NCBI GenBank assembly: GCA_016212295.1
Contig: JACRGO010000073.1
Location: 1-57,760 of the forward strand
Reading direction: 5' to 3'
DNA: 57,760 bases
Origin: Nitrospinota bacterium
GTDB lineage: Bacteria; Nitrospinota; Nitrospinia; JACRGO01
Both the position numbers and the translations under genes were made by a program. The notes below the pieces were generated by a model that had not been told where the DNA came from, did no database searches, and saw only the letters and a program-made list of their open reading frames with translations. Of this stretch, positions 1 to 57,760 are shown piece after piece; positions within the stretch are counted from its first letter, which is position 1; the number at the start of each line of letters is the position of its first letter.

Positions 1-411
1 AACAAAATTTAATTTTAAAACGGTTGAGCTTCAATATTAACGGGAAACCTAACGTATTTTAGAGCTTAACCCCAAAAAACGCCTCATAAAAATTCCTTAA
101 CTTAATGGCAGTGAGGCTCCTGCCTGGGAATGCCGGACCACAAGGCTCCGCCTCGTGCCATCAGGAGGCAGAGCCTCCAGAATTAGCGCTCTCAAGGAGG
201 ACCCTTGGAGCGAGAGGACGCTTGCTTCTGTGAATTTTTATTATATTATGAGATTTTTAATATGTAGCGTTATTTATGCAACTTTATATAGTAAAGTTTA
301 CAGCGGAAATTTTAAATAAACTTAGCGAAGAACGGACCAAAAGACCGGGGAGCATAGGGTTCCGGTAAAGCCGGGAAATATTTGCTTTAAAAGTCCAGTG
401 AAAAGGAAATC

Positions 412-555
412 ATGGAAATATTTTTGATCATCACGGGTCTTGTTTTGGTTGTTGGCTTCGGCCTTTGGAAACGGTCCTCAAAAATCGGGCCTATTAAAAT
501 CACAGACGAGGGAATGAAGGAAATTCACCGCCTGGAGCACGAGGAGCGGGACTGA
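412..555 (+). CDS. small single-TM protein (47 aa), not in the supplied ORF track
   Basis: ATG at 412 reads MEIFLIITGLVLVVGFGLWKRSSKIGPIKITDEGMKEIHRLEHEERD*, with a hydrophobic N-terminus and a charged C-terminus; a GAAAAGGAAA purine run lies upstream. Confidence 0.55.
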   Translation: MEIFLIITGLVLVVGFGLWKRSSKIGPIKITDEGMKEIHRLEHEERD

Positions 556-594
556 TTCATAATTTTAAAAACTTGTTTAGTGAAGGAGAGAAAT

Positions 595-792
595 ATGGAC
601 CATGAATTTTTTGAAGGGAAATTGGGCCGGAAACTCACAGACTCGGAGGGGTATGCTGTCCACTACTGGAATATTAACGGCTATGGGATTACTCCTGAAA
701 AATGGGAAGAGGTCAAGATGGATTATAAAGCGCTATGCGCTAAGGCAGGAATAAAACCGGATGGAACGCCTATTGACGGGGAAAAGGGTTGA
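595..792 (+). CDS. small soluble hypothetical protein (~65 aa)
   Basis: ATG 595 preceded by GAAGGAGAG (SD); the track start at 580 is a GTG inside the SD region. Confidence 0.55.
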   Translation: MDHEFFEGKLGRKLTDSEGYAVHYWNINGYGITPEKWEEVKMDYKALCAKAGIKPDGTPIDGEKG

Positions 793-917
793 TGAGAAAA
801 GCTAAATGGCTCATTTTGTTCATGCCCACCTGGATAGTGGCATGGGTTATATATTTATTGCGTTCAAAAATTTGCGTTTTCCTTCTATTTCCCCGCCTTG
901 AAGATATCCACGAGTAA
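792..917 (+). CDS. small membrane protein (41 aa), start overlaps the preceding stop (TGATG)
   Basis: Reads MRKAKWLILFMPTWIVAWVIYLLRSKICVFLLFPRLEDIHE*; 1-nt overlap suggests translational coupling; tail overlaps the 3' end of the opposite-strand kinase. Confidence 0.4.
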   Translation: MRKAKWLILFMPTWIVAWVIYLLRSKICVFLLFPRLEDIHE

Positions 918-3233
918 ATCGCGCAATTCCTGCTGCCTGAAGGGTTTTTGGATATAGGGGTTTCCCGTCCTCTGCGAGAATTCACTCACTTCGTTCTCTA
1001 TGGACCCGGTGATGAGAATGAACCGCTTCGCCAACTCCGGTTTGATCTTGACCAGCCGGCCATGGAAAGATATCCCGTCCATTCCCGGCATTTTGAGATC
1101 GGATATGACAAGGTCGAACGGCCCGGATTTTACTTGTTCGATGGCCTCCTGGCCCCTGCTCACGGCAACCACACGGTGTCCGTCCTTTTTCAATACCCTT
1201 TGCAAAAGGTCCCTGATCCCTTCCTCGTCCTCCACTACCAGGATGTCCTTTCCCTGGACGGACCGCTCCTCTTTCCTTGGGGGCCCGGAGGGGGGATAGG
1301 GACACGAACTTATGGGGAACGTGATGGTGAAAAGGACGCCGTCAGGAAGATTTTTCACGCTGAGTTCCCCCTCGTGATCCGCAATGATGCCGTGGGCGAT
1401 GGAAAGGCCCAGGCCGGTCCCTTTTCCGGCGTCCTTTGTGGTGAAAAAGGGATCGAAGATTTTCCCCAAGGCGTCGTCTCTGATTCTGGGGCCGTCATTT
1501 TTTAACTCCGCGAAAATCCTGCCTCCCTCCAGCCTTCCAGTCCTGATCCACAGATTTCCTTCCCTTTTGGCATCACTGATGGCGTGCACGGCGTTATTGA
1601 TTATATTCAAAAGCACTTGCTGTATTTGATGAAAATTTCCGAAGATGCCCGGGAGATTTTGTTCAAGCTCCATGCCCAAGGCGATATTGCCGTTCTTGAG
1701 CTGATAGCCTACCAATTCCACCGTGTTCTGAATTACTTCGTTGAGGCCCACCAAGCCCTTTTCCAATTTATATTTCCTGGCGAAGGTAAGAAGACTCTGG
1801 ACTATTTTTTCGCAACGCTGCGCTTCCCCGCAGATCCTTTTTAAATCACTTTTGTTCGACTCCGATAGGGAGAGGTCCTCCATCAGGAGTTCCGAAAAAC
1901 CCACTATGCCGGTCAGGGGATTGTTCAGCTCATGCGCTATGCCGGATATGAGGGTGCCGATGGATGAGAGCTTTTGCGTTTGCATCAACTGCTCTTGTAT
2001 TCTTTTCCTTTCGGTCAGGTCGCGGGCGATTCCCATGGCGCCAAGAAAAATTCTTTTTCCGGAACTGTCCTCCGAGTATAAATTCTGGAGGCTTATTTCA
2101 ACATCCACGGTTTTCCGGCCAGGATCATTGGAAGCGCCACTGGGATTGACCAACGTGATTTCAAATTGCCTCTTTAACCGCTCCCCATCCCCGTTGACCG
2201 CCAGCTCTTTTCCTGCCCTCTCCTTGTGCTCCTCCATTATAAAATCGGAAAAGGGCTTCCCCTCGATTGCCTCCGGTTTGTGTCCCAAAAACCTCTCGGA
2301 TTCCTTGTTGGCGAAACTGAAATTGCCCTGCCGGTCGACGATAAAAATGAAGTCAGAGCTGTTGTCCACTATCCCGCGGTATTTTTCCTCGGAGATTTTC
2401 AGCTCCAGGGCCTTTTCCTTTAACTTTTTGTCCACCATCCGCACGTTGTATTTTGTAAACGCCCTGTCGCAAACAGCGGAAATCGTCTTGACCTCGAACG
2501 GCTTACGGACATAGTCGTCAGCCCCCTCCTTCATGAAACTCACGGCTGTAAGTTCCGAGCCATAGGCCGTTAAAATGACGGAACCGGTTTCGGGATGGTT
2601 TTTCTTCAGCCATTTCAAAACGTCCAGGCCGTTCCTTCCTGGCATTTGGTAATCCAGCATGGCCACATGGGGCCTGTGTTTTTCAATGGCCGCCATGGCC
2701 TCTTCCCCGTCCCTGGCCGTTATAATTTCCCAATTCTCCTCCGATAGTATTATCGTGATGACCCTGAGAATATTCTCATCGTCGTCGGCGAGCACTATTT
2801 TTTTCCTGAACCCCTCCTCTGTGATTTCCTTTATTTCCTTGCCTTTTTCCCTGGAGACCAGATGGGAAAAGACCAGGGTCGTCAGCTCTTCATAATCATA
2901 AGGCGCTTGAAGAAAGGATGATGCCCCGACTTCATAGGCCAGTTGCTGGGCATTGGCGTCCTTATAGGTGGCGGAAAGGAGAATAATGGGGACCTTGTTG
3001 AACTCGCGGTATTCCGTGGACCTCAGTATCCTGCACAACTGCCAGCCGTCGATGTCCGGCATGTCGATATCGGTGATGATGAGGTCGGGATAGGCGGAGG
3101 AAAGGGCTTCAAGGGCCTCGGAGGCGCTTGGAAACAGCGATATGTTTTCGAAACCGGCCATCCGGAGCTGTTCACAGACGCTCCTGGCGGCCGATTCGTT
3201 GTCGTTGATGACGATTATTTTTTCTTTAGGCAT
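885..3233 (-). CDS. hybrid sensor histidine kinase/response regulator (REC-REC-PAS-HisKA-HATPase-REC)
   Basis: Two N-terminal receiver domains, a PAS-like segment, H-box GIAHELNNPLTGI, G-box GTGLGLSIAHGI, C-terminal receiver DLVISDLKMPGMDG. Confidence 0.93.
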   Translation of the reverse strand: MPKEKIIVINDNESAARSVCEQLRMAGFENISLFPSASEALEALSSAYPDLIITDIDMPDIDGWQLCRILRSTEYREFNKVPIILLSATYKDANAQQLAYEVGASSFLQAPYDYEELTTLVFSHLVSREKGKEIKEITEEGFRKKIVLADDDENILRVITIILSEENWEIITARDGEEAMAAIEKHRPHVAMLDYQMPGRNGLDVLKWLKKNHPETGSVILTAYGSELTAVSFMKEGADDYVRKPFEVKTISAVCDRAFTKYNVRMVDKKLKEKALELKISEEKYRGIVDNSSDFIFIVDRQGNFSFANKESERFLGHKPEAIEGKPFSDFIMEEHKERAGKELAVNGDGERLKRQFEITLVNPSGASNDPGRKTVDVEISLQNLYSEDSSGKRIFLGAMGIARDLTERKRIQEQLMQTQKLSSIGTLISGIAHELNNPLTGIVGFSELLMEDLSLSESNKSDLKRICGEAQRCEKIVQSLLTFARKYKLEKGLVGLNEVIQNTVELVGYQLKNGNIALGMELEQNLPGIFGNFHQIQQVLLNIINNAVHAISDAKREGNLWIRTGRLEGGRIFAELKNDGPRIRDDALGKIFDPFFTTKDAGKGTGLGLSIAHGIIADHEGELSVKNLPDGVLFTITFPISSCPYPPSGPPRKEERSVQGKDILVVEDEEGIRDLLQRVLKKDGHRVVAVSRGQEAIEQVKSGPFDLVISDLKMPGMDGISFHGRLVKIKPELAKRFILITGSIENEVSEFSQRTGNPYIQKPFRQQELRDLLVDIFKAGK

Positions 3234-3265
3234 GTTTAATATTTAAATCACTACTAAAATAAAAA

Positions 3266-3415
3266 CAAAATCTCAAATTACAAATAGCAAATTGCAAATA
3301 AATCTCAATAACCAAAATTGCAAAGAACAAACAAGAAAAGGAAATCAAATTGTTTTGGACATTCGGTAATTGGAATTTGTCATTTATTTGGGATTTGTCA
3401 TTTGGGATTTTGTTT
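3266..3415. repeat. dispersed AT-rich foldback repeat, copy 1
   Basis: ctcaataaccaaaattgcaaagaacaaacaag...gttttggacattcggtaattggaatttgtcatttatttgggatttgtcatttggg. Confidence 0.8.
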
Positions 3416-3470
3416 TACTCTTGGCTGCGGAGAAGCAGCTCCGTGTCGCCAGCGCTCTTTTCCTGTTTCC

Positions 3471-4244
3471 TCAAATCAATTCCACGAAATTCCTCGCGAC
3501 CCATCCCCTTTTATTGTCCTTCAATTCTATCTCTATCCAGTCCCCTCTCCTGTCCAAGACCCGGAATTCCGTCCCGTCATGGAGTTGGAAGAGGACCACG
3601 GAATTGATGTCGTTGGAGGAATGGACCGAAACCTCCCTGTGGGTAACGGTCCCCTCCACTATATAATAATCCTGGTAGCACTTAAAACCCGCTGAGGACG
3701 CGAAAAGGATAAAGACCGCAGCAAGGGTGGAGAGAAGGAGATTGCGCCGCTCGAACTTCCTGAAGAGGCAAACCACGGCCGATAGCATTAAGACGGCATA
3801 AAGAAGGGCCGAGGCAAGAAGGATTTCCCTTAAGGCCATATCATCATTCCAAAAGAAAAGATAGTCAAGTATCCTCAGGCCGGATTTATATTCAATCTCG
3901 TCCTTTGCCTCTTGCCTTGCGTACTGAAGATTGGCCAGGAGGTCGCTGTCCCTGGGCTCATGGCGAAGGGCACGGCGATAGTTTGCCAGGGAATTCCCTA
4001 TCTGGCCCAGGCGGAAATAACAATTACCTATATTGTAAAAAAGAGGGCCCGTCGGCTTTGCATCCGCCACTTCCTTATATAAAGCCAATGCCTTTTCGAA
4101 TTCCCCCTTTTCATAATGGCGGTTGGCCTCCAGGAAAAGGTTAATGCTATTTTTTTCCTCCCCGAAGGCATGGGAGAATCCCGCAAGAAAAAAGCAGATG
4201 GCTAATGGCAAGAATATTATTTTTTTCATTGTATGCTTACTCAT
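3471..4244 (-). CDS. TPR + SH3-like protein, BatE-like
   Basis: Signal peptide, TPR (YNIGNCYFRLGQIGNSLANYRRAL), C-terminal SH3 (VLDRRGDWIEIELKDNKRGWVARN). Confidence 0.8.
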   Translation of the reverse strand: MSKHTMKKIIFLPLAICFFLAGFSHAFGEEKNSINLFLEANRHYEKGEFEKALALYKEVADAKPTGPLFYNIGNCYFRLGQIGNSLANYRRALRHEPRDSDLLANLQYARQEAKDEIEYKSGLRILDYLFFWNDDMALREILLASALLYAVLMLSAVVCLFRKFERRNLLLSTLAAVFILFASSAGFKCYQDYYIVEGTVTHREVSVHSSNDINSVVLFQLHDGTEFRVLDRRGDWIEIELKDNKRGWVARNFVELI

Positions 4245-4274
4245 TCATTTTAAGATATAGAACACGGCGCGGCT

Positions 4275-4436
4275 TCGACACAGCCAAAGGGAAAACAAAA
4301 TCCCAAATGACAAATAGCAAATTGCAAATAAATTACAAATTACAATTACGGAATGTCCAAAACAACTACATTTCCTTGTTTGTCATTTGTAATTTTGGTT
4401 ATTAAGATTTATTTGTTATTTGACAATTGAGGTTTG
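4275..4436. repeat. dispersed AT-rich foldback repeat, copy 2 (opposite orientation)
   Basis: aaatcccaaatgacaaatagcaaattgcaaataaattacaaattac...tttgtcatttgtaattttggttattaagatttatttgttatttgacaattg. Confidence 0.8.
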
Positions 4437-4461
4437 GAGTTTAAATTTAAAATATCCTTGG

Positions 4462-6309
4462 CTATATTATTTTCTCTAATTCCTTAATAAGCGACTGAAT
4501 CTCGTTTAAAAAACCGTATGTATCCCTTTCAGCGTTTAAGGGCGAGGCAAATTGTCCTGCCTCGCACCTCTCCAAAAGTTCCACGGCCGCCTTACATGTC
4601 CGGCCGTCCACGCCTCTTTCCCTTAATAACCCGCCGATCTCGGACGGTGTCAGGGACCTGCCGGAGACATTCAGCTTGTCGCCTATATAATCCTTTAAAA
4701 TTTTCAAGGCCCCAGAAAAAAACTCGCGTCCGTTATTCGTTCCCGACGCCGGGGAAAGGGCCTTAAGCTTCCTGCATGCGCTGGAAAAGGCCGTTCTGGC
4801 CTTGTATATATCCGCCCCTGACTCTCTCTTCTCCCTCCACCGTACAAGAAAAAAAGAGGCCAGGAACACCACGGTGGGTAGAACAAACAGCATTTCCGCG
4901 ATCAGCATAATGGCCCTGGAAGGCCGTTCATCCAGGGAATCCGCCCCGGTGTGTATAGGAAATATGTCCTTTCCTAGTACCTTGACCTTTTCCCGCTCCG
5001 GCGCATCTGGTTCCTTGCCCACGAATTTCATCTCTTCCTTTTCACTGGAAGGCAAGACCCGCATGGGCTTCAGTGACGCCTTTAAAATTCTGTACTCCTT
5101 GGCGTCCGGATCAAAATAAGGGACTTGAATATCCGGCAGGGAGAGCTGCCCCTCCTTTAATGGGACCAGGGCCTTTTTAAAAACCTTCCGGCCCGCCACG
5201 CCGTCCTTTGAAGGATTGACTTGCACCTCAGGCTTGTCATCGTAAATCTTGAAGTCCCCGGAATCCGCTAAAAACTGGGGCGCGGCGTCCCTGATGTTTC
5301 CATTCCCCTCCACCACGACCGTGGCGGTGTTGGCCCCCCCTACCTCCAATTCCTCCTTTTCCAGGGACGCGCTCAAGGAAAACCGGCCCACCAGTTTCTC
5401 GAAGCCCTTCGGCCTCCCGTCGGCGGGAAGGGGCTGTACATCCAGTTCCAGTTCATTGGAGCGGATATTTTTCCTTACCGCCTTTTGGCGTCCCATGAAC
5501 TGGTTGAAAAAGGGGTCATCGAAGAACTGGCCGAAAGGGTCTCTCTGCCTTCTGCCGCGGTCCTGGACAATGACGTCGCATTGCAGCATGGCTGGTCCGA
5601 TGCCCAATTTCCCTGGTTTCAGCGGGAAAAGGGCCTTTCTGATTTCCGTGACATGGTATTCCGCCCCGTCGATATTTTGATTGAATTCGGTTTGCCGGCC
5701 CAAATCCTCGGTCCAAAAACCATCAAAGCGCGGCAGGTCAAGATTGGCGTTAGCCACATCCACCCTTCTGAACAACTGGAAGGTGTAAATTATCTGCTCG
5801 TTTTCGTAAGGATTTTTTTTGGAGACCAGGGCCTTGGCGAAAATATACCGCTGGTCCTGGTTCCCTTGCGTCGCGTTGTCCCTGGAAACAGCGCTCCCCG
5901 GCTCCTGGACTATAAGCTCCAAGGGTTCGTTTTTCAGCGTTTGCCCGTTGCAGTTCATGGTGGCCGGCCCTATTGAAAACTTTCCCGCCTTTTTTGGGAC
6001 AAGGACGTAATTGTATTGCACGCTTTTGGAAAAGGACCCGTTGATAATGCTTACCTGGCTGGAGGTCCCGGCCTCTTGCACATGAAAATCCAGCAGGGGG
6101 GGAAGGATCGGAGAACCCGCGTCGCCCGCGTCCTTTAACGTAAGGGTGTAAACGGCCTGGTCCTCAAGGGTGATTTGCTCACGGTCCAGGGAGGCGGTCA
6201 ACGACGCCGCTTCAACCCGGCCAGTGGCAGCCGACGTGAAAAGGATAAGGAACAGGAAAAGAATGATACTAATATTCTTCATAAGTTTATAAGGCAAACA
6301 AAATCCCAA
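4462..6309 (-). CDS. BatD family protein
   Basis: Signal peptide, repeated Ig-like modules, VQYNYVLVPKKAGKFSIGPA, C-terminal TM and cytosolic domain; adjacent to BatC/BatE-like genes. Confidence 0.85.
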   Translation of the reverse strand: MGFCLPYKLMKNISIILFLFLILFTSAATGRVEAASLTASLDREQITLEDQAVYTLTLKDAGDAGSPILPPLLDFHVQEAGTSSQVSIINGSFSKSVQYNYVLVPKKAGKFSIGPATMNCNGQTLKNEPLELIVQEPGSAVSRDNATQGNQDQRYIFAKALVSKKNPYENEQIIYTFQLFRRVDVANANLDLPRFDGFWTEDLGRQTEFNQNIDGAEYHVTEIRKALFPLKPGKLGIGPAMLQCDVIVQDRGRRQRDPFGQFFDDPFFNQFMGRQKAVRKNIRSNELELDVQPLPADGRPKGFEKLVGRFSLSASLEKEELEVGGANTATVVVEGNGNIRDAAPQFLADSGDFKIYDDKPEVQVNPSKDGVAGRKVFKKALVPLKEGQLSLPDIQVPYFDPDAKEYRILKASLKPMRVLPSSEKEEMKFVGKEPDAPEREKVKVLGKDIFPIHTGADSLDERPSRAIMLIAEMLFVLPTVVFLASFFLVRWREKRESGADIYKARTAFSSACRKLKALSPASGTNNGREFFSGALKILKDYIGDKLNVSGRSLTPSEIGGLLRERGVDGRTCKAAVELLERCEAGQFASPLNAERDTYGFLNEIQSLIKELEKII

Positions 6310-6640
6310 ATGACAAATAGCAAATTACAAATAAATTACAATTACCAAATGTCCAAACAATTCCAGTAACCGTTCACGGGTTCAAGGTTCAGGGTTCCAG
6401 GTTTTAGAAAACCCTGTATCCATACGGATTTTCATTGAGCGGTGCTAAAAACAGGTAAACAGGCAGATCCAATGTGGAGCGCCCTAAAAATCCCTTGCAA
6501 CATAGCCGTGTTTCACGCACTTTCAACCCTGAACCCTGAACCCGTGAACGGATACCAATTCCATTTCCTTGTTTGTCATTTATAATTTTGGTTGTTGAGA
6601 TTTATTTGTTATTTGGCAATTGCGATTTGGAGTTTCATAA
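6297..6640. repeat. dispersed AT-rich foldback repeat, copy 3, split by the MITE at 6366-6555
   Basis: Left half 6298-6365 and right half 6556-6640 rejoin to match copies 2 and 4. Confidence 0.8.
6366..6555. mobile_element. MITE-like element copy 1 (190 bp), TIR GTAACCGTTCACGG, apparent TSD CAATTCCA
   Basis: Ends GTAACCGTTCACGG / CCGTGAACGGATAC; flanked by CAATTCCA at 6358-6365 and 6556-6563. Confidence 0.8.
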
Positions 6641-6757
6641 CACTTTGTTATTTTTAACTTTAGATCACTTTAGTCACTTTTAATTTGGTTGCGGCGAAGC
6701 CGCGCCATGTTATCCGCGTTCTATTTTTTATTTAGCCAGAAGGCGTTAAGCCCCATC

Positions 6758-7720
6758 TCACCAATCCCTCTCAGGCGCGGGGCTCTTTCCGAACCGGCCC
6801 TTGATTTGATCCCGGAGGATTTTTGATCCGTCCTCCTTCAGCGAATTGAGCCACAGATCGGTTTCTTCCCGGCCCATCTTTTCCTTGCTGTCATTTGCAG
6901 ACCCAGCGCCAGCTTGGGCCTCCCGCAGGGTCTCACCGGATCGGCCTTGCTGTTTTTTTTGCCCGCCCGCTTGTTGTTCCTTGCCTTGCTCTTCCTTGGC
7001 GGCGTCTTTACTGGCGTCTTCCTTGTTCGCGCCCTGGCCTTCCTCGGGCTTTTGCTGTTCTTCGTTTTTCGCCGTTTCCTTCTGGTCCTTTCCAGCCTCT
7101 TTTTGCTCCTTGTCCTGTTCTCCCCGCTCCCCATCCTTTTGCCCGTCTTGCTGTTTTTCGTCTTGGGGCTGTTCTTTTTTCTGTTCCTTTTGCCGCTGTT
7201 CCTTTTCCTTGCGCTCCTGCTCCTGCTTCATCCGCTTCTTGATCTCGTCCCGCGTAAATTCAAGATTTTGCTTGGCTGCCAGATCATTGGGGTCGAGTTC
7301 CAGCGCCTTTTCATAAGCTGATACGGCGTCCTCCAGTTTTCCTTGCCGGTAAAAGGAATTCCCAAGATTGAAATAGGATTTTTGCCTTAAGGCCGGGTCC
7401 CCGGCTTTCAGGGAGGCGCTCAGGAAACTCTTTTCCGCCTCCTGGTATTTTTTCAGTCGATAGTAGGTATTGGCGAGATTGTATTGGACCCTTGTATCAT
7501 CGGGAAAGTCCAGGTTGAGTTGAATGTATTTTTTCAGAGCCTCATCATAGTTTTTTTCATCATAAAACCGCGCGGCCTCTCCTCCGACGGCGGCCCGCGA
7601 GTCGGCAAGACACCTTTCCGCATTCATGGCAATGAGAAATAAGAGACAAAGGAGAAGCTTCATAAGATGCAAGGCAGCCTTGACGCGACTAAAAAAGAAA
7701 ACAAAATTCCAAAAAAACAA
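6758..7720 (-). CDS. TPR protein with K/E/Q-rich low-complexity tail, BatC-like
   Basis: TPR motifs (VQYNLANTYYRLKKYQEAEKSF, YFNLGNSFYRQGKLEDAVSAYEKAL); KEQKKEQPQDEKQQDGQK tail. Confidence 0.75.
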   Translation of the reverse strand: MFFWNFVFFFSRVKAALHLMKLLLCLLFLIAMNAERCLADSRAAVGGEAARFYDEKNYDEALKKYIQLNLDFPDDTRVQYNLANTYYRLKKYQEAEKSFLSASLKAGDPALRQKSYFNLGNSFYRQGKLEDAVSAYEKALELDPNDLAAKQNLEFTRDEIKKRMKQEQERKEKEQRQKEQKKEQPQDEKQQDGQKDGERGEQDKEQKEAGKDQKETAKNEEQQKPEEGQGANKEDASKDAAKEEQGKEQQAGGQKKQQGRSGETLREAQAGAGSANDSKEKMGREETDLWLNSLKEDGSKILRDQIKGRFGKSPAPERDW

Positions 7721-7868
7721 ATAGCAAATTACAAATAAATTACAAATTAAAATTACTGAATATACAAAACAATTCCTTTTCCTGGTATATTTTTCTTTTT
7801 TCTTGTTTTTTTCTTGTAATTTTGTCTATTGAGATTTATTTGTTATTTTGACCATTGGGATTTGCGTT
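7700..7868. repeat. dispersed AT-rich foldback repeat, copy 4
   Basis: acaaaattccaaaaaaacaaatagcaaattacaaataaattacaaatt...gtaattttgtctattgagatttatttgttattttgaccattgggatttg. Confidence 0.75.
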
Positions 7869-7971
7869 TTCCGCGCAAGTTTTTCAACCGCTTCCTGGAG
7901 CAAGGCACGGACGCGCCATGTATAAAAAAAGCATAGAAAAATCAATTTCCGTTGTCAAGAAAACTCCATGT

Positions 7972-8886
7972 TTATTTCCCAACAATGCTTAATTGGGCGC
8001 CATAAGCATCCAGGAAACCCAAAAACGCCTGGCACACGGGCGACATGCTCCTCTTGGGGCAGGAGACGATATAGAAAGTCCGAAGAAGTTTTTTTCCCTT
8101 GAAGTGAATGGACTTGAGGGTCTTGAAGCGGAGGTCCTCAGCCAAGGCCAGGGACGACACAATTGATATCCCGAACCCTGACTTAACGGCCTGCTTCACC
8201 GCCTCCGTGCTTCCCATCTCGGCCACGATGTTGAGTCCGGTTGGATCCACTCCCATTTCCGCAAGCCATCTTTCCATGGCCATACGCGAGCCGGACCCCC
8301 TCTCCCTGATAACAAAGGGCGAGGCGAGGATCTCCTTGGCCCCCATCTTTCCGCCTGGGGGCGCGGGATAATCCGGCCCGGCGATTATTACCAGTTCGTC
8401 CTTGACGAACTCCCGGTGCTCCAAGCGGTTGTCCGCTAATTTGGAGCCGATGATACCGAGCTCGCATTCTCCGTTCATGACTTTCTCCGCTATGGCGGAT
8501 GTGTCCCCTATTATCAATGCCACGGTGATTCCAGGGTTCTTCCTTCCGAACCTTCCAACCAGATCCGGCAGGAGATACTCCCCTGGGATGGTGCTTCCGC
8601 CTATCACCACCCTGCCGGAGGTCTTTCCCTTGAATCGCGCGATGTCCTGTCTCGCCTGGTCCATTACGGCGGTCAGTTTTTTAGCGTATTCAAAGAGGAC
8701 CTTTCCCCCGGCGGTGGGGACCACCTCCCTGCCGAGCCGGTCCAGGAGCCTCAGGCCCAGTTCCGCCTCCAGCGATTGAATATGGCTGCTAACGGTAGGC
8801 TGGGTGAGGTAGACCGCCTCGGCGGCCCTCGAAAAGCTCTTGAGCTCCACTATTTTCATGAATATTTCCAACTGCTTGAAATCCAT
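7972..8886 (-). CDS. LysR family transcriptional regulator
   Basis: N-terminal HTH MDFKQLEIFMKIVELKSFSRAAEAVYLTQPTVSSHIQSLEAELGLRLLDRLGREVVPTAGG. Confidence 0.95.
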   Translation of the reverse strand: MDFKQLEIFMKIVELKSFSRAAEAVYLTQPTVSSHIQSLEAELGLRLLDRLGREVVPTAGGKVLFEYAKKLTAVMDQARQDIARFKGKTSGRVVIGGSTIPGEYLLPDLVGRFGRKNPGITVALIIGDTSAIAEKVMNGECELGIIGSKLADNRLEHREFVKDELVIIAGPDYPAPPGGKMGAKEILASPFVIRERGSGSRMAMERWLAEMGVDPTGLNIVAEMGSTEAVKQAVKSGFGISIVSSLALAEDLRFKTLKSIHFKGKKLLRTFYIVSCPKRSMSPVCQAFLGFLDAYGAQLSIVGK

Positions 8887-9268
8887 GCTTCAATTCCCCG
8901 GAAATCCGTTTATAGAAAAACGCTATAATTAAAAGTTTCCGTATTGACATTTCCAATTTGTAGTATCGGGAAAACTTATTATATCATTAATTTTCACCAC
9001 AAGGGCAACAAGGAAAAATTAAACATCGAACATTGAATTTTAAGGAGGTGATTTTGAACTTTGCGCCCTGAGGGCGGACTGCGAATAGAGCACTAAGCGG
9101 GCTTTGCCGCAACTACTTGTCTGTGTGCTGACACGCGCGGGCAGTAAAGAATTGACATCCCCCAGGCAAGGGGGGATCAAGGGGGGTGTGATTCATAGGT
9201 CTATTTGATCTTTAAAGATTAAAAAGGGAAATTCCTATACATTTTAACCATCTCAAGGAGGAAATTTC

Positions 9269-9919
9269 ATGAAACGACATTCAAAAATTTTAATTTCAGC
9301 CGTCCTTGCGTTTTTTGGCCTTATCATTGGCCAGGCGCAAGCAGCAAGCAATGTGACCGTGGACGCCGCAAACAAAAGTATTTCTTTTCAAGCAACGGTT
9401 AACGGCGCCTATATGAAGGAAGGGTCCTGGCACCTTGCTGTCTACGAAGGCGGGACCAACAAAGGAAAATCCCTGTTCAGCGTGGCCAAGGCGACGCCGG
9501 AAGAAGTCCACAAGGCTTTAGAAGACATAGGTGGAAAGCCGGGCGACAACATGACCTCCACTAACGTCGGGCAACCGAATGTCAAGGTCAAAGGGACCTC
9601 CCTGGACGTTTATGTAAGTTGGGACGGACAATCGGAACCGCTGAAATTGCAAAATGTTCTTAAAGAGTTGAAACCCAATAAAAAAGCAACTGGAATTGAT
9701 ATCAAGTTCGGGGGCAACCTAAGTGACGCGGGAAAGTCCGCCGGGACCGGATGCATTATATGCATGTATAGCTGCCCGGCTGGAATTACCAGCAACGCCA
9801 AAATGAACTCTCACAAATTAACAAATCAAGATAAGGGCGCTTACCGCTATTTAGGCAACAGCGCCAAGCTACCTAAAGACGGCACGGAAGTGACCATCAC
9901 CTTGAAGATTAAAAAGTAA
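9269..9919 (+). CDS. secreted YdjY-domain-like protein with a CxxCxxxCP motif
   Basis: Signal peptide; VTVDAANKSISFQATVNG...VHKALEDIGGKPGDN...VDVYVSW resembles YdjY-like proteins; GCIICMYSCPAG near the C-terminus; SD AAGGAGG. Confidence 0.55.
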   Translation: MKRHSKILISAVLAFFGLIIGQAQAASNVTVDAANKSISFQATVNGAYMKEGSWHLAVYEGGTNKGKSLFSVAKATPEEVHKALEDIGGKPGDNMTSTNVGQPNVKVKGTSLDVYVSWDGQSEPLKLQNVLKELKPNKKATGIDIKFGGNLSDAGKSAGTGCIICMYSCPAGITSNAKMNSHKLTNQDKGAYRYLGNSAKLPKDGTEVTITLKIKK

Positions 9920-9958
9920 AAAACAAACGGCTGATGTTTTCAGCCGGTATCGTGTAAA

Positions 9959-9997
9959 ATAAAAAGCCCGCCTTATTCCAACAGGCGGGCTTTTTAT
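9959..9997 (+). terminator. Rho-independent terminator
   Basis: AAAAAGCCCGCCTTATTCCAACAGGCGGGCTTTTT hairpin with T-tract. Confidence 0.93.
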
Positions 9998-10010
9998 TCA
10001 TAGGAGATAG

Positions 10011-10073
10011 CCTCACACAAAGACACAAAGGCCACAAAGGAAAATCTTAGTGGCTTAGCGGCTTTGTGTGAGG
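10011..10073. repeat. foldback repeat CCTCACACAAAG...CTTTGTGTGAGG
   Basis: Perfect 12-bp inverted repeat ends. Confidence 0.8.
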
Positions 10074-10104
10074 AATTTTTTAAAATCAAAAGGCTATCAT
10101 TAAA

Positions 10105-10938
10105 ATGCCACAAACAATTAATTTTTTTCTTGTCACCCTTTTACTCATAGTATTTCTTCCAGCAGCGGCCCTCGGCGGCGCGTGGACCGAGAGGAAGGGA
10201 CGCGGATACAATAAACTCGCCTTCAACTACTATCACTCGGACAAAAATTACGACACGGCGGGCAATAAGGCGGACGCGCCTTTCAACGGCGATTTCAGGG
10301 ACGCCAACGTCTCCATTTACGCCGATTACGGAATCACGGACGAATTGACAGTCCTCCTCTCCGCCTTTTACAAGTCCATGCGCTACATGGACGATAACCT
10401 CACTGAACATACGGACGCTTTCGGCGACCCTGAACTAGCGCTTAAATATAAACTGGGCCAATACAAAAACCTTTTCGCCTCCTTTCAGGCAGGGGCGAAA
10501 TTTCCCGGCTTGTACGGCAAACGCGGCCCGCTCCCTTCTGGAAATCACCAAATCGACATAGAGCCAAGGCTCCTGCTGGGCGTTTCCCTCTATCCCATCA
10601 CCGGTTACCTCAACCTGGAGGCCGCTTACCGCTACAGGGCGGAGGAGCCCGCCGACGAATTCCGCTATCTCCTTGAGGCCGGCTACAGCTTCACCCAGGA
10701 CATAGGCGTCAGGTGCAAACTGGACATAATCGAAAGCGCAAGAAACGGGGCCGTCCTGGCGGTGGAGGGCATGAACAAGACCATCACCTATCAATACGAC
10801 CTCTACAGGGTTGAACTGTCAGGCATTTACAGGCTTGCCGGGGGCTGGAGCCTGGAACTCACCTGCAATCCCACCTTCCATGGAAAAAACACCTCTCACG
10901 GCACGGCGTATTCAATGGGACTGGTCTGGGTGTATTGA
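10105..10938 (+). CDS. outer-membrane beta-barrel protein
   Basis: Signal peptide, alternating aromatic/beta pattern, AWTERKGRGYNKLAFNYYHSDKNYDTAG, C-terminal SMGLVWVY. Confidence 0.7.
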   Translation: MPQTINFFLVTLLLIVFLPAAALGGAWTERKGRGYNKLAFNYYHSDKNYDTAGNKADAPFNGDFRDANVSIYADYGITDELTVLLSAFYKSMRYMDDNLTEHTDAFGDPELALKYKLGQYKNLFASFQAGAKFPGLYGKRGPLPSGNHQIDIEPRLLLGVSLYPITGYLNLEAAYRYRAEEPADEFRYLLEAGYSFTQDIGVRCKLDIIESARNGAVLAVEGMNKTITYQYDLYRVELSGIYRLAGGWSLELTCNPTFHGKNTSHGTAYSMGLVWVY

Positions 10939-10980
10939 CCTTCCTTGAAGCAGCTATGAAGCCTGTGTTAATTTTATCGG

Positions 10981-12492
10981 ATGGACCTGCATGAATTGAT
11001 CAGCGGCTTGGAGGGCGTTTCCCTGCGGCTTGAGGGGGTTTCCGGCCCCTTGGACGTCACTGGCATCACCTTTGATTACAAAAGGTTGAAGCCTGGAAAT
11101 ATCTACGCCTGCCTCCATTGGGAGGAGTTTCTGGAACCTTATGTCCTCTCCAACGGATACGCCTACATCAAAGAGGCGCTGGAGAACGGCGCATCCTGCC
11201 TGCTGACGCAGGAAGGGGTCCCTTTTGACGAAAAAATTTCCTGTCCAAGGATCGTCGCCGGCCACGCCAACAAGGCAATGGCGCTGATAGCGGACCGCTT
11301 CCACGGCCACCCGATGAATAAAATGAAGGTTGTGGGGGTCACCGGCACAAACGGTAAAACCACCATAAATTTCGTCCTCCGCTCCATCCTCTCCCACGCG
11401 GGCCGCAAGCCTGGAATTATCGGGACAATGGGGACCCGCTCCGAGGTCTATAATGTCCCGCCCGGACTCTACACCACGCCGCTTTCAACCGATCTCTACC
11501 ATTCCGCCTCGGTGATGCTGGAAAGGGGGGTCGACACCATCGTCATGGAGTCCACTTCCCACGGAATTTCCCTGTTCAGGGAATACGGGACCGAGTACGA
11601 CGCGGTCATCTTCACCAATTTCTCACAGGACCATCTGGATTTCCATAAGGACCTGGACGATTACAAGAACGTGAAGCTGGGCCTCTTCCGGCGTCTGGAG
11701 CGACAGGCCGTGAAGAGGTCCCCGGAGGCGATTATCAACATTGATGATCCGGTGAGCGGGGAATTCCTGGAGGCGGCTAAAGTGCGCCGGATCACCTACG
11801 GAATAAAAAAACCGGCGGACGTTACAGCGCGCGATATTGAACTCTCGCTTGCCGGCAGCCGGTTCACCATCCAATACGATCAAGGGGAGGTCCTTCCTGT
11901 CCATTTCCGTCTGAGGGGGGAGTTCAACGTCTATAACGCCCTGGCTTGCTTCGCGGCGGCCCGATGCCTTGGCCTGGACGCCTTGAAAATAAAAGAAGGT
12001 CTTGAGGCGCTCACTGAAATTCCAGGCAGGTTCCAGACAATTGAGACCGGGACTGATATCACGGTGGTGGTGGATTACGCGCACACGCCTGATTCCCTGG
12101 AAAAGATTTTAAGGTCGGCCAAGGGCCTCCGCCCAAGAAGGCTCATAGCTGTCTTCGGGTGCGGCGGGGACCGCGACCCCAAGAAGCGTCCGGTGATGGG
12201 AGGGCTTGCGGTTCAAATTTCGGATGTGGTGATCGTCACATCCGACAATCCCAGAACGGAAGATCCTTCAATAATAGTCGACGAGATTTTGCAAGGAATC
12301 CCCAAGGAGGAAATGGGGAAGGTGGAGGCCATAGTGGACCGGAGGGAGGCCATCCGCCGCGCCCTGTCCATGGCGGAGCCGGGTGACCTGGTGGTGATCG
12401 CCGGCAAGGGCCACGAGGACTATCAGATCATCGGCAAGGAAAAGGTCCACTTCGACGACCGGGAAGAGGTGAGTAAGTTTTTCATGAAATAG
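10981..12492 (+). CDS. murE: UDP-N-acetylmuramoyl-L-alanyl-D-glutamate--2,6-diaminopimelate ligase
   Basis: GVTGTNGKTT P-loop, STSHG, DYAHTPDSLEK, SDNPRTEDP (DNPR meso-DAP motif), AGKGHEDYQ. Confidence 0.97.
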   Translation: MDLHELISGLEGVSLRLEGVSGPLDVTGITFDYKRLKPGNIYACLHWEEFLEPYVLSNGYAYIKEALENGASCLLTQEGVPFDEKISCPRIVAGHANKAMALIADRFHGHPMNKMKVVGVTGTNGKTTINFVLRSILSHAGRKPGIIGTMGTRSEVYNVPPGLYTTPLSTDLYHSASVMLERGVDTIVMESTSHGISLFREYGTEYDAVIFTNFSQDHLDFHKDLDDYKNVKLGLFRRLERQAVKRSPEAIINIDDPVSGEFLEAAKVRRITYGIKKPADVTARDIELSLAGSRFTIQYDQGEVLPVHFRLRGEFNVYNALACFAAARCLGLDALKIKEGLEALTEIPGRFQTIETGTDITVVVDYAHTPDSLEKILRSAKGLRPRRLIAVFGCGGDRDPKKRPVMGGLAVQISDVVIVTSDNPRTEDPSIIVDEILQGIPKEEMGKVEAIVDRREAIRRALSMAEPGDLVVIAGKGHEDYQIIGKEKVHFDDREEVSKFFMK

Positions 12493-12507
12493 GAAGGAAC
12501 TTGATTT

Positions 12508-12729
12508 GTGTTTGACTTTAAAAAGCCGCTTTGTTACCCTCTTTTGGCGAGTTCAGGAGAGCAATCAATGAAAGCATGCCATTATCTGTCCATTCTAAGC
12601 CTGGTTGTGTGGTATTTGCTGGGCCTGCGTGTCGCCCGCAAGCGCCAAAAACCTTCAGAGGAAAAAATTCCCGCCTTGGGCCAAGAGACCGCTGAACTAG
12701 CTAAAAACCTAACGACTCCGGCGAACTGA
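12508..12729 (+). CDS. small membrane protein (start uncertain; GTG 12508 or ATG 12568)
   Basis: MKACHYLSILSLVVWYLLGLRVARKRQKP: one TM plus a basic stop-transfer. Confidence 0.4.
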   Translation: MFDFKKPLCYPLLASSGEQSMKACHYLSILSLVVWYLLGLRVARKRQKPSEEKIPALGQETAELAKNLTTPAN

Positions 12730-12850
12730 AAAATAGAACGCGGATGATGCTGATGACACGGATTATCGCGGATGAAATTTCTTTTAATCCGCGCTTCTCT
12801 ATTTATAGCTTTAGCCACCTTAGCCCTATTAGGCGCCTTTTATAAAAGCG

Positions 12851-13222
12851 TTGACAATAAATATGATTATCCAACAGACCATGATCAAGGACCATAGGCC
12901 CTGGGGCTTTTATGAAGTCCTTTCGGATGCGGCGGACCACAAGGTAAAACGGATCACCGTCCACCCGGGCCATAGGCTGAGTTATCAGCGGCATTTCCGG
13001 CGGTCAGAGCATTGGTACGTGGTAAGCGGCAAGGCGGTGTTGACCAAGGACAGTGAGGAAATCGAGCTGGCGGCCGGCCAGGCCATGGATTTGCCCGCGC
13101 GCGCATGGCACCGCATCCGGAACAGCGGCGCTGAAAATCTGGTGTTTATCGAAGTCCAGACCGGTGATTATTTCGGAGAGGATGATATCGAGAGGTCGGA
13201 GGATGACTATGGCAGGGCCTGA
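12851..13222 (+). CDS. cupin protein, mannose-6-phosphate isomerase type II C-terminal-like
   Basis: RPWGFYEVL...VKRITVHPGHRLSYQRHFRRSEHWYVVSGKA...HRIRNSGAENLVFIEVQTGDYFGEDDIER. Confidence 0.93.
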   Translation: MTINMIIQQTMIKDHRPWGFYEVLSDAADHKVKRITVHPGHRLSYQRHFRRSEHWYVVSGKAVLTKDSEEIELAAGQAMDLPARAWHRIRNSGAENLVFIEVQTGDYFGEDDIERSEDDYGRA

Positions 13223-13338
13223 GGAACCGGCCATCAAGCGTTGCGGCCATGCCGCGCACGCTTATTTATTTAATAAGGCTTTTTGGGGTTTGCCGGCTAT
13301 TTTAAAGGAAAGGACTTCGGATTAATCAATTCGCTAAG

Positions 13339-14763
13339 CTATGTTCTTTGAAATAGTTGCCCTACACTATAATTTTTAATTAATTTGGAAAAATATTGGT
13401 CTTTTTCCAGCTTAAGCCTCAGAGCAGGGTCTAAATCCACAGCTCTGTTCAGTTCCTCAATGGCCGATTGCTCTTCCCCTTTCACATAGTACGCCTTGGC
13501 GAGGTTATAGTGCAGGTTGGCGTCATCCGGTTTGAGTTTCATCGCCTTTAGGAAATTTTCTATTGCCTGGTCGAATTTTTCCTGCCGCCTGAGCGCTATG
13601 CCCATCTTGTTATAGAGGTGGGTGTGGTTCTCGTTCAAGGCAATGGCCTCGCCGAATATGCCCTCCGCTTCCGCGTCAAGATTGTACTTCAGACAGAAAT
13701 CGCCCATTAGAAGATACAGGAAGTTCTGGGTGGGGTTATACTCAAGGGCCTTCCTGTATATTTCCAGGGCTTTTTTGGGATTGTCCTGGGCCTCGAAAAC
13801 CTTGGCAAGGCCAAGATAGTTCTTTACGAATTTTTTATTCCGCTGTATTCCTTCCCTGAAGTAAAATCCGGCCTTTTCAAAATCCCCTTCATCCTGATAA
13901 AGCGCCCCTATATGGTATAGCACCTGGACATTGTCCGGTTCCAAATCCATGACTTTAAGGTAATTCTTTTTGGCCTCTTTGTAATTGCCCAATTGTTCGT
14001 ACGCTTTTCCCATGCCCTGGTGCGCCCTTGGGAAATTGGCCTCGAACTCCGTGATCTGCTTGAATATCCTGATTGCCTGGTCCACCTCGTTCATTTTCAA
14101 AAGAGTATTGGCCTTTTCCGCTAAATTAGCGGCGTTTTCGCCTCCCATCTTTAGGGCTCTATTGTAAAAAATAATGGCTTGGTCGAAAAGCCCCATTTCC
14201 TGAAGCATGTTTCCTTCCATAAGCAGCCTGGAAACTTCCCTATGCAGCAACGACTCTTCCGGCTTCTCCAGGACCTCCATGAGTTTTTGTCCGAAAGATA
14301 CCGGGTCGGATGGAAGAATTAAGAATTGAGAAGCGCCTGCCTTGCATGCCGAGATAATGATTTGCCTGTCAAATACTTTTTCCACGAAGATAAAGGGAAC
14401 CAATTTTTCTGAACCCGCGGTCAGGAGCATGTTCTTTACGATATGCAGTAATTGCAATCCTGTTTTGGTGGAAACGCTGCCGTCCAGGACTTTGAGGTTG
14501 CAAATAATGAGGTCTATATTTTCGGGGTTTTTTTTGATCTGGCTTATAACCACGGTGGAGGTATTGGAGGCCCTGATTTTATCGGGAGAAAAACCCAGGA
14601 TCTCCAAATAGCTTTTTATCGTATCGCGCGCGGCCGGATCGCCGCAGATGACGAAAATTCTTTTCTTGAGGAATTTCGAGACCTTCTCCCTGAGTTCCAC
14701 CAAGGATTTCTGCTGTTCCAAAAACTCCTGGACCTCGTCCTGCTGTTTATGCTTGCCTTTCAT
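13339..14763 (-). CDS. receiver-like domain plus TPR repeat protein
   Basis: N-terminal CheY-like fold (FVICGDPAARDTIKSYLEILGF...IDLIICNLKV) followed by many TPR units. Confidence 0.88.
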   Translation of the reverse strand: MKGKHKQQDEVQEFLEQQKSLVELREKVSKFLKKRIFVICGDPAARDTIKSYLEILGFSPDKIRASNTSTVVISQIKKNPENIDLIICNLKVLDGSVSTKTGLQLLHIVKNMLLTAGSEKLVPFIFVEKVFDRQIIISACKAGASQFLILPSDPVSFGQKLMEVLEKPEESLLHREVSRLLMEGNMLQEMGLFDQAIIFYNRALKMGGENAANLAEKANTLLKMNEVDQAIRIFKQITEFEANFPRAHQGMGKAYEQLGNYKEAKKNYLKVMDLEPDNVQVLYHIGALYQDEGDFEKAGFYFREGIQRNKKFVKNYLGLAKVFEAQDNPKKALEIYRKALEYNPTQNFLYLLMGDFCLKYNLDAEAEGIFGEAIALNENHTHLYNKMGIALRRQEKFDQAIENFLKAMKLKPDDANLHYNLAKAYYVKGEEQSAIEELNRAVDLDPALRLKLEKDQYFSKLIKNYSVGQLFQRT

Positions 14764-14969
14764 TTACTTCCACCTGAATTTTTATAATTTTTTCAATAAA
14801 AGCAGCTATGTTTTTCCACCCCAAAATTATTTCTCTTTTTTCTCCTGGTTTCCCGGATTCCTTATAAATATTCGTATATTAGGAAGCCAGGAAAGCAGGA
14901 AAAAACTTTCTAAATGAAAAATACAGGCTTTATTTTAATAGTACCGCCAGCAATAATCATATCCAAAGG

Positions 14970-16844
14970 CTACAATTTCTTGCCGCTTGCCTCTGTATCC
15001 GCTGGCTCTAACCGTCCCATTTTCAATTTGAAGGAATCTAACCGTGGCAAGGATTGAACTATTTTTTGGGCAATCGGGGCGGAGGTGCTTCCGCCGTGTC
15101 CTCCATGTTCAACGATAATGGACATGGCCAAAAGGGGTTTTTCGTAAGGGGCGAAAGCTATGAAAAGGGCATGGTCCCTGTATTTGTAAGGAATTTCTTC
15201 CTGACTGTCCTCGTCCCAGCCTTCCTTCATGCGCACCACTTGCGCGGTGCCGGTCTTTCCCGCCACTTCCACCCCTGGAACACGCGCCCTCAATCCTGTT
15301 CCCCCTTGCTCCGTCGTGACTCCAAGAAGCCCCTCACGGATTATCCTTAACGTCTCCCGGCTCACAGGCAGGCGCCCTATTATTTCCGGCTTGGTTTCCT
15401 GGATTATTTCGCCGTTTGGCTTCTGGATGGATTTTATGATGTTGGGTTTGTAAAGCGTTCCCCCGTTCCCCACCGCAGCGATCAGATTGGCAAGCTGCAA
15501 TGGAGTGGCGATGTTATATCCCTGGCCGATGGAAGCGGATATGGTTTCCCCTGGATGCCACTGCTCCTTTTTTGCTCTCAATTTCCATGCCTGGGTCGGC
15601 ACCAACCCGCTCTTTTCATTTTCCGGATCAAAACCGGTCGGCGCCCCAAGCCCGAATCCCATGGCATATTGCGCGATGGCGTCGATCCCCAAATGATATC
15701 CCACTTGATAGAAAAACACGTCGCACGATTGCACAATGGCCCTGTGGATGCTCACAAGGCCGTGTCCTCCCTTTTTCCAGCATCTGTAATTTCTTGTTCC
15801 TAACTGGAAATAACCTGGACAGAAATAGGTCGTGTTTTCCGTTATGACTCCTTTCTCCAGCCCCGCGGCCGCCATGATGACTTTATAGGTCGATCCAGGT
15901 GGATATAATCCCTTTATCGCCCTGTTTTCCAGGGGATGGCTTTCGTCTTGGATTAGTTGTTTCCAATAGGAAGGCGCCACGCCCTTTGCGAATATATTTG
16001 GATCAAAAGAAGGCTTGCTTACGATGGCTAGTATATTCCCGTTTTGAGGATCCAAGACAACCACTGAACCCTGCTTTCCCTCCATCTCCTTTTCCACCAG
16101 CAATTGCAGGTCCTTATCGATGGTAAGGACTATATTGTTTCCTGGAACGGGATTATCTTTTCTTAAAATCTTCAGTTCACGTCCCGCCGCGTCCACCTCC
16201 ACGCTTTTGACGCCTTTTTCACCTTTCAAAAAAGTTTCAAACCGGCTTTCCAGTCCATACTGTCCTATGAAATCGCCTAGCCGGTAAGGACCATCCTTGA
16301 AACTTTCCAACTGGCTCCGTCTGATTTCGCCGAGATAACCCACAATCTGGGCGGCAAGCTCCTGGTATTTATAGTCACGCATCGGTTCGACCTTTATTGA
16401 AAAACCGGAAAGATCAACGCCGTTTTCCTCAATGAAGGCCACCTCTTTTCTGTTTAAATCCCTTTTCAGCAACAACTCCTTGTGCGCCGGATGGATCTTG
16501 ATTTTATCCAAATCAGGGCTTTCGCCCAGGTCAACGGATTTTCTTAAAAAATCCAGCTCATTCTTCAATTCCTTCGCGTCTTCCTTCGTCAGATAGAGAT
16601 TAAAGGACGGACGCAGGGAAACTATAACATCGCCGTTTCCGTCCAGAATATTTCCGCGATAATTGGCTATGGACTTTACCCGGATGCGGTTGTTTTCCGC
16701 CAGGCTTCTAAGGTCCTCGCCCTGGATTATTTGGAGGTACCACAGCCGCAGGATAAGGAGAAAAAACAAAAGGACGTTAAATACCAGGATATAGAGGGAT
16801 TTGGTTTTTAAACCCTCGGTCTTATAAAGATTGGAAAGTTCCAT
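14970..16844 (-). CDS. mrdA: penicillin-binding protein 2
   Basis: ENRAIKGLYPPGSTYK (SxxK), AGKTGTAQV (KTG), N-terminal TM and dimerisation domain. Confidence 0.96.
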   Translation of the reverse strand: MELSNLYKTEGLKTKSLYILVFNVLLFFLLILRLWYLQIIQGEDLRSLAENNRIRVKSIANYRGNILDGNGDVIVSLRPSFNLYLTKEDAKELKNELDFLRKSVDLGESPDLDKIKIHPAHKELLLKRDLNRKEVAFIEENGVDLSGFSIKVEPMRDYKYQELAAQIVGYLGEIRRSQLESFKDGPYRLGDFIGQYGLESRFETFLKGEKGVKSVEVDAAGRELKILRKDNPVPGNNIVLTIDKDLQLLVEKEMEGKQGSVVVLDPQNGNILAIVSKPSFDPNIFAKGVAPSYWKQLIQDESHPLENRAIKGLYPPGSTYKVIMAAAGLEKGVITENTTYFCPGYFQLGTRNYRCWKKGGHGLVSIHRAIVQSCDVFFYQVGYHLGIDAIAQYAMGFGLGAPTGFDPENEKSGLVPTQAWKLRAKKEQWHPGETISASIGQGYNIATPLQLANLIAAVGNGGTLYKPNIIKSIQKPNGEIIQETKPEIIGRLPVSRETLRIIREGLLGVTTEQGGTGLRARVPGVEVAGKTGTAQVVRMKEGWDEDSQEEIPYKYRDHALFIAFAPYEKPLLAMSIIVEHGGHGGSTSAPIAQKIVQSLPRLDSFKLKMGRLEPADTEASGKKL

Positions 16845-16850
16845 TTTAAT

Positions 16851-17423
16851 TCAAGAGGGGACATCTTCTATATGGAAAAGCTTGGATCCGGCTGGACCCG
16901 CGATTTTTCTTCTTAGAATGAAAAATCCGATTGGCCCCGCCGACCCGTTATATAGGGCTGAAATAGCCACATCCTTCCAAAAACCGTCGGCCAAGTGTAT
17001 CATTGGAAACGCGTCGCTTAGGAATTGAAAGGCCAGCCCTTCCAAAACCGTCGCGCCCGCAATTAAAAAAAACTGGGAAAAAAAGTTTTCCAGAATGATG
17101 GACTCTTTCAGGAAAACCACGCAAAATCCGATCAATCCCTTGGAAAGCATATTCATGCCTATGATGCCCCCGGACAAGGCGTCCTGCGCCAGGCCCAGCA
17201 GCCCTCCGGCCAGAATGCTGTTGCCACGCGGGAAGTGGTAACCTATGAAGACAATGGCGATGGTTATCAAGTCCGGCCTCACTCCCCCGATTTCAATAAG
17301 CCTGAGGACGGTAGTTTGCAGGGAGAAAACCAGTATCAATAAGATAATTATTCCTAAGGCGCGCATGCCCCTACTATACAACAGGCGGCGCATCCCGGCA
17401 AGGTTTTCGGTTATCCTCCGCAT
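16851..17423 (-). CDS. mreD: rod shape-determining protein MreD
   Basis: Multi-TM protein directly upstream of mrdA; GGVRPDLITIAIVFIGYHFPRGNSILAGGLLGLAQDALSGG. Confidence 0.88.
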   Translation of the reverse strand: MRRITENLAGMRRLLYSRGMRALGIIILLILVFSLQTTVLRLIEIGGVRPDLITIAIVFIGYHFPRGNSILAGGLLGLAQDALSGGIIGMNMLSKGLIGFCVVFLKESIILENFFSQFFLIAGATVLEGLAFQFLSDAFPMIHLADGFWKDVAISALYNGSAGPIGFFILRRKIAGPAGSKLFHIEDVPS

Positions 17424-17587
17424 CTTGTAAGGGAGAAGGACTTAACGTCATGTGGTTAGCGCATGAGCAATTCAAGTTTTCATGGAAAGTACCGATCAAC
17501 ATTAGAGATGGGATTGTGAAAAGATTCTTGTGAAAAAACCTGCATGAGTGAGATAATTGCCATATCAATGAAAATCTACTATTAAAA

Positions 17588-17603
17588 TTAAACTATAGTT
17601 TAA
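17588..17603. promoter_or_regulatory. perfect 16-bp palindrome TTAAACTATAGTTTAA upstream of the RCC1 gene
   Basis: Exact self-complementarity; lies 10 nt upstream of the ORF at 17614. Confidence 0.4.
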
Positions 17604-17613
17604 CAATCGGAAA

Positions 17614-20316
17614 ATGGAGGCCCCCACAATGAAAAAGTATTCCTTTCGCGCTTTTGCTCTCATCCTTATAATTTTTTCTTTTGCCGGCGCAGGCTTTCCC
17701 AGCCGCGCCTTCGGCGCGGACGCCTTCACAGCCATGAATATTTCCGCTGGAAATTCTTTTACCCTTATCATTACCGATGGCGGGAAAGTCCTGGCCTGGG
17801 GGCGAAATTCCGAAGGCCAACTAGGGGACGGGACAAAGAAGACAAGTTTTTCTTCAGTGGAGGTGAAAAATCTTGCGGATGTGAGTTCCATTTCCGCTGG
17901 AGGAAAATTTTCCATGGCCCTGAAAAAGAACGGGACCGTATGGGTTTGGGGGGACAATACCTATGGCCAGTTGGGGGATGGAACCACGGAAATGAAGAAT
18001 AGCCCGGTCCAAGTGCCGGGCCTTTCTGATGTGATTGCTATTGACGCTGGAGGCGCGCATGCCCTTGCCCTGAAAAAAGACGGGACTCTTTGGGCCTGGG
18101 GACAAAATTCTTATGCCCAGTTGGGGAATGGGACCACTGAGCACAGCTCAAGCCCGGTGCAGATGCTGGGTCTTGCCAACATAAAGATAAAAGCCATTGG
18201 CGCAGGAGAGTACAATTCCTACGCCCTCACGGAAAGTGGCGATGTTTGGGCTGTGGGGAGGTACAATGACGGCGAATTGGGAAACGGCGCCATGAGGCAG
18301 GATGTTGGTGGTTTTTATGAAAGCGTCCCTGTACAGGCCAATATCTCCGGGGTAAAGGACTTTTCCGTTGGGGGCCAACACGTTCTCGCCTTGATGAATG
18401 ATTTAACCGTCTTCCAGTGGGGAAGAAACATCAGCCCTGATCCGGTCAAGGTGACAAACCTTTCCAAGGTAAAGGCCATTGCCGCCGGCGGCCTTCATTC
18501 CCTGGCTATAAAGCAGGATGGGACTCTTTGGGCCTGGGGAGACAACCAGTCCGGCCAGTTGGGGAACGGCGGATATGTGAAGCAGGATGAGCCTGTTCAG
18601 GTCAAGCAATCCAAGTCTCCTGAAACATTTTTTTCCAAGGCAGCCGCCATTGCGGGAGGCTGGCAGCATACTATTGCAATTGCGGGAAGCGGGGCCCTTT
18701 GGGCCTGGGGAGACAATCACGAAGGGGAGTTGGGGACAAAGCTTGAAAGTGGATACAACAGCACTTATCCAGTCTCCATAGGCTCCAAGGCTGGTACTGG
18801 AGGCGGAACGACCGGCGGAGGAGGAACAACCGGAGGAGGTACTAGCGGAGGCACTGGCGGTAGTGGTGGAACAAGCGGAGGGGGGACCAAGGGAGACTGC
18901 GCGAAAGGATCGGGAAAGACTGGCAATATTTTCCAGGACGTAGCCACTTCTATATGCGAAGGTCCAAAGGATAAAACCGTTACCCCAAGAGATAAAGAAA
19001 AACCCTGGAGCGGCGTGGGGGAAGACATTTATGAAAAGGAAGGAAAAAAGGGTGGGGGGGGAACGGGCGGGTCCACTGGAGGCGGGTCCACAGGTGGCGG
19101 CTCCACAAGTGGCGGCTCAGGAACTGGAGGCACAACCAGCGGCGGGTCAACGGGAGGTGGATCTGGCACGAGAGGGCCCGCCATCAGCGCCATTAAAGTC
19201 GCCGCAGGCCTTGGGCATACCGTTGCCCTTAAAAAGGACGGATCGGTTTGGGCATGGGGAAGCAATCGGTATGGCATGTTGGGGGTGGGGAAAGATGATT
19301 TAAAATTGGGCAAATATCAAAATTATAACTTTACAAGCGTCCCATCCAAGGTGATTAATCTTACAGATGTGGAAGACATCGCGGCCGGGCGTTACCATAC
19401 TATTGCCCTCCGGAAGGACGGCACGGTTTGGACTTGGGGATATAATACATTCGGCCAGCTTGGGGATGGGACCAACAATGACGGCAACAAGCCCGTCAAG
19501 GTGAAAAATCTTACGCAGGTGAAGGCCATAGCGGCCGGAGATTATTTCAGCCTGGCGCTTAAAAAGGACGGCACTGTTTGGGCCTGGGGAATAAACAAAG
19601 AGTCCCAATTGGGAACAGACGCTAAAATAACCGGCGATGGGAGCAATGTGCCGGTCCAGGTGGAAAACATTTCAAACGCCAAGGCCATTGCCGCTGGGGC
19701 CGCAACCGGTTTCGCCATCCTTGGTGACGGCTCCGTTTGGGGATGGGGCTATAATCGTTCCGGCGAGATAGGAAACGGAGAAAAATTAAAAAATGCACAG
19801 GCGCCTGTACAGGTTAAAAATGTTTCAAATGTGGGGTCCATCGCTGTGGGCGAAAGCTCTTCCCTTGCCCTCATGAAGGACGGGACTGTATGGGGATGGG
19901 GATGTTCCTCAGTGGTCACGAAATGCCAGTTTGATCCTTACCAATTGGATTTATCAGATCTTTCCAACGTGGCGGCCGTGGACGCCGGAGGCGCTCATGC
20001 ACTTATATTAAAAGATAACGGGACCGTTTACGCATGGGGAAGCGGCGTTTCCGGCCAGTTGGGGGATGGGAAACATGGGTGGATCGGACCAGGCAGAACG
20101 GCGCATGAAAGCGAGGTCCTCGAAAAAACGCAGGGCCTGGCGAACATTAAGGCCATAGCTTGCGGCTTGCAGCATTCACTGGCCATAAAACAGGATGGGA
20201 CCATTTGGGCGTGGGGGGACAACAATTCCGGCCAATGTGGAGTAGACCCGGTAAAACCGGGCCTTTCCACCAATGACAATGACGAACTTAAACCCGTTAA
20301 GGTGTATGGGCCATAG
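17614..20316 (+). CDS. secreted RCC1-repeat (beta-propeller) protein with Gly/Ser/Thr-rich linkers
   Basis: Repeated 'ALKKDGTVWAWGDNxxGQLGDGT' units in two blocks separated by GGGTTGGGTSGG linkers; signal peptide. Confidence 0.95.
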   Translation: MEAPTMKKYSFRAFALILIIFSFAGAGFPSRAFGADAFTAMNISAGNSFTLIITDGGKVLAWGRNSEGQLGDGTKKTSFSSVEVKNLADVSSISAGGKFSMALKKNGTVWVWGDNTYGQLGDGTTEMKNSPVQVPGLSDVIAIDAGGAHALALKKDGTLWAWGQNSYAQLGNGTTEHSSSPVQMLGLANIKIKAIGAGEYNSYALTESGDVWAVGRYNDGELGNGAMRQDVGGFYESVPVQANISGVKDFSVGGQHVLALMNDLTVFQWGRNISPDPVKVTNLSKVKAIAAGGLHSLAIKQDGTLWAWGDNQSGQLGNGGYVKQDEPVQVKQSKSPETFFSKAAAIAGGWQHTIAIAGSGALWAWGDNHEGELGTKLESGYNSTYPVSIGSKAGTGGGTTGGGGTTGGGTSGGTGGSGGTSGGGTKGDCAKGSGKTGNIFQDVATSICEGPKDKTVTPRDKEKPWSGVGEDIYEKEGKKGGGGTGGSTGGGSTGGGSTSGGSGTGGTTSGGSTGGGSGTRGPAISAIKVAAGLGHTVALKKDGSVWAWGSNRYGMLGVGKDDLKLGKYQNYNFTSVPSKVINLTDVEDIAAGRYHTIALRKDGTVWTWGYNTFGQLGDGTNNDGNKPVKVKNLTQVKAIAAGDYFSLALKKDGTVWAWGINKESQLGTDAKITGDGSNVPVQVENISNAKAIAAGAATGFAILGDGSVWGWGYNRSGEIGNGEKLKNAQAPVQVKNVSNVGSIAVGESSSLALMKDGTVWGWGCSSVVTKCQFDPYQLDLSDLSNVAAVDAGGAHALILKDNGTVYAWGSGVSGQLGDGKHGWIGPGRTAHESEVLEKTQGLANIKAIACGLQHSLAIKQDGTIWAWGDNNSGQCGVDPVKPGLSTNDNDELKPVKVYGP

Positions 20317-20419
20317 GCGGCCACAACGGCCAATAGCCATTGGTCATTGACTGATAAAAAAACAGTAACAGCTCACGGGTGCCATGAAAAACCAGATAAA
20401 GCCTCATTAGCTATTTTTT

Positions 20420-20545
20420 TAAATCCCCCTTAATCCCCCTTGCAAGGGGGAATTAAAGCAGAGCCGATCTAGGGGAGTTATCCATTTTAGGGGCCTTTTC
20501 CGTATTCCCCCTTACCAAAGGGGGACCAGGGGGGATGCGGTTTCC
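20420..20545. repeat. CCCCCTTAATCCCCCTT-type foldback repeats
   Basis: aaatcccccttaatcccccttgcaagggggaatt...attcccccttaccaaagggggaccaggggggatg. Confidence 0.75.
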
Positions 20546-20667
20546 CCTGCAATTGGGCGTGAAGCAGTTTTCCCTGACACCGTGAACTATTACAAAAAAA
20601 ACATTAAAGAATTATATTCCAGCGGCCGATAATGAAAGCATCTTAAACCATTTTCAGGAGAAAAATA

Positions 20668-21435
20668 ATGAGGGGAATAATTTTAATTTTAGTTCTTGTT
20701 TTTTCCATGATGTCCCAAACCATACATGGGAAGGAATCGCAAGAGAACAGCCATTTTGATAAAAAAAATTCCTTTTCCGCGAAAGGGGGATACCATATTT
20801 TCATGGACAGCGGTTTCACGGACGCCTGGAACCCTTCCCGGCAAGCCATAAACGAATCGAATATCAATGACAGCGGCGACATGAACGGCGGCGTTGGGGA
20901 ATTGGCCTACGAAAGAATACTCTACGAAAATATCCTCGGTGCGGAGATTGCCATCGGATATTTCATCGCTGGCAAGAATTATAATTATTTGATTACAAGC
21001 GGGGGATCAACCACTACTTCCTCAACCGACATAAAAATAGAAAGCCTGTACATTTCCCCGTCTTTCAAACTCCATTTGCCGGTCCTGGATTCCTTTGCAT
21101 TCTACGCCGGAGGAGGCCCTGATTATTATAAAACCTGGATAAGGCATGGCATTCAGTCAGGAAGCGCTTCTGTTAACAGGGAGGGGACTTTCAATACCTT
21201 CGGATTTCACGGCCTGGGAGGAGTGGACTGGTTCGTCTTCAAGAAACCTTCGGAGGGTGAATACGACATACCCCTAAGCCTCTTCGCGGAATATAAATAT
21301 ACAAGGGTAAAAGTAAACGACGCCGATAAGGCAATCATTGATTACACCAACATGAGCACCGGAAGCGCTTATTCAAAAAATGATTTAGAGATTGGCGGCC
21401 ACTCATTGCTCTTCGGCGTGAGGTGGCATTTTTAA
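20668..21435 (+). CDS. outer-membrane beta-barrel (OmpW/opacity-like) protein
   Basis: Signal peptide, GGVGELAYERILYENILGAEIAIGYF, C-terminal GGHSLLFGVRWHF (terminal aromatic). Confidence 0.7.
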   Translation: MRGIILILVLVFSMMSQTIHGKESQENSHFDKKNSFSAKGGYHIFMDSGFTDAWNPSRQAINESNINDSGDMNGGVGELAYERILYENILGAEIAIGYFIAGKNYNYLITSGGSTTTSSTDIKIESLYISPSFKLHLPVLDSFAFYAGGGPDYYKTWIRHGIQSGSASVNREGTFNTFGFHGLGGVDWFVFKKPSEGEYDIPLSLFAEYKYTRVKVNDADKAIIDYTNMSTGSAYSKNDLEIGGHSLLFGVRWHF

Positions 21436-21531
21436 AATCAGGGAACTGCACACATCGAACGTCGAAATGAGTCATGTGCCATGAGCCTATGACCCGCCAC
21501 GCATGACTCATGACGCGCTCCCTTCCTCGAT

Positions 21532-23451
21532 TCATCCCTGCGTGGAATCCCTTTCCAAAATCCTTGGGGTGATGAATATCAGCAATTCCTCCTCCCCCTC
21601 CACATCGTCCTTATTCTTGAACAGCCATCCCAGGGCAGGGACCCTTGACAGCCATGGCACTCCTTTATTGGTATTCGTCGCCGTTTTCTTGAAAAGCCCC
21701 CCCAGCACGATGGTATCGCCGTTTCTCACTATAATCTCGGTGGTCACGGTCCTGGTGGATATTGAAGGCACTCCGCTCGTCGATTTTATGGAAGAATCCG
21801 GCTCGTCCTTTGCCGCATTGATTACAAGAGAAACATAACCGTCGGGCGTGATATGCGGCGTGGTGGCAAGCTTGATGGTGGCGTTCTTCCATTCCGTCGC
21901 GGTGCCGTCCTGCGAAACAGTCTCATATGGTATGGAGTTCCCGCTTTCAATGGACGCCTGAACATTGTCCTTGGTGGTAATCCTAGGATTGGAGATGATT
22001 TTCCCTTTTCCCGCGCTCTCAAGGGCGCTCAATTGGATGTCCAGATAATTACCATCAACAACATGCCCCAGAACCACTCCTAAAGCCCCTCCAGCGCCGG
22101 CGCCGGCCGCTGCAGGGAGGTCCACCACGTAATTTCCCCCTGCACCGCCATTCAGCCCAATGTTATTAGGAAAGGTGCTATTGGTCAGCATGTCCGCGTT
22201 GCCGCCCCAACGGATTCCAAGTTGCTTGGAGTAATTCCTTTTGACCTCAACTATTCTGGCCTCTATGGAAACCTGTTTTGGAGGGGTGTCAAGGATATGT
22301 ATGAGGTCTTGCATTTTTTTCAGGCTTTCCTTGACGTCCACGAGGATCAGGGTAAAAGTCCTTTGGTCCACGGTTATCTTGCCCCTCTCGCTTTTCAGGC
22401 CGTCAAGATTCGCCGATAGTTTATCTATATCGGCGTAATTAATCTTCACTGTTTCCGTGATCAATGGCTCGGCCTGGATCTTGGCGGTTTTTTCCTCAAT
22501 GAGCTTCTTTCTCGATTCCAGCCTGGCCTGCTTCTCCTGGTCAACCTGCGCCTTGGTGGCCACGCGGATGATATTCCCCTCCCTTGTCATGCCAAGGTTA
22601 TTGTTTTTCAGGACGATATCCAATGCCTGGTCCCACGGAACGTTCATCAGCCGCATGGTCACGGTCCCCTGGACCTCCGGGGTGGTAATCACATTCAATC
22701 CGCTCACCTCGGCCAGAAGGCGCAGGATGTTTTTCACGTCAGCGTTTTGAAAATCCAGGGACACCCGCTGTCCTGTATAAGTCTTGGGACCGGTTTCACT
22801 GAAAATAAATTCCTCGTCCAGCGCCCCCTCTTCCTTGGCCGCGCCATTGGTTTTATTTGGAGATTCCTGGGCAAGGATGGCCTTTGGCGCGCTTTCCTGC
22901 TTGCCAGCCACAGGCTGATTCCCGGCCTTTTGCGCGGCCGTTTTTTCAACCGGAACCACCTCCGCGCCTCCAGCGGCTTTCTCGGTGGAAGGATTTTTAA
23001 TCTCAATGGCTATGCTGTTTTCATCCCTTTTGTCGATATTATATTCCGTGGGCTTATCAAGAGCCACTTCGACGCGGGTTGAATTGCTCTCGGGAAAATA
23101 CATAGGGGTGACCTTTCTTACGCCCCCCTGGTCCACGATCAAGGGGTTCTGAAAATTCCCAGGCTCCGTATTTTCCAATTCCACCATCAACCGTTCCGGA
23201 TCGGGCAGTTTATAGGCGCTATATTGAATCTTCTTGTCCGACCGCAACAGGATATTGACCTGTCCGGTTGAAATTTCCGATTCCAAGGAAACTATTTTCC
23301 CAGCCTCCTTCGGCGCCGCAACCGCGGACGGCTTGGCGCTCTCCTCTTGTTTTTCCGAGGGAGAGAATATTTTATCCTTTAGGACGCATCCGTTGAATAT
23401 CTGGAAGGTAAGGATAAAACAAAGGGCCAATGGTATTATCTTTGGAGTCAT
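21532..23451 (-). CDS. pilQ: type IV pilus secretin PilQ
   Basis: AMIN domain, secretin N-domain (VSLDFQNADVKNILRLLAEVSGLNVI), secretin core (VVLGGLFKKTATNTNKGVPWLSRVPALGWLFKNK...ELLIFITPRIL). Confidence 0.95.
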   Translation of the reverse strand: MTPKIIPLALCFILTFQIFNGCVLKDKIFSPSEKQEESAKPSAVAAPKEAGKIVSLESEISTGQVNILLRSDKKIQYSAYKLPDPERLMVELENTEPGNFQNPLIVDQGGVRKVTPMYFPESNSTRVEVALDKPTEYNIDKRDENSIAIEIKNPSTEKAAGGAEVVPVEKTAAQKAGNQPVAGKQESAPKAILAQESPNKTNGAAKEEGALDEEFIFSETGPKTYTGQRVSLDFQNADVKNILRLLAEVSGLNVITTPEVQGTVTMRLMNVPWDQALDIVLKNNNLGMTREGNIIRVATKAQVDQEKQARLESRKKLIEEKTAKIQAEPLITETVKINYADIDKLSANLDGLKSERGKITVDQRTFTLILVDVKESLKKMQDLIHILDTPPKQVSIEARIVEVKRNYSKQLGIRWGGNADMLTNSTFPNNIGLNGGAGGNYVVDLPAAAGAGAGGALGVVLGHVVDGNYLDIQLSALESAGKGKIISNPRITTKDNVQASIESGNSIPYETVSQDGTATEWKNATIKLATTPHITPDGYVSLVINAAKDEPDSSIKSTSGVPSISTRTVTTEIIVRNGDTIVLGGLFKKTATNTNKGVPWLSRVPALGWLFKNKDDVEGEEELLIFITPRILERDSTQG

Positions 23452-23454
23452 GAT

Positions 23455-26127
23455 CTATTCCTCCTCTTTCTTTAGCTTGAATTTTTTTGTTTTAGTTGAT
23501 ATTTTGCCCACGTAATCCCTGATATTTTCCTCAACCATTACCTGGTCCTTGGTTATTGAGGCCACTTTCCCATAGTTAGTCCCTACTATGTCCCCGGCCT
23601 TGATGGTATATCCCTTCTGGTCCGAGCCCTGCACTAGGGCGAAATTCTGCTTCTCTCCAACCACAATGCCGACTATCGTCAAGGAATCAAGGTCTATGTT
23701 CAAGGGACTGATTACCTTGGCTTTATATTCGGAATTCAGCTTGGAGACCATCGCGGAATACTCAGCCAACCTTTGATTTACCTCCTCTTCCGGCCTTTTT
23801 TCCAGTTTTTTTGAGTCCTTGAAGTATTCCGTCAAATCCTCAATCTTGCCTGTAAGTTTAGGGTCTTCCTTTTGGGCGCGTGAATAAAGATACATGTTGA
23901 TCGGCTCAACCTTCGATAGTTCCTTCCAAAGGCTGGAGATGTCCACGGTCGGCGCCGACTGGATTATTTCCATGTCTATCAGAGAGGCAAAGGGATCGCG
24001 CAATTGTTGTCCCATGTAAGTCGCGCTATAAATAAATTCTTCTGGCTCCTCTTTTTTCTCCTGGGGCGTTTCCTGGGACCCTTCCTTGGCTTCCTTTTTC
24101 TCCTCCTTGGAGTCTGCTTTTATTTCCCCCCCTTTTTCAGGGGCCATGATGCCTTTTTCCCCGCCGGCGGCCTCCTGGACGGTTTTTCCTTCCTCCGCCG
24201 TGGGCGGCGGTTGTGGAAGGGAAGTTTCCTTCTTTGTTGGAGGAGGCTCTATTTTTTTCTCTTCCTGAGAGGCCGCTGTTTTCTCTTTTTCCTTTTCAGC
24301 CGGTGGAACAACCGCTGGTTTTTGCGGTTCCGACTCGGCAACCTTGGCCGTCGACGGCGGTCCAGGCTCGACAGCCTTCGCGCCCGCCGGTTGCTCCATC
24401 CTTGCCGTTGCCGCGGGTTTAGGGGCCGCGGCCCCCTTTTTCCTGACCGTGGGGAGATCCTTCAACCCGATAAAAGTTGTTTGTTTTATTTTTTCAGGAG
24501 TGAATACCGTTTCCATAGCCAGGGATTCCATCACGCCCGCAAGATAGAGGATTTCCCCTGGCTCGGGACTTGTCTTGGCGAAACCAGACAGCAACTCCCG
24601 GGGGATATTTTTCAGACCGGATTCAGCCAAGGCGATCAGCTTGGTTGTGTCAAAAAAAAACAGGAGATGATTATTTGGAGAAACCCCGGAAGAAGCATAC
24701 ACTTTATTTTTTTCCAGGGAGGGTTTTTCTTGCCGGATGGCGTCTATAATATTATCCGCCAAGTTTTCTCCAATGGCTAAAAACAAAAAATTTTCATGGA
24801 AAAAATAATCAAACGGCGGGGCAGGGTCGTTTTTTACCCGGTTTATTTCAAATTCCTTGTAACTCCTTTTTTCTATCGCGGAGTTGAGTGATTTTTCCAC
24901 TAGCTTGGCCGCTTGCTGGACATCTTTTACCTCCAATGCCGCCGCAATGCCTGGTAAAAATTTTTCCACATCTCCGCTTCCAACGACTGCCAGACACCAT
25001 TCCTGGCCCAGAAGCGGCAAAACCTCCTCTTCCCATAAAATAACATTCCCTTCCTTTCCAACGCCCCCGAATAAAGAAAAAGCTTGAAGCATCGGTCCGG
25101 CTTGCGCCATTTTTTCCTTGAAATACTGGACTATCTCTCCAGCGTTCATCCTCTGAACACCGAGGTACAGCATGGCTTCTGACGGCATTAAATGAAGGGT
25201 TTGTAAAACCTCGGGCACGGCGGAAACCCAATTCCCGCTGAAACCGGCTGTTTTTCCCGGGCCAGCGGAAAAATCCGTTTGAACCTTGATCCCCTTCTCC
25301 ATGGAGACCCTGGAAAAGAAGGCCTCAACAATGGTTTCCTTCTCCACGGCTTCTTGCGGCGGCCCTTCCGCCAAATGAAACAATTCTTCCAGTTTTGCGT
25401 TGTCAACATACATCCCATATCTGGTCGCGGCCATGGATTTTCCTACGTTTTTCACATATAGCGGAGAGTCAACAATCCTCTGGATGTCCCCCCCCTCCGC
25501 TATGCCAAGCGAAAGCTTGAGCGTGTCCAGGGAGTTGGACATGACCATCGCGCCGTTAACCAACGCGTAATGGATAGGAATCCCAAATAGACCTTCCGGG
25601 ACGCTCGTGACCGCGAAATTCCCGAACCGTTGCTTCACGAAATCCCCCTTCCCGGAGTAAGACATGTATTTTTGGCCGAGGAATTCCTCTATGTAAAAGA
25701 GAGGTCCGGTCTTGGTCGTGATGAGAAAGGAAATTTTTTCCTTTTTGGAGGGAAAAAACGCCAGGGCCACATCCTGCCCGAAAGCCCCAAGGAAGACCTC
25801 TTCCGACAATAACGATTGAAGCCTTTCCCTGGTTCCCAGGCTCTCCGGCGGCTGGACTATTGACGTAATGAGAGGAGACACCTGATATTCAGCCAGTTGA
25901 AGGAAAAATTTTGAACGGCTGAATCCTTCCCAGGTTTCCCCTAGGCCTTTAATGAAAAATACCAGCGCCGCTCCACCAGGGACGAGTTGTTCCACGTTTT
26001 TCTCGCCTTGAGAATAAGCGGGGGGATAGGAGCGAACGGCCTGTTTATTCCTCTGGTAAAGAAAAAACCCCGCGCCAGCGGACCCTATGATACCGGTAAT
26101 TATAAGAGCCGAAAGAAATTTTCTCAT
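23455..26127 (-). CDS. pilP: DUF3352-like domain fused to a C-terminal PilP-like domain
   Basis: N-terminal TM and DUF3352-like body; P/E/K-rich linker; YMGQQLRDPFASL and LDSLTIVGIVVGEKQNFALVQGSDQKGYTIKAGDIVGTNYGKVASI, typical of PilP; sits between pilO and pilQ. Confidence 0.8.
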   Translation of the reverse strand: MRKFLSALIITGIIGSAGAGFFLYQRNKQAVRSYPPAYSQGEKNVEQLVPGGAALVFFIKGLGETWEGFSRSKFFLQLAEYQVSPLITSIVQPPESLGTRERLQSLLSEEVFLGAFGQDVALAFFPSKKEKISFLITTKTGPLFYIEEFLGQKYMSYSGKGDFVKQRFGNFAVTSVPEGLFGIPIHYALVNGAMVMSNSLDTLKLSLGIAEGGDIQRIVDSPLYVKNVGKSMAATRYGMYVDNAKLEELFHLAEGPPQEAVEKETIVEAFFSRVSMEKGIKVQTDFSAGPGKTAGFSGNWVSAVPEVLQTLHLMPSEAMLYLGVQRMNAGEIVQYFKEKMAQAGPMLQAFSLFGGVGKEGNVILWEEEVLPLLGQEWCLAVVGSGDVEKFLPGIAAALEVKDVQQAAKLVEKSLNSAIEKRSYKEFEINRVKNDPAPPFDYFFHENFLFLAIGENLADNIIDAIRQEKPSLEKNKVYASSGVSPNNHLLFFFDTTKLIALAESGLKNIPRELLSGFAKTSPEPGEILYLAGVMESLAMETVFTPEKIKQTTFIGLKDLPTVRKKGAAAPKPAATARMEQPAGAKAVEPGPPSTAKVAESEPQKPAVVPPAEKEKEKTAASQEEKKIEPPPTKKETSLPQPPPTAEEGKTVQEAAGGEKGIMAPEKGGEIKADSKEEKKEAKEGSQETPQEKKEEPEEFIYSATYMGQQLRDPFASLIDMEIIQSAPTVDISSLWKELSKVEPINMYLYSRAQKEDPKLTGKIEDLTEYFKDSKKLEKRPEEEVNQRLAEYSAMVSKLNSEYKAKVISPLNIDLDSLTIVGIVVGEKQNFALVQGSDQKGYTIKAGDIVGTNYGKVASITKDQVMVEENIRDYVGKISTKTKKFKLKKEEE

Positions 26128-26267
26128 TTTTGCATGTCAAAATTTTTACGCTTTAATGCGTTGATTTATGAAAAGCAAAAACCGTACCCGAACCTTTTGT
26201 GTTAAAAAAATCCTATAATAATTAACAAGGAGCCTTTATCAAAAATAGCGCCTGAAGCGGGATTGTA

Positions 26268-26296
26268 TTGACTTGCGTGATGAACTAATTTATCAT
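26268..26296 (+). promoter_or_regulatory. sigma70-like promoter of the TA module
   Basis: TTGACT, 17-nt spacer, TATCAT. Confidence 0.6.
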
Positions 26297-26306
26297 TTTC
26301 CTGATC

Positions 26307-26582
26307 ATGGCCGTTTTCTATAAATCCGCATTCAGAAAATTCGTTAAAAAACAGACAAGGCCTTTTCAACTTGCCATTGAAGATGAAATTGATAGAATTA
26401 AAAATAATCCATCTGTTGGGGAAGATAAAAAGGGAGATTTAGCGGCATTCAAAGTCAGCAAGTTTAAATTCCACCATCAACAATATCTTATTGCATACGA
26501 AATAAATGGTAATGACATAACAATTTATATGATGGGGACTCATGAAAACTTTTATAGGGACCTTAAACGCTATACGGAGTAA
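26307..26582 (+). CDS. RelE/ParE-family toxin
   Basis: 90-aa basic protein: FYKSAFRKFVKKQ...VSKFKFHHQQYLIAYEINGNDITIYMMGTHENFYRDLKR. Confidence 0.8.
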   Translation: MAVFYKSAFRKFVKKQTRPFQLAIEDEIDRIKNNPSVGEDKKGDLAAFKVSKFKFHHQQYLIAYEINGNDITIYMMGTHENFYRDLKRYTE

Positions 26583-26588
26583 ATAAAT

Positions 26589-26897
26589 ATGATAACAGCA
26601 ATAACAGCGGAAAAAGTTTATAGGGAAATCCTGGAAATGCCGGTAAAGGAAAGGGAGAAACTTTTTATAGTTATAGCAAGGCATGGCTTTGAAAAAGACG
26701 TATACACGCATGATGAGGTGTTTGACGATGTAAGGCGGTCGCCTTTTACAATAAAAGAGGCGGCGGAATATCTTGAGGTAGCGGAGATAACTGTCAGAAG
26801 GTGGACAACACAAGGAGTTTTAAAATCCAAAAGAATCGGCAAAAATATAGTATTTCACGCGGATGAACTTAAATCCTTCAAAAGCAGGAAAATATGA
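26589..26897 (+). CDS. antitoxin with excisionase/MerR-type HTH (HTH_17-like)
   Basis: C-terminal FTIKEAAEYLEVAEITVRRWTTQGVLKSKRIGKNIVFHADELKSF; immediately downstream of the toxin; SD GGAG. Confidence 0.78.
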   Translation: MITAITAEKVYREILEMPVKEREKLFIVIARHGFEKDVYTHDEVFDDVRRSPFTIKEAAEYLEVAEITVRRWTTQGVLKSKRIGKNIVFHADELKSFKSRKI

Positions 26898-26981
26898 GCA
26901 ACACTGGCCGCTAGGTCATGGCGCGCCAGTTGCCGGGGAAGTTTGCCATTGGCTCCTCGTCACTGGCCACTGAATATATTG

Positions 26982-27608
26982 TTACTTCTTCGCCGGGGCG
27001 GGAGGAGGCGCGGGCTGCTTCTCCGCGCCTTCAATGAATTTGTAGGTGGTGGCGAAACACGATGTTTTAAGGGTAAAGGCGCCCTTTTGCCCTCTTTGGA
27101 CCTGGATATTGATATTCTCAACGTCCACAATTCTCGGCAAGCGCCGGACGCGGTCAAAAAAAGCCATGACCTCATGAAAATTGCCCTGGACTTCCACCCT
27201 TACCGGAACCCTGGCGTAGAAATCCAATACAACCTCTTGTTCCGGTTGAAAAAGCAGAAAGTCGAGGCCTGATTTTTTCCCTTCCTCGCTGATGGTTTTA
27301 AGGAAACTTGGTATTTCCTTTTCTCCAGGCAGTTCTTTTCTCGCTTCAAGCAGATTCTTTTCCAGGGCGCTTATCTTTTCCTTTAACTCAGGGAGTTTTT
27401 TCGCCAACTGCCTTGTTTTTTCCAGATTGGTTTCCACGGTTTTCAAGTCCGCCGAGAGGGACGATATCTGATTTACTCCCTCCATATAGAAAAAGTAGAA
27501 ATACGCGCCGAATATCAAGGCCAATACCCCCCCGACAGCGGCCCAACGCTGCCATTTAGGGAGGCTGTTTAATTGATCGTAAGGTATCTTGTCCAAAATC
27601 TGGTTCAT
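26982..27608 (-). CDS. pilO: type IV pilus assembly protein PilO
   Basis: N-terminal TM, coiled coil, VRVEVQGNFHEVMAFFDRVRRLPRIVDVENI. Confidence 0.93.
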   Translation of the reverse strand: MNQILDKIPYDQLNSLPKWQRWAAVGGVLALIFGAYFYFFYMEGVNQISSLSADLKTVETNLEKTRQLAKKLPELKEKISALEKNLLEARKELPGEKEIPSFLKTISEEGKKSGLDFLLFQPEQEVVLDFYARVPVRVEVQGNFHEVMAFFDRVRRLPRIVDVENINIQVQRGQKGAFTLKTSCFATTYKFIEGAEKQPAPPPAPAKK

Positions 27609-28378
27609 GGCTTTCCTGATTGCTTTTGCTCTTCCGCTTCCTGTCTTTCCCTGGACTTGTTGCGGGCCTCCACAAAGGGGTTCCGCGGCAGTTGTTTCAC
27701 TTCGTTGCTCAGCAGCCGGCCATATTTAATGGCGGCCTCCCGGGATAAGGATTCTTCAACTACGCCTCCCATGCCATAAATGCCTCCGGGGGTTTTACCC
27801 GATAGCGCGTCCCAATTTTTTTTGGAGTAACCTTCCTTTGAGGCAAGACAAGTTATCTTGAATTTCTTCACTTTCCTTTTTTCGATTTCTGTTTGCCTGA
27901 CATATTCAAGGACCACGTCAGGGAACATTTCCATATTCTGCAGCGACTCCATGAACGCCGAGATGGCGCTGTCCCTGAATGAGTAGCCCTCCATCACGAT
28001 ACCCGCCGGCTCCTCGGCCAACCGGTCCAGCCACATCTCGCCGGATGGAAGCCGCCGGTTGAGTATTTCATGGTAGAGCCTGGCCGGCTCTTTTTGGTTC
28101 TCCTTGAGTCCTGATATGGTCTTCACCATGGTCTCGAGCCTCTTTTGCATCTTCTCTGATTCCGCTACCTTGGACTCCACATATTTCAGGCTTTCAAGCT
28201 CCTTTTTGATCGCGGCTATCTGGTCCGTCAAGCCCGCGATTTTTTTTCCCTGCATGGAGGAGATGAACCCTGTCAGCCCCAGGGCCAGGACCACCAGCAG
28301 GATGGCCGCGCCGATCTCCATTTGCATATTGGCGCGGACCCTTTCCTTCCTGTAATCCAATAAGTTTATTTTAATCAT
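27605..28378 (-). CDS. pilN: type IV pilus assembly protein PilN
   Basis: MIKINLLDYRKERV start, TM, coiled coil, position between pilM and pilO. Confidence 0.92.
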   Translation of the reverse strand: MIKINLLDYRKERVRANMQMEIGAAILLVVLALGLTGFISSMQGKKIAGLTDQIAAIKKELESLKYVESKVAESEKMQKRLETMVKTISGLKENQKEPARLYHEILNRRLPSGEMWLDRLAEEPAGIVMEGYSFRDSAISAFMESLQNMEMFPDVVLEYVRQTEIEKRKVKKFKITCLASKEGYSKKNWDALSGKTPGGIYGMGGVVEESLSREAAIKYGRLLSNEVKQLPRNPFVEARNKSRERQEAEEQKQSGKP

Positions 28379-28389
28379 TGCTTGTCATT

Positions 28390-29469
28390 TCATTGCTTGT
28401 CATTGAACCTGCGGGAGGCCAGCCCGATGCTCACCGCCGCCATTGGACCGATGGTCTCCAGGTAATCGGAATCAAAATTCTTATAGTTGACCTTGATGTT
28501 TAAAAAGGGGTTCAGGATTTCGGTCTTTTTTTCCAGTTTTTCGGAAACCTGCCTGTCGAGGCCGGGCATTATGGCCGCCCCGCCGCTTAAAACAATGTTA
28601 TCCACCTCCCTGTTCCTGGCGGTGCTGAAAAATTCGAAGGACTTGAAAATCTCCTTGGTGATGTCGGCCAATGCGTTAATGACGATCGGGGCGACCTGGT
28701 TCTGGGTTATGCCTTCCACCTCTATCCCGAGTTTCAATTGTTCGGCGACCTCCGGGCCGACGTTCAGCTCTTTTTGAATGGCGCGGTTGAATGCGTCGGA
28801 CCCGATGGAAATGTCCCTGGTGAAGGCCGTGATTCCTCCTTCCACTATATTGATGTTCGTGGAGGAGGCCCCGATGTTCACGAGGGCGGTAACGGTCCTG
28901 GGATCGAATTCGCCGTTCAATTCAAAGCAATTTTCTATGGCGAAGACGTCCAGGTCGACCACTACGGGATATAAACCCGCGGATTTCAATACCTGGAGCC
29001 GCGATTCGATAACGTCTTTTTTTATGGCCGCCAGGATCACGTCCATTTGCCGCTCCCCCTCGCCTTGTGGGCCTTCCTCCGCCGAGTCAGCGCGCAGGAT
29101 AAAGGAGTCAACGTTGACCTCTTCTATGTCGTAAGGAATGTACTGTTCCGCTTCCGCCTTGATGGATTCAGCCAATTTTTCCTCGGCCATGACCGGGACG
29201 CTAATCTTCTTTATTATGACCGACTCGCCGGAAACCGAGGTAACCGCGTATTTGGTCTTGATTTTTTCACAAAGAAGCAATCGTTTGAGGGCGTCCGCGA
29301 CCCCCTCCACGTTTTCCACTACTCCGTCAACTATGAATTCCGGATTGATGGGCATAACGCCGAAGTTCATCAGCTCAAAGGAATTTTTTTTCTTTTTCAA
29401 TTGGGCCAGTTTTATGGAATGCGACCCAATATCAATCCCTATCACTTGTGTGTTCTTTGATAGAAACAT
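28390..29469 (-). CDS. pilM: type IV pilus assembly protein PilM
   Basis: VIGIDIGSHSIKLAQL actin-like ATPase; TALVNIGASSTNINIVEGG; VLSGGAAIMPGL. Confidence 0.95.
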   Translation of the reverse strand: MFLSKNTQVIGIDIGSHSIKLAQLKKKKNSFELMNFGVMPINPEFIVDGVVENVEGVADALKRLLLCEKIKTKYAVTSVSGESVIIKKISVPVMAEEKLAESIKAEAEQYIPYDIEEVNVDSFILRADSAEEGPQGEGERQMDVILAAIKKDVIESRLQVLKSAGLYPVVVDLDVFAIENCFELNGEFDPRTVTALVNIGASSTNINIVEGGITAFTRDISIGSDAFNRAIQKELNVGPEVAEQLKLGIEVEGITQNQVAPIVINALADITKEIFKSFEFFSTARNREVDNIVLSGGAAIMPGLDRQVSEKLEKKTEILNPFLNIKVNYKNFDSDYLETIGPMAAVSIGLASRRFNDKQ

Positions 29470-29544
29470 CGTCTTTTAAAAAAAATCGTAACTATTCAGC
29501 GAAATGTTATATAACCACGATAGTCGCCGTTAAATGCCTTTTTA

Positions 29545-29665
29545 CATCCCCCTCAATCCCCCTTTGTTAAGGGGGAATGAATGGGTTGTGCCGTCCATCG
29601 TGGTATATTTCCCATACATCGCCTGATTCCCCCTTGTAAAAGGGGGCCAGGGGGATGTAAAAAGG
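29545..29665. repeat. CCCCCTCAATCCCCCTTT foldback repeat
   Basis: acatccccctcaatccccctttgttaagggggaa...attcccccttgtaaaagggggccagggggatgt. Confidence 0.75.
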
Positions 29666-29869
29666 CCGAAGGCTCATTTAACTATAAAAATTCAGTTTTA
29701 AGAAAGACAAAAATAAAAACACACTGAATAGTTACAAAAAATCAACTGTTAACGGTTATAAAAAATAATCCCTGTTGTTGATAAATTTCCCTAAGTATAC
29801 CGGAAAATTATACCAATTATATATAAAAAATCAATAATTTTTTAATAATTTTAATAAATAAGCTACTAA

Positions 29870-30724
29870 TTAATCACCGTGTAGATCCTTAAAATCAAAG
29901 GAAGAGGCTATTCCGGCATACTCCAGCCCCTGCTCCACATGCCCCCTTTTACTGCTTCCACTGGAAAGTATCAGGCACTTTTCTCTGTACACCCGTACAG
30001 CCTCCTCCCTTTGCTCCAAGGTAAGTTTTCCCTCACTAAGCAATTTGGCCAGGGAGCGGACCCTGAACCGGTCCATCCCCCAGAATTTCCTGGAAAGCTG
30101 GTCCTCGTGTCCCCCACGCTTGATGGTTAGCTTTTCGTCTATATAATCCACCTCATAATCCTTGGCCACACGTAGCCACAGATCATAGTCCTCGCAGGCT
30201 GTAAGGGACTCATCAAACAGTCCCACCCTCTCAAACAATTCACGCCTTACAATAACCGAGGAGGGGCTTATCATGCAAAGTAAAAGGCATTTGGAAAAAA
30301 TCAGTCCACCGGACTTCTGGTGCTTTTTCATTGGATTCACGCGGACGCCCCTTCTAACCCATATCTCGTCCGTGTGTCCAAGAAAAATATCGGGAAGAGA
30401 TTCCATACGCTCCACTTGGCGTTGAATCTTCCTCTTGTCCCAAAGGTCGTCGGAGTCCAGGAAGGCGATATACCCGCCTTCTGTCTCCATGATTCCACGG
30501 TTCCTTGCAGCGGAAACCCCTCTCTGTTCCTGCCTGATCAACCGGTAGGAGCCTTTGAACGCGCCAAGGAATTCTTCCTGGTCCTCAGTGGAGCCGTCGT
30601 CTATGATCAAGACCTCCAGATTGGAATACGTCTGCTGAAGGACCGACTCAACCGCCTCTTTAAGAAAGGCGGCCCTGTTGTGCGTGGGGATTATAACGGA
30701 GACCTTTGGACTGGCGGAGGACAT
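29870..30724 (-). CDS. family 2 glycosyltransferase
   Basis: KVSVIIPTHNRAAFLKEAVESVLQQTYSNLEVLIIDDGSTED; AFLDSDDLW. Confidence 0.95.
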   Translation of the reverse strand: MSSASPKVSVIIPTHNRAAFLKEAVESVLQQTYSNLEVLIIDDGSTEDQEEFLGAFKGSYRLIRQEQRGVSAARNRGIMETEGGYIAFLDSDDLWDKRKIQRQVERMESLPDIFLGHTDEIWVRRGVRVNPMKKHQKSGGLIFSKCLLLCMISPSSVIVRRELFERVGLFDESLTACEDYDLWLRVAKDYEVDYIDEKLTIKRGGHEDQLSRKFWGMDRFRVRSLAKLLSEGKLTLEQREEAVRVYREKCLILSSGSSKRGHVEQGLEYAGIASSFDFKDLHGD

Positions 30725-30804
30725 GGGGCAATCTTATCAAAATTCGGCCGGAGAGAAAAGGTTGTTGGGAAAGCAAACTGCAATTATAAATTACGAATTA
30801 CGAA

Positions 30805-31112
30805 TTACGAATTGGCATATTGGTGTCCTTTTGTGGTTTTCTGAATAGATGCGATAATGCGACAGAGTTCTTCGGCATCGGCGTGGATGCTCTCGAATTC
30901 GGATTGAGTCAGGTAATTGGTATCCTTTAGGAGGCGGAGCCAGTAGGAAGTTTCACGGGCTTCTTTGTAGGCGATGGACATTTTTGAAACAAAGTCGGCG
31001 CGAGATTGTCCACCGATGGCCTCTTCAACGTTCGCACCGATGCTTGTTCCGCACCGCGAACGCATAGCTCTTGGCCTGAATAACATTATCAGCCTTCACC
31101 CCATTTCCTCCC
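30805..31112 (-). pseudogene. four helix bundle protein (23S rRNA IVP family) remnant with internal deletion
   Basis: CGTSIGANVEEAIGGQSRADFVSKMSIAYKEARETSYWLRLL is typical of the family; the upstream DNA still encodes NVIQAKSYAFAV in another frame, so helix-1/2 sequence is missing. Confidence 0.65.
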
Positions 31113-31275
31113 AACTATTCGTAATTCGTAATTTTTAATTCCTAATTGCTTCCAGCACTTCCGGCATTCTCATTCTTCTCCAGTTGGTCCTGGCTTGGTG
31201 TTTGGTTTGGTATTATAATATCACCAAACGTATTGATACACGGAAAATTTATTTTGGTCGCGGCCCTATCTCGCT

Positions 31276-32064
31276 ATGAAAAACAAAAAAACTCTTGAGG
31301 ATTTGATAGCCCTGGCGGCCAGGCTGCGCGGGGACAAGGGGTGCCAGTGGGACAAGGAGCAGACCAGGGAATCCATCAAGCCATATCTTGTCGAGGAGAC
31401 GTACGAGGTCCTGGAGGCCATTGACCACAAGGACCCTGAGAAGATAAAAGAAGAACTGGGCGACCTCCTCTTTCAGATCATTTTCCACGCCAGGATATCG
31501 GAAGAACGAGGGGAGTTTGGAATTTACGACGTCATCGGCGGCATCTGCTCCAAGCTGGTGCGTAGGCACCCGCACGTATTTGAGGACGCCAAGGTCAAGG
31601 GCACAAAGGATATCCTTCGCCAATGGGAGGAAATCAAGCGCTCCGAGAGGGAAGACAAACATAAAAATAAGGCCCTGCATGGGGTCCCTCCCCATCTCCC
31701 TGGACTGGTCCGCGCCCAAAGGCTGCAGGAAAAAGCGGCCAGGGCCGGGTTTAACTGGGATGACGCCAACGAAATCCTCGCTAAAATCCAGGAGGAAATG
31801 GAGGAACTCCTGAAGGCGCTGAATCAGGGAGACCCCGCCGCCATCCAGAACGAAATAGGCGACCTCCTGTTCGCGGTTGTAAACTTTTCCAGGTTCATGG
31901 GGGTCCACGCGGAGGAGGCCCTTAAGACAACCATAAAGCGCTTCATATCCAGGTTCGAGTACATGGAAGAGAAGATTATAAGCGGCGGAAGGGAACTCAA
32001 GAACGTCTCCCTGAAGGAGATGGACCGCTATTGGGACGAGGCCAAGGAGATAGAACGTGGATAG
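31276..32064 (+). CDS. mazG: nucleoside triphosphate pyrophosphohydrolase MazG
   Basis: LIALAARLRGDKGCQWDKEQTRESIKPYLVEETYEVLEAIDHKD...EELGDLLFQIIFHARI; tandem MazG domains. Confidence 0.96.
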   Translation: MKNKKTLEDLIALAARLRGDKGCQWDKEQTRESIKPYLVEETYEVLEAIDHKDPEKIKEELGDLLFQIIFHARISEERGEFGIYDVIGGICSKLVRRHPHVFEDAKVKGTKDILRQWEEIKRSEREDKHKNKALHGVPPHLPGLVRAQRLQEKAARAGFNWDDANEILAKIQEEMEELLKALNQGDPAAIQNEIGDLLFAVVNFSRFMGVHAEEALKTTIKRFISRFEYMEEKIISGGRELKNVSLKEMDRYWDEAKEIERG

Positions 32065-32116
32065 CGATGGCGGCGCGGAGCGGCTTGGCCGAGGCCAATT
32101 TGTTTTATGAAACTCT

Positions 32117-32317
32117 AGCCAAAAATATTTGAAATTTTCAAAAAAGGCGCAATGTTTTTTCACGGTTGGAGATACTTGCTCGCCTATTCCGAAAATTTAT
32201 CTCTTTTTGCCATAAAACGTTTCACTTTTTGCCGCCTTTTTGAAATTTCAAATATTTTTGGCTCATTGCCGAAATGAAATGTGCGCGATAAATTCTCAGA
32301 ATAGGCGAGTAAGTATC
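32117..32317. repeat. interleaved pair of inverted repeats (A-B-A'-B')
   Basis: A 32117-32149 / A' 32233-32263; B 32171-32201 / B' 32287-32317. Confidence 0.75.
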
Positions 32318-32319
32318 CA

Positions 32320-32460
32320 AATCTCAATTGTCAAATAACAAATAAACCCCAATAACCAAAATTACAAATGACAAACAAGGGAATGGAATTGTTTTGGACA
32401 TTCGGTAATTGCAATTTGTAATTTATTTGTAATTTGCTATTTGTCATTTGGGATTTTTTT
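32320..32460. repeat. dispersed AT-rich foldback repeat, copy 5
   Basis: aaatctcaattgtcaaataacaaataaaccccaataaccaaaattacaaatgacaaacaagg...ttatttgtaatttgctatttgtcatttggg. Confidence 0.8.
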
Positions 32461-32527
32461 TCACTTTTGCTTGCGGCGAAGCCGCGCAATGTCATCCGTG
32501 TTCCACTAAAAATAGAATCCCAACGCC

Positions 32528-33475
32528 ATGAAACCAGAACTTGGCTTCATCTATTCCGAAAAATACCTCCTGCACGAAACCGGCAACCACCCCGAAAATA
32601 AAGGCCGCCTGACCGCCATACTGGAAGCGGTGGAAAAGAGCGGCCTGAGCCCAAGACTGCTCCGGATCGACCCGGTCCCCGCCACGGAGGAACAGATCGC
32701 CCTGATCCACGGCAAGGACTATATCCGTTCAGTCGAACGGGCGTGGGATGAAGGGCATAGGCGGCTCGACCCTGACACTGTCATCTGCCGGGAATCCTTT
32801 TCCGTTGCCCTTCTCGCGGCGGGCGCGGCTATTGGCGCGGTTGACATGGTCCTGAATGGCGATATTAAAAGGGCCTTCTGCGCGGTGCGGCCTCCAGGGC
32901 ATCACGCTGAACGTGGCCGCGCCATGGGGTTCTGTCTATTCAACAACGCGGCCATTGGCGCTGAATACGCACTCAGGTCGCGCGGACTCAAAAAAGTCTT
33001 CATCCTGGATTGGGACATCCACCACGGAAACGGGACCCAAAATTCCTTCTACCACAGAGGCGACGTCTATTACGCCAGCATCCACCAATGGCCGAATTAT
33101 CCAGGCACCGGCCTAGCGGAAGAGACCGGGGAAGGCGAGGGCCTTGGAGCGAACCGCAACCTTCCAGTAAACCCTTTCCAAGGCGATGACGCCTATCTGG
33201 ATATTTTCAGGGAATCAGTCATACCGGAAATCCTACGGTTTTCCCCGGAGTTGGTGGTGATTTCCGCGGGATTCGACGCGCATCAATCAGATTTCCTTGC
33301 CTCCATGAACGTTTCCACTGAGGGTTTTGGGAGGATGACGGAGATGGTGGCGGAGGCTGCTGACAAGGTGTGCGGCGGGCGTATAGTATCAGTGCTGGAA
33401 GGGGGATACCATTTGAAGGCGCTTGGGGACTCCGTGGCCGTTCATCTGGAAAAGATGATGGGTAAGGAAAGGTGA
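32528..33475 (+). CDS. histone deacetylase family protein
   Basis: RPPGHHAERGRAMGFCLFNNAAIGAEYAL, LDWDIHHGNGTQNSFY, VISAGFDAH. Confidence 0.96.
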   Translation: MKPELGFIYSEKYLLHETGNHPENKGRLTAILEAVEKSGLSPRLLRIDPVPATEEQIALIHGKDYIRSVERAWDEGHRRLDPDTVICRESFSVALLAAGAAIGAVDMVLNGDIKRAFCAVRPPGHHAERGRAMGFCLFNNAAIGAEYALRSRGLKKVFILDWDIHHGNGTQNSFYHRGDVYYASIHQWPNYPGTGLAEETGEGEGLGANRNLPVNPFQGDDAYLDIFRESVIPEILRFSPELVVISAGFDAHQSDFLASMNVSTEGFGRMTEMVAEAADKVCGGRIVSVLEGGYHLKALGDSVAVHLEKMMGKER

Positions 33476-33615
33476 AAGGAAGGCGAAGGGCGAAGAGGCG
33501 GAAGACTGAAGGCGGAGGCCAGAGGACGGAAGGCAATTGTCGATTGTCAATTGTAAATGGTCAACTACTAACCCCTAACCGCTATCCGCTAACCCCTAAT
33601 CGCTATCCGCTGCTA

Positions 33616-36204
33616 TCAGGCATTTACCAGCGAGGCGCCGCAGCACTTCTTGTACTTCTTTCCGCTTCCGCACGGGCATGGGTCGTTCCTGCCGACCTTT
33701 GGGGCTTCCCGCTTCACGGTGTGCGGCTCAGGGGCGCCGCCTCCCTCGAATTCTCCCCTGTGCTCAATCATCCTGGCCGGCTTTCTTGGGGCCTCCCTCA
33801 CCCGGATTTCCTCCGGGGTGGAGATATGAACGTGGAAGATGGTCTGTGTAATAGTCTCCTTGGCGCGGGCCACCATATCGCTGAACAGGTCGAACCCTTC
33901 CTTCTTATATTCATTGAGTGGGTTTTTCTGGGCGTAGCCCCTCAGTCCCACGGACTCCTTAAGGTGGTCCATTGTGAGGAGATGGTCCTTCCACTGCGAA
34001 TCAATGGTCTGCAGCATGACGTTCGTAAGGAGCATGTCCGTGATCTCCTTGGGAATATTGCTCATCCGCTCCTCAAAGGACCTTTGAATTATTCCGTGGA
34101 GTTTTTCCTTCAGCCCTTCCCTGTCCACGCCGGCGATGTCCGCCGCGTCACTCCCGTCAAGCCTCGAAATTTTGCCAGCCCCCACGTCGATCTTGAGGTG
34201 GAGGTTGAAGAGCCGCAGGAGCGCCTCTTCCAGGCCGCGAAGGTCCCACTCCTCCGCGTATAATTTGGGGTCCACGTAGGCGTCGATGTTCTCCTCCAAT
34301 ACGTCGTCCACCATCTCCATGAGGGTGTTCTTGAGGCTTTCCCCGGTTAGGATCTGGCGTCTGAGGTCGTACACAACCGTCCTCTGCTTGTTCATGACGT
34401 CATCATATTCCAGGAGATGCTTCCGCATGTCGAAGTTGTGGGCCTCCACCTTCTTTTGCGCGTTCTCAACGGCCCTGGTGATGAACTTGTGCTCAATGGG
34501 CTCTCCCTCTTCCATGCCCAGTTTTTCCATGATCCCGGAGATCCTTTCGGAGCCGAAGATCCTCAGGAGGTCGTCCTCAAGCGAGAGATAGAACCTTGAT
34601 GAGCCAGGGTCGCCTTGCCTGCCGGAGCGGCCCCGCAACTGGTTGTCGATCCGCCTGCTTTCGTGCCGCTCGGTGCCTATGATGTGGAGTCCGCCGAGGT
34701 CCGGCACGCCCTCCTCCAGCACTATGTCCGTTCCCCTCCCCGCCATGTTGGTGGCGATGGTGACGCCCGCCTTTCTTCCGGCCTTTGCCACTATCTCCGC
34801 CTCGCGCTCGTGGTGCTTGGCGTTCAAGACATTGTGCGGCACCCCTTTTTTCTTCAGCAGGGCGCTCAACCTTTCCGACTTCTCGATGGAGATGGTCCCG
34901 ACCAGCACGGGCTGGCCTTTCTTGTGGAGTTCCTGTATCTCGTCCGCCGCGGCGTTGAATTTTTCCCGCACCGTGCGGTAGATCACGTCGGAAAATTCCT
35001 TGCGTATCATTGGCCTGTTTGGAGGAATGACCAGCACCTCCAGCTTGTAGATGGCGGAGAATTCAGCGGCCTCGGTGTCGGCGGTGCCGGTCATCCCGGC
35101 CAGTTTTTTATATAGCCGGAAATAATTCTGGAAGGTGATGGTTGCCAGGGTCTGGTTCTCGCTCTCGATCTTCACGTCCTCCTTTGCCTCAAGAGCTTGG
35201 TGAAGGCCGTCGCTGTACCTTCTCCCGGGCATGAGCCTTCCCGTGAATTCATCCACTATCAGCACCTCGTCCTCCTTGACCACGTAGTCAACGTCCCTCT
35301 TGAAAATCTTGTGCGCCTTGAGGGCCTGGTTCACGTGGTGCAGGAGTTCGATGTTGCTGGGATCATAAAGATTTTCCACCGGGATGGCCTTTTCCACCTT
35401 GGCCACGCCCTCCTCGGTGAGAAACACCGTGCGGGTCTTCTCCTCGATCTGATAGTCCTCCTTGTTCAACCTGGGGATGATTTTGTTGATCATGTAATAC
35501 TTGTCGGTTGAGTCCTCGGAAGGCCCTGAGATTATAAGCGGGGTCCTTGCCTCGTCGATGAGTATGCTGTCCACCTCATCCACTATGGCGTAGTTGAGTT
35601 CCCTCTGGACATAGTCCTTGAAGGAGTATTTCATGTTGTCGCGCAGGTAGTCGAAGCCGTACTCGTTATTGGTCCCGTAGGTGATGTCCGACCCGTACGC
35701 CTGCTGGCGCTCGGAGTCGTTCATTCCGTGCTGGATGACTCCAACGGACAGGCCCAGGAATTTGTAAACGGCGCCCATCCATTCGCTGTCGCGCCTGGCG
35801 AGGTAGTCGTTGACCGTCACCACATGCACCCCTTTCCCGGCCAGGGAGTTAAGGTACACGGGAAGGGTGGCCACAAGGGTCTTCCCCTCCCCGGTCTTCA
35901 TCTCCGCTATCTTCCCCTCGTGGAGGACCACTCCCCCTATGAGTTGGACGTCGAAATGCCGCATGTTCAGGGTCCTTCTGGCCGCCTCCCTCACAACAGC
36001 GAAGGTCTCAGGAAGCATTTCCTCCAGGGTCGCGCCTCTTTCTATTTTGCCCTTGAACTCAACGGTTTTTTGCCTTAAATCATCGTCGGAGAGGCTCCGG
36101 GTCTGTTCCTCCAAGGAGTTGATCTGGACAACGTAGGGCTGGAGCCTCTTCAATTCACGGTCGTTTCTGGTCCCGAATATTTTTTTGAATATATGGTTGA
36201 TCAT
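33616..36204 (-). CDS. secA: preprotein translocase subunit SecA
   Basis: [52 protein letters not shown]-terminal zinc motif [17 protein letters not shown]. Confidence 0.99.
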
Positions 36205-36234
36205 GGATGCCTGCGCCTTTTTAAAGAATTGAAC

Positions 36235-36394
36235 TTAACGCCCTTCGGGCGGACTTTAAAGAATTGACATCCCCCTAGCCCCCTTTTTTAAGGGGGAATA
36301 TCTCAAAAATTCCCCCCTGGCAAGGGGGGATCAAGGGGGGTGTGCTTCATGTATCTATTTGATTTTAAAAGATTAAAAATGGAAATTCCTATAC
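36235..36394. repeat. mosaic repeat unit TTAACGCCCTTCGGGCGG...ATGGAAATTCCTATAC
   Basis: Ends shared with 42403-42611 (inverted) and, more diverged, 9059-9240; contains ATCCCCC-type palindromes. Confidence 0.65.
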
Positions 36395-36540
36395 GTTTTA
36401 AATATTTTTTTTACTGCTATTGGGAAAATAATCGCTGCTCAAAAAGTTGCGTGTTACGTGTTGCGGGGCGTCTTTTCAACCCGCGACTCGCAACCCGCAA
36501 CAAGTTGGTAATCAAAAATATTTTACGATAGCCGTTTAAT

Positions 36541-36580
36541 AAAAAAAAACCCCAGCGGTAAAATTCCATTCCGCCGGGGT
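36541..36580 (-). terminator. Rho-independent terminator for the M23 peptidase gene
   Basis: CCCCAGCGG...CCGCCGGGG hairpin with a T-tract on the minus strand (A9 on plus). Confidence 0.7.
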
Positions 36581-36644
36581 ATATACCCTTATATTTTATT
36601 ATAATGGAAAATTCTTTTAAAAAAAACCGGTTCCAATCCGGTCC

Positions 36645-37586
36645 TTATAACTCGCCGGTGCCCTCTTCGAAGATGTACCGCATAGGATTAACCGGGACCC
36701 CGTTCAACATGACTTCATAATGGCTGTGAGGTCCGGTGCTCCTTCCGGTGTTCCCGACCTCGGCTATGACCTGTCCCCTTTTCACCCTGTCGCCCACCTT
36801 CACGAAATGCTTGGAATTATGCCCGTACCTGGTCCTGACCCCATAGCCGTGGTCTATTTCCACCATCTTGCCGAAACTGCTGTCCCTGTCCGAGCTGACC
36901 ACGACTCCGTTGGCCGTTGCCACTACCGGCGAACCCACGCGGGTGGCGATATCGACCCCGGCATGGAGTTCCCTTAGCCCGGTAAAGGGGGAACTGCGAT
37001 ACCCGAAGGTGGAAGTTACCCATCCCCTTGCGGGCCAGATGGAAGGCGTTGAGGTAAGCAGTGAGGATTGGTTTTTAAAGAATTCGTCAAGTTCCAGGAA
37101 GCTCATTTCCTGCAGCTCGGAGCGGACCCGCAGATTTTTTAGGTCCTCATGTATACGCGAGCTGAGGGCGCTGTTGGGAGAATCCAGGGAGCCTTCCTCA
37201 TCAATGCGCTCCTCGGAACCACCGATGCCAAGCCCTCCCCCGCCTTGTTGGCCCTTGGGAAGGTCCAGGGCGGTGATGACCCGGAGTTTTCTGTCGAACT
37301 TTTCCAGGCGGACCATTTGGGACTCGAAGTCCTGTATTTTCCTGGAAAACTTATGGAGTTGGACTTGCTGGTCCTGGTTTTCCTTTCTTAGCGAGTCCAG
37401 TTCAACCACTTCCCGGCTGATTTCAAAATAGCGATTATAAAAATAGTATGACGCTACGAAAAAAATAACGGAAGAGACCAGGACAAAGGAAAGCAGGAAC
37501 TTAACAACTTTTTTGTGAAGTTGAAATCGCCGGGGATTAGCCGAGGTATTGGAAAAAATTAAAAGATTGTAGTAATTGTTCGCCAT
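36645..37586 (-). CDS. M23 family metallopeptidase with coiled coil
   Basis: FTGLRELHAGVDIATRVGSPVVATANGVVV, GYGVRTRYGHNSKHFVKVGDRVKRGQVIAEVGNTGRSTGPHSHYEV. Confidence 0.95.
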   Translation of the reverse strand: MANNYYNLLIFSNTSANPRRFQLHKKVVKFLLSFVLVSSVIFFVASYYFYNRYFEISREVVELDSLRKENQDQQVQLHKFSRKIQDFESQMVRLEKFDRKLRVITALDLPKGQQGGGGLGIGGSEERIDEEGSLDSPNSALSSRIHEDLKNLRVRSELQEMSFLELDEFFKNQSSLLTSTPSIWPARGWVTSTFGYRSSPFTGLRELHAGVDIATRVGSPVVATANGVVVSSDRDSSFGKMVEIDHGYGVRTRYGHNSKHFVKVGDRVKRGQVIAEVGNTGRSTGPHSHYEVMLNGVPVNPMRYIFEEGTGEL

Positions 37587-37791
37587 TCGGAATTTGAACC
37601 TTAGGAAACATTACTCCAAAAAGAATGAAAAAGCCGTACATACTGGGGGTTTACTTTATAGAATTTTGCCCTTTTTGTCAAGTAAATTTTAAAAATTAAA
37701 ATTACTTTTCCTTGGAAATCCGTGTCATCAGCGTTATCCTCTGCCGGTTGCATAGCCCAGACGGGACTATGGAGCCGGCAAGGATTTTTTT

Positions 37792-40700
37792 TCATATTCT
37801 GACTTCTGGCTTCTGGCCTTCGATACCCGGCGCCTGCCCCCTGTCTTCATTTATACCCCGCGCGCGCCAGATATAAAAAATGGCTGGATACACAGCGAGT
37901 TCCATTATAGTGGAAGTGACGACGCCGCCGACCATCGGCGTTGCGATGCGCTTCATCACGTCAGCCCCGGCCCCGCTGCTCCATAGAATGGGAAGCAGGC
38001 CCGCGATGATCACCGCCGCGGTCATGGCCTTTGGACGCACCCTCTTCACCGCGCCGTGGTAAATGGCGTCACGCAGGTCCGCCGGACCCCGCATCTTGCC
38101 CTTGCTGCTCCATTCCCCGTAAGCCAGGTCCAGATAGAGGAGCATCACCACGCCCGTTTCCGCGTCCAGGCCGGCCAGGGCTATCAGCCCCACCCAAACC
38201 GCCACGCTAAGGTTGTAGCCTGACAGGTACAGCATCCAGAAGGCGCCGACGAGCGAAAACGGCACAGCCAGGAGCACTATGGCGGTCTTCACCATTGACC
38301 GGGTGTTTAGATAGATGATCAGCACGATGATCATAAGCGTGAGCGGGACCACGATCAGGAGCCTCTGCTTGGCCCGGACCATGTACTCGTACTGCCCGGA
38401 CCAGAAGATGTTGTATCCAGCGGGCATGCGGATGGTCCCCTTGTCCAGGGCCTCCTTCACAACGGCCTGGGCCGACTCCACATACCGCCCGACGTCGATG
38501 TCCTTCACGTCCACGTAAATCCAGGCGTTGGGAACAGCGTCCTCGCTCTTTATTCCCATCGGGGCGCGGACCACTTCCACGCTCGCCAGTTGTCCAAGCG
38601 GAATGTGCGCCCCCACGGGAGTGGGAACGATGATTTCCCTCAACGACTCCAGGTCCTTGCGGAAATCGCGGTCATAGCGAAGGTTCACGGTGTAACGCTG
38701 AAGCCCCTCCACCGTGGTGGTGAGGGGCATGCCGCCAAGGGCCACTTCCAGCACCTCCTGGACCTCTCCAACGGTGAGGCCGTACCGCGCGATCTCGTCG
38801 CGGTTGATTGTGAACTCAACGTAATTTCCCCCCATCACGCGCTCCGCGAAGACGCTTGCCGTGCCCTGGACTTTTCGCATCACAGGCTCAATCTCGGAGG
38901 CGATCCGCTCAAGCTCCGCCAAGTCCGGCCCGGCCACCTTGATCCCGACCGGGGTTTTGATACCGGTCGCCAGCATGTCGATGCGCGTCTTGATGGGCAT
39001 GGTCCAGGCGTTGTTCAGTCCGGGGATTTGAACAGCGGCGTTCATGGCCTCCACCAGCTCGTCCGGGGTCCGGCGGCGGTGGGCCTTCACCTTTCCGCGT
39101 TCGTCCAAAATGTCCGCCTCCGGCCATTCGCTTTCGTCCTTTAGCATGATGGTGGTTTCGACCATGTCAAAGGGGGCCGGGTCGGTTGCGGTTTCAGCGC
39201 GGCCTATCTTGCCGAACACGTGGTGGACCTCCGGGAAGGTTTTTATTATCTTGTCAGTCTGCTGAAGGACCTCCCGCGCCTTTGTAGGGGAGATGCCTGG
39301 AAAGGTAGTCGGCATGTACAGGAGGTCTCCTTCATAAAGCGGCGGCATGAATTCGGAGCCGAGGTTTTGGAAGGGGAAGGTTTTCCCCGCGCCAAGGGAG
39401 ATTGTCTTCAACCATCCTTCCGGGAGCCGGTTGGCAATCAGCCGATTCCAGGGGAAGAAGACCCACGCCACCAGGATGGCGGCTCCAAAAATCACCGCGA
39501 CGCGGCGGCGTATGGCCCAGTCGATCACCGGATGATAGGCCCATATCAGGAACCGGTTTACCGGGCTCTTCTCCTCCGGGACCATCTTTCCCCTGATAAA
39601 ATATCCCATGAGGATAGGGGCCAGGGTCACGGAGAGTAGGGCCGCCGCGCCCATTGAGTAAGTCTTGGTAAAGGCAAGGGGCTTGAAGAGGCGTCCCTCC
39701 TGGGCCTGAAGGGTAAAGACTGGAATAAATGAAACGGTTATGACAAGCAGCGAATAAAAAAGGGTCGGCCCCACCTCGATGGAGGCGTCCCTGATGATCT
39801 CCCAATGCGGCTTCCTGCCGCCGTCGCGCTCAATGTGCTTGTGGGCGTTCTCTATCATGATGATGACGGCGTCCACCATTGCCCCTATGGCTATGGCTAT
39901 GCCGCCCAGGGACATGATGTTGGAGCTAAGCCCCTGGCCGTACATGATGAGAAAGGAGATGAGGACCGCTATGGGGAGGATGAGAATGGCCACGAGCGCG
40001 CTCCTGAAATGAAGCAGGAAGAGGAGGCAGACCAGCGCCACCACAAGGCTTTCCTCAATCAGCTTTTCCTCAAGGGTCTTCACGGCGCGATTGATGAGCG
40101 CGCTACGGTCATAGGCGATCTGGTAATGAACGTCGGGCGGGAGCGACTTCATGGCCTGGTCCAGACGTTTTTTAACGTCCTGGATCACCTGGCGGGCGTT
40201 TGCCCCGTACCGCACAACCACTATCCCTCCAACGGTCTCCCCTTCCCCGTTCCATTCAGCTATGCCCCGGCGCATGTCGGGTCCAAGCTGCACGGTCGCA
40301 GCCTGGTCCAGGAGGACCGGGACGCCGTTTGCGCCCACGGCCACCGCGATTTTTTTCAGGTCGCCCAGTCCCTTGATATAACCCCGCACACGCAGCACGA
40401 ACTCCTTTTCCGCCATTTCCATGGCGCGGCCCCCGACCTCTCCATTGCTCCTCTTGATCGCCATGGCGATCTCGGAGATGGAAAGACCGTATGCGCGGAG
40501 CTTGGTGGGGTCCACCGTGATCTGGTACTGCTTCACGAATCCGCCGATGGAGGCCACCTCCGACACGCCTTCAACCGAGGTGATCTGATATTTGAGATAC
40601 CAGTCCTGCATGGAGCGCAGCTCGGCCAGGTCGCGTTCCTTGGATTGAATGGAGTACATGAAGGCCCAGCCAACGCCCGTTGCGTCAGGACCTAGTGAGG

Positions 40701-41079
40701 GCGTGACGTTCTTGGGCAGGCTTGCGGCCAGTCCGCTTAGGTATTCGAGGACCCGGCTCCTGGCCCAATAGGGATCGGTCCCGTCCTCGAAGATCACGTA
40801 CACAAAGGAAAAACCGTAGAAGGAATAGCCGCGCACCACCTTGGCATAGGGGACGGATAGCATCTTGGTTGTGATGGGATAGGTTACCTGGTCCTGGACG
40901 ATTTGCGGGGCCTGGCCCGGCCATTCGGTGTAGACGATCACCTGGGTGTCGGAGAGGTCAGGTATGGCGTCAAGGGGGATGTTTTTGAGGGCGTATAAGC
41001 CGCCGAGCACGAGGACCGCCGTGGCCGTGAGCACGATGAATTTATTTTTCAGGGAAAAATCGATTATGGATTGGAGCAT
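37792..41079 (-). CDS. heavy-metal efflux RND transporter permease, CusA/CzcA family
   Basis: ~1095 aa, LGGLYALKNIPLDAIPDLSDTQVIVYTEWPGQAPQIVQDQVTYPI; typical HME-RND core. Confidence 0.96.
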   Translation of the reverse strand: MLQSIIDFSLKNKFIVLTATAVLVLGGLYALKNIPLDAIPDLSDTQVIVYTEWPGQAPQIVQDQVTYPITTKMLSVPYAKVVRGYSFYGFSFVYVIFEDGTDPYWARSRVLEYLSGLAASLPKNVTPSLGPDATGVGWAFMYSIQSKERDLAELRSMQDWYLKYQITSVEGVSEVASIGGFVKQYQITVDPTKLRAYGLSISEIAMAIKRSNGEVGGRAMEMAEKEFVLRVRGYIKGLGDLKKIAVAVGANGVPVLLDQAATVQLGPDMRRGIAEWNGEGETVGGIVVVRYGANARQVIQDVKKRLDQAMKSLPPDVHYQIAYDRSALINRAVKTLEEKLIEESLVVALVCLLFLLHFRSALVAILILPIAVLISFLIMYGQGLSSNIMSLGGIAIAIGAMVDAVIIMIENAHKHIERDGGRKPHWEIIRDASIEVGPTLFYSLLVITVSFIPVFTLQAQEGRLFKPLAFTKTYSMGAAALLSVTLAPILMGYFIRGKMVPEEKSPVNRFLIWAYHPVIDWAIRRRVAVIFGAAILVAWVFFPWNRLIANRLPEGWLKTISLGAGKTFPFQNLGSEFMPPLYEGDLLYMPTTFPGISPTKAREVLQQTDKIIKTFPEVHHVFGKIGRAETATDPAPFDMVETTIMLKDESEWPEADILDERGKVKAHRRRTPDELVEAMNAAVQIPGLNNAWTMPIKTRIDMLATGIKTPVGIKVAGPDLAELERIASEIEPVMRKVQGTASVFAERVMGGNYVEFTINRDEIARYGLTVGEVQEVLEVALGGMPLTTTVEGLQRYTVNLRYDRDFRKDLESLREIIVPTPVGAHIPLGQLASVEVVRAPMGIKSEDAVPNAWIYVDVKDIDVGRYVESAQAVVKEALDKGTIRMPAGYNIFWSGQYEYMVRAKQRLLIVVPLTLMIIVLIIYLNTRSMVKTAIVLLAVPFSLVGAFWMLYLSGYNLSVAVWVGLIALAGLDAETGVVMLLYLDLAYGEWSSKGKMRGPADLRDAIYHGAVKRVRPKAMTAAVIIAGLLPILWSSGAGADVMKRIATPMVGGVVTSTIMELAVYPAIFYIWRARGINEDRGQAPGIEGQKPEVRI

Positions 41080-41107
41080 GTTTTTTCTCCATGAGACGGG
41101 TATTTAA

Positions 41108-41207
41108 AAATAGAACGCGGATAACGCTGATGGCACGGATTATCGCGGATAAAGTTTCTTTTAATCCGTGAAAATCAGAACAATCCGTGTCATCCGTGTT
41201 CTATTTA
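41108..41207. repeat. foldback repeat AAATAGAACGCGGATAACGCTGATG...CATCCGTGTTCTATTT
   Basis: Imperfect inverted repeat; related sequence at 12731-12800. Confidence 0.75.
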
Positions 41208-41257
41208 AAAAAACTAATTTATTTGATTGTTAAAGGTAAAAAATGTAAATTCCTATG

Positions 41258-41632
41258 CTATTGAATTTTTTTTGCAATCTGAAACACTGAAATCGTATTG
41301 ACGAATAGAAACAGCCCGTCGAATATTAAATTTTCCGCGCCCTTTAAGCCTGACAAGGCGAGTAAATATATCATTACATAAATAACAGCGCCACCCGCGA
41401 TAAGGCCGAATATGTATCCAAGATAATGTCCACGAAACAAAAGAACGGACGCGGCAAAATATACCGGTATGAAAAAGAGATCAGGGTATATGAGGGAATT
41501 GTACGCCTCCTGGGGAAAGGCTTCCGGTCTCTTCCAGCTTCCCGCGATAACTGAAAACACCGCGTAAGCCTGAAAAGCCCCCCAGGCAAAAAACCAAATT
41601 ATCGCTGTCCACGGTTTTTTCATTTTCATCAA
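41258..41632 (-). CDS. hypothetical four-TM membrane protein
   Basis: Open frame with several hydrophobic segments; a partial diverged copy of its 3' end occurs at 42329-42661. Confidence 0.6.
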   Translation of the reverse strand: MMKMKKPWTAIIWFFAWGAFQAYAVFSVIAGSWKRPEAFPQEAYNSLIYPDLFFIPVYFAASVLLFRGHYLGYIFGLIAGGAVIYVMIYLLALSGLKGAENLIFDGLFLFVNTISVFQIAKKIQ

Positions 41633-41714
41633 TGCCTACTATGAGGCTCGATCTTTACCCACTCCTCCGGGTGGCGTTATCGTCCAGCCATTCGGAATGT
41701 TTGCGTTGCCATGG

Positions 41715-42239
41715 TCATTTTTCTTCCTTGCAACCTTTAAACCCTATTTTGGGGCGAAGGGGTGCGGATGGGGTCATCAATTGCCTTATTGCGTCGAACA
41801 CAACCTTGAATTGGGCGTCGTATTTCTTCTCCATGACTTCCAACTTTTTTGCCAAGTCTTTGTGGGCCGCAAGCATTTGCCGCAACCGCACGAAGGTCCG
41901 CATGATCTCTATATTCACCTTGACGGCCCTTTCACTATTGAGCACAGTGGAGAGCATGGCCACGCCCTGCTCGGTGAAAACATACGGGAGATAGCGGCGC
42001 CCTCCACGGCCTCCTTTTTTTGACATTCCAATTTGGAATCTCAAAGAATCAGTTTCCTCTTTGGTGAGCTGAAACATGAAGTCTTGAGGGAAGCGTCCAA
42101 CATTTCTTTTCACCGCCTTATTGAGATTGAAAGTCTCTACTTCATAAAGTTCCGCTAAATCACTGTCCAGCATGACTTTCTCACCACGGATCAGAAAGAT
42201 TTTCTTTTCGATGATTTCAACCGGTATCAAAGCTTCCAT
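41715..42239 (-). CDS. ORF6N domain protein
   Basis: [53 protein letters not shown]...[38 protein letters not shown]. Confidence 0.93.
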
Positions 42240-42328
42240 TTACCCTCCAAATCAAAGCCAATATTGGAAAGCTGTTTTTCAATCTCCTCGTTCAATCGAA
42301 TTTACAGCAGCATGGATGCGGGATTAAT

Positions 42329-42661
42329 GAATTCTTTTGACAATCTGAAGCACTGAAATCGTGTTGACGATTAGAAAAAGCCCGTCGAATATTAAATTTG
42401 TAGTATAGGAATTTCCATTTTTTTAGCTTATGAATCAACGAGATGCTAAATGCATAAGAGGAAAAAACTGAACATCCAACATCGAACGTCCAACATCGAA
42501 GTAAGAAAAATTCGTTTTACGTTTTAAATCCTTTCTTCCTTTTTCGACGTTCGACGTTCAATGTTGGATGTTCGATGTTCAATTCTTTAAAGCCCGCCCG
42601 AATGGCGTTAATTTATCCGCGCCCTTTAAGCCTGACAGGGCGAGTAAATATATCATTACAT
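42329..42661 (-). pseudogene. partial copy of the 3' end of the 41258-41632 gene, interrupted by a ~216-bp repeat element
   Basis: 42329-42399 and ~42616-42661 align with 41262-41379; intervening 42400-42615 is an inserted foldback element. Confidence 0.7.
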
Positions 42662-42706
42662 GGCGCACTCCAAGAAACAGCAAGTGCGGCCATGTGGAAC
42701 GCGCTG

Positions 42707-45394
42707 TTATCTTTTCACTTTGTGTCCGGTAAAGCTACCCATCAATTCCCGAAATGACGCGGGCTTGTATTTGTTAAAGTTCTCCTCATCCACATAGACA
42801 AAATCATATTTTGCTTCCACTTGCGCATGATTGATGTCTTCGCACCATTGCCGCAGCCGTTCCATCTTTAGAGGCACGTCCGGATCTTCCCGCCCCTTGG
42901 TCTCGACTATGAAAATTTCCTTGTCTGACGCCTTGACAAAAAAATCCGGATAATAGTTGGAAATATCACCGCCTGAATTCACATAATCCAGCTTAAAGTG
43001 AACCGCGAGATAGTTCTTGGCAAAGGAGACCACATCATCGCACCGTTCAAGGAACTGGGCGAACAATAGCTCAAAATGACTGTCTCCGATAATCCTGTTG
43101 AACACGCTTTTTTTAGGCATCAGATACCCTTGGTCCTTTGCCACAAACGGGCGCGTATGCCTCAACTTGATAGTGTCCCGAATCGCGGCATCGCCCTTGT
43201 CCCGCACAGTGAGCGCATTAATCGCCTTTTTTAACGTCTCAATCAACGTTTTGGTTGCGGCTAATTCAGAGAGGTTACGGAGGGTGTTAGGGTCTTCAAG
43301 GTCAACCTGCCGGTCGAACAACTGATTTTGCACGAAATCCTTGACCTTTCCGTAGAGTACATCGTAACCGCTGACCAACCGCAAGTCTTTCATGATGGCC
43401 CCCGCGAAATAGCCGATGACGCTTCGATAGTCAGCAACGCCCGCCGTATCCAGTATTGTCGTATGAGTGATTTCTCCGTTGGTAATATCCTTGAAGACAA
43501 TCTCACGCTGCTCCTCTTCGCTGAACTGCCGGAAGGCCACTCCGCCGCTCCCGAAAGCTTCCACGTCCAGATCGGAAAGATTTTTATATTCCCGGTAAAC
43601 GCGAGGCGTCATTATTGGAATTTGTATATCGAGGGCCTCAATGTCCTTCTTTTCGTTCTCGCTGTCGATCTCCACGACCAAAGGCGCCTTGGGCTTGGTC
43701 CCTTCTCCCATGGGTTTGCGCTCCAGCACGACGCCCTCGGCTTGAATGGATTCCACGAACTCCATGAAGGCGTCGGTTCCAACAACGCTGACATATTCCT
43801 CTAAGCCGCCGGGATACATCTTGCGCAAACCCCGTCCAAGAGTCTGTTCAGGCAGTATATTGCTCGGAGCCTTATAAGCGCGCAGGCCGACAATTGTGGT
43901 CACATTGCGCACATCCCAACCTTCCTTGAGCATGAGCACGGATACGATGGCTTTGAATGGACTCTCCATATCGTCAATCTCGTTGGCCTGCTTGCGCAGC
44001 CAATCCAGTTCTTCCTTGTTCTTACCCGTGACCGATTCGGAGATTTCCCCGTTGTTCTTGGTATGAATCACCAGCACGGAGCCTTGTAAATCCGGGTAGT
44101 TACTCTCCAGATATTCGGCCACGTCATCGCAGTTCCGGGTGTCATCGGTCATGACGAACAGTATGGCCTTTTTGCCCAGCTTCTCATGTTCCGCATAGGC
44201 CGCGCGCCACTCCACCACCCCCAGGTGAATATAATCGGCGTATTTCTCGGTATACTTGGCGCTCTGGCGCTCAACCAGCTTGGCCCGGCTTGGAGCGTCC
44301 GGCAAAACCGGATGCTTTACCACGTTCTGCTTAATGGCTTCCACAAGCGGGTAATCCGCCACGGTCTGAACAAAAATGGCTCCGCTGTTGTGCTTGGGTG
44401 TGGCGGTCACATCCACCTGTATGGACAGGGCATCGCCTTTTTGCGTCAGACGATTATGGATATCCTCAATGGACTTGAACCATGCCAGTTTCCTGTCGTG
44501 GATGTGGTGCGCCTCGTCGTTCAACACAGCCAACTCGTCAATGTCCCTCACAATCATCCCCAGGTCCACCTTGGAGTTGGTGGTCGCGCCGGCGGGACGC
44601 TTCCCCAGGAAGTAATCCATCGTGTCTTCGTCATCGGGCGAAGGCGGGATATCGTCACCGGCATAGATCCTGTGGATATTGGTCAGGAAAATATTGCCGG
44701 TGGGCCGGGTGATGCGCACATTGTCCTGCACGTGCAGGGTAAGTTGAAAATCATCACGCCAGTTGCGCCCGTCCACGCCGTTATCCGGCAGTACCGGGTC
44801 AGCAAAAAATATACGCAGTCCGGCGAAGTCCTTGTAGATGCGGTCCAGCACGATGATATTGGGCGCGATTACCAAAAAGTTACGCGCCAATTCCGAGTCC
44901 GGCTCATAAAGTTTGTGAAAATAGCTCCAGGCCAAAATAAGGCTCATCACCTTGGTCTTGCCGGTGCCTGTGGCCATTTTGACCACAAAGCGCCGCCAAG
45001 TCTCGTCAAACATGCCTGTGGAGACCGTACCTGAACCGTCGAAGCGCATCATGTCGTACTTGTCCTTCACTCCTGCCGCGTCATAAAGATAGATGATGGT
45101 TTCCACCGCCTCCCGCTGGGCAAAGTAATACTGGAACTCTACCATAGTCCAATCGGCCTGGGGCAGTAGATGCGGGGTGTTGAACCACCAGTTGAGAAGG
45201 GCCCGGCTTGTATCCGCGGCCTTGGCGTAACCGCTGTCCCGCCATGTCTTTACTTGCTTGCGCAGTTCGGGCACCAGCGGGGGCATCAGCTTTTCAAAGC
45301 TGGTTTCCCGTAACGCTTCATCCGCGGGAAACCAACGGATATCGGGGTTGAGAATTTCATGAGGCGATTCAGGAAATTTGGGATGGAGGGCCAT
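42707..45394 (-). CDS. type III restriction-modification Res subunit (DEAD/DEAH helicase + PD-(D/E)XK nuclease)
   Basis: Walker A MATGTGKTKVMSLIL, DEAH in LNDEAHHIHDRK, YPDFFVKASDKEIFIVETKGRED nuclease motif. Confidence 0.9.
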   Translation of the reverse strand: MALHPKFPESPHEILNPDIRWFPADEALRETSFEKLMPPLVPELRKQVKTWRDSGYAKAADTSRALLNWWFNTPHLLPQADWTMVEFQYYFAQREAVETIIYLYDAAGVKDKYDMMRFDGSGTVSTGMFDETWRRFVVKMATGTGKTKVMSLILAWSYFHKLYEPDSELARNFLVIAPNIIVLDRIYKDFAGLRIFFADPVLPDNGVDGRNWRDDFQLTLHVQDNVRITRPTGNIFLTNIHRIYAGDDIPPSPDDEDTMDYFLGKRPAGATTNSKVDLGMIVRDIDELAVLNDEAHHIHDRKLAWFKSIEDIHNRLTQKGDALSIQVDVTATPKHNSGAIFVQTVADYPLVEAIKQNVVKHPVLPDAPSRAKLVERQSAKYTEKYADYIHLGVVEWRAAYAEHEKLGKKAILFVMTDDTRNCDDVAEYLESNYPDLQGSVLVIHTKNNGEISESVTGKNKEELDWLRKQANEIDDMESPFKAIVSVLMLKEGWDVRNVTTIVGLRAYKAPSNILPEQTLGRGLRKMYPGGLEEYVSVVGTDAFMEFVESIQAEGVVLERKPMGEGTKPKAPLVVEIDSENEKKDIEALDIQIPIMTPRVYREYKNLSDLDVEAFGSGGVAFRQFSEEEQREIVFKDITNGEITHTTILDTAGVADYRSVIGYFAGAIMKDLRLVSGYDVLYGKVKDFVQNQLFDRQVDLEDPNTLRNLSELAATKTLIETLKKAINALTVRDKGDAAIRDTIKLRHTRPFVAKDQGYLMPKKSVFNRIIGDSHFELLFAQFLERCDDVVSFAKNYLAVHFKLDYVNSGGDISNYYPDFFVKASDKEIFIVETKGREDPDVPLKMERLRQWCEDINHAQVEAKYDFVYVDEENFNKYKPASFRELMGSFTGHKVKR

Positions 45395-45404
45395 TGGCTT
45401 TTTT

Positions 45405-45605
45405 TTAGAATGTCCAGTTTTCTTTCTTTACCCATTGTGACAAGCGGTCGCCATAGCCCCCAATCTCGTTATAGACTTCGCGGACCGAGATGATGGTGCC
45501 ATCATTTACCAAACGATCAAACTTTTCCCATAATGAAGGAAAACGTTCCGGGTAAAAGTTGTTGAATAAATCAATCAAGGCACCGCTGTCAAAAACATAC
45601 CTCAT
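45405..45605 (-). CDS. truncated PIN-like (DUF4411-type) toxin
   Basis: MRYVFDSGALIDLFNNFYPERFPSLWEKFDRLVNDGTIISVREVYNEIGGYGDRLSQWVKKENWTF* stops at 66 aa, immediately before the res start; 4-nt overlap with upstream gene. Confidence 0.65.
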   Translation of the reverse strand: MRYVFDSGALIDLFNNFYPERFPSLWEKFDRLVNDGTIISVREVYNEIGGYGDRLSQWVKKENWTF

Positions 45606-46774
45606 ACGGCAACTCCCTTACGGAACAGCATTGCTTCCATGCCAGGCACGCTCTTTACTTTCACTCCAAGATAATCCGCTAGTTGTTCCGTTGAAATTCG
45701 CTTCTGATAATACCGGCTGAAAGCCATCTCTAAATATGGTTCCCCAAGATAGGCGCCGGTGTTCCGGTAATAATCTCCGCCTGTGCGCGATTTTTTGCTG
45801 GCTATCGCTCGTTCCCATTCCCGGACTTTGTCTTCGTAATATTTCTGATTAACCATGCTTCGGTCAACCATTTTTCTAAGAATGGCTTCTCTGCTGACAT
45901 GATAGCAATCGGCAAGTTTCTGGATTGATGCGTCATCTATCCTCATACCTTTTGTTCTCCGGGCAAAATCGCGCGAGGGAACAAGGAATTCCCCGGCAAA
46001 ACGATTGCAAAGAATTTCTATCCGGCGATTGTCTCCATGCAGGTAGTTAAGATAGTCTTCTATGCGCGTATCCACGCCGCCGGTCCGGAACAACAAATGC
46101 GCCAATTCATGAAAAAGCGTGAAAATCTGCCGGCTTTTTGACTTGCTGTTGTTTACATAAATTACAGGGAATTGTTCGTCATACAAACAAATTCCTGAGA
46201 AATCGTCCGCCTTGAAAACGGCCTTAAAGACAAAAACTCCGTGCTCTTCCAAAGCATGGCGCCAGGATTTAAGCGCCTCTTCGCTGTCCTTCCATTTAGT
46301 TTGCATGGCAATATCTATTTGCAAATATTCACGAACAACCGTTGCCATCTTCTCGGCTGACACATCCGGAGCAAAAGACAGGTCCCGCGCAATTTGCCGC
46401 TCCGCGGGGTTGATATTGTCATACAGTTCGGCGAGATTCAGTTGCCGAACCTTCGCTTCCCGGATCAAGAAATGTATCCGTGGCGGCATCAAATCGATTT
46501 CATATTCCGGCAAGGTGCGGAAAGTTTGTTCAGGTGTCTCCTCCGAAGGCGGATCGGGAAAAAAGAACAAGGCCAGGGGACGCCTATAAATCCTGTAAGC
46601 CAGAGTTTCCAACTGGGGATATGTAGGAGCGCTCTCGCCCCGTTCCCAGGCGGCGATTGTTTCAGCGGTAATACTTTTTCTATCGAGTTTAAGGACCACT
46701 TCCTCAACGGAAAAACCCGCTGTTTGGCGTGCCCATTGTAAAATCGCCGGATTTACTGGAATTGGCTGTGTCAT
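45602..46774 (-). CDS. XRE-family HTH + ImmA/IrrE metallopeptidase domain protein
   Basis: N-terminal HTH (FSVEEVVLKLDRKSITAETIAAWERGESAPTYPQLETLAY); FTLFHELAHLLF (HExxH). Confidence 0.93.
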   Translation of the reverse strand: MTQPIPVNPAILQWARQTAGFSVEEVVLKLDRKSITAETIAAWERGESAPTYPQLETLAYRIYRRPLALFFFPDPPSEETPEQTFRTLPEYEIDLMPPRIHFLIREAKVRQLNLAELYDNINPAERQIARDLSFAPDVSAEKMATVVREYLQIDIAMQTKWKDSEEALKSWRHALEEHGVFVFKAVFKADDFSGICLYDEQFPVIYVNNSKSKSRQIFTLFHELAHLLFRTGGVDTRIEDYLNYLHGDNRRIEILCNRFAGEFLVPSRDFARRTKGMRIDDASIQKLADCYHVSREAILRKMVDRSMVNQKYYEDKVREWERAIASKKSRTGGDYYRNTGAYLGEPYLEMAFSRYYQKRISTEQLADYLGVKVKSVPGMEAMLFRKGVAV

Positions 46775-47625
46775 ATCCTCACCTCAACAATCTTCATGGT
46801 ATCATTGCCGAAAATATCAACAACTTTCACCGCTATTTTACGCCTTCCCGGCTTGCATTCCTGGAACACGCTTTTAAGCTCCAGTGAGCGGTCCTTCTTG
46901 GTGCGGAAGGATTGCCATTCGTTCTCAAAGACATAATCCCCGGTCCAGACCTCTCCCCACCCCTCGCTTTCGGCGTTCCTCACCCTTATTATCTCCCGCT
47001 TGCTCTCGAAATCAAAATCCACCGCCCAATAATCCACCCAATCCGTCCAATGCCTGGTCAATACCTCGCGGGTGACAATGCCGTCCTTGTCCTTGCTCAC
47101 CTTCACGATCCGGCCCTTTTCCACCACTATCTTGCTGGCCTTATCCTTCAACGCGGCCTCGGCCTTGGCGACGGAATCCTGGGAATAGAAGACGGAGAAG
47201 TCCGTAAGCTCAACCGCGACCTTGTGGGGCGCATGGCCATGCGCCCCTGCAACATGGGGTTTGACCTCCAGGAAGGCCACGTCGTGGAACACCACCTGGT
47301 TTTTCTCCACCGCCCGCTTGTCGAACACGTCGGCCGGGATGTATTTTGGCGCGATATCTATTCCCTTGGCCCTTGCCTCGTCCAGCGCGTTGGGGAAAAG
47401 CCCCATCTCGAACTCAAAGGCCAGGATGTCCACCTTGGTGACATGCTTCTTGCGGCACTCCAGGATGATCTCTTCAACGAAAAGCCGCGTCACCGGCAGG
47501 TTCACCGGCCCCACAGCCACCAGCCTCCCGGCCTTCTTGCCGTGGAAGGCGTGGAACCCTTCTGTCTTCTCGGCCCTGTAAGCTTTCAGGATCAAGTCGA
47601 GAAAATCCTTCTCCTTCGCTTCCAA
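46771..47625 (-). pseudogene. C-terminal part of type III Mod, in frame with 47665-49044 but separated by a TGA
   Basis: Same frame as the upstream mod; only a TTG start; the 14 codons between read VNPDLREEERQKQL. Confidence 0.75.
47226..47247. repeat. 22-bp perfect palindrome GGGGCGCATGGCCATGCGCCCC within the mod reading frame
   Basis: Exact self-complementarity; translated as part of HVAGAHGHAPHKV. Confidence 0.85.
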
Positions 47626-47664
47626 CTGTTTCTGCCTTTCCTCTTCACGCAGATCTGGGTTGAC

Positions 47665-49044
47665 TCAAATATAGTGCTGGCGCTCGTACTTGCCGAGATT
47701 AAGAATTTCAAAGGCGCGGTAAGGTTTATTTTCTTTCTTGAGTTGGCGTTGAGCGCCGATCATCCGCTTGCGCGTGGTGTGGATGGCGAATTTTCCCAGG
47801 TCGGAGGTTATCCACTTTCTGCCCAGCTTTTCCGCCACGGCGGCCGTGGTGCCGGAGCCGCAGAAGAAATCGGCCACAAGATTGCCTTCATTGGAAGAGG
47901 CTTTGATGATGCGTTCGAGGAGGGCTTCGGGTTTTTGGGTGGGGTAATAAAGTTGCTCGTTGCCAGTCGCAACTGTGATATCGCTCCAGATATCTGGGAC
48001 TTTTTCACCTGGACTTTCATCCAAATAGTGTTTCAGGCCTGGATAGCCAGTTTTTGAATAAACTATCCTTCCCTGTTGATCTAACATCTCCATTTTTTCT
48101 TTCGCGTACACCCAGCAGCGCGAAGACGGTGGTCGTTTTCCCTTCCATTCGTATATTTGCCCTGATGCGGCTCTCGACATGGATGCAGTTAAATCATTTA
48201 TTCGATATCGTCTACCTGTTTTTTCTTCAATGTTCCTATACATATTGTCGACATATTCATCTCGTAAATCTCTATAAGGCTGATTCCAACTGGCATGATC
48301 CAAATTTTTATCATAGAGAAGAATCATGTCATGAATTGCTCCAAATTTTCTTTGAGCGTTACTTTTACTGGTGATCCGTTGCCAAATAATCTCATTTTTG
48401 AAACTATTTTTTCCAAATACTTCGTCTAGGGCGAGCCTCATGTATCCGTTTACATGCCAATCACAATGCACATAAATACTCCCTTCCTCCGCCAGCAAAT
48501 CCCGCATCAGGACCAGCCGCTCATGGATCATGGCGATAAAGGAGTCCGCGCCCTTGCCCCAGGTGTCGCGGTAGGCGATTTCTTCCAGGATATTGGGCTT
48601 CTTGGTGAAGGTGTCGCCGCCGATCTCGATGTCCATGGAGAAATCCGCGCCGACATCAAAGGGCGGGTCGATGTAGATGAGTTTGATGCCGCCCTGCTTT
48701 TCGATTTCTTCCCGAAGCGGGCCGTTCTTCAGGCTGGAGAGGACCAGCTTGTTGTCGCCCCAGATGAGCTTGTTGGTCCAGCCCTTGAGCTGGCGGCCGC
48801 GGGAATCGGTGTCAAACAGGCCGAATTGCAGAGAGGCGTCCTTCTCCGAGCGCGGTTCATCCACATGCTCGATCACCTGAAACGGCAAAACGATGTTGCA
48901 GACCTCGTTGGTCTTGCCGTTCCATATCAGTTCCACTTCCCGCTTTTCATCAAACAGCAGAAAGCGGTATTTGTCAGGCAATGGCTTGTCCGCCTCCAGA
49001 AAGCGGATTATGTCTTGCTTTTCCTGCTCCGTCAGTCGCGCCAT
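47665..49044 (-). CDS. type III site-specific DNA-methyltransferase (Mod), N-terminal/catalytic part
   Basis: KLIYIDPPFDVGADF (DPPF), VADFFCGSGTTAAVAEKLGRKWITSDLGKFA (SAM motif). Confidence 0.92.
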   Translation of the reverse strand: MARLTEQEKQDIIRFLEADKPLPDKYRFLLFDEKREVELIWNGKTNEVCNIVLPFQVIEHVDEPRSEKDASLQFGLFDTDSRGRQLKGWTNKLIWGDNKLVLSSLKNGPLREEIEKQGGIKLIYIDPPFDVGADFSMDIEIGGDTFTKKPNILEEIAYRDTWGKGADSFIAMIHERLVLMRDLLAEEGSIYVHCDWHVNGYMRLALDEVFGKNSFKNEIIWQRITSKSNAQRKFGAIHDMILLYDKNLDHASWNQPYRDLRDEYVDNMYRNIEEKTGRRYRINDLTASMSRAASGQIYEWKGKRPPSSRCWVYAKEKMEMLDQQGRIVYSKTGYPGLKHYLDESPGEKVPDIWSDITVATGNEQLYYPTQKPEALLERIIKASSNEGNLVADFFCGSGTTAAVAEKLGRKWITSDLGKFAIHTTRKRMIGAQRQLKKENKPYRAFEILNLGKYERQHYI

Positions 49045-49133
49045 AAAAGTTCTCTTCGGCCTTTCTACTTACGTTGTTTCACTCTTTACTCATGTCCGTC
49101 ATAATCCAATCGGGGCGTTAACCGTGTTTTATT

Positions 49134-50921
49134 TTAATGCTTCGAATGGCCGTCCGCCCTTTCAACTTGACCGTCCTTCAGCGGCCCTTTCATAACCGGT
49201 ATGAGGGTCATGCCGCAGCGCGGGCATTTGCCTGGTTTGTCCTCCCGGACCTCCGAATGCTCCGGCAGGGGGCAGGTGTAATACTCAACCGGGGCGCCTG
49301 GGCGGATCTGCGCCAACTGGTCCTGGCTCACCGGCGCAAGGGCCATTCCGCACAGGGGACATTTGCCCGGATGTTGGTATTGTATGGCCACGTGTTCCGG
49401 CATGGGGCAAATATAAACAAGGGCCTGGGACGCGGCCTTGTCCGCCCCCTCTCCGTGCTGGTGTTCCATCACATGGCCGGCGTGCTCTTCATGAGATTCC
49501 GGCGCCTTGGCCGTCTTCTCCGCGCCGGGCCGCAGCATCTTCTGGATTGCCTCGCGAAGCTGGCTCTCGGAATCGAGCATGAACTGGCCGGACGCCACCA
49601 CCCGCTCCCCTTCGGAAAGTCCGCTCAGGACCTGATACATGTCGTTTTCGGACTTGAGGCCGAGTGAGACCTCGCGCGGCTCGAAGCGTCCCCCGTCCAG
49701 CGCCACGAAGACCGTGTTTTTTTCGCCGCTTCGCAAGACTGAGGAATCCGGCGCCAGCAATACCGACGGCTCTATCTCGGCGCGCAACTCCACAGTAGCG
49801 AACATTCCAGGTTTCAGGAAAAAGCCTGGGTTGTGAAATTCCATCCGGACTTTCGCGGTGCGGGTTTTTTCGTCAACCGTGGGATAGATATAGGTAACGC
49901 GGCCCCGGAATTTCCGGTCCGGCAGATAGGAAAGGCTCACCACGGCCTCCTGCCCAAGGCGCACGAACCCGAGGTCCTGCTCATAGACCTGAGACTGGAC
50001 CCACACCAGGGCAAGGTCCGCCAGTCGGTAGAGTTTCTCTCCTGGCTCCGTCACTTGTCCCTTGACAACATGCTTCTCCACCACTATGCCGTCCATCGGG
50101 GCGTTTACGCTGAGGGTCTTCTTGACCTGTTTCGTTTTTCTCAACTCCTCGATCTGCTCGTCCGAGATATCGAAGAACTTAAGCTTGGTCAAGGCGCTGG
50201 ACCGCATGGATTCTCCTCCTCCGCCCTGATTCAAGGTAAGAAGGAACTCCCTTTGCGCGCTGTAGAGATCGGGGGAATATATCTCGAAGAGCGGCTCTCC
50301 GCGATGCACCTGTCGGCCGGTTGCGTCCACATGGAGTTCCTCTATCCAGCCCTTGAATTTGGTGGTCACGTCCACAAGCGTGGTTTCGTCGAAATCTATT
50401 GCTCCCACGGTGCGGACCACCTTGCGGAGCGGTCCCCTGGCGACCAGCGCTGTGCGGATACCCATATTCTGCGCGGTTACCGGGTCGATGGAGATAATGG
50501 AGGAGGCGTCGGCTTCGCCCTCATACACAGGGACCATGTCCATGCCCATGCTGTCCTTTCCGGGCGTGGGGCTTGCCTCCCCTGGACTCATGGTGGATTT
50601 ATAGAATTTGATCTTGCGTTCCTTGGCTGGGCCTTCGCCTTTGGCTGATTCACCGGGCTGCGCGTCCGGTCCATTTTTTTTATGGACGGGCATTAATTTC
50701 ATCCCGCAGATCGGGCAATTCCCCGGTTTGTTCTGGATCACTTGCGGGTGCATGCCGCAGGTGTAGAGCTGCTCTCCCCCGGCGATGGTAAGGGCTGGAT
50801 CGGTCTCCGGAGTCACGGTGATGAGAGGAACGTTCACAAAATATGCGGCGGCAAGGACCAAGCCGATAAAGGCCAGACCTAAAACTTTTCCTTTTATTGT
50901 TGTTGGAATTATTTTTTTCAT
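49134..50921 (-). CDS. CusB-type RND periplasmic adaptor with multiple heavy-metal-binding domains
   Basis: TCGMHPQVIQNKPGNCPICGMKLMPV, ICPMPEHVAIQYQHPGKCPLCGMALAPV, TCPLPEHSEVREDKPGKCPRCGMTLIPV; membrane fusion core. Confidence 0.94.
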   Translation of the reverse strand: MKKIIPTTIKGKVLGLAFIGLVLAAAYFVNVPLITVTPETDPALTIAGGEQLYTCGMHPQVIQNKPGNCPICGMKLMPVHKKNGPDAQPGESAKGEGPAKERKIKFYKSTMSPGEASPTPGKDSMGMDMVPVYEGEADASSIISIDPVTAQNMGIRTALVARGPLRKVVRTVGAIDFDETTLVDVTTKFKGWIEELHVDATGRQVHRGEPLFEIYSPDLYSAQREFLLTLNQGGGGESMRSSALTKLKFFDISDEQIEELRKTKQVKKTLSVNAPMDGIVVEKHVVKGQVTEPGEKLYRLADLALVWVQSQVYEQDLGFVRLGQEAVVSLSYLPDRKFRGRVTYIYPTVDEKTRTAKVRMEFHNPGFFLKPGMFATVELRAEIEPSVLLAPDSSVLRSGEKNTVFVALDGGRFEPREVSLGLKSENDMYQVLSGLSEGERVVASGQFMLDSESQLREAIQKMLRPGAEKTAKAPESHEEHAGHVMEHQHGEGADKAASQALVYICPMPEHVAIQYQHPGKCPLCGMALAPVSQDQLAQIRPGAPVEYYTCPLPEHSEVREDKPGKCPRCGMTLIPVMKGPLKDGQVERADGHSKH

Positions 50922-50936
50922 ACGGGACCTCCAAAA

Positions 50937-51344
50937 TTATTTTGGGGCGTTGGATTTTATACTCTTTATAATGGAGTCCAGGCTCGCGACCTTTAGTCTG
51001 AACCCACCGAAATCCATCTCATAGGCTTCGGCTCTGAGGGAGGCAAAGGACTTTATCCCATGCACATCCGGCATGAACTCGAGTTGAATTCCGGAATTGT
51101 CGTTCACTACACGGTATAGTCCGGATAAAGGATAGTATGGCTTTAGAATATAAGCGTCGAGTTCCCGCGCCAGAACCTTGAGCTTTCGCAAATTCAATGG
51201 GGTCTTCCGGAACATAAAGCCAAAGTCCATTGTGGTGACCGGCGCCCCCTGTAAAGCGGCCGCCGCGTTGCCGATGAGCACCGTTTCAAGTCTGGCCTTT
51301 GTCAATGCTCCTGCTATTTTTTCTAATAAAGGTTCCGCGTTCAT
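50937..51344 (-). CDS. nucleotidyltransferase-like (AbiEii/MNT-like) protein, possibly shortened
   Basis: LETVLIGNAAAALQGAPVTTMDFGFMFRKTPLNLRKL...LKVASLDSIIKSIK. Confidence 0.6.
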   Translation of the reverse strand: MNAEPLLEKIAGALTKARLETVLIGNAAAALQGAPVTTMDFGFMFRKTPLNLRKLKVLARELDAYILKPYYPLSGLYRVVNDNSGIQLEFMPDVHGIKSFASLRAEAYEMDFGGFRLKVASLDSIIKSIKSNAPK

Positions 51345-51379
51345 TTGGCCTTTCCCTCGTTTTCTGTCATAAAAAAATC

Positions 51380-51626
51380 GTAACCGTTCACGGTTTCAGG
51401 TTCAGGGTTCCAGGTTTTAGAAAACCCTGTATCCACGCTTATCTCCAAAACCCGCTTACCTATATGGATTTTCATTGAGCGCTGCTAAAAACAGGTTAAC
51501 CAACAGGTTCAATGTGGAGCGCCCTAAAAAAACCTTGTTGGGGCGAATAATCATTCGCCCTTACATTGCCGTGTTTGACGATCTTTCAACCCTGAACCCT
51601 GAACCTTAGACCCCGTGAACGGTTAC
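51380..51626. mobile_element. MITE-like element copy 2 (247 bp), perfect 14-bp TIR GTAACCGTTCACGG
   Basis: Shares internal sequence with 6366-6555 (ttttagaaaaccctgtatcc, ggattttcattgagcg, caatgtggagcgccctaaaaa, ctttcaaccctgaaccctgaacc). Confidence 0.85.
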
Positions 51627-51664
51627 ACCACCAGGACACAGAGAAAAATTGCGATCTTTGCGCC

Positions 51665-52669
51665 TCATTTCTTGTATCCAACTTGTTCCTCAAAAAGCGT
51701 TAATTGGCCAGCGCCCTCATGTTGGATTCGATATCCTCCTGTGTTTTCATTGGGAAGAGTTGCAGTGCTATCCGCAAAAACAGAAAGCGCCTCTCTCATA
51801 TTTGCCCTGCCTGTGGCTCGACTTTTGTGAAGCGGCCTTGCGCCTTGCTTAAGCAACTCCTGATTGCCTGTCGCGGTTTCCGGCATTCCTTCATAGACAG
51901 GCGCAAAAAGGGGAACTCCCATTTTCAAGGATTCACGGCCTGCCTCTATGCTTCCGCCCGTTGTTCTTGCCTCAATAAGAATCATCACATTTGACAATGC
52001 GCATATTGTTTTGTTGCGCTGCATGGCATTCCTTACGCTCCAGGGGATTCCCGGCAGGAATTCACTTACAACCGCGATTCTCCGCCAATCCCAAATATCC
52101 TTGAATTCCCGTTTAATATGGAATTTCAGTATCCCCTCGCAGAGGACAAGGGTGGTCGTTCCTACGCTTTCAAGCGCGGCGCGATGTGCCGCCATATCAA
52201 CGCCTGCCGCGTAACCGGAAATTATGTTTATCTCCCGCCGCGCAAGTTGTTCAGCGCAATCATAAGCCGTATCCAAACCCTTTTCCGATGCCTTGCGGGA
52301 ACCGCAAAATCCAGTGGAAGGCTTATTGAGCAAACCGGAGTTCCCAAGAACCATTAATAAAGGCGGCGCTTTTTTCCCAAACAGGGTCTTTAACCTTTGC
52401 GGATATTCATCATCAGTAACGGATATAACCTTGACGCCAATATCATTGAGCCGGTCCCAAAGTTCATCGACCTTGTTCTTATTCGCGGAATACTCCGATA
52501 CCTGCTTTTCATTAAGTATTCCTCTTAATAACCGTGGGTCACTGAAAAAATTGCCGGCAGATTTGCTTTTTTCCGTCAGGCGTTCGAGAATTGACATTGC
52601 CTTTGCAACCCCTACTCCTGGCGTTTCAAGAAGATGCAGCAGATGGTATGAAATATTGTCAGCAATCAT
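51665..52669 (-). CDS. DprA-like (SLOG/Rossmann) protein; start may be further upstream (52696 or 52783)
   Basis: LLETPGVGVAKAMSILERL HhH-like; GFCGSRKASEKGLDTAYDCAEQLARREINIISGYAAGVDMAAHRAALESVGTTTLVL. Confidence 0.85.
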   Translation of the reverse strand: MIADNISYHLLHLLETPGVGVAKAMSILERLTEKSKSAGNFFSDPRLLRGILNEKQVSEYSANKNKVDELWDRLNDIGVKVISVTDDEYPQRLKTLFGKKAPPLLMVLGNSGLLNKPSTGFCGSRKASEKGLDTAYDCAEQLARREINIISGYAAGVDMAAHRAALESVGTTTLVLCEGILKFHIKREFKDIWDWRRIAVVSEFLPGIPWSVRNAMQRNKTICALSNVMILIEARTTGGSIEAGRESLKMGVPLFAPVYEGMPETATGNQELLKQGARPLHKSRATGRANMREALSVFADSTATLPNENTGGYRIQHEGAGQLTLFEEQVGYKK

Positions 52670-53567
52670 TTTGAACCCGTGGAATGTTGTCGTCATTCCT
52701 GCATGTCTTTTCACAGGCCAGTCCGAAAACTTTTTCAGCGCCGGCCTCAAGCATCCGCATAGCGACGTAATTTGTTGAAACACCTGATTGATAAAGGTCT
52801 TCTATAAGAAGGACCGTCTGGCCTTTGAGGGCTTCCGGATCAACCATAATAGTTCCTTCAATGGTTGGTAGCTTATTCTCAAGCTTCATATCCTTAAGAC
52901 CGGCCCTTGCCCTAATTGTACTTACATCATGGCTCAAATTCGGCATACCACGTTATTCCGCTATTTTTGCAGCCAGATAGCTCGGCAAATCATAGGCTTT
53001 GTCCGGGCTCGATGAGGGCATTGCGACCACGCAAGTAGCTGAACTATAGCAGGTCATTTCTTCGAGAAATGCGCGACAGAGGGAACTAATGTCATTCGCT
53101 GCCGCATAAGTGTCCTCTGTTGGATTGCCGCTGTAAGGTTTTGCCCGTGTCCTGAGCATTCCTATCTCAGTCTGTGGTTTGGCTGGATTCCCGTCTTCTC
53201 TGTCATAATCCAGTGCAAAAGAAAGGGCAAGACAATCTCTATTAGCGATATATTGACCGATAAGCTTCAACCAGTCTTGTACCTTCTCAAGCATATCAGG
53301 ATTCGTTTCTACATTTTTAAGAAAAGTATATCCTCTACCGTCCTTACTTTTTCTAATGCCAATATGAGGAACATCGCACATGGATTCAAATGCATTGCCA
53401 AGAGTTTCCGTGAAAGGGAGAACCAGGGACCAATCATCCGAAGACGCCGGTTCATGTAATGACTCAGGCCATTCTACCGACAACTTCATCCTACGCGGCC
53501 GCCATGTAATCATTTCCTGTACTCTGGCTTTAGTTATGGCTTCCTGCCGGGGTTTTGCTATCGGCAT
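52659..53567 (-). pseudogene. phosphoribosyltransferase-domain protein interrupted by an in-frame TAA at 52953-52955
   Basis: 53567-52953 (...CVVAMPSSSPDKAYDLPSYLAAKIAE*) and 52946-52659 (MPNLSHDV...GQTVLLIEDLYQSGVSTNYVAMRMLEAGAEKV) are in one frame. Confidence 0.75.
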
Positions 53568-53798
53568 ATTCTTCCCTCTGCACTATATGAAATCAATTTT
53601 CGATATTACAGTCATCAAGCCTTTCTGATATATTCATTCCTGAAAGAGACTCTCGAAAAAACTCCCCAAAAGAGGTCGCAGTCTGACACTCCTCCAGGGT
53701 GCAATCTTTATCACACGCTTCCCGTACTTTAGGCTCTAAAATTCCCAAAAAATGTGGGTAAAGATTAGCTCTCAAGAGGGGAATTATTAGTGTATGCT

Positions 53799-55364
53799 CT
53801 ATTTTGGACCTGTTAATAATTGCGTCCCAACCGTCCTTTCCAGATCGGCCATGGCCTGGTTCTGGTCTCTTACGTGCTCCCAATAATGAAGATTATATTC
53901 CAGCCAGATTTCCTGGGCGTCAAGGACATTCAGGAAATCGCCTTTCCCTGCCTGGTAGTCGGCCTTGGCCGCCTCCAAGCTGTTCCAGGCCAGGGGCAGC
54001 AAGGACTTTTGATACAGGGCGGCGTTCCTTTTCGCGGTGTCAAGACGGAACGTGAGGTCCTTCAACTCGAAACGAAGCTTGTCCTTTTGGGCCTCCAGTT
54101 CTTTTTGCATGGATTGATACATCTGCCGCGCCTCCCTCACGTAAGCGTCATTCATGCCGAACCAGAAGGGCGTCTCTGTTTCAGGCTTCATGGCCTTTAA
54201 CTCGGGCTTTTCGTCCATTTCAACCATTTCCACCTTCCTGCCCTCAATGTAGTTGTATCCCAGTGTGAAATCAGGAAAGAATTCCTTTTCCGCCATTGTG
54301 ATGGCTATGTTGGATTTTTCTATTTCCAATCGCAGGACCCTGAGCTCCTGCCGTCTCTTCAAACCAAGATCCGTCATATCCTGGAGCGATAGTGGCGTGT
54401 CATGCAATTCCGCCTCCTTCCTTGGACCCAATGCGGTTTGGGGAGGCAGGTTCAGGAATTTATTCAATCTGGCGGCCACGGTATCCCTGGATGCCCTCCA
54501 GGTAACCAGGTCGGTTTCCAGCTTGGCGGTCCTTGTCTGGACCTTCAACACATCGCTGTATCCCACGAGGCCGGAGTCGTATTTAATGTAAGCGATCTTT
54601 TCCAGTTGCTTGAGGAGTTGTAAATTTTCTTCCGCTGTCCTGATGGCGTGCCCGGAATAAAGGAGTTCATAATAGGCGTTCTTAATGTCGGCTATAAGGT
54701 CCCTCAAGGCGACAAAATAATTCTCGCTGGCGATCTCCACCTCCTTTGCCGCCATGTCCCCTTTCAAGGCAACGACGCCGGGGAAGGGGAATTTTTTTTG
54801 AATCGATTCCATGCCGCCGGACATGGACCCTTGGGCCATGCCGGTTTCATTTATGAATGCCTGGTATTGGCCGAGGAGATTATCCAGACGGGTGGCCTGC
54901 GAATATTCCTCCAGGGACGCTTCCATCTGTTTTTTGGCGCCAGCCAGTCCAGGGTTTCTTTCAAAGGCCGCGGCGATCAGGATATCCAGGTCGATTTGCC
55001 CCTTTAGGAGATCAAGTATCTGGTCCGTTTTGGCCGCTTCCCGTATCTTTTTAGCCGGAGGACTTTTGAAGTCGAAAAACTCTTGCTCACCCGCGCCGCT
55101 TGCTATGGAGTCCTCCCATCCTTTTTTTTCCGCGTTCAGTTTTTCCTCAAGGAGCTTTAGCTCAGGGGCCGCCTGCTCCTGCAGGGCCGCGCCGCTTTTG
55201 GCCGCCTCTTCCGGCGACCCGGCCACGTTCTGTTCGTAATAGTCAGGGGCCTTGTAGGACTCGAACTCCTTCCGCATGCCGCCATAATCCGCGCCTTGCG
55301 CAACGATAATGGGGAAAAACGCAAGAGCGGACATCACGGTTATTAATCTTCTATGAATTTTCAT
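53799..55364 (-). CDS. TolC-family outer membrane efflux protein (CusC-like) copy 2
   Basis: Signal peptide, long coiled-coil repeats, PGVVALKGDMAAKEVEIASENY, YQAGKGDFLNVLDAQEIWLEYNLHYWEHVRDQNQAMADLERTVG. Confidence 0.9.
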   Translation of the reverse strand: MKIHRRLITVMSALAFFPIIVAQGADYGGMRKEFESYKAPDYYEQNVAGSPEEAAKSGAALQEQAAPELKLLEEKLNAEKKGWEDSIASGAGEQEFFDFKSPPAKKIREAAKTDQILDLLKGQIDLDILIAAAFERNPGLAGAKKQMEASLEEYSQATRLDNLLGQYQAFINETGMAQGSMSGGMESIQKKFPFPGVVALKGDMAAKEVEIASENYFVALRDLIADIKNAYYELLYSGHAIRTAEENLQLLKQLEKIAYIKYDSGLVGYSDVLKVQTRTAKLETDLVTWRASRDTVAARLNKFLNLPPQTALGPRKEAELHDTPLSLQDMTDLGLKRRQELRVLRLEIEKSNIAITMAEKEFFPDFTLGYNYIEGRKVEMVEMDEKPELKAMKPETETPFWFGMNDAYVREARQMYQSMQKELEAQKDKLRFELKDLTFRLDTAKRNAALYQKSLLPLAWNSLEAAKADYQAGKGDFLNVLDAQEIWLEYNLHYWEHVRDQNQAMADLERTVGTQLLTGPK

Positions 55365-55402
55365 TCTTAATTCAGGCAGTGGCTTTAAAAAAGTTATTAT
55401 TT

Positions 55403-55849
55403 AGCCGCGGATTAACGCGGATTTTCACGGATAAATTCTTATTTTTTTCTGGAATTATCAAAGATAAATCTCTTGAATTCCGGTTTTTTCCCGAAGTTTA
55501 ATAATAGCCCAATTTCAATGGGAGTTGCTTTCAAATAATTTAACAATTGCGCTTCATGCATGGTGTCAATGGAACGAGCTGCTTTTAATTCAATTATTAC
55601 CGAATGGTTGACAATGAGGTCAGCTCTAAAATTTCCTATAATATTCCCGCGAAAAGATACTGAAATTTCTTTTTGGGTTTCCACGTCCAACCCATATTCC
55701 TTTAAAGCAATGCACATAGCCTTCTCATAGATGGATTCAAGAAAGCCATGGCCAAGTTCATTGTAAACTTCATAAAAGCACTTGAGAATTATTTCCGTTG
55801 TTTCCTTTTCTTGAAGTTTATCTGCGTTCATCTGCGTTAATCCGCGGCT
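55403..55849. mobile_element. unit flanked by a perfect 16-bp inverted repeat AGCCGCGGATTAACGC around the GxxExxY gene
   Basis: Left arm 55403-55418, right arm 55834-55849, exact reverse complements. Confidence 0.7.
55439..55822 (-). CDS. GxxExxY protein (start inside the ORF at 55882 uncertain)
   Basis: IILKCFYEVYNELGHGFLESIYEKAMCIALKEYGLDVETQKEISVSFRGNIIGNFRADLIVNHSVIIELKA. Confidence 0.9.
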   Translation of the reverse strand, partial: DKLQEKETTEIILKCFYEVYNELGHGFLESIYEKAMCIALKEYGLDVETQKEISVSFRGNIIGNFRADLIVNHSVIIELKAARSIDTMHEAQLLNYLKATPIEIGLLLNFGKKPEFKRFIFDNSRKK

Positions 55850-57215
55850 CCTTAATTGAGTCTGCGTCAAGGCTGACGCCAACCAGCTTCTCCATCCGCG
55901 CTATCCCCTGGTGGAAATCCGCCAGGACGCGCTGCTGGGCCAGGTTGAAATTGAGCCACACGCTCTGGGTCTCCAAAAGGCCGGAAAAACTCCCCTTCTT
56001 GTCCTTGTACCAAGCCTCCGCGGTTTCCATTGACTGCGCAGCCTGTGGAATCAGCGAGTCCTTGTAAAGGCGCACCAGCCGGTCCGAGTTCTTCAATTTA
56101 AAATAAGCGGTCTTGATGGCGGAGAAGGTCTCGTTCTCCAGCGCCTTTTTGTCGTGGACCGCCGCCTCTTGCCTCAATTTCGCCTCATCGACCCTGGCCC
56201 GGTTCTTTCCAACCCATATCGGGAGGCTCACTCCGAAATTGAAGGTGTAGGCGTCCTTTGGGCCGCCTCCGCCCATTCCGCCCCCTGCTCCTGTGGTCTC
56301 ATTTCCCATGTCCATGTAATCAAATCCCAACTGGAAGTTAGGGAGATATTCCTTTTTGGCCAAGTCCAGTTCCTTTCCGGCCATTTCGATTTTTACTTCG
56401 GAACCGGCCAATTCCTGCTGATGCGCCTTGGCCAGATCGTAAAGCCGGGCCAACGAGTAATCAAAGGGCCTGAACTCCAATTCTCCCGGCCTTCCCAAGG
56501 GAGATTCCGTGGACCGGTTCAGGATTGAGTTGATCCTGGCGGCCTGCGTTTCCCTTAGCTCCGTGAGGAGGACCAGATCATAGGAAAGCTGCGCGAGTTG
56601 GGACTGGGCCTTGAACACGTCGTTCAGAGTCGTGCCGTCAACTGAATAATCCGTTTCGCCTATCCTAGCCAGATGCTCCGCCAAGTCCTTGTTCTTTCTG
56701 GTGATCTCAATCGCCTTGTCCACGTAACACAGTTCGTAATAAGCGTCTTTCAGCTCCACGATGACGTCGCGTGTTTCTTTCTCGAAATCGATTTGGGCCA
56801 TCCTGGCCTCCTTTTCCACGATGTCGCCCTTGAGAGAAAGCTTGCCGGGAAATGGGATTTCCTGCATGACCCCGAAACTCTGAGTTTCCCTTCCTTCCAT
56901 TTTTTTTATGAAGCGGGTGTACTGGAGCACGGGGTCCTCGTAGGCCGTTACTTGGGGATATTTCTCGATCACCGCCTCCCATCTTTTCTTGGCAGCCTTG
57001 AGCTTAGGATTGTTTTGAAACGCTACGGCGATCAACGTTTTAAGGTCCGCGCTTGAGGACAAATCCGGGGACGCGGAGCCTGTAGCCGCGGTGCTATCCT
57101 CCTTGGGAGCGGCCCAGGCCAAGGTCCCAAAGGACAGGGACAAGGCCGTCAGGAGAATAAGCGGATGAATAATGTACTTAACGCTCCGGCGATTTTTTTC
57201 CACCACGGATTTCAC
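55818..57215 (-). CDS. TolC-family outer membrane efflux protein (CusC-like) copy 1
   Basis: FPGKLSLKGDIVEKEARMAQIDFEKETRDVIVELKDAYYELCYVDKAIEITRKN; YKDKKGSFSGLLETQSVWLNFNLAQQRVLADFHQGIARMEKLVGVSLD. Confidence 0.92.
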   Translation of the reverse strand: MKSVVEKNRRSVKYIIHPLILLTALSLSFGTLAWAAPKEDSTAATGSASPDLSSSADLKTLIAVAFQNNPKLKAAKKRWEAVIEKYPQVTAYEDPVLQYTRFIKKMEGRETQSFGVMQEIPFPGKLSLKGDIVEKEARMAQIDFEKETRDVIVELKDAYYELCYVDKAIEITRKNKDLAEHLARIGETDYSVDGTTLNDVFKAQSQLAQLSYDLVLLTELRETQAARINSILNRSTESPLGRPGELEFRPFDYSLARLYDLAKAHQQELAGSEVKIEMAGKELDLAKKEYLPNFQLGFDYMDMGNETTGAGGGMGGGGPKDAYTFNFGVSLPIWVGKNRARVDEAKLRQEAAVHDKKALENETFSAIKTAYFKLKNSDRLVRLYKDSLIPQAAQSMETAEAWYKDKKGSFSGLLETQSVWLNFNLAQQRVLADFHQGIARMEKLVGVSLDADSIKEPRINADERR

Positions 57216-57350
57216 GGATCAAAAAATTAAAAGAGAGTAACATTTTATATGATATTCCCATTTTTCCCGGGAACCAATTTTTTTTTGAACGCCGGGACCG
57301 TTGCCGGTCCCGGCGCACTCGAACCTTTTTATCACGATCCGCGGGGCAAA

Positions 57351-57626
57351 TCAATGTTTGTGCCCCTGATGGCCGCCGCTTTCGCTTTCCGGATCAATCA
57401 GCTTGCCTCCCTTAAAGCCCTTTCCCGCCGCGCTTTTCCCGAGGCGGGTGATCTTTTGGACCTTAATGGTCTTGTCCTTTACCTTCCCCTCAATCCGGAC
57501 CGGGTAGGTAAATTGTTCACGAAGTTGTTTCTGGTCCACTCCCTGAAGCTCGTAAACCGATTTTCCGTCTTCAGTGATGAAGACGATATGCTCCTCCTTG
57601 CTGTCTATATGCTCAGGGAATAACAT
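57351..57626 (-). CDS. hypothetical small protein with a His-rich C-terminus (metal-efflux associated)
   Basis: 91-aa frame ending GGHQGHKH, directly upstream of the TolC gene. Confidence 0.6.
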   Translation of the reverse strand: MLFPEHIDSKEEHIVFITEDGKSVYELQGVDQKQLREQFTYPVRIEGKVKDKTIKVQKITRLGKSAAGKGFKGGKLIDPESESGGHQGHKH

Positions 57627-57655
57627 ACGACATAATACACCTCCTCGCCACAGGG

Positions 57656-57760
57656 TTGATTTTATTGAAAAAGACTCATCTGGCCAGGGCCTACCCCCCT
57701 GAGAGCCTTGAGATAATGCCCGTCTTCCAGCCTTTTTATCGCCTTTTGGACTATTTCTTC
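57656..57760 (-). CDS. C-terminal fragment of an ORF entering from the window edge
   Basis: Minus strand reads EEIVQKAIKRLEDGHYLKALRGVGPGQMSLFQ*; too short to name. Confidence 0.3.

What the first reader, a model, noticed from the sequence alone, without database searches (positions are those of the whole stretch)
50922..53798. Putative SLOG (DprA-like) + phosphoribosyltransferase two-gene system in a defence-like island
A divergent DprA-like Rossmann protein starts within the end of a phosphoribosyltransferase-domain gene (~11-nt overlap if ATG 52669 is used), implying coupled expression. The PRTase has a ~150-aa unfamiliar N-terminal region before the AMPSSS...VLLIEDLYQSGVST core. SLOG and PRTase domains have both been linked to nucleotide-based conflict systems (Burroughs and Aravind type predictions). 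Location between broken efflux genes, next to a MITE and a nucleotidyltransferase-like gene, fits an uncharacterised immune or stress system.
Basis: inference. Interest (0 to 1): 0.72.

Follow-up and report, generated by a model that had tools for sequence, protein, structure and literature searches.

The report
Broken DprA–phosphoribosyltransferase toxin–antitoxin defence pair
This is a rare branch of a known bacterial self-poisoning anti-virus system (a phosphoribosyltransferase toxin with a DprA-like antitoxin), and in this genome the toxin gene is cut by a stop codon while the antitoxin gene is whole.

Summary
The pair is real. An intact DprA-like gene (52669-51665, minus strand) overlaps by 11 nt the end of a phosphoribosyltransferase (PRTase) gene (53567-52659). 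So the copy here is probably a toxin-dead remnant. It is not competence machinery: the genome has a separate dprA beside topA and a separate comF, and none of 76 other genomes of the phylum has this DprA. It belongs with the known DprA–PRTase toxin–antitoxin defence systems (PsyrTA/RqlHI, ShosTA): PADLOC PsyrA matches at 4e-55, and predicted structures match solved ShosA and ShosT. Of 15 DprA genes of this clade found by DprA alone, 14 have a PRTase or its remnant directly upstream. The clade is well supported (99/98), separate from housekeeping DprA, ShosA and RqlI/PsyrA. Its toxin has no RecQ helicase; its N-terminal ~110 residues match no known family. The flanking efflux genes are intact; a same-genus genome has related operons uninterrupted, so the pair, a repeated MITE and type III R-M genes look inserted. 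Verdict: new variant of a known kind; local copy probably dead.

The parts
52956..53567 (-). N-terminal piece of the PRTase toxin gene (204 aa, ATG 53567): clade-specific N-terminal region plus the first part of the PRTase domain (AMPSSSP loop)
   Evidence: toxin profile E 1.5e-39
52953..52955 (-). in-frame TAA nonsense codon inside the PRTase domain; homologues have a sense codon here and there is no gap in the alignment
52659..52952 (-). C-terminal piece of the PRTase toxin gene, with PRPP loop VLLIEDLYQSGVST; 97 codons after the TAA (95 from ATG 52946); ends 11 nt inside dprA
   Evidence: toxin profile E 3.6e-32
51665..52669 (-). intact DprA/SLOG-like antitoxin gene, 334 aa (ATG 52669)
51355..51645 (.). 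MITE-like repeat with terminal inverted repeats (51392-51416 / 51588-51612); 74 matches in the genome; downstream of the pair, not part of the system
50937..51344 (-).

Best explanation
The locus is a decayed copy of a DprA–PRTase toxin–antitoxin (abortive-infection) module, of a clade separate from PsyrTA/RqlHI and ShosTA. In intact relatives the PRTase toxin would bind PRPP through its DDLYQSG loop and damage purine-nucleotide or DNA metabolism. The DprA-like partner, translated from the adjoining downstream gene, would bind the toxin and DNA and hold toxicity in check until infection or DNA stress upsets the balance. In this genome a single nonsense codon (TAA, 52955-52953) removes the C-terminal, PRPP-binding part of the toxin, so the toxin is most likely inactive and the intact DprA is an orphan antitoxin. 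Shown: gene order, overlap, domains, the stop codon, clade, conserved pairing. Inferred: toxicity, neutralisation, trigger, phage defence, loss of function here.
For: DprA matches PADLOC PsyrA (4.1e-55) and ShosA (1e-37); toxin C-piece matches PsyrT (3e-6) and ShosT (8.4e-6); 12 of 13 toxin-alignment rows match ShosT and PsyrT models, best 2e-15. AlphaFold models: L004 toxin homologue pLDDT 90, matches solved ShosT (8zvb, E 1.6e-5; 8zvc, ShosT with PRPP-Mg) and ComF; window DprA pLDDT 87.7, matches ShosA 8zva at E 3.8e-18. Of 15 loci found by DprA alone, 14 have a PRTase or remnant directly upstream. Toxin and DprA trees show the same subgroups. Patchy: 1 of 77 genomes of its own phylum, 8 of 396 in that of L005, and only the seed genome among 395, 359 and 339 in three others. 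Defence neighbours in 5 of 8 loci with long flanks. Housekeeping dprA and comF lie elsewhere. Literature: RqlH PRTase toxicity needs the PRPP pocket and is curbed by RqlI, in the same gene order (PMC4670107); a DprA–PRTase pair protects against T7 and lambda (PMC9122126); ShosT alters the purine pool, ShosA counters it, T7 Gp0.7 triggers it (review PMC12593503 citing Pu et al. 2025).
Against: No experiment on this clade. Toxin-side sequence matches to known toxins are weak (about 1e-8 to 1e-15), so the reaction could differ. The TAA could be an assembly or consensus error: the genome is a 237-contig assembly and no second assembly of the locus was found. No close relative of the clade was found in the phage, plasmid or IMG/VR collections.
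Confidence: 0.8

Rival explanations
1. The pair is intact in the living population and the TAA is a sequencing, assembly or minority-variant error; the module is an active toxin–antitoxin system.
For: The frame after the TAA keeps protein-level similarity (about 55% identity to L004) with no indel; the genome is a fragmented assembly.
Against: TAA is a substitution, not the homopolymer indel seen in L010 and L051. Broken toxins with whole DprA occur independently in L006 and L050, so real loss is plausible.
Confidence: 0.2
2. The two PRTase pieces are both made, the second by termination-reinitiation at ATG 52946 just after the TAA, and assemble into a working split enzyme.
For: The ATG begins 6 nt after the TAA in the same frame; both pieces keep family similarity.
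Against: No intact relative is split there; they have one frame. The cut falls within the PRTase domain. No clear ribosome-binding site is seen in the junction sequence.
Confidence: 0.05
3. DprA and PRTase here are competence (natural transformation) genes, a dprA/comF pair.
For: DprA domain, and weak TIGR00201 comF hits of the PRTase (4.2e-5 for L004, 23.6 bits against a cut-off of 233.55).
Against: Separate housekeeping dprA next to topA (C116) and comF (C212) in the genome; NCBIfam dprA equivalog cut-off not reached, 117.7 against 191.15 bits; the DprA tree excludes it from housekeeping DprA; patchy distribution.
Confidence: 0.03

Closest known systems
PsyrTA / RqlHI (RecQ-helicase–PRTase toxin + DprA-like antitoxin)
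   Same: Gene order toxin then DprA, near or overlapping genes, DprA closest in the unrooted tree (branch 100/97), best PADLOC hit PsyrA
   Different: Toxin has no RecQ helicase (about 270-302 aa against 710 aa) and a DDLYQSG instead of DDIVDSG loop; DprA forms its own clade (99/98)
ShosTA (PRTase toxin ShosT, with a HAD domain in PfAC02a, + ShosA)
   Same: PRTase without helicase followed by DprA; predicted folds match solved ShosT and ShosA
   Different: No HAD domain seen; different, unrecognised N-terminal region; DprA does not group with ShosA
DprA–PRTase pair of P2-like phages (Rousset et al. 2022, PMC9122126)
   Same: Two-gene DprA + PRTase anti-phage pair
   Different: Those are in P2-like prophages; this clade was not found in the phage collections
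Competence DprA and ComF
   Same: Same domain superfamilies
   Different: They are separate genes of the same genome; different clade

Membership tests
DprA–PRTase toxin–antitoxin superfamily (PsyrTA/RqlHI/ShosTA) | DprA-like (SLOG) antitoxin gene directly downstream of a PRTase toxin gene | tested here: met
   window; 14 of 15 clade loci
DprA–PRTase toxin–antitoxin superfamily (PsyrTA/RqlHI/ShosTA) | PRTase with PRPP-binding loop | tested here: met
   [DE]D-[LK]YQSG loop in all aligned members; in the window it lies after the in-frame TAA
DprA–PRTase toxin–antitoxin superfamily (PsyrTA/RqlHI/ShosTA) | Complete, translatable toxin | tested here: not met
   window copy only: in-frame TAA; relatives L004, L005, L007, L008, L048, L049, L052-L054 are open
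DprA–PRTase toxin–antitoxin superfamily (PsyrTA/RqlHI/ShosTA) | Toxicity of PRTase alone, neutralisation by DprA, phage protection | not testable with these tools
   needs experiment
PsyrTA / RqlHI proper | RecQ-type helicase domain at the toxin N-terminus | tested here: not met
   toxins of about 270-302 aa without a helicase Pfam hit; the reference toxin of L057, 710 aa, hits PsyrT over its full length
ShosTA proper | DprA groups with ShosA | tested here: not met
   tree; only one annotated ShosA reference (PfAC02a) was used
ShosTA proper | HAD domain at the toxin N-terminus (as in PfAC02a ShosT) | tested here: not met
   no HAD hit in Pfam; solved ShosT aligned over 194-225 columns with low TM-score. 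Whether every ShosT has a HAD domain was not checked
Competence dprA/comF set | Housekeeping dprA of the genome, or equivalog score, next to competence or topA genes | tested here: not met

The most novel reading that the evidence does not exclude
The clade is a separate helicase-free, HAD-free DprA–PRTase immune system whose clade-specific N-terminal region (about 110 residues, no known family) does the sensing or targeting and may give the PRTase a different substrate from ShosT; genomes that lose the toxin keep the DprA as an orphan antitoxin that protects against incoming copies.
Probability: 0.2. Interest if true: 0.5.

Novelty: new variant of a known kind. Interest (0 to 1): 0.36.

Why it matters
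It adds a well-supported branch to the DprA–PRTase toxin–antitoxin family, with intact pairs in several distant phyla and a toxin N-terminus that no searched database names. Comparing this branch with RqlH (helicase) and ShosT (HAD) could show which part of these toxins senses infection and which part only carries the PRTase. The local case, dead toxin and whole antitoxin, fits toxin–antitoxin logic.

Tried and rejected
Competence dprA/comF reading: rejected. 'Broken efflux genes': rejected; genes intact, operon interrupted. Alternative genetic code: not pursued; the toxin stop is TAA and the other nonsense codon nearby, in mod, is TGA. Asymmetry of toxin versus antitoxin breakage: toxin broken with whole DprA in the window, L006 and L050; L051 has a homopolymer frameshift in the toxin and a short DprA, L010 a homopolymer frameshift in DprA at a contig edge, L009 a frameshifted DprA and no PRTase; too few for a test. 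Searches of IMG/VR with the DprA and with both alignments, and of plasmids with two toxins, found no close relative. The Bacteroidota toxin search gave, besides its seed, only weak partial hits over the PRTase domain. The toxin tree against RqlH/ShosT PRTases has long branches, so its outer placement is not usable.

Full report
What is there. On the minus strand a frame of 303 codons (53567-52659) is followed, with an 11-nt overlap, by a 334-aa DprA-like gene (52669-51665). The first frame carries an in-frame TAA at 52955-52953, which leaves a 204-residue piece and a 97-residue piece (95 aa if restarted at ATG 52946). The alignment with intact homologues has no gap at that place: the window reads AAKIAE*RGMPNLS where L004 reads ATQIATALNKPDKS. 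Both pieces match one profile built from homologues, positions 10-186 at E 1.5e-39 and 191-278 at E 3.6e-32. The break is therefore one codon in an otherwise readable gene. It separates the first half of the PRTase domain from the PRPP loop VLLIEDLYQSGVST.

What family. The DprA has PF02481 at 2.6e-41 but falls far below the NCBIfam dprA equivalog cut-off (117.7 against 191.15 bits). In PADLOC it matches PsyrA (4.1e-55) and ShosA (1e-37); the toxin C-terminal piece matches PsyrT (3e-6) and ShosT (8.4e-6). Of 13 rows of the toxin alignment, 12 match PsyrT and 12 match ShosT, best about 2e-15. AlphaFold models are confident: the L004 toxin has mean pLDDT 90 and the window DprA 87.7. Foldseek finds solved ShosT (8zvb, 8zvc, 8zvd) among the best matches of the toxin (E 1.6e-5 to 3.9e-5, with modest TM-scores) beside PurF and ComF, and ShosA (8zva, E 3.8e-18) and pneumococcal DprA for the DprA.

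Relatives. One scan of 85,462 species genomes with the DprA found seven homologous loci in distant groups (Deltaproteobacteria, Nitrospirae, Obscuribacterales, Pelagibius, Bacteroidota). A search of 396 genomes of the Nitrospirae relative's phylum found eight, seven of them new. With the window this makes 15 loci chosen by DprA alone. In 14 the PRTase, or in L006 a remnant of about 37 residues, lies directly upstream; L009 has other genes there. The DprA tree puts the clade on one side of a branch with support 99/98, nearest to the RecQ-associated DprA, and apart from ShosA and from housekeeping DprA, including the genome's own. The toxin tree repeats the DprA subgroups (window with L004; L005, L048, L049, L050; L052-L054; L008 with L010), so the two genes travel together. 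Members are sparse: only the window genome among 77 of its phylum, and only the seed genome among 395, 359 and 339 genomes of three other phyla.

Not competence. The genome has a second DprA (C116, 28% identical) next to topA, and a ComF (C212). The window pair sits with neither.

Setting. In the same-genus genome G001 two copies of a TolC–TolC–CusB operon (one with CusA in the stretch read) have no gene inserted between them (TolC 53-65% identical, CusB about 30%, so the operons are related, not strictly orthologous). In the window the same series is interrupted by a GxxExxY gene, by the DprA pair + MITE + a 135-aa ORF, and by a type III restriction-modification set (mod, ImmA/IrrE-like, res, ORF6N). 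The MITE has 74 matches in the genome. Defence genes also flank relatives: Wadjet JetC/JetD (L006), AbiU/AIPR (L008), type IIG R-M and NYN (L009), HEPN and HTH genes matching PADLOC models HEPN_IX and HTH_IX, which I take from memory to be retron type IX accessories (L005); with the window that is 5 of 8 loci with long flanks. None were seen at L004, L007 or L010, judged by inspection and one Pfam hit only.

Mechanism. In RqlHI the toxicity of RqlH depends on the PRTase domain and its PRPP pocket, RqlI restrains it and binds RqlH, and the gene order is the same (PMC4670107). A DprA–PRTase pair from a P2-like phage protects against T7 and lambda (PMC9122126). A review reports that ShosT is a PRTase and pyrophosphatase that disturbs purine metabolism, that ShosA counters it, and that T7 Gp0.7 is the trigger (PMC12593503 citing Pu et al. 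2025). I infer the same logic for intact members of this clade. For the window copy I infer a lost toxin and an orphan antitoxin. Whether the TAA is real in the organism cannot be settled here.

Difference from known kinds. The toxins of this clade are about 270-302 aa, with no RecQ and no HAD domain; the region before the PRTase has no convincing Pfam, NCBIfam or PDB sequence match. That makes it a new variant of a known kind. The interest is moderate because the kind and its likely mechanism are already published.

Noticed in passing
window 46771-49044 (-), stop at 47667-47665: The type III mod methyltransferase gene is also cut by one in-frame TGA (ERQHYI*VNPDL). This and the toxin TAA were the only two clear nonsense codons between long coding segments in the window, both in defence genes.
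   Followed up: partly
window 51355-51645: MITE-like element with 74 matches across the genome, several at 92-93% identity; the autonomous partner was not sought.
   Followed up: partly
L006 5843-6939 and 6951-12892: Orphan DprA with a toxin remnant of about 37 residues lies beside Wadjet jetD/jetC genes.
   Followed up: partly
L009 4517-7607: Clade DprA (frameshifted) follows a SocA/Panacea-domain gene and a 241-aa gene of no known family instead of a PRTase, and is followed by a NYN gene.
   Followed up: partly
window 53593-53798 (-): Open frame of about 65 codons between TolC2 and the toxin (ANLYPHFLGILEPKVREACDKDC...) with no family hit; possible gene remnant.
   Followed up: no
window 41715-42239 and 45602-46774 (-): ORF6N protein (PADLOC candidate PDC-S05) and an HTH + ImmA/IrrE-like protein (RmrA/capP-like) sit with the type III R-M genes.
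   Followed up: no
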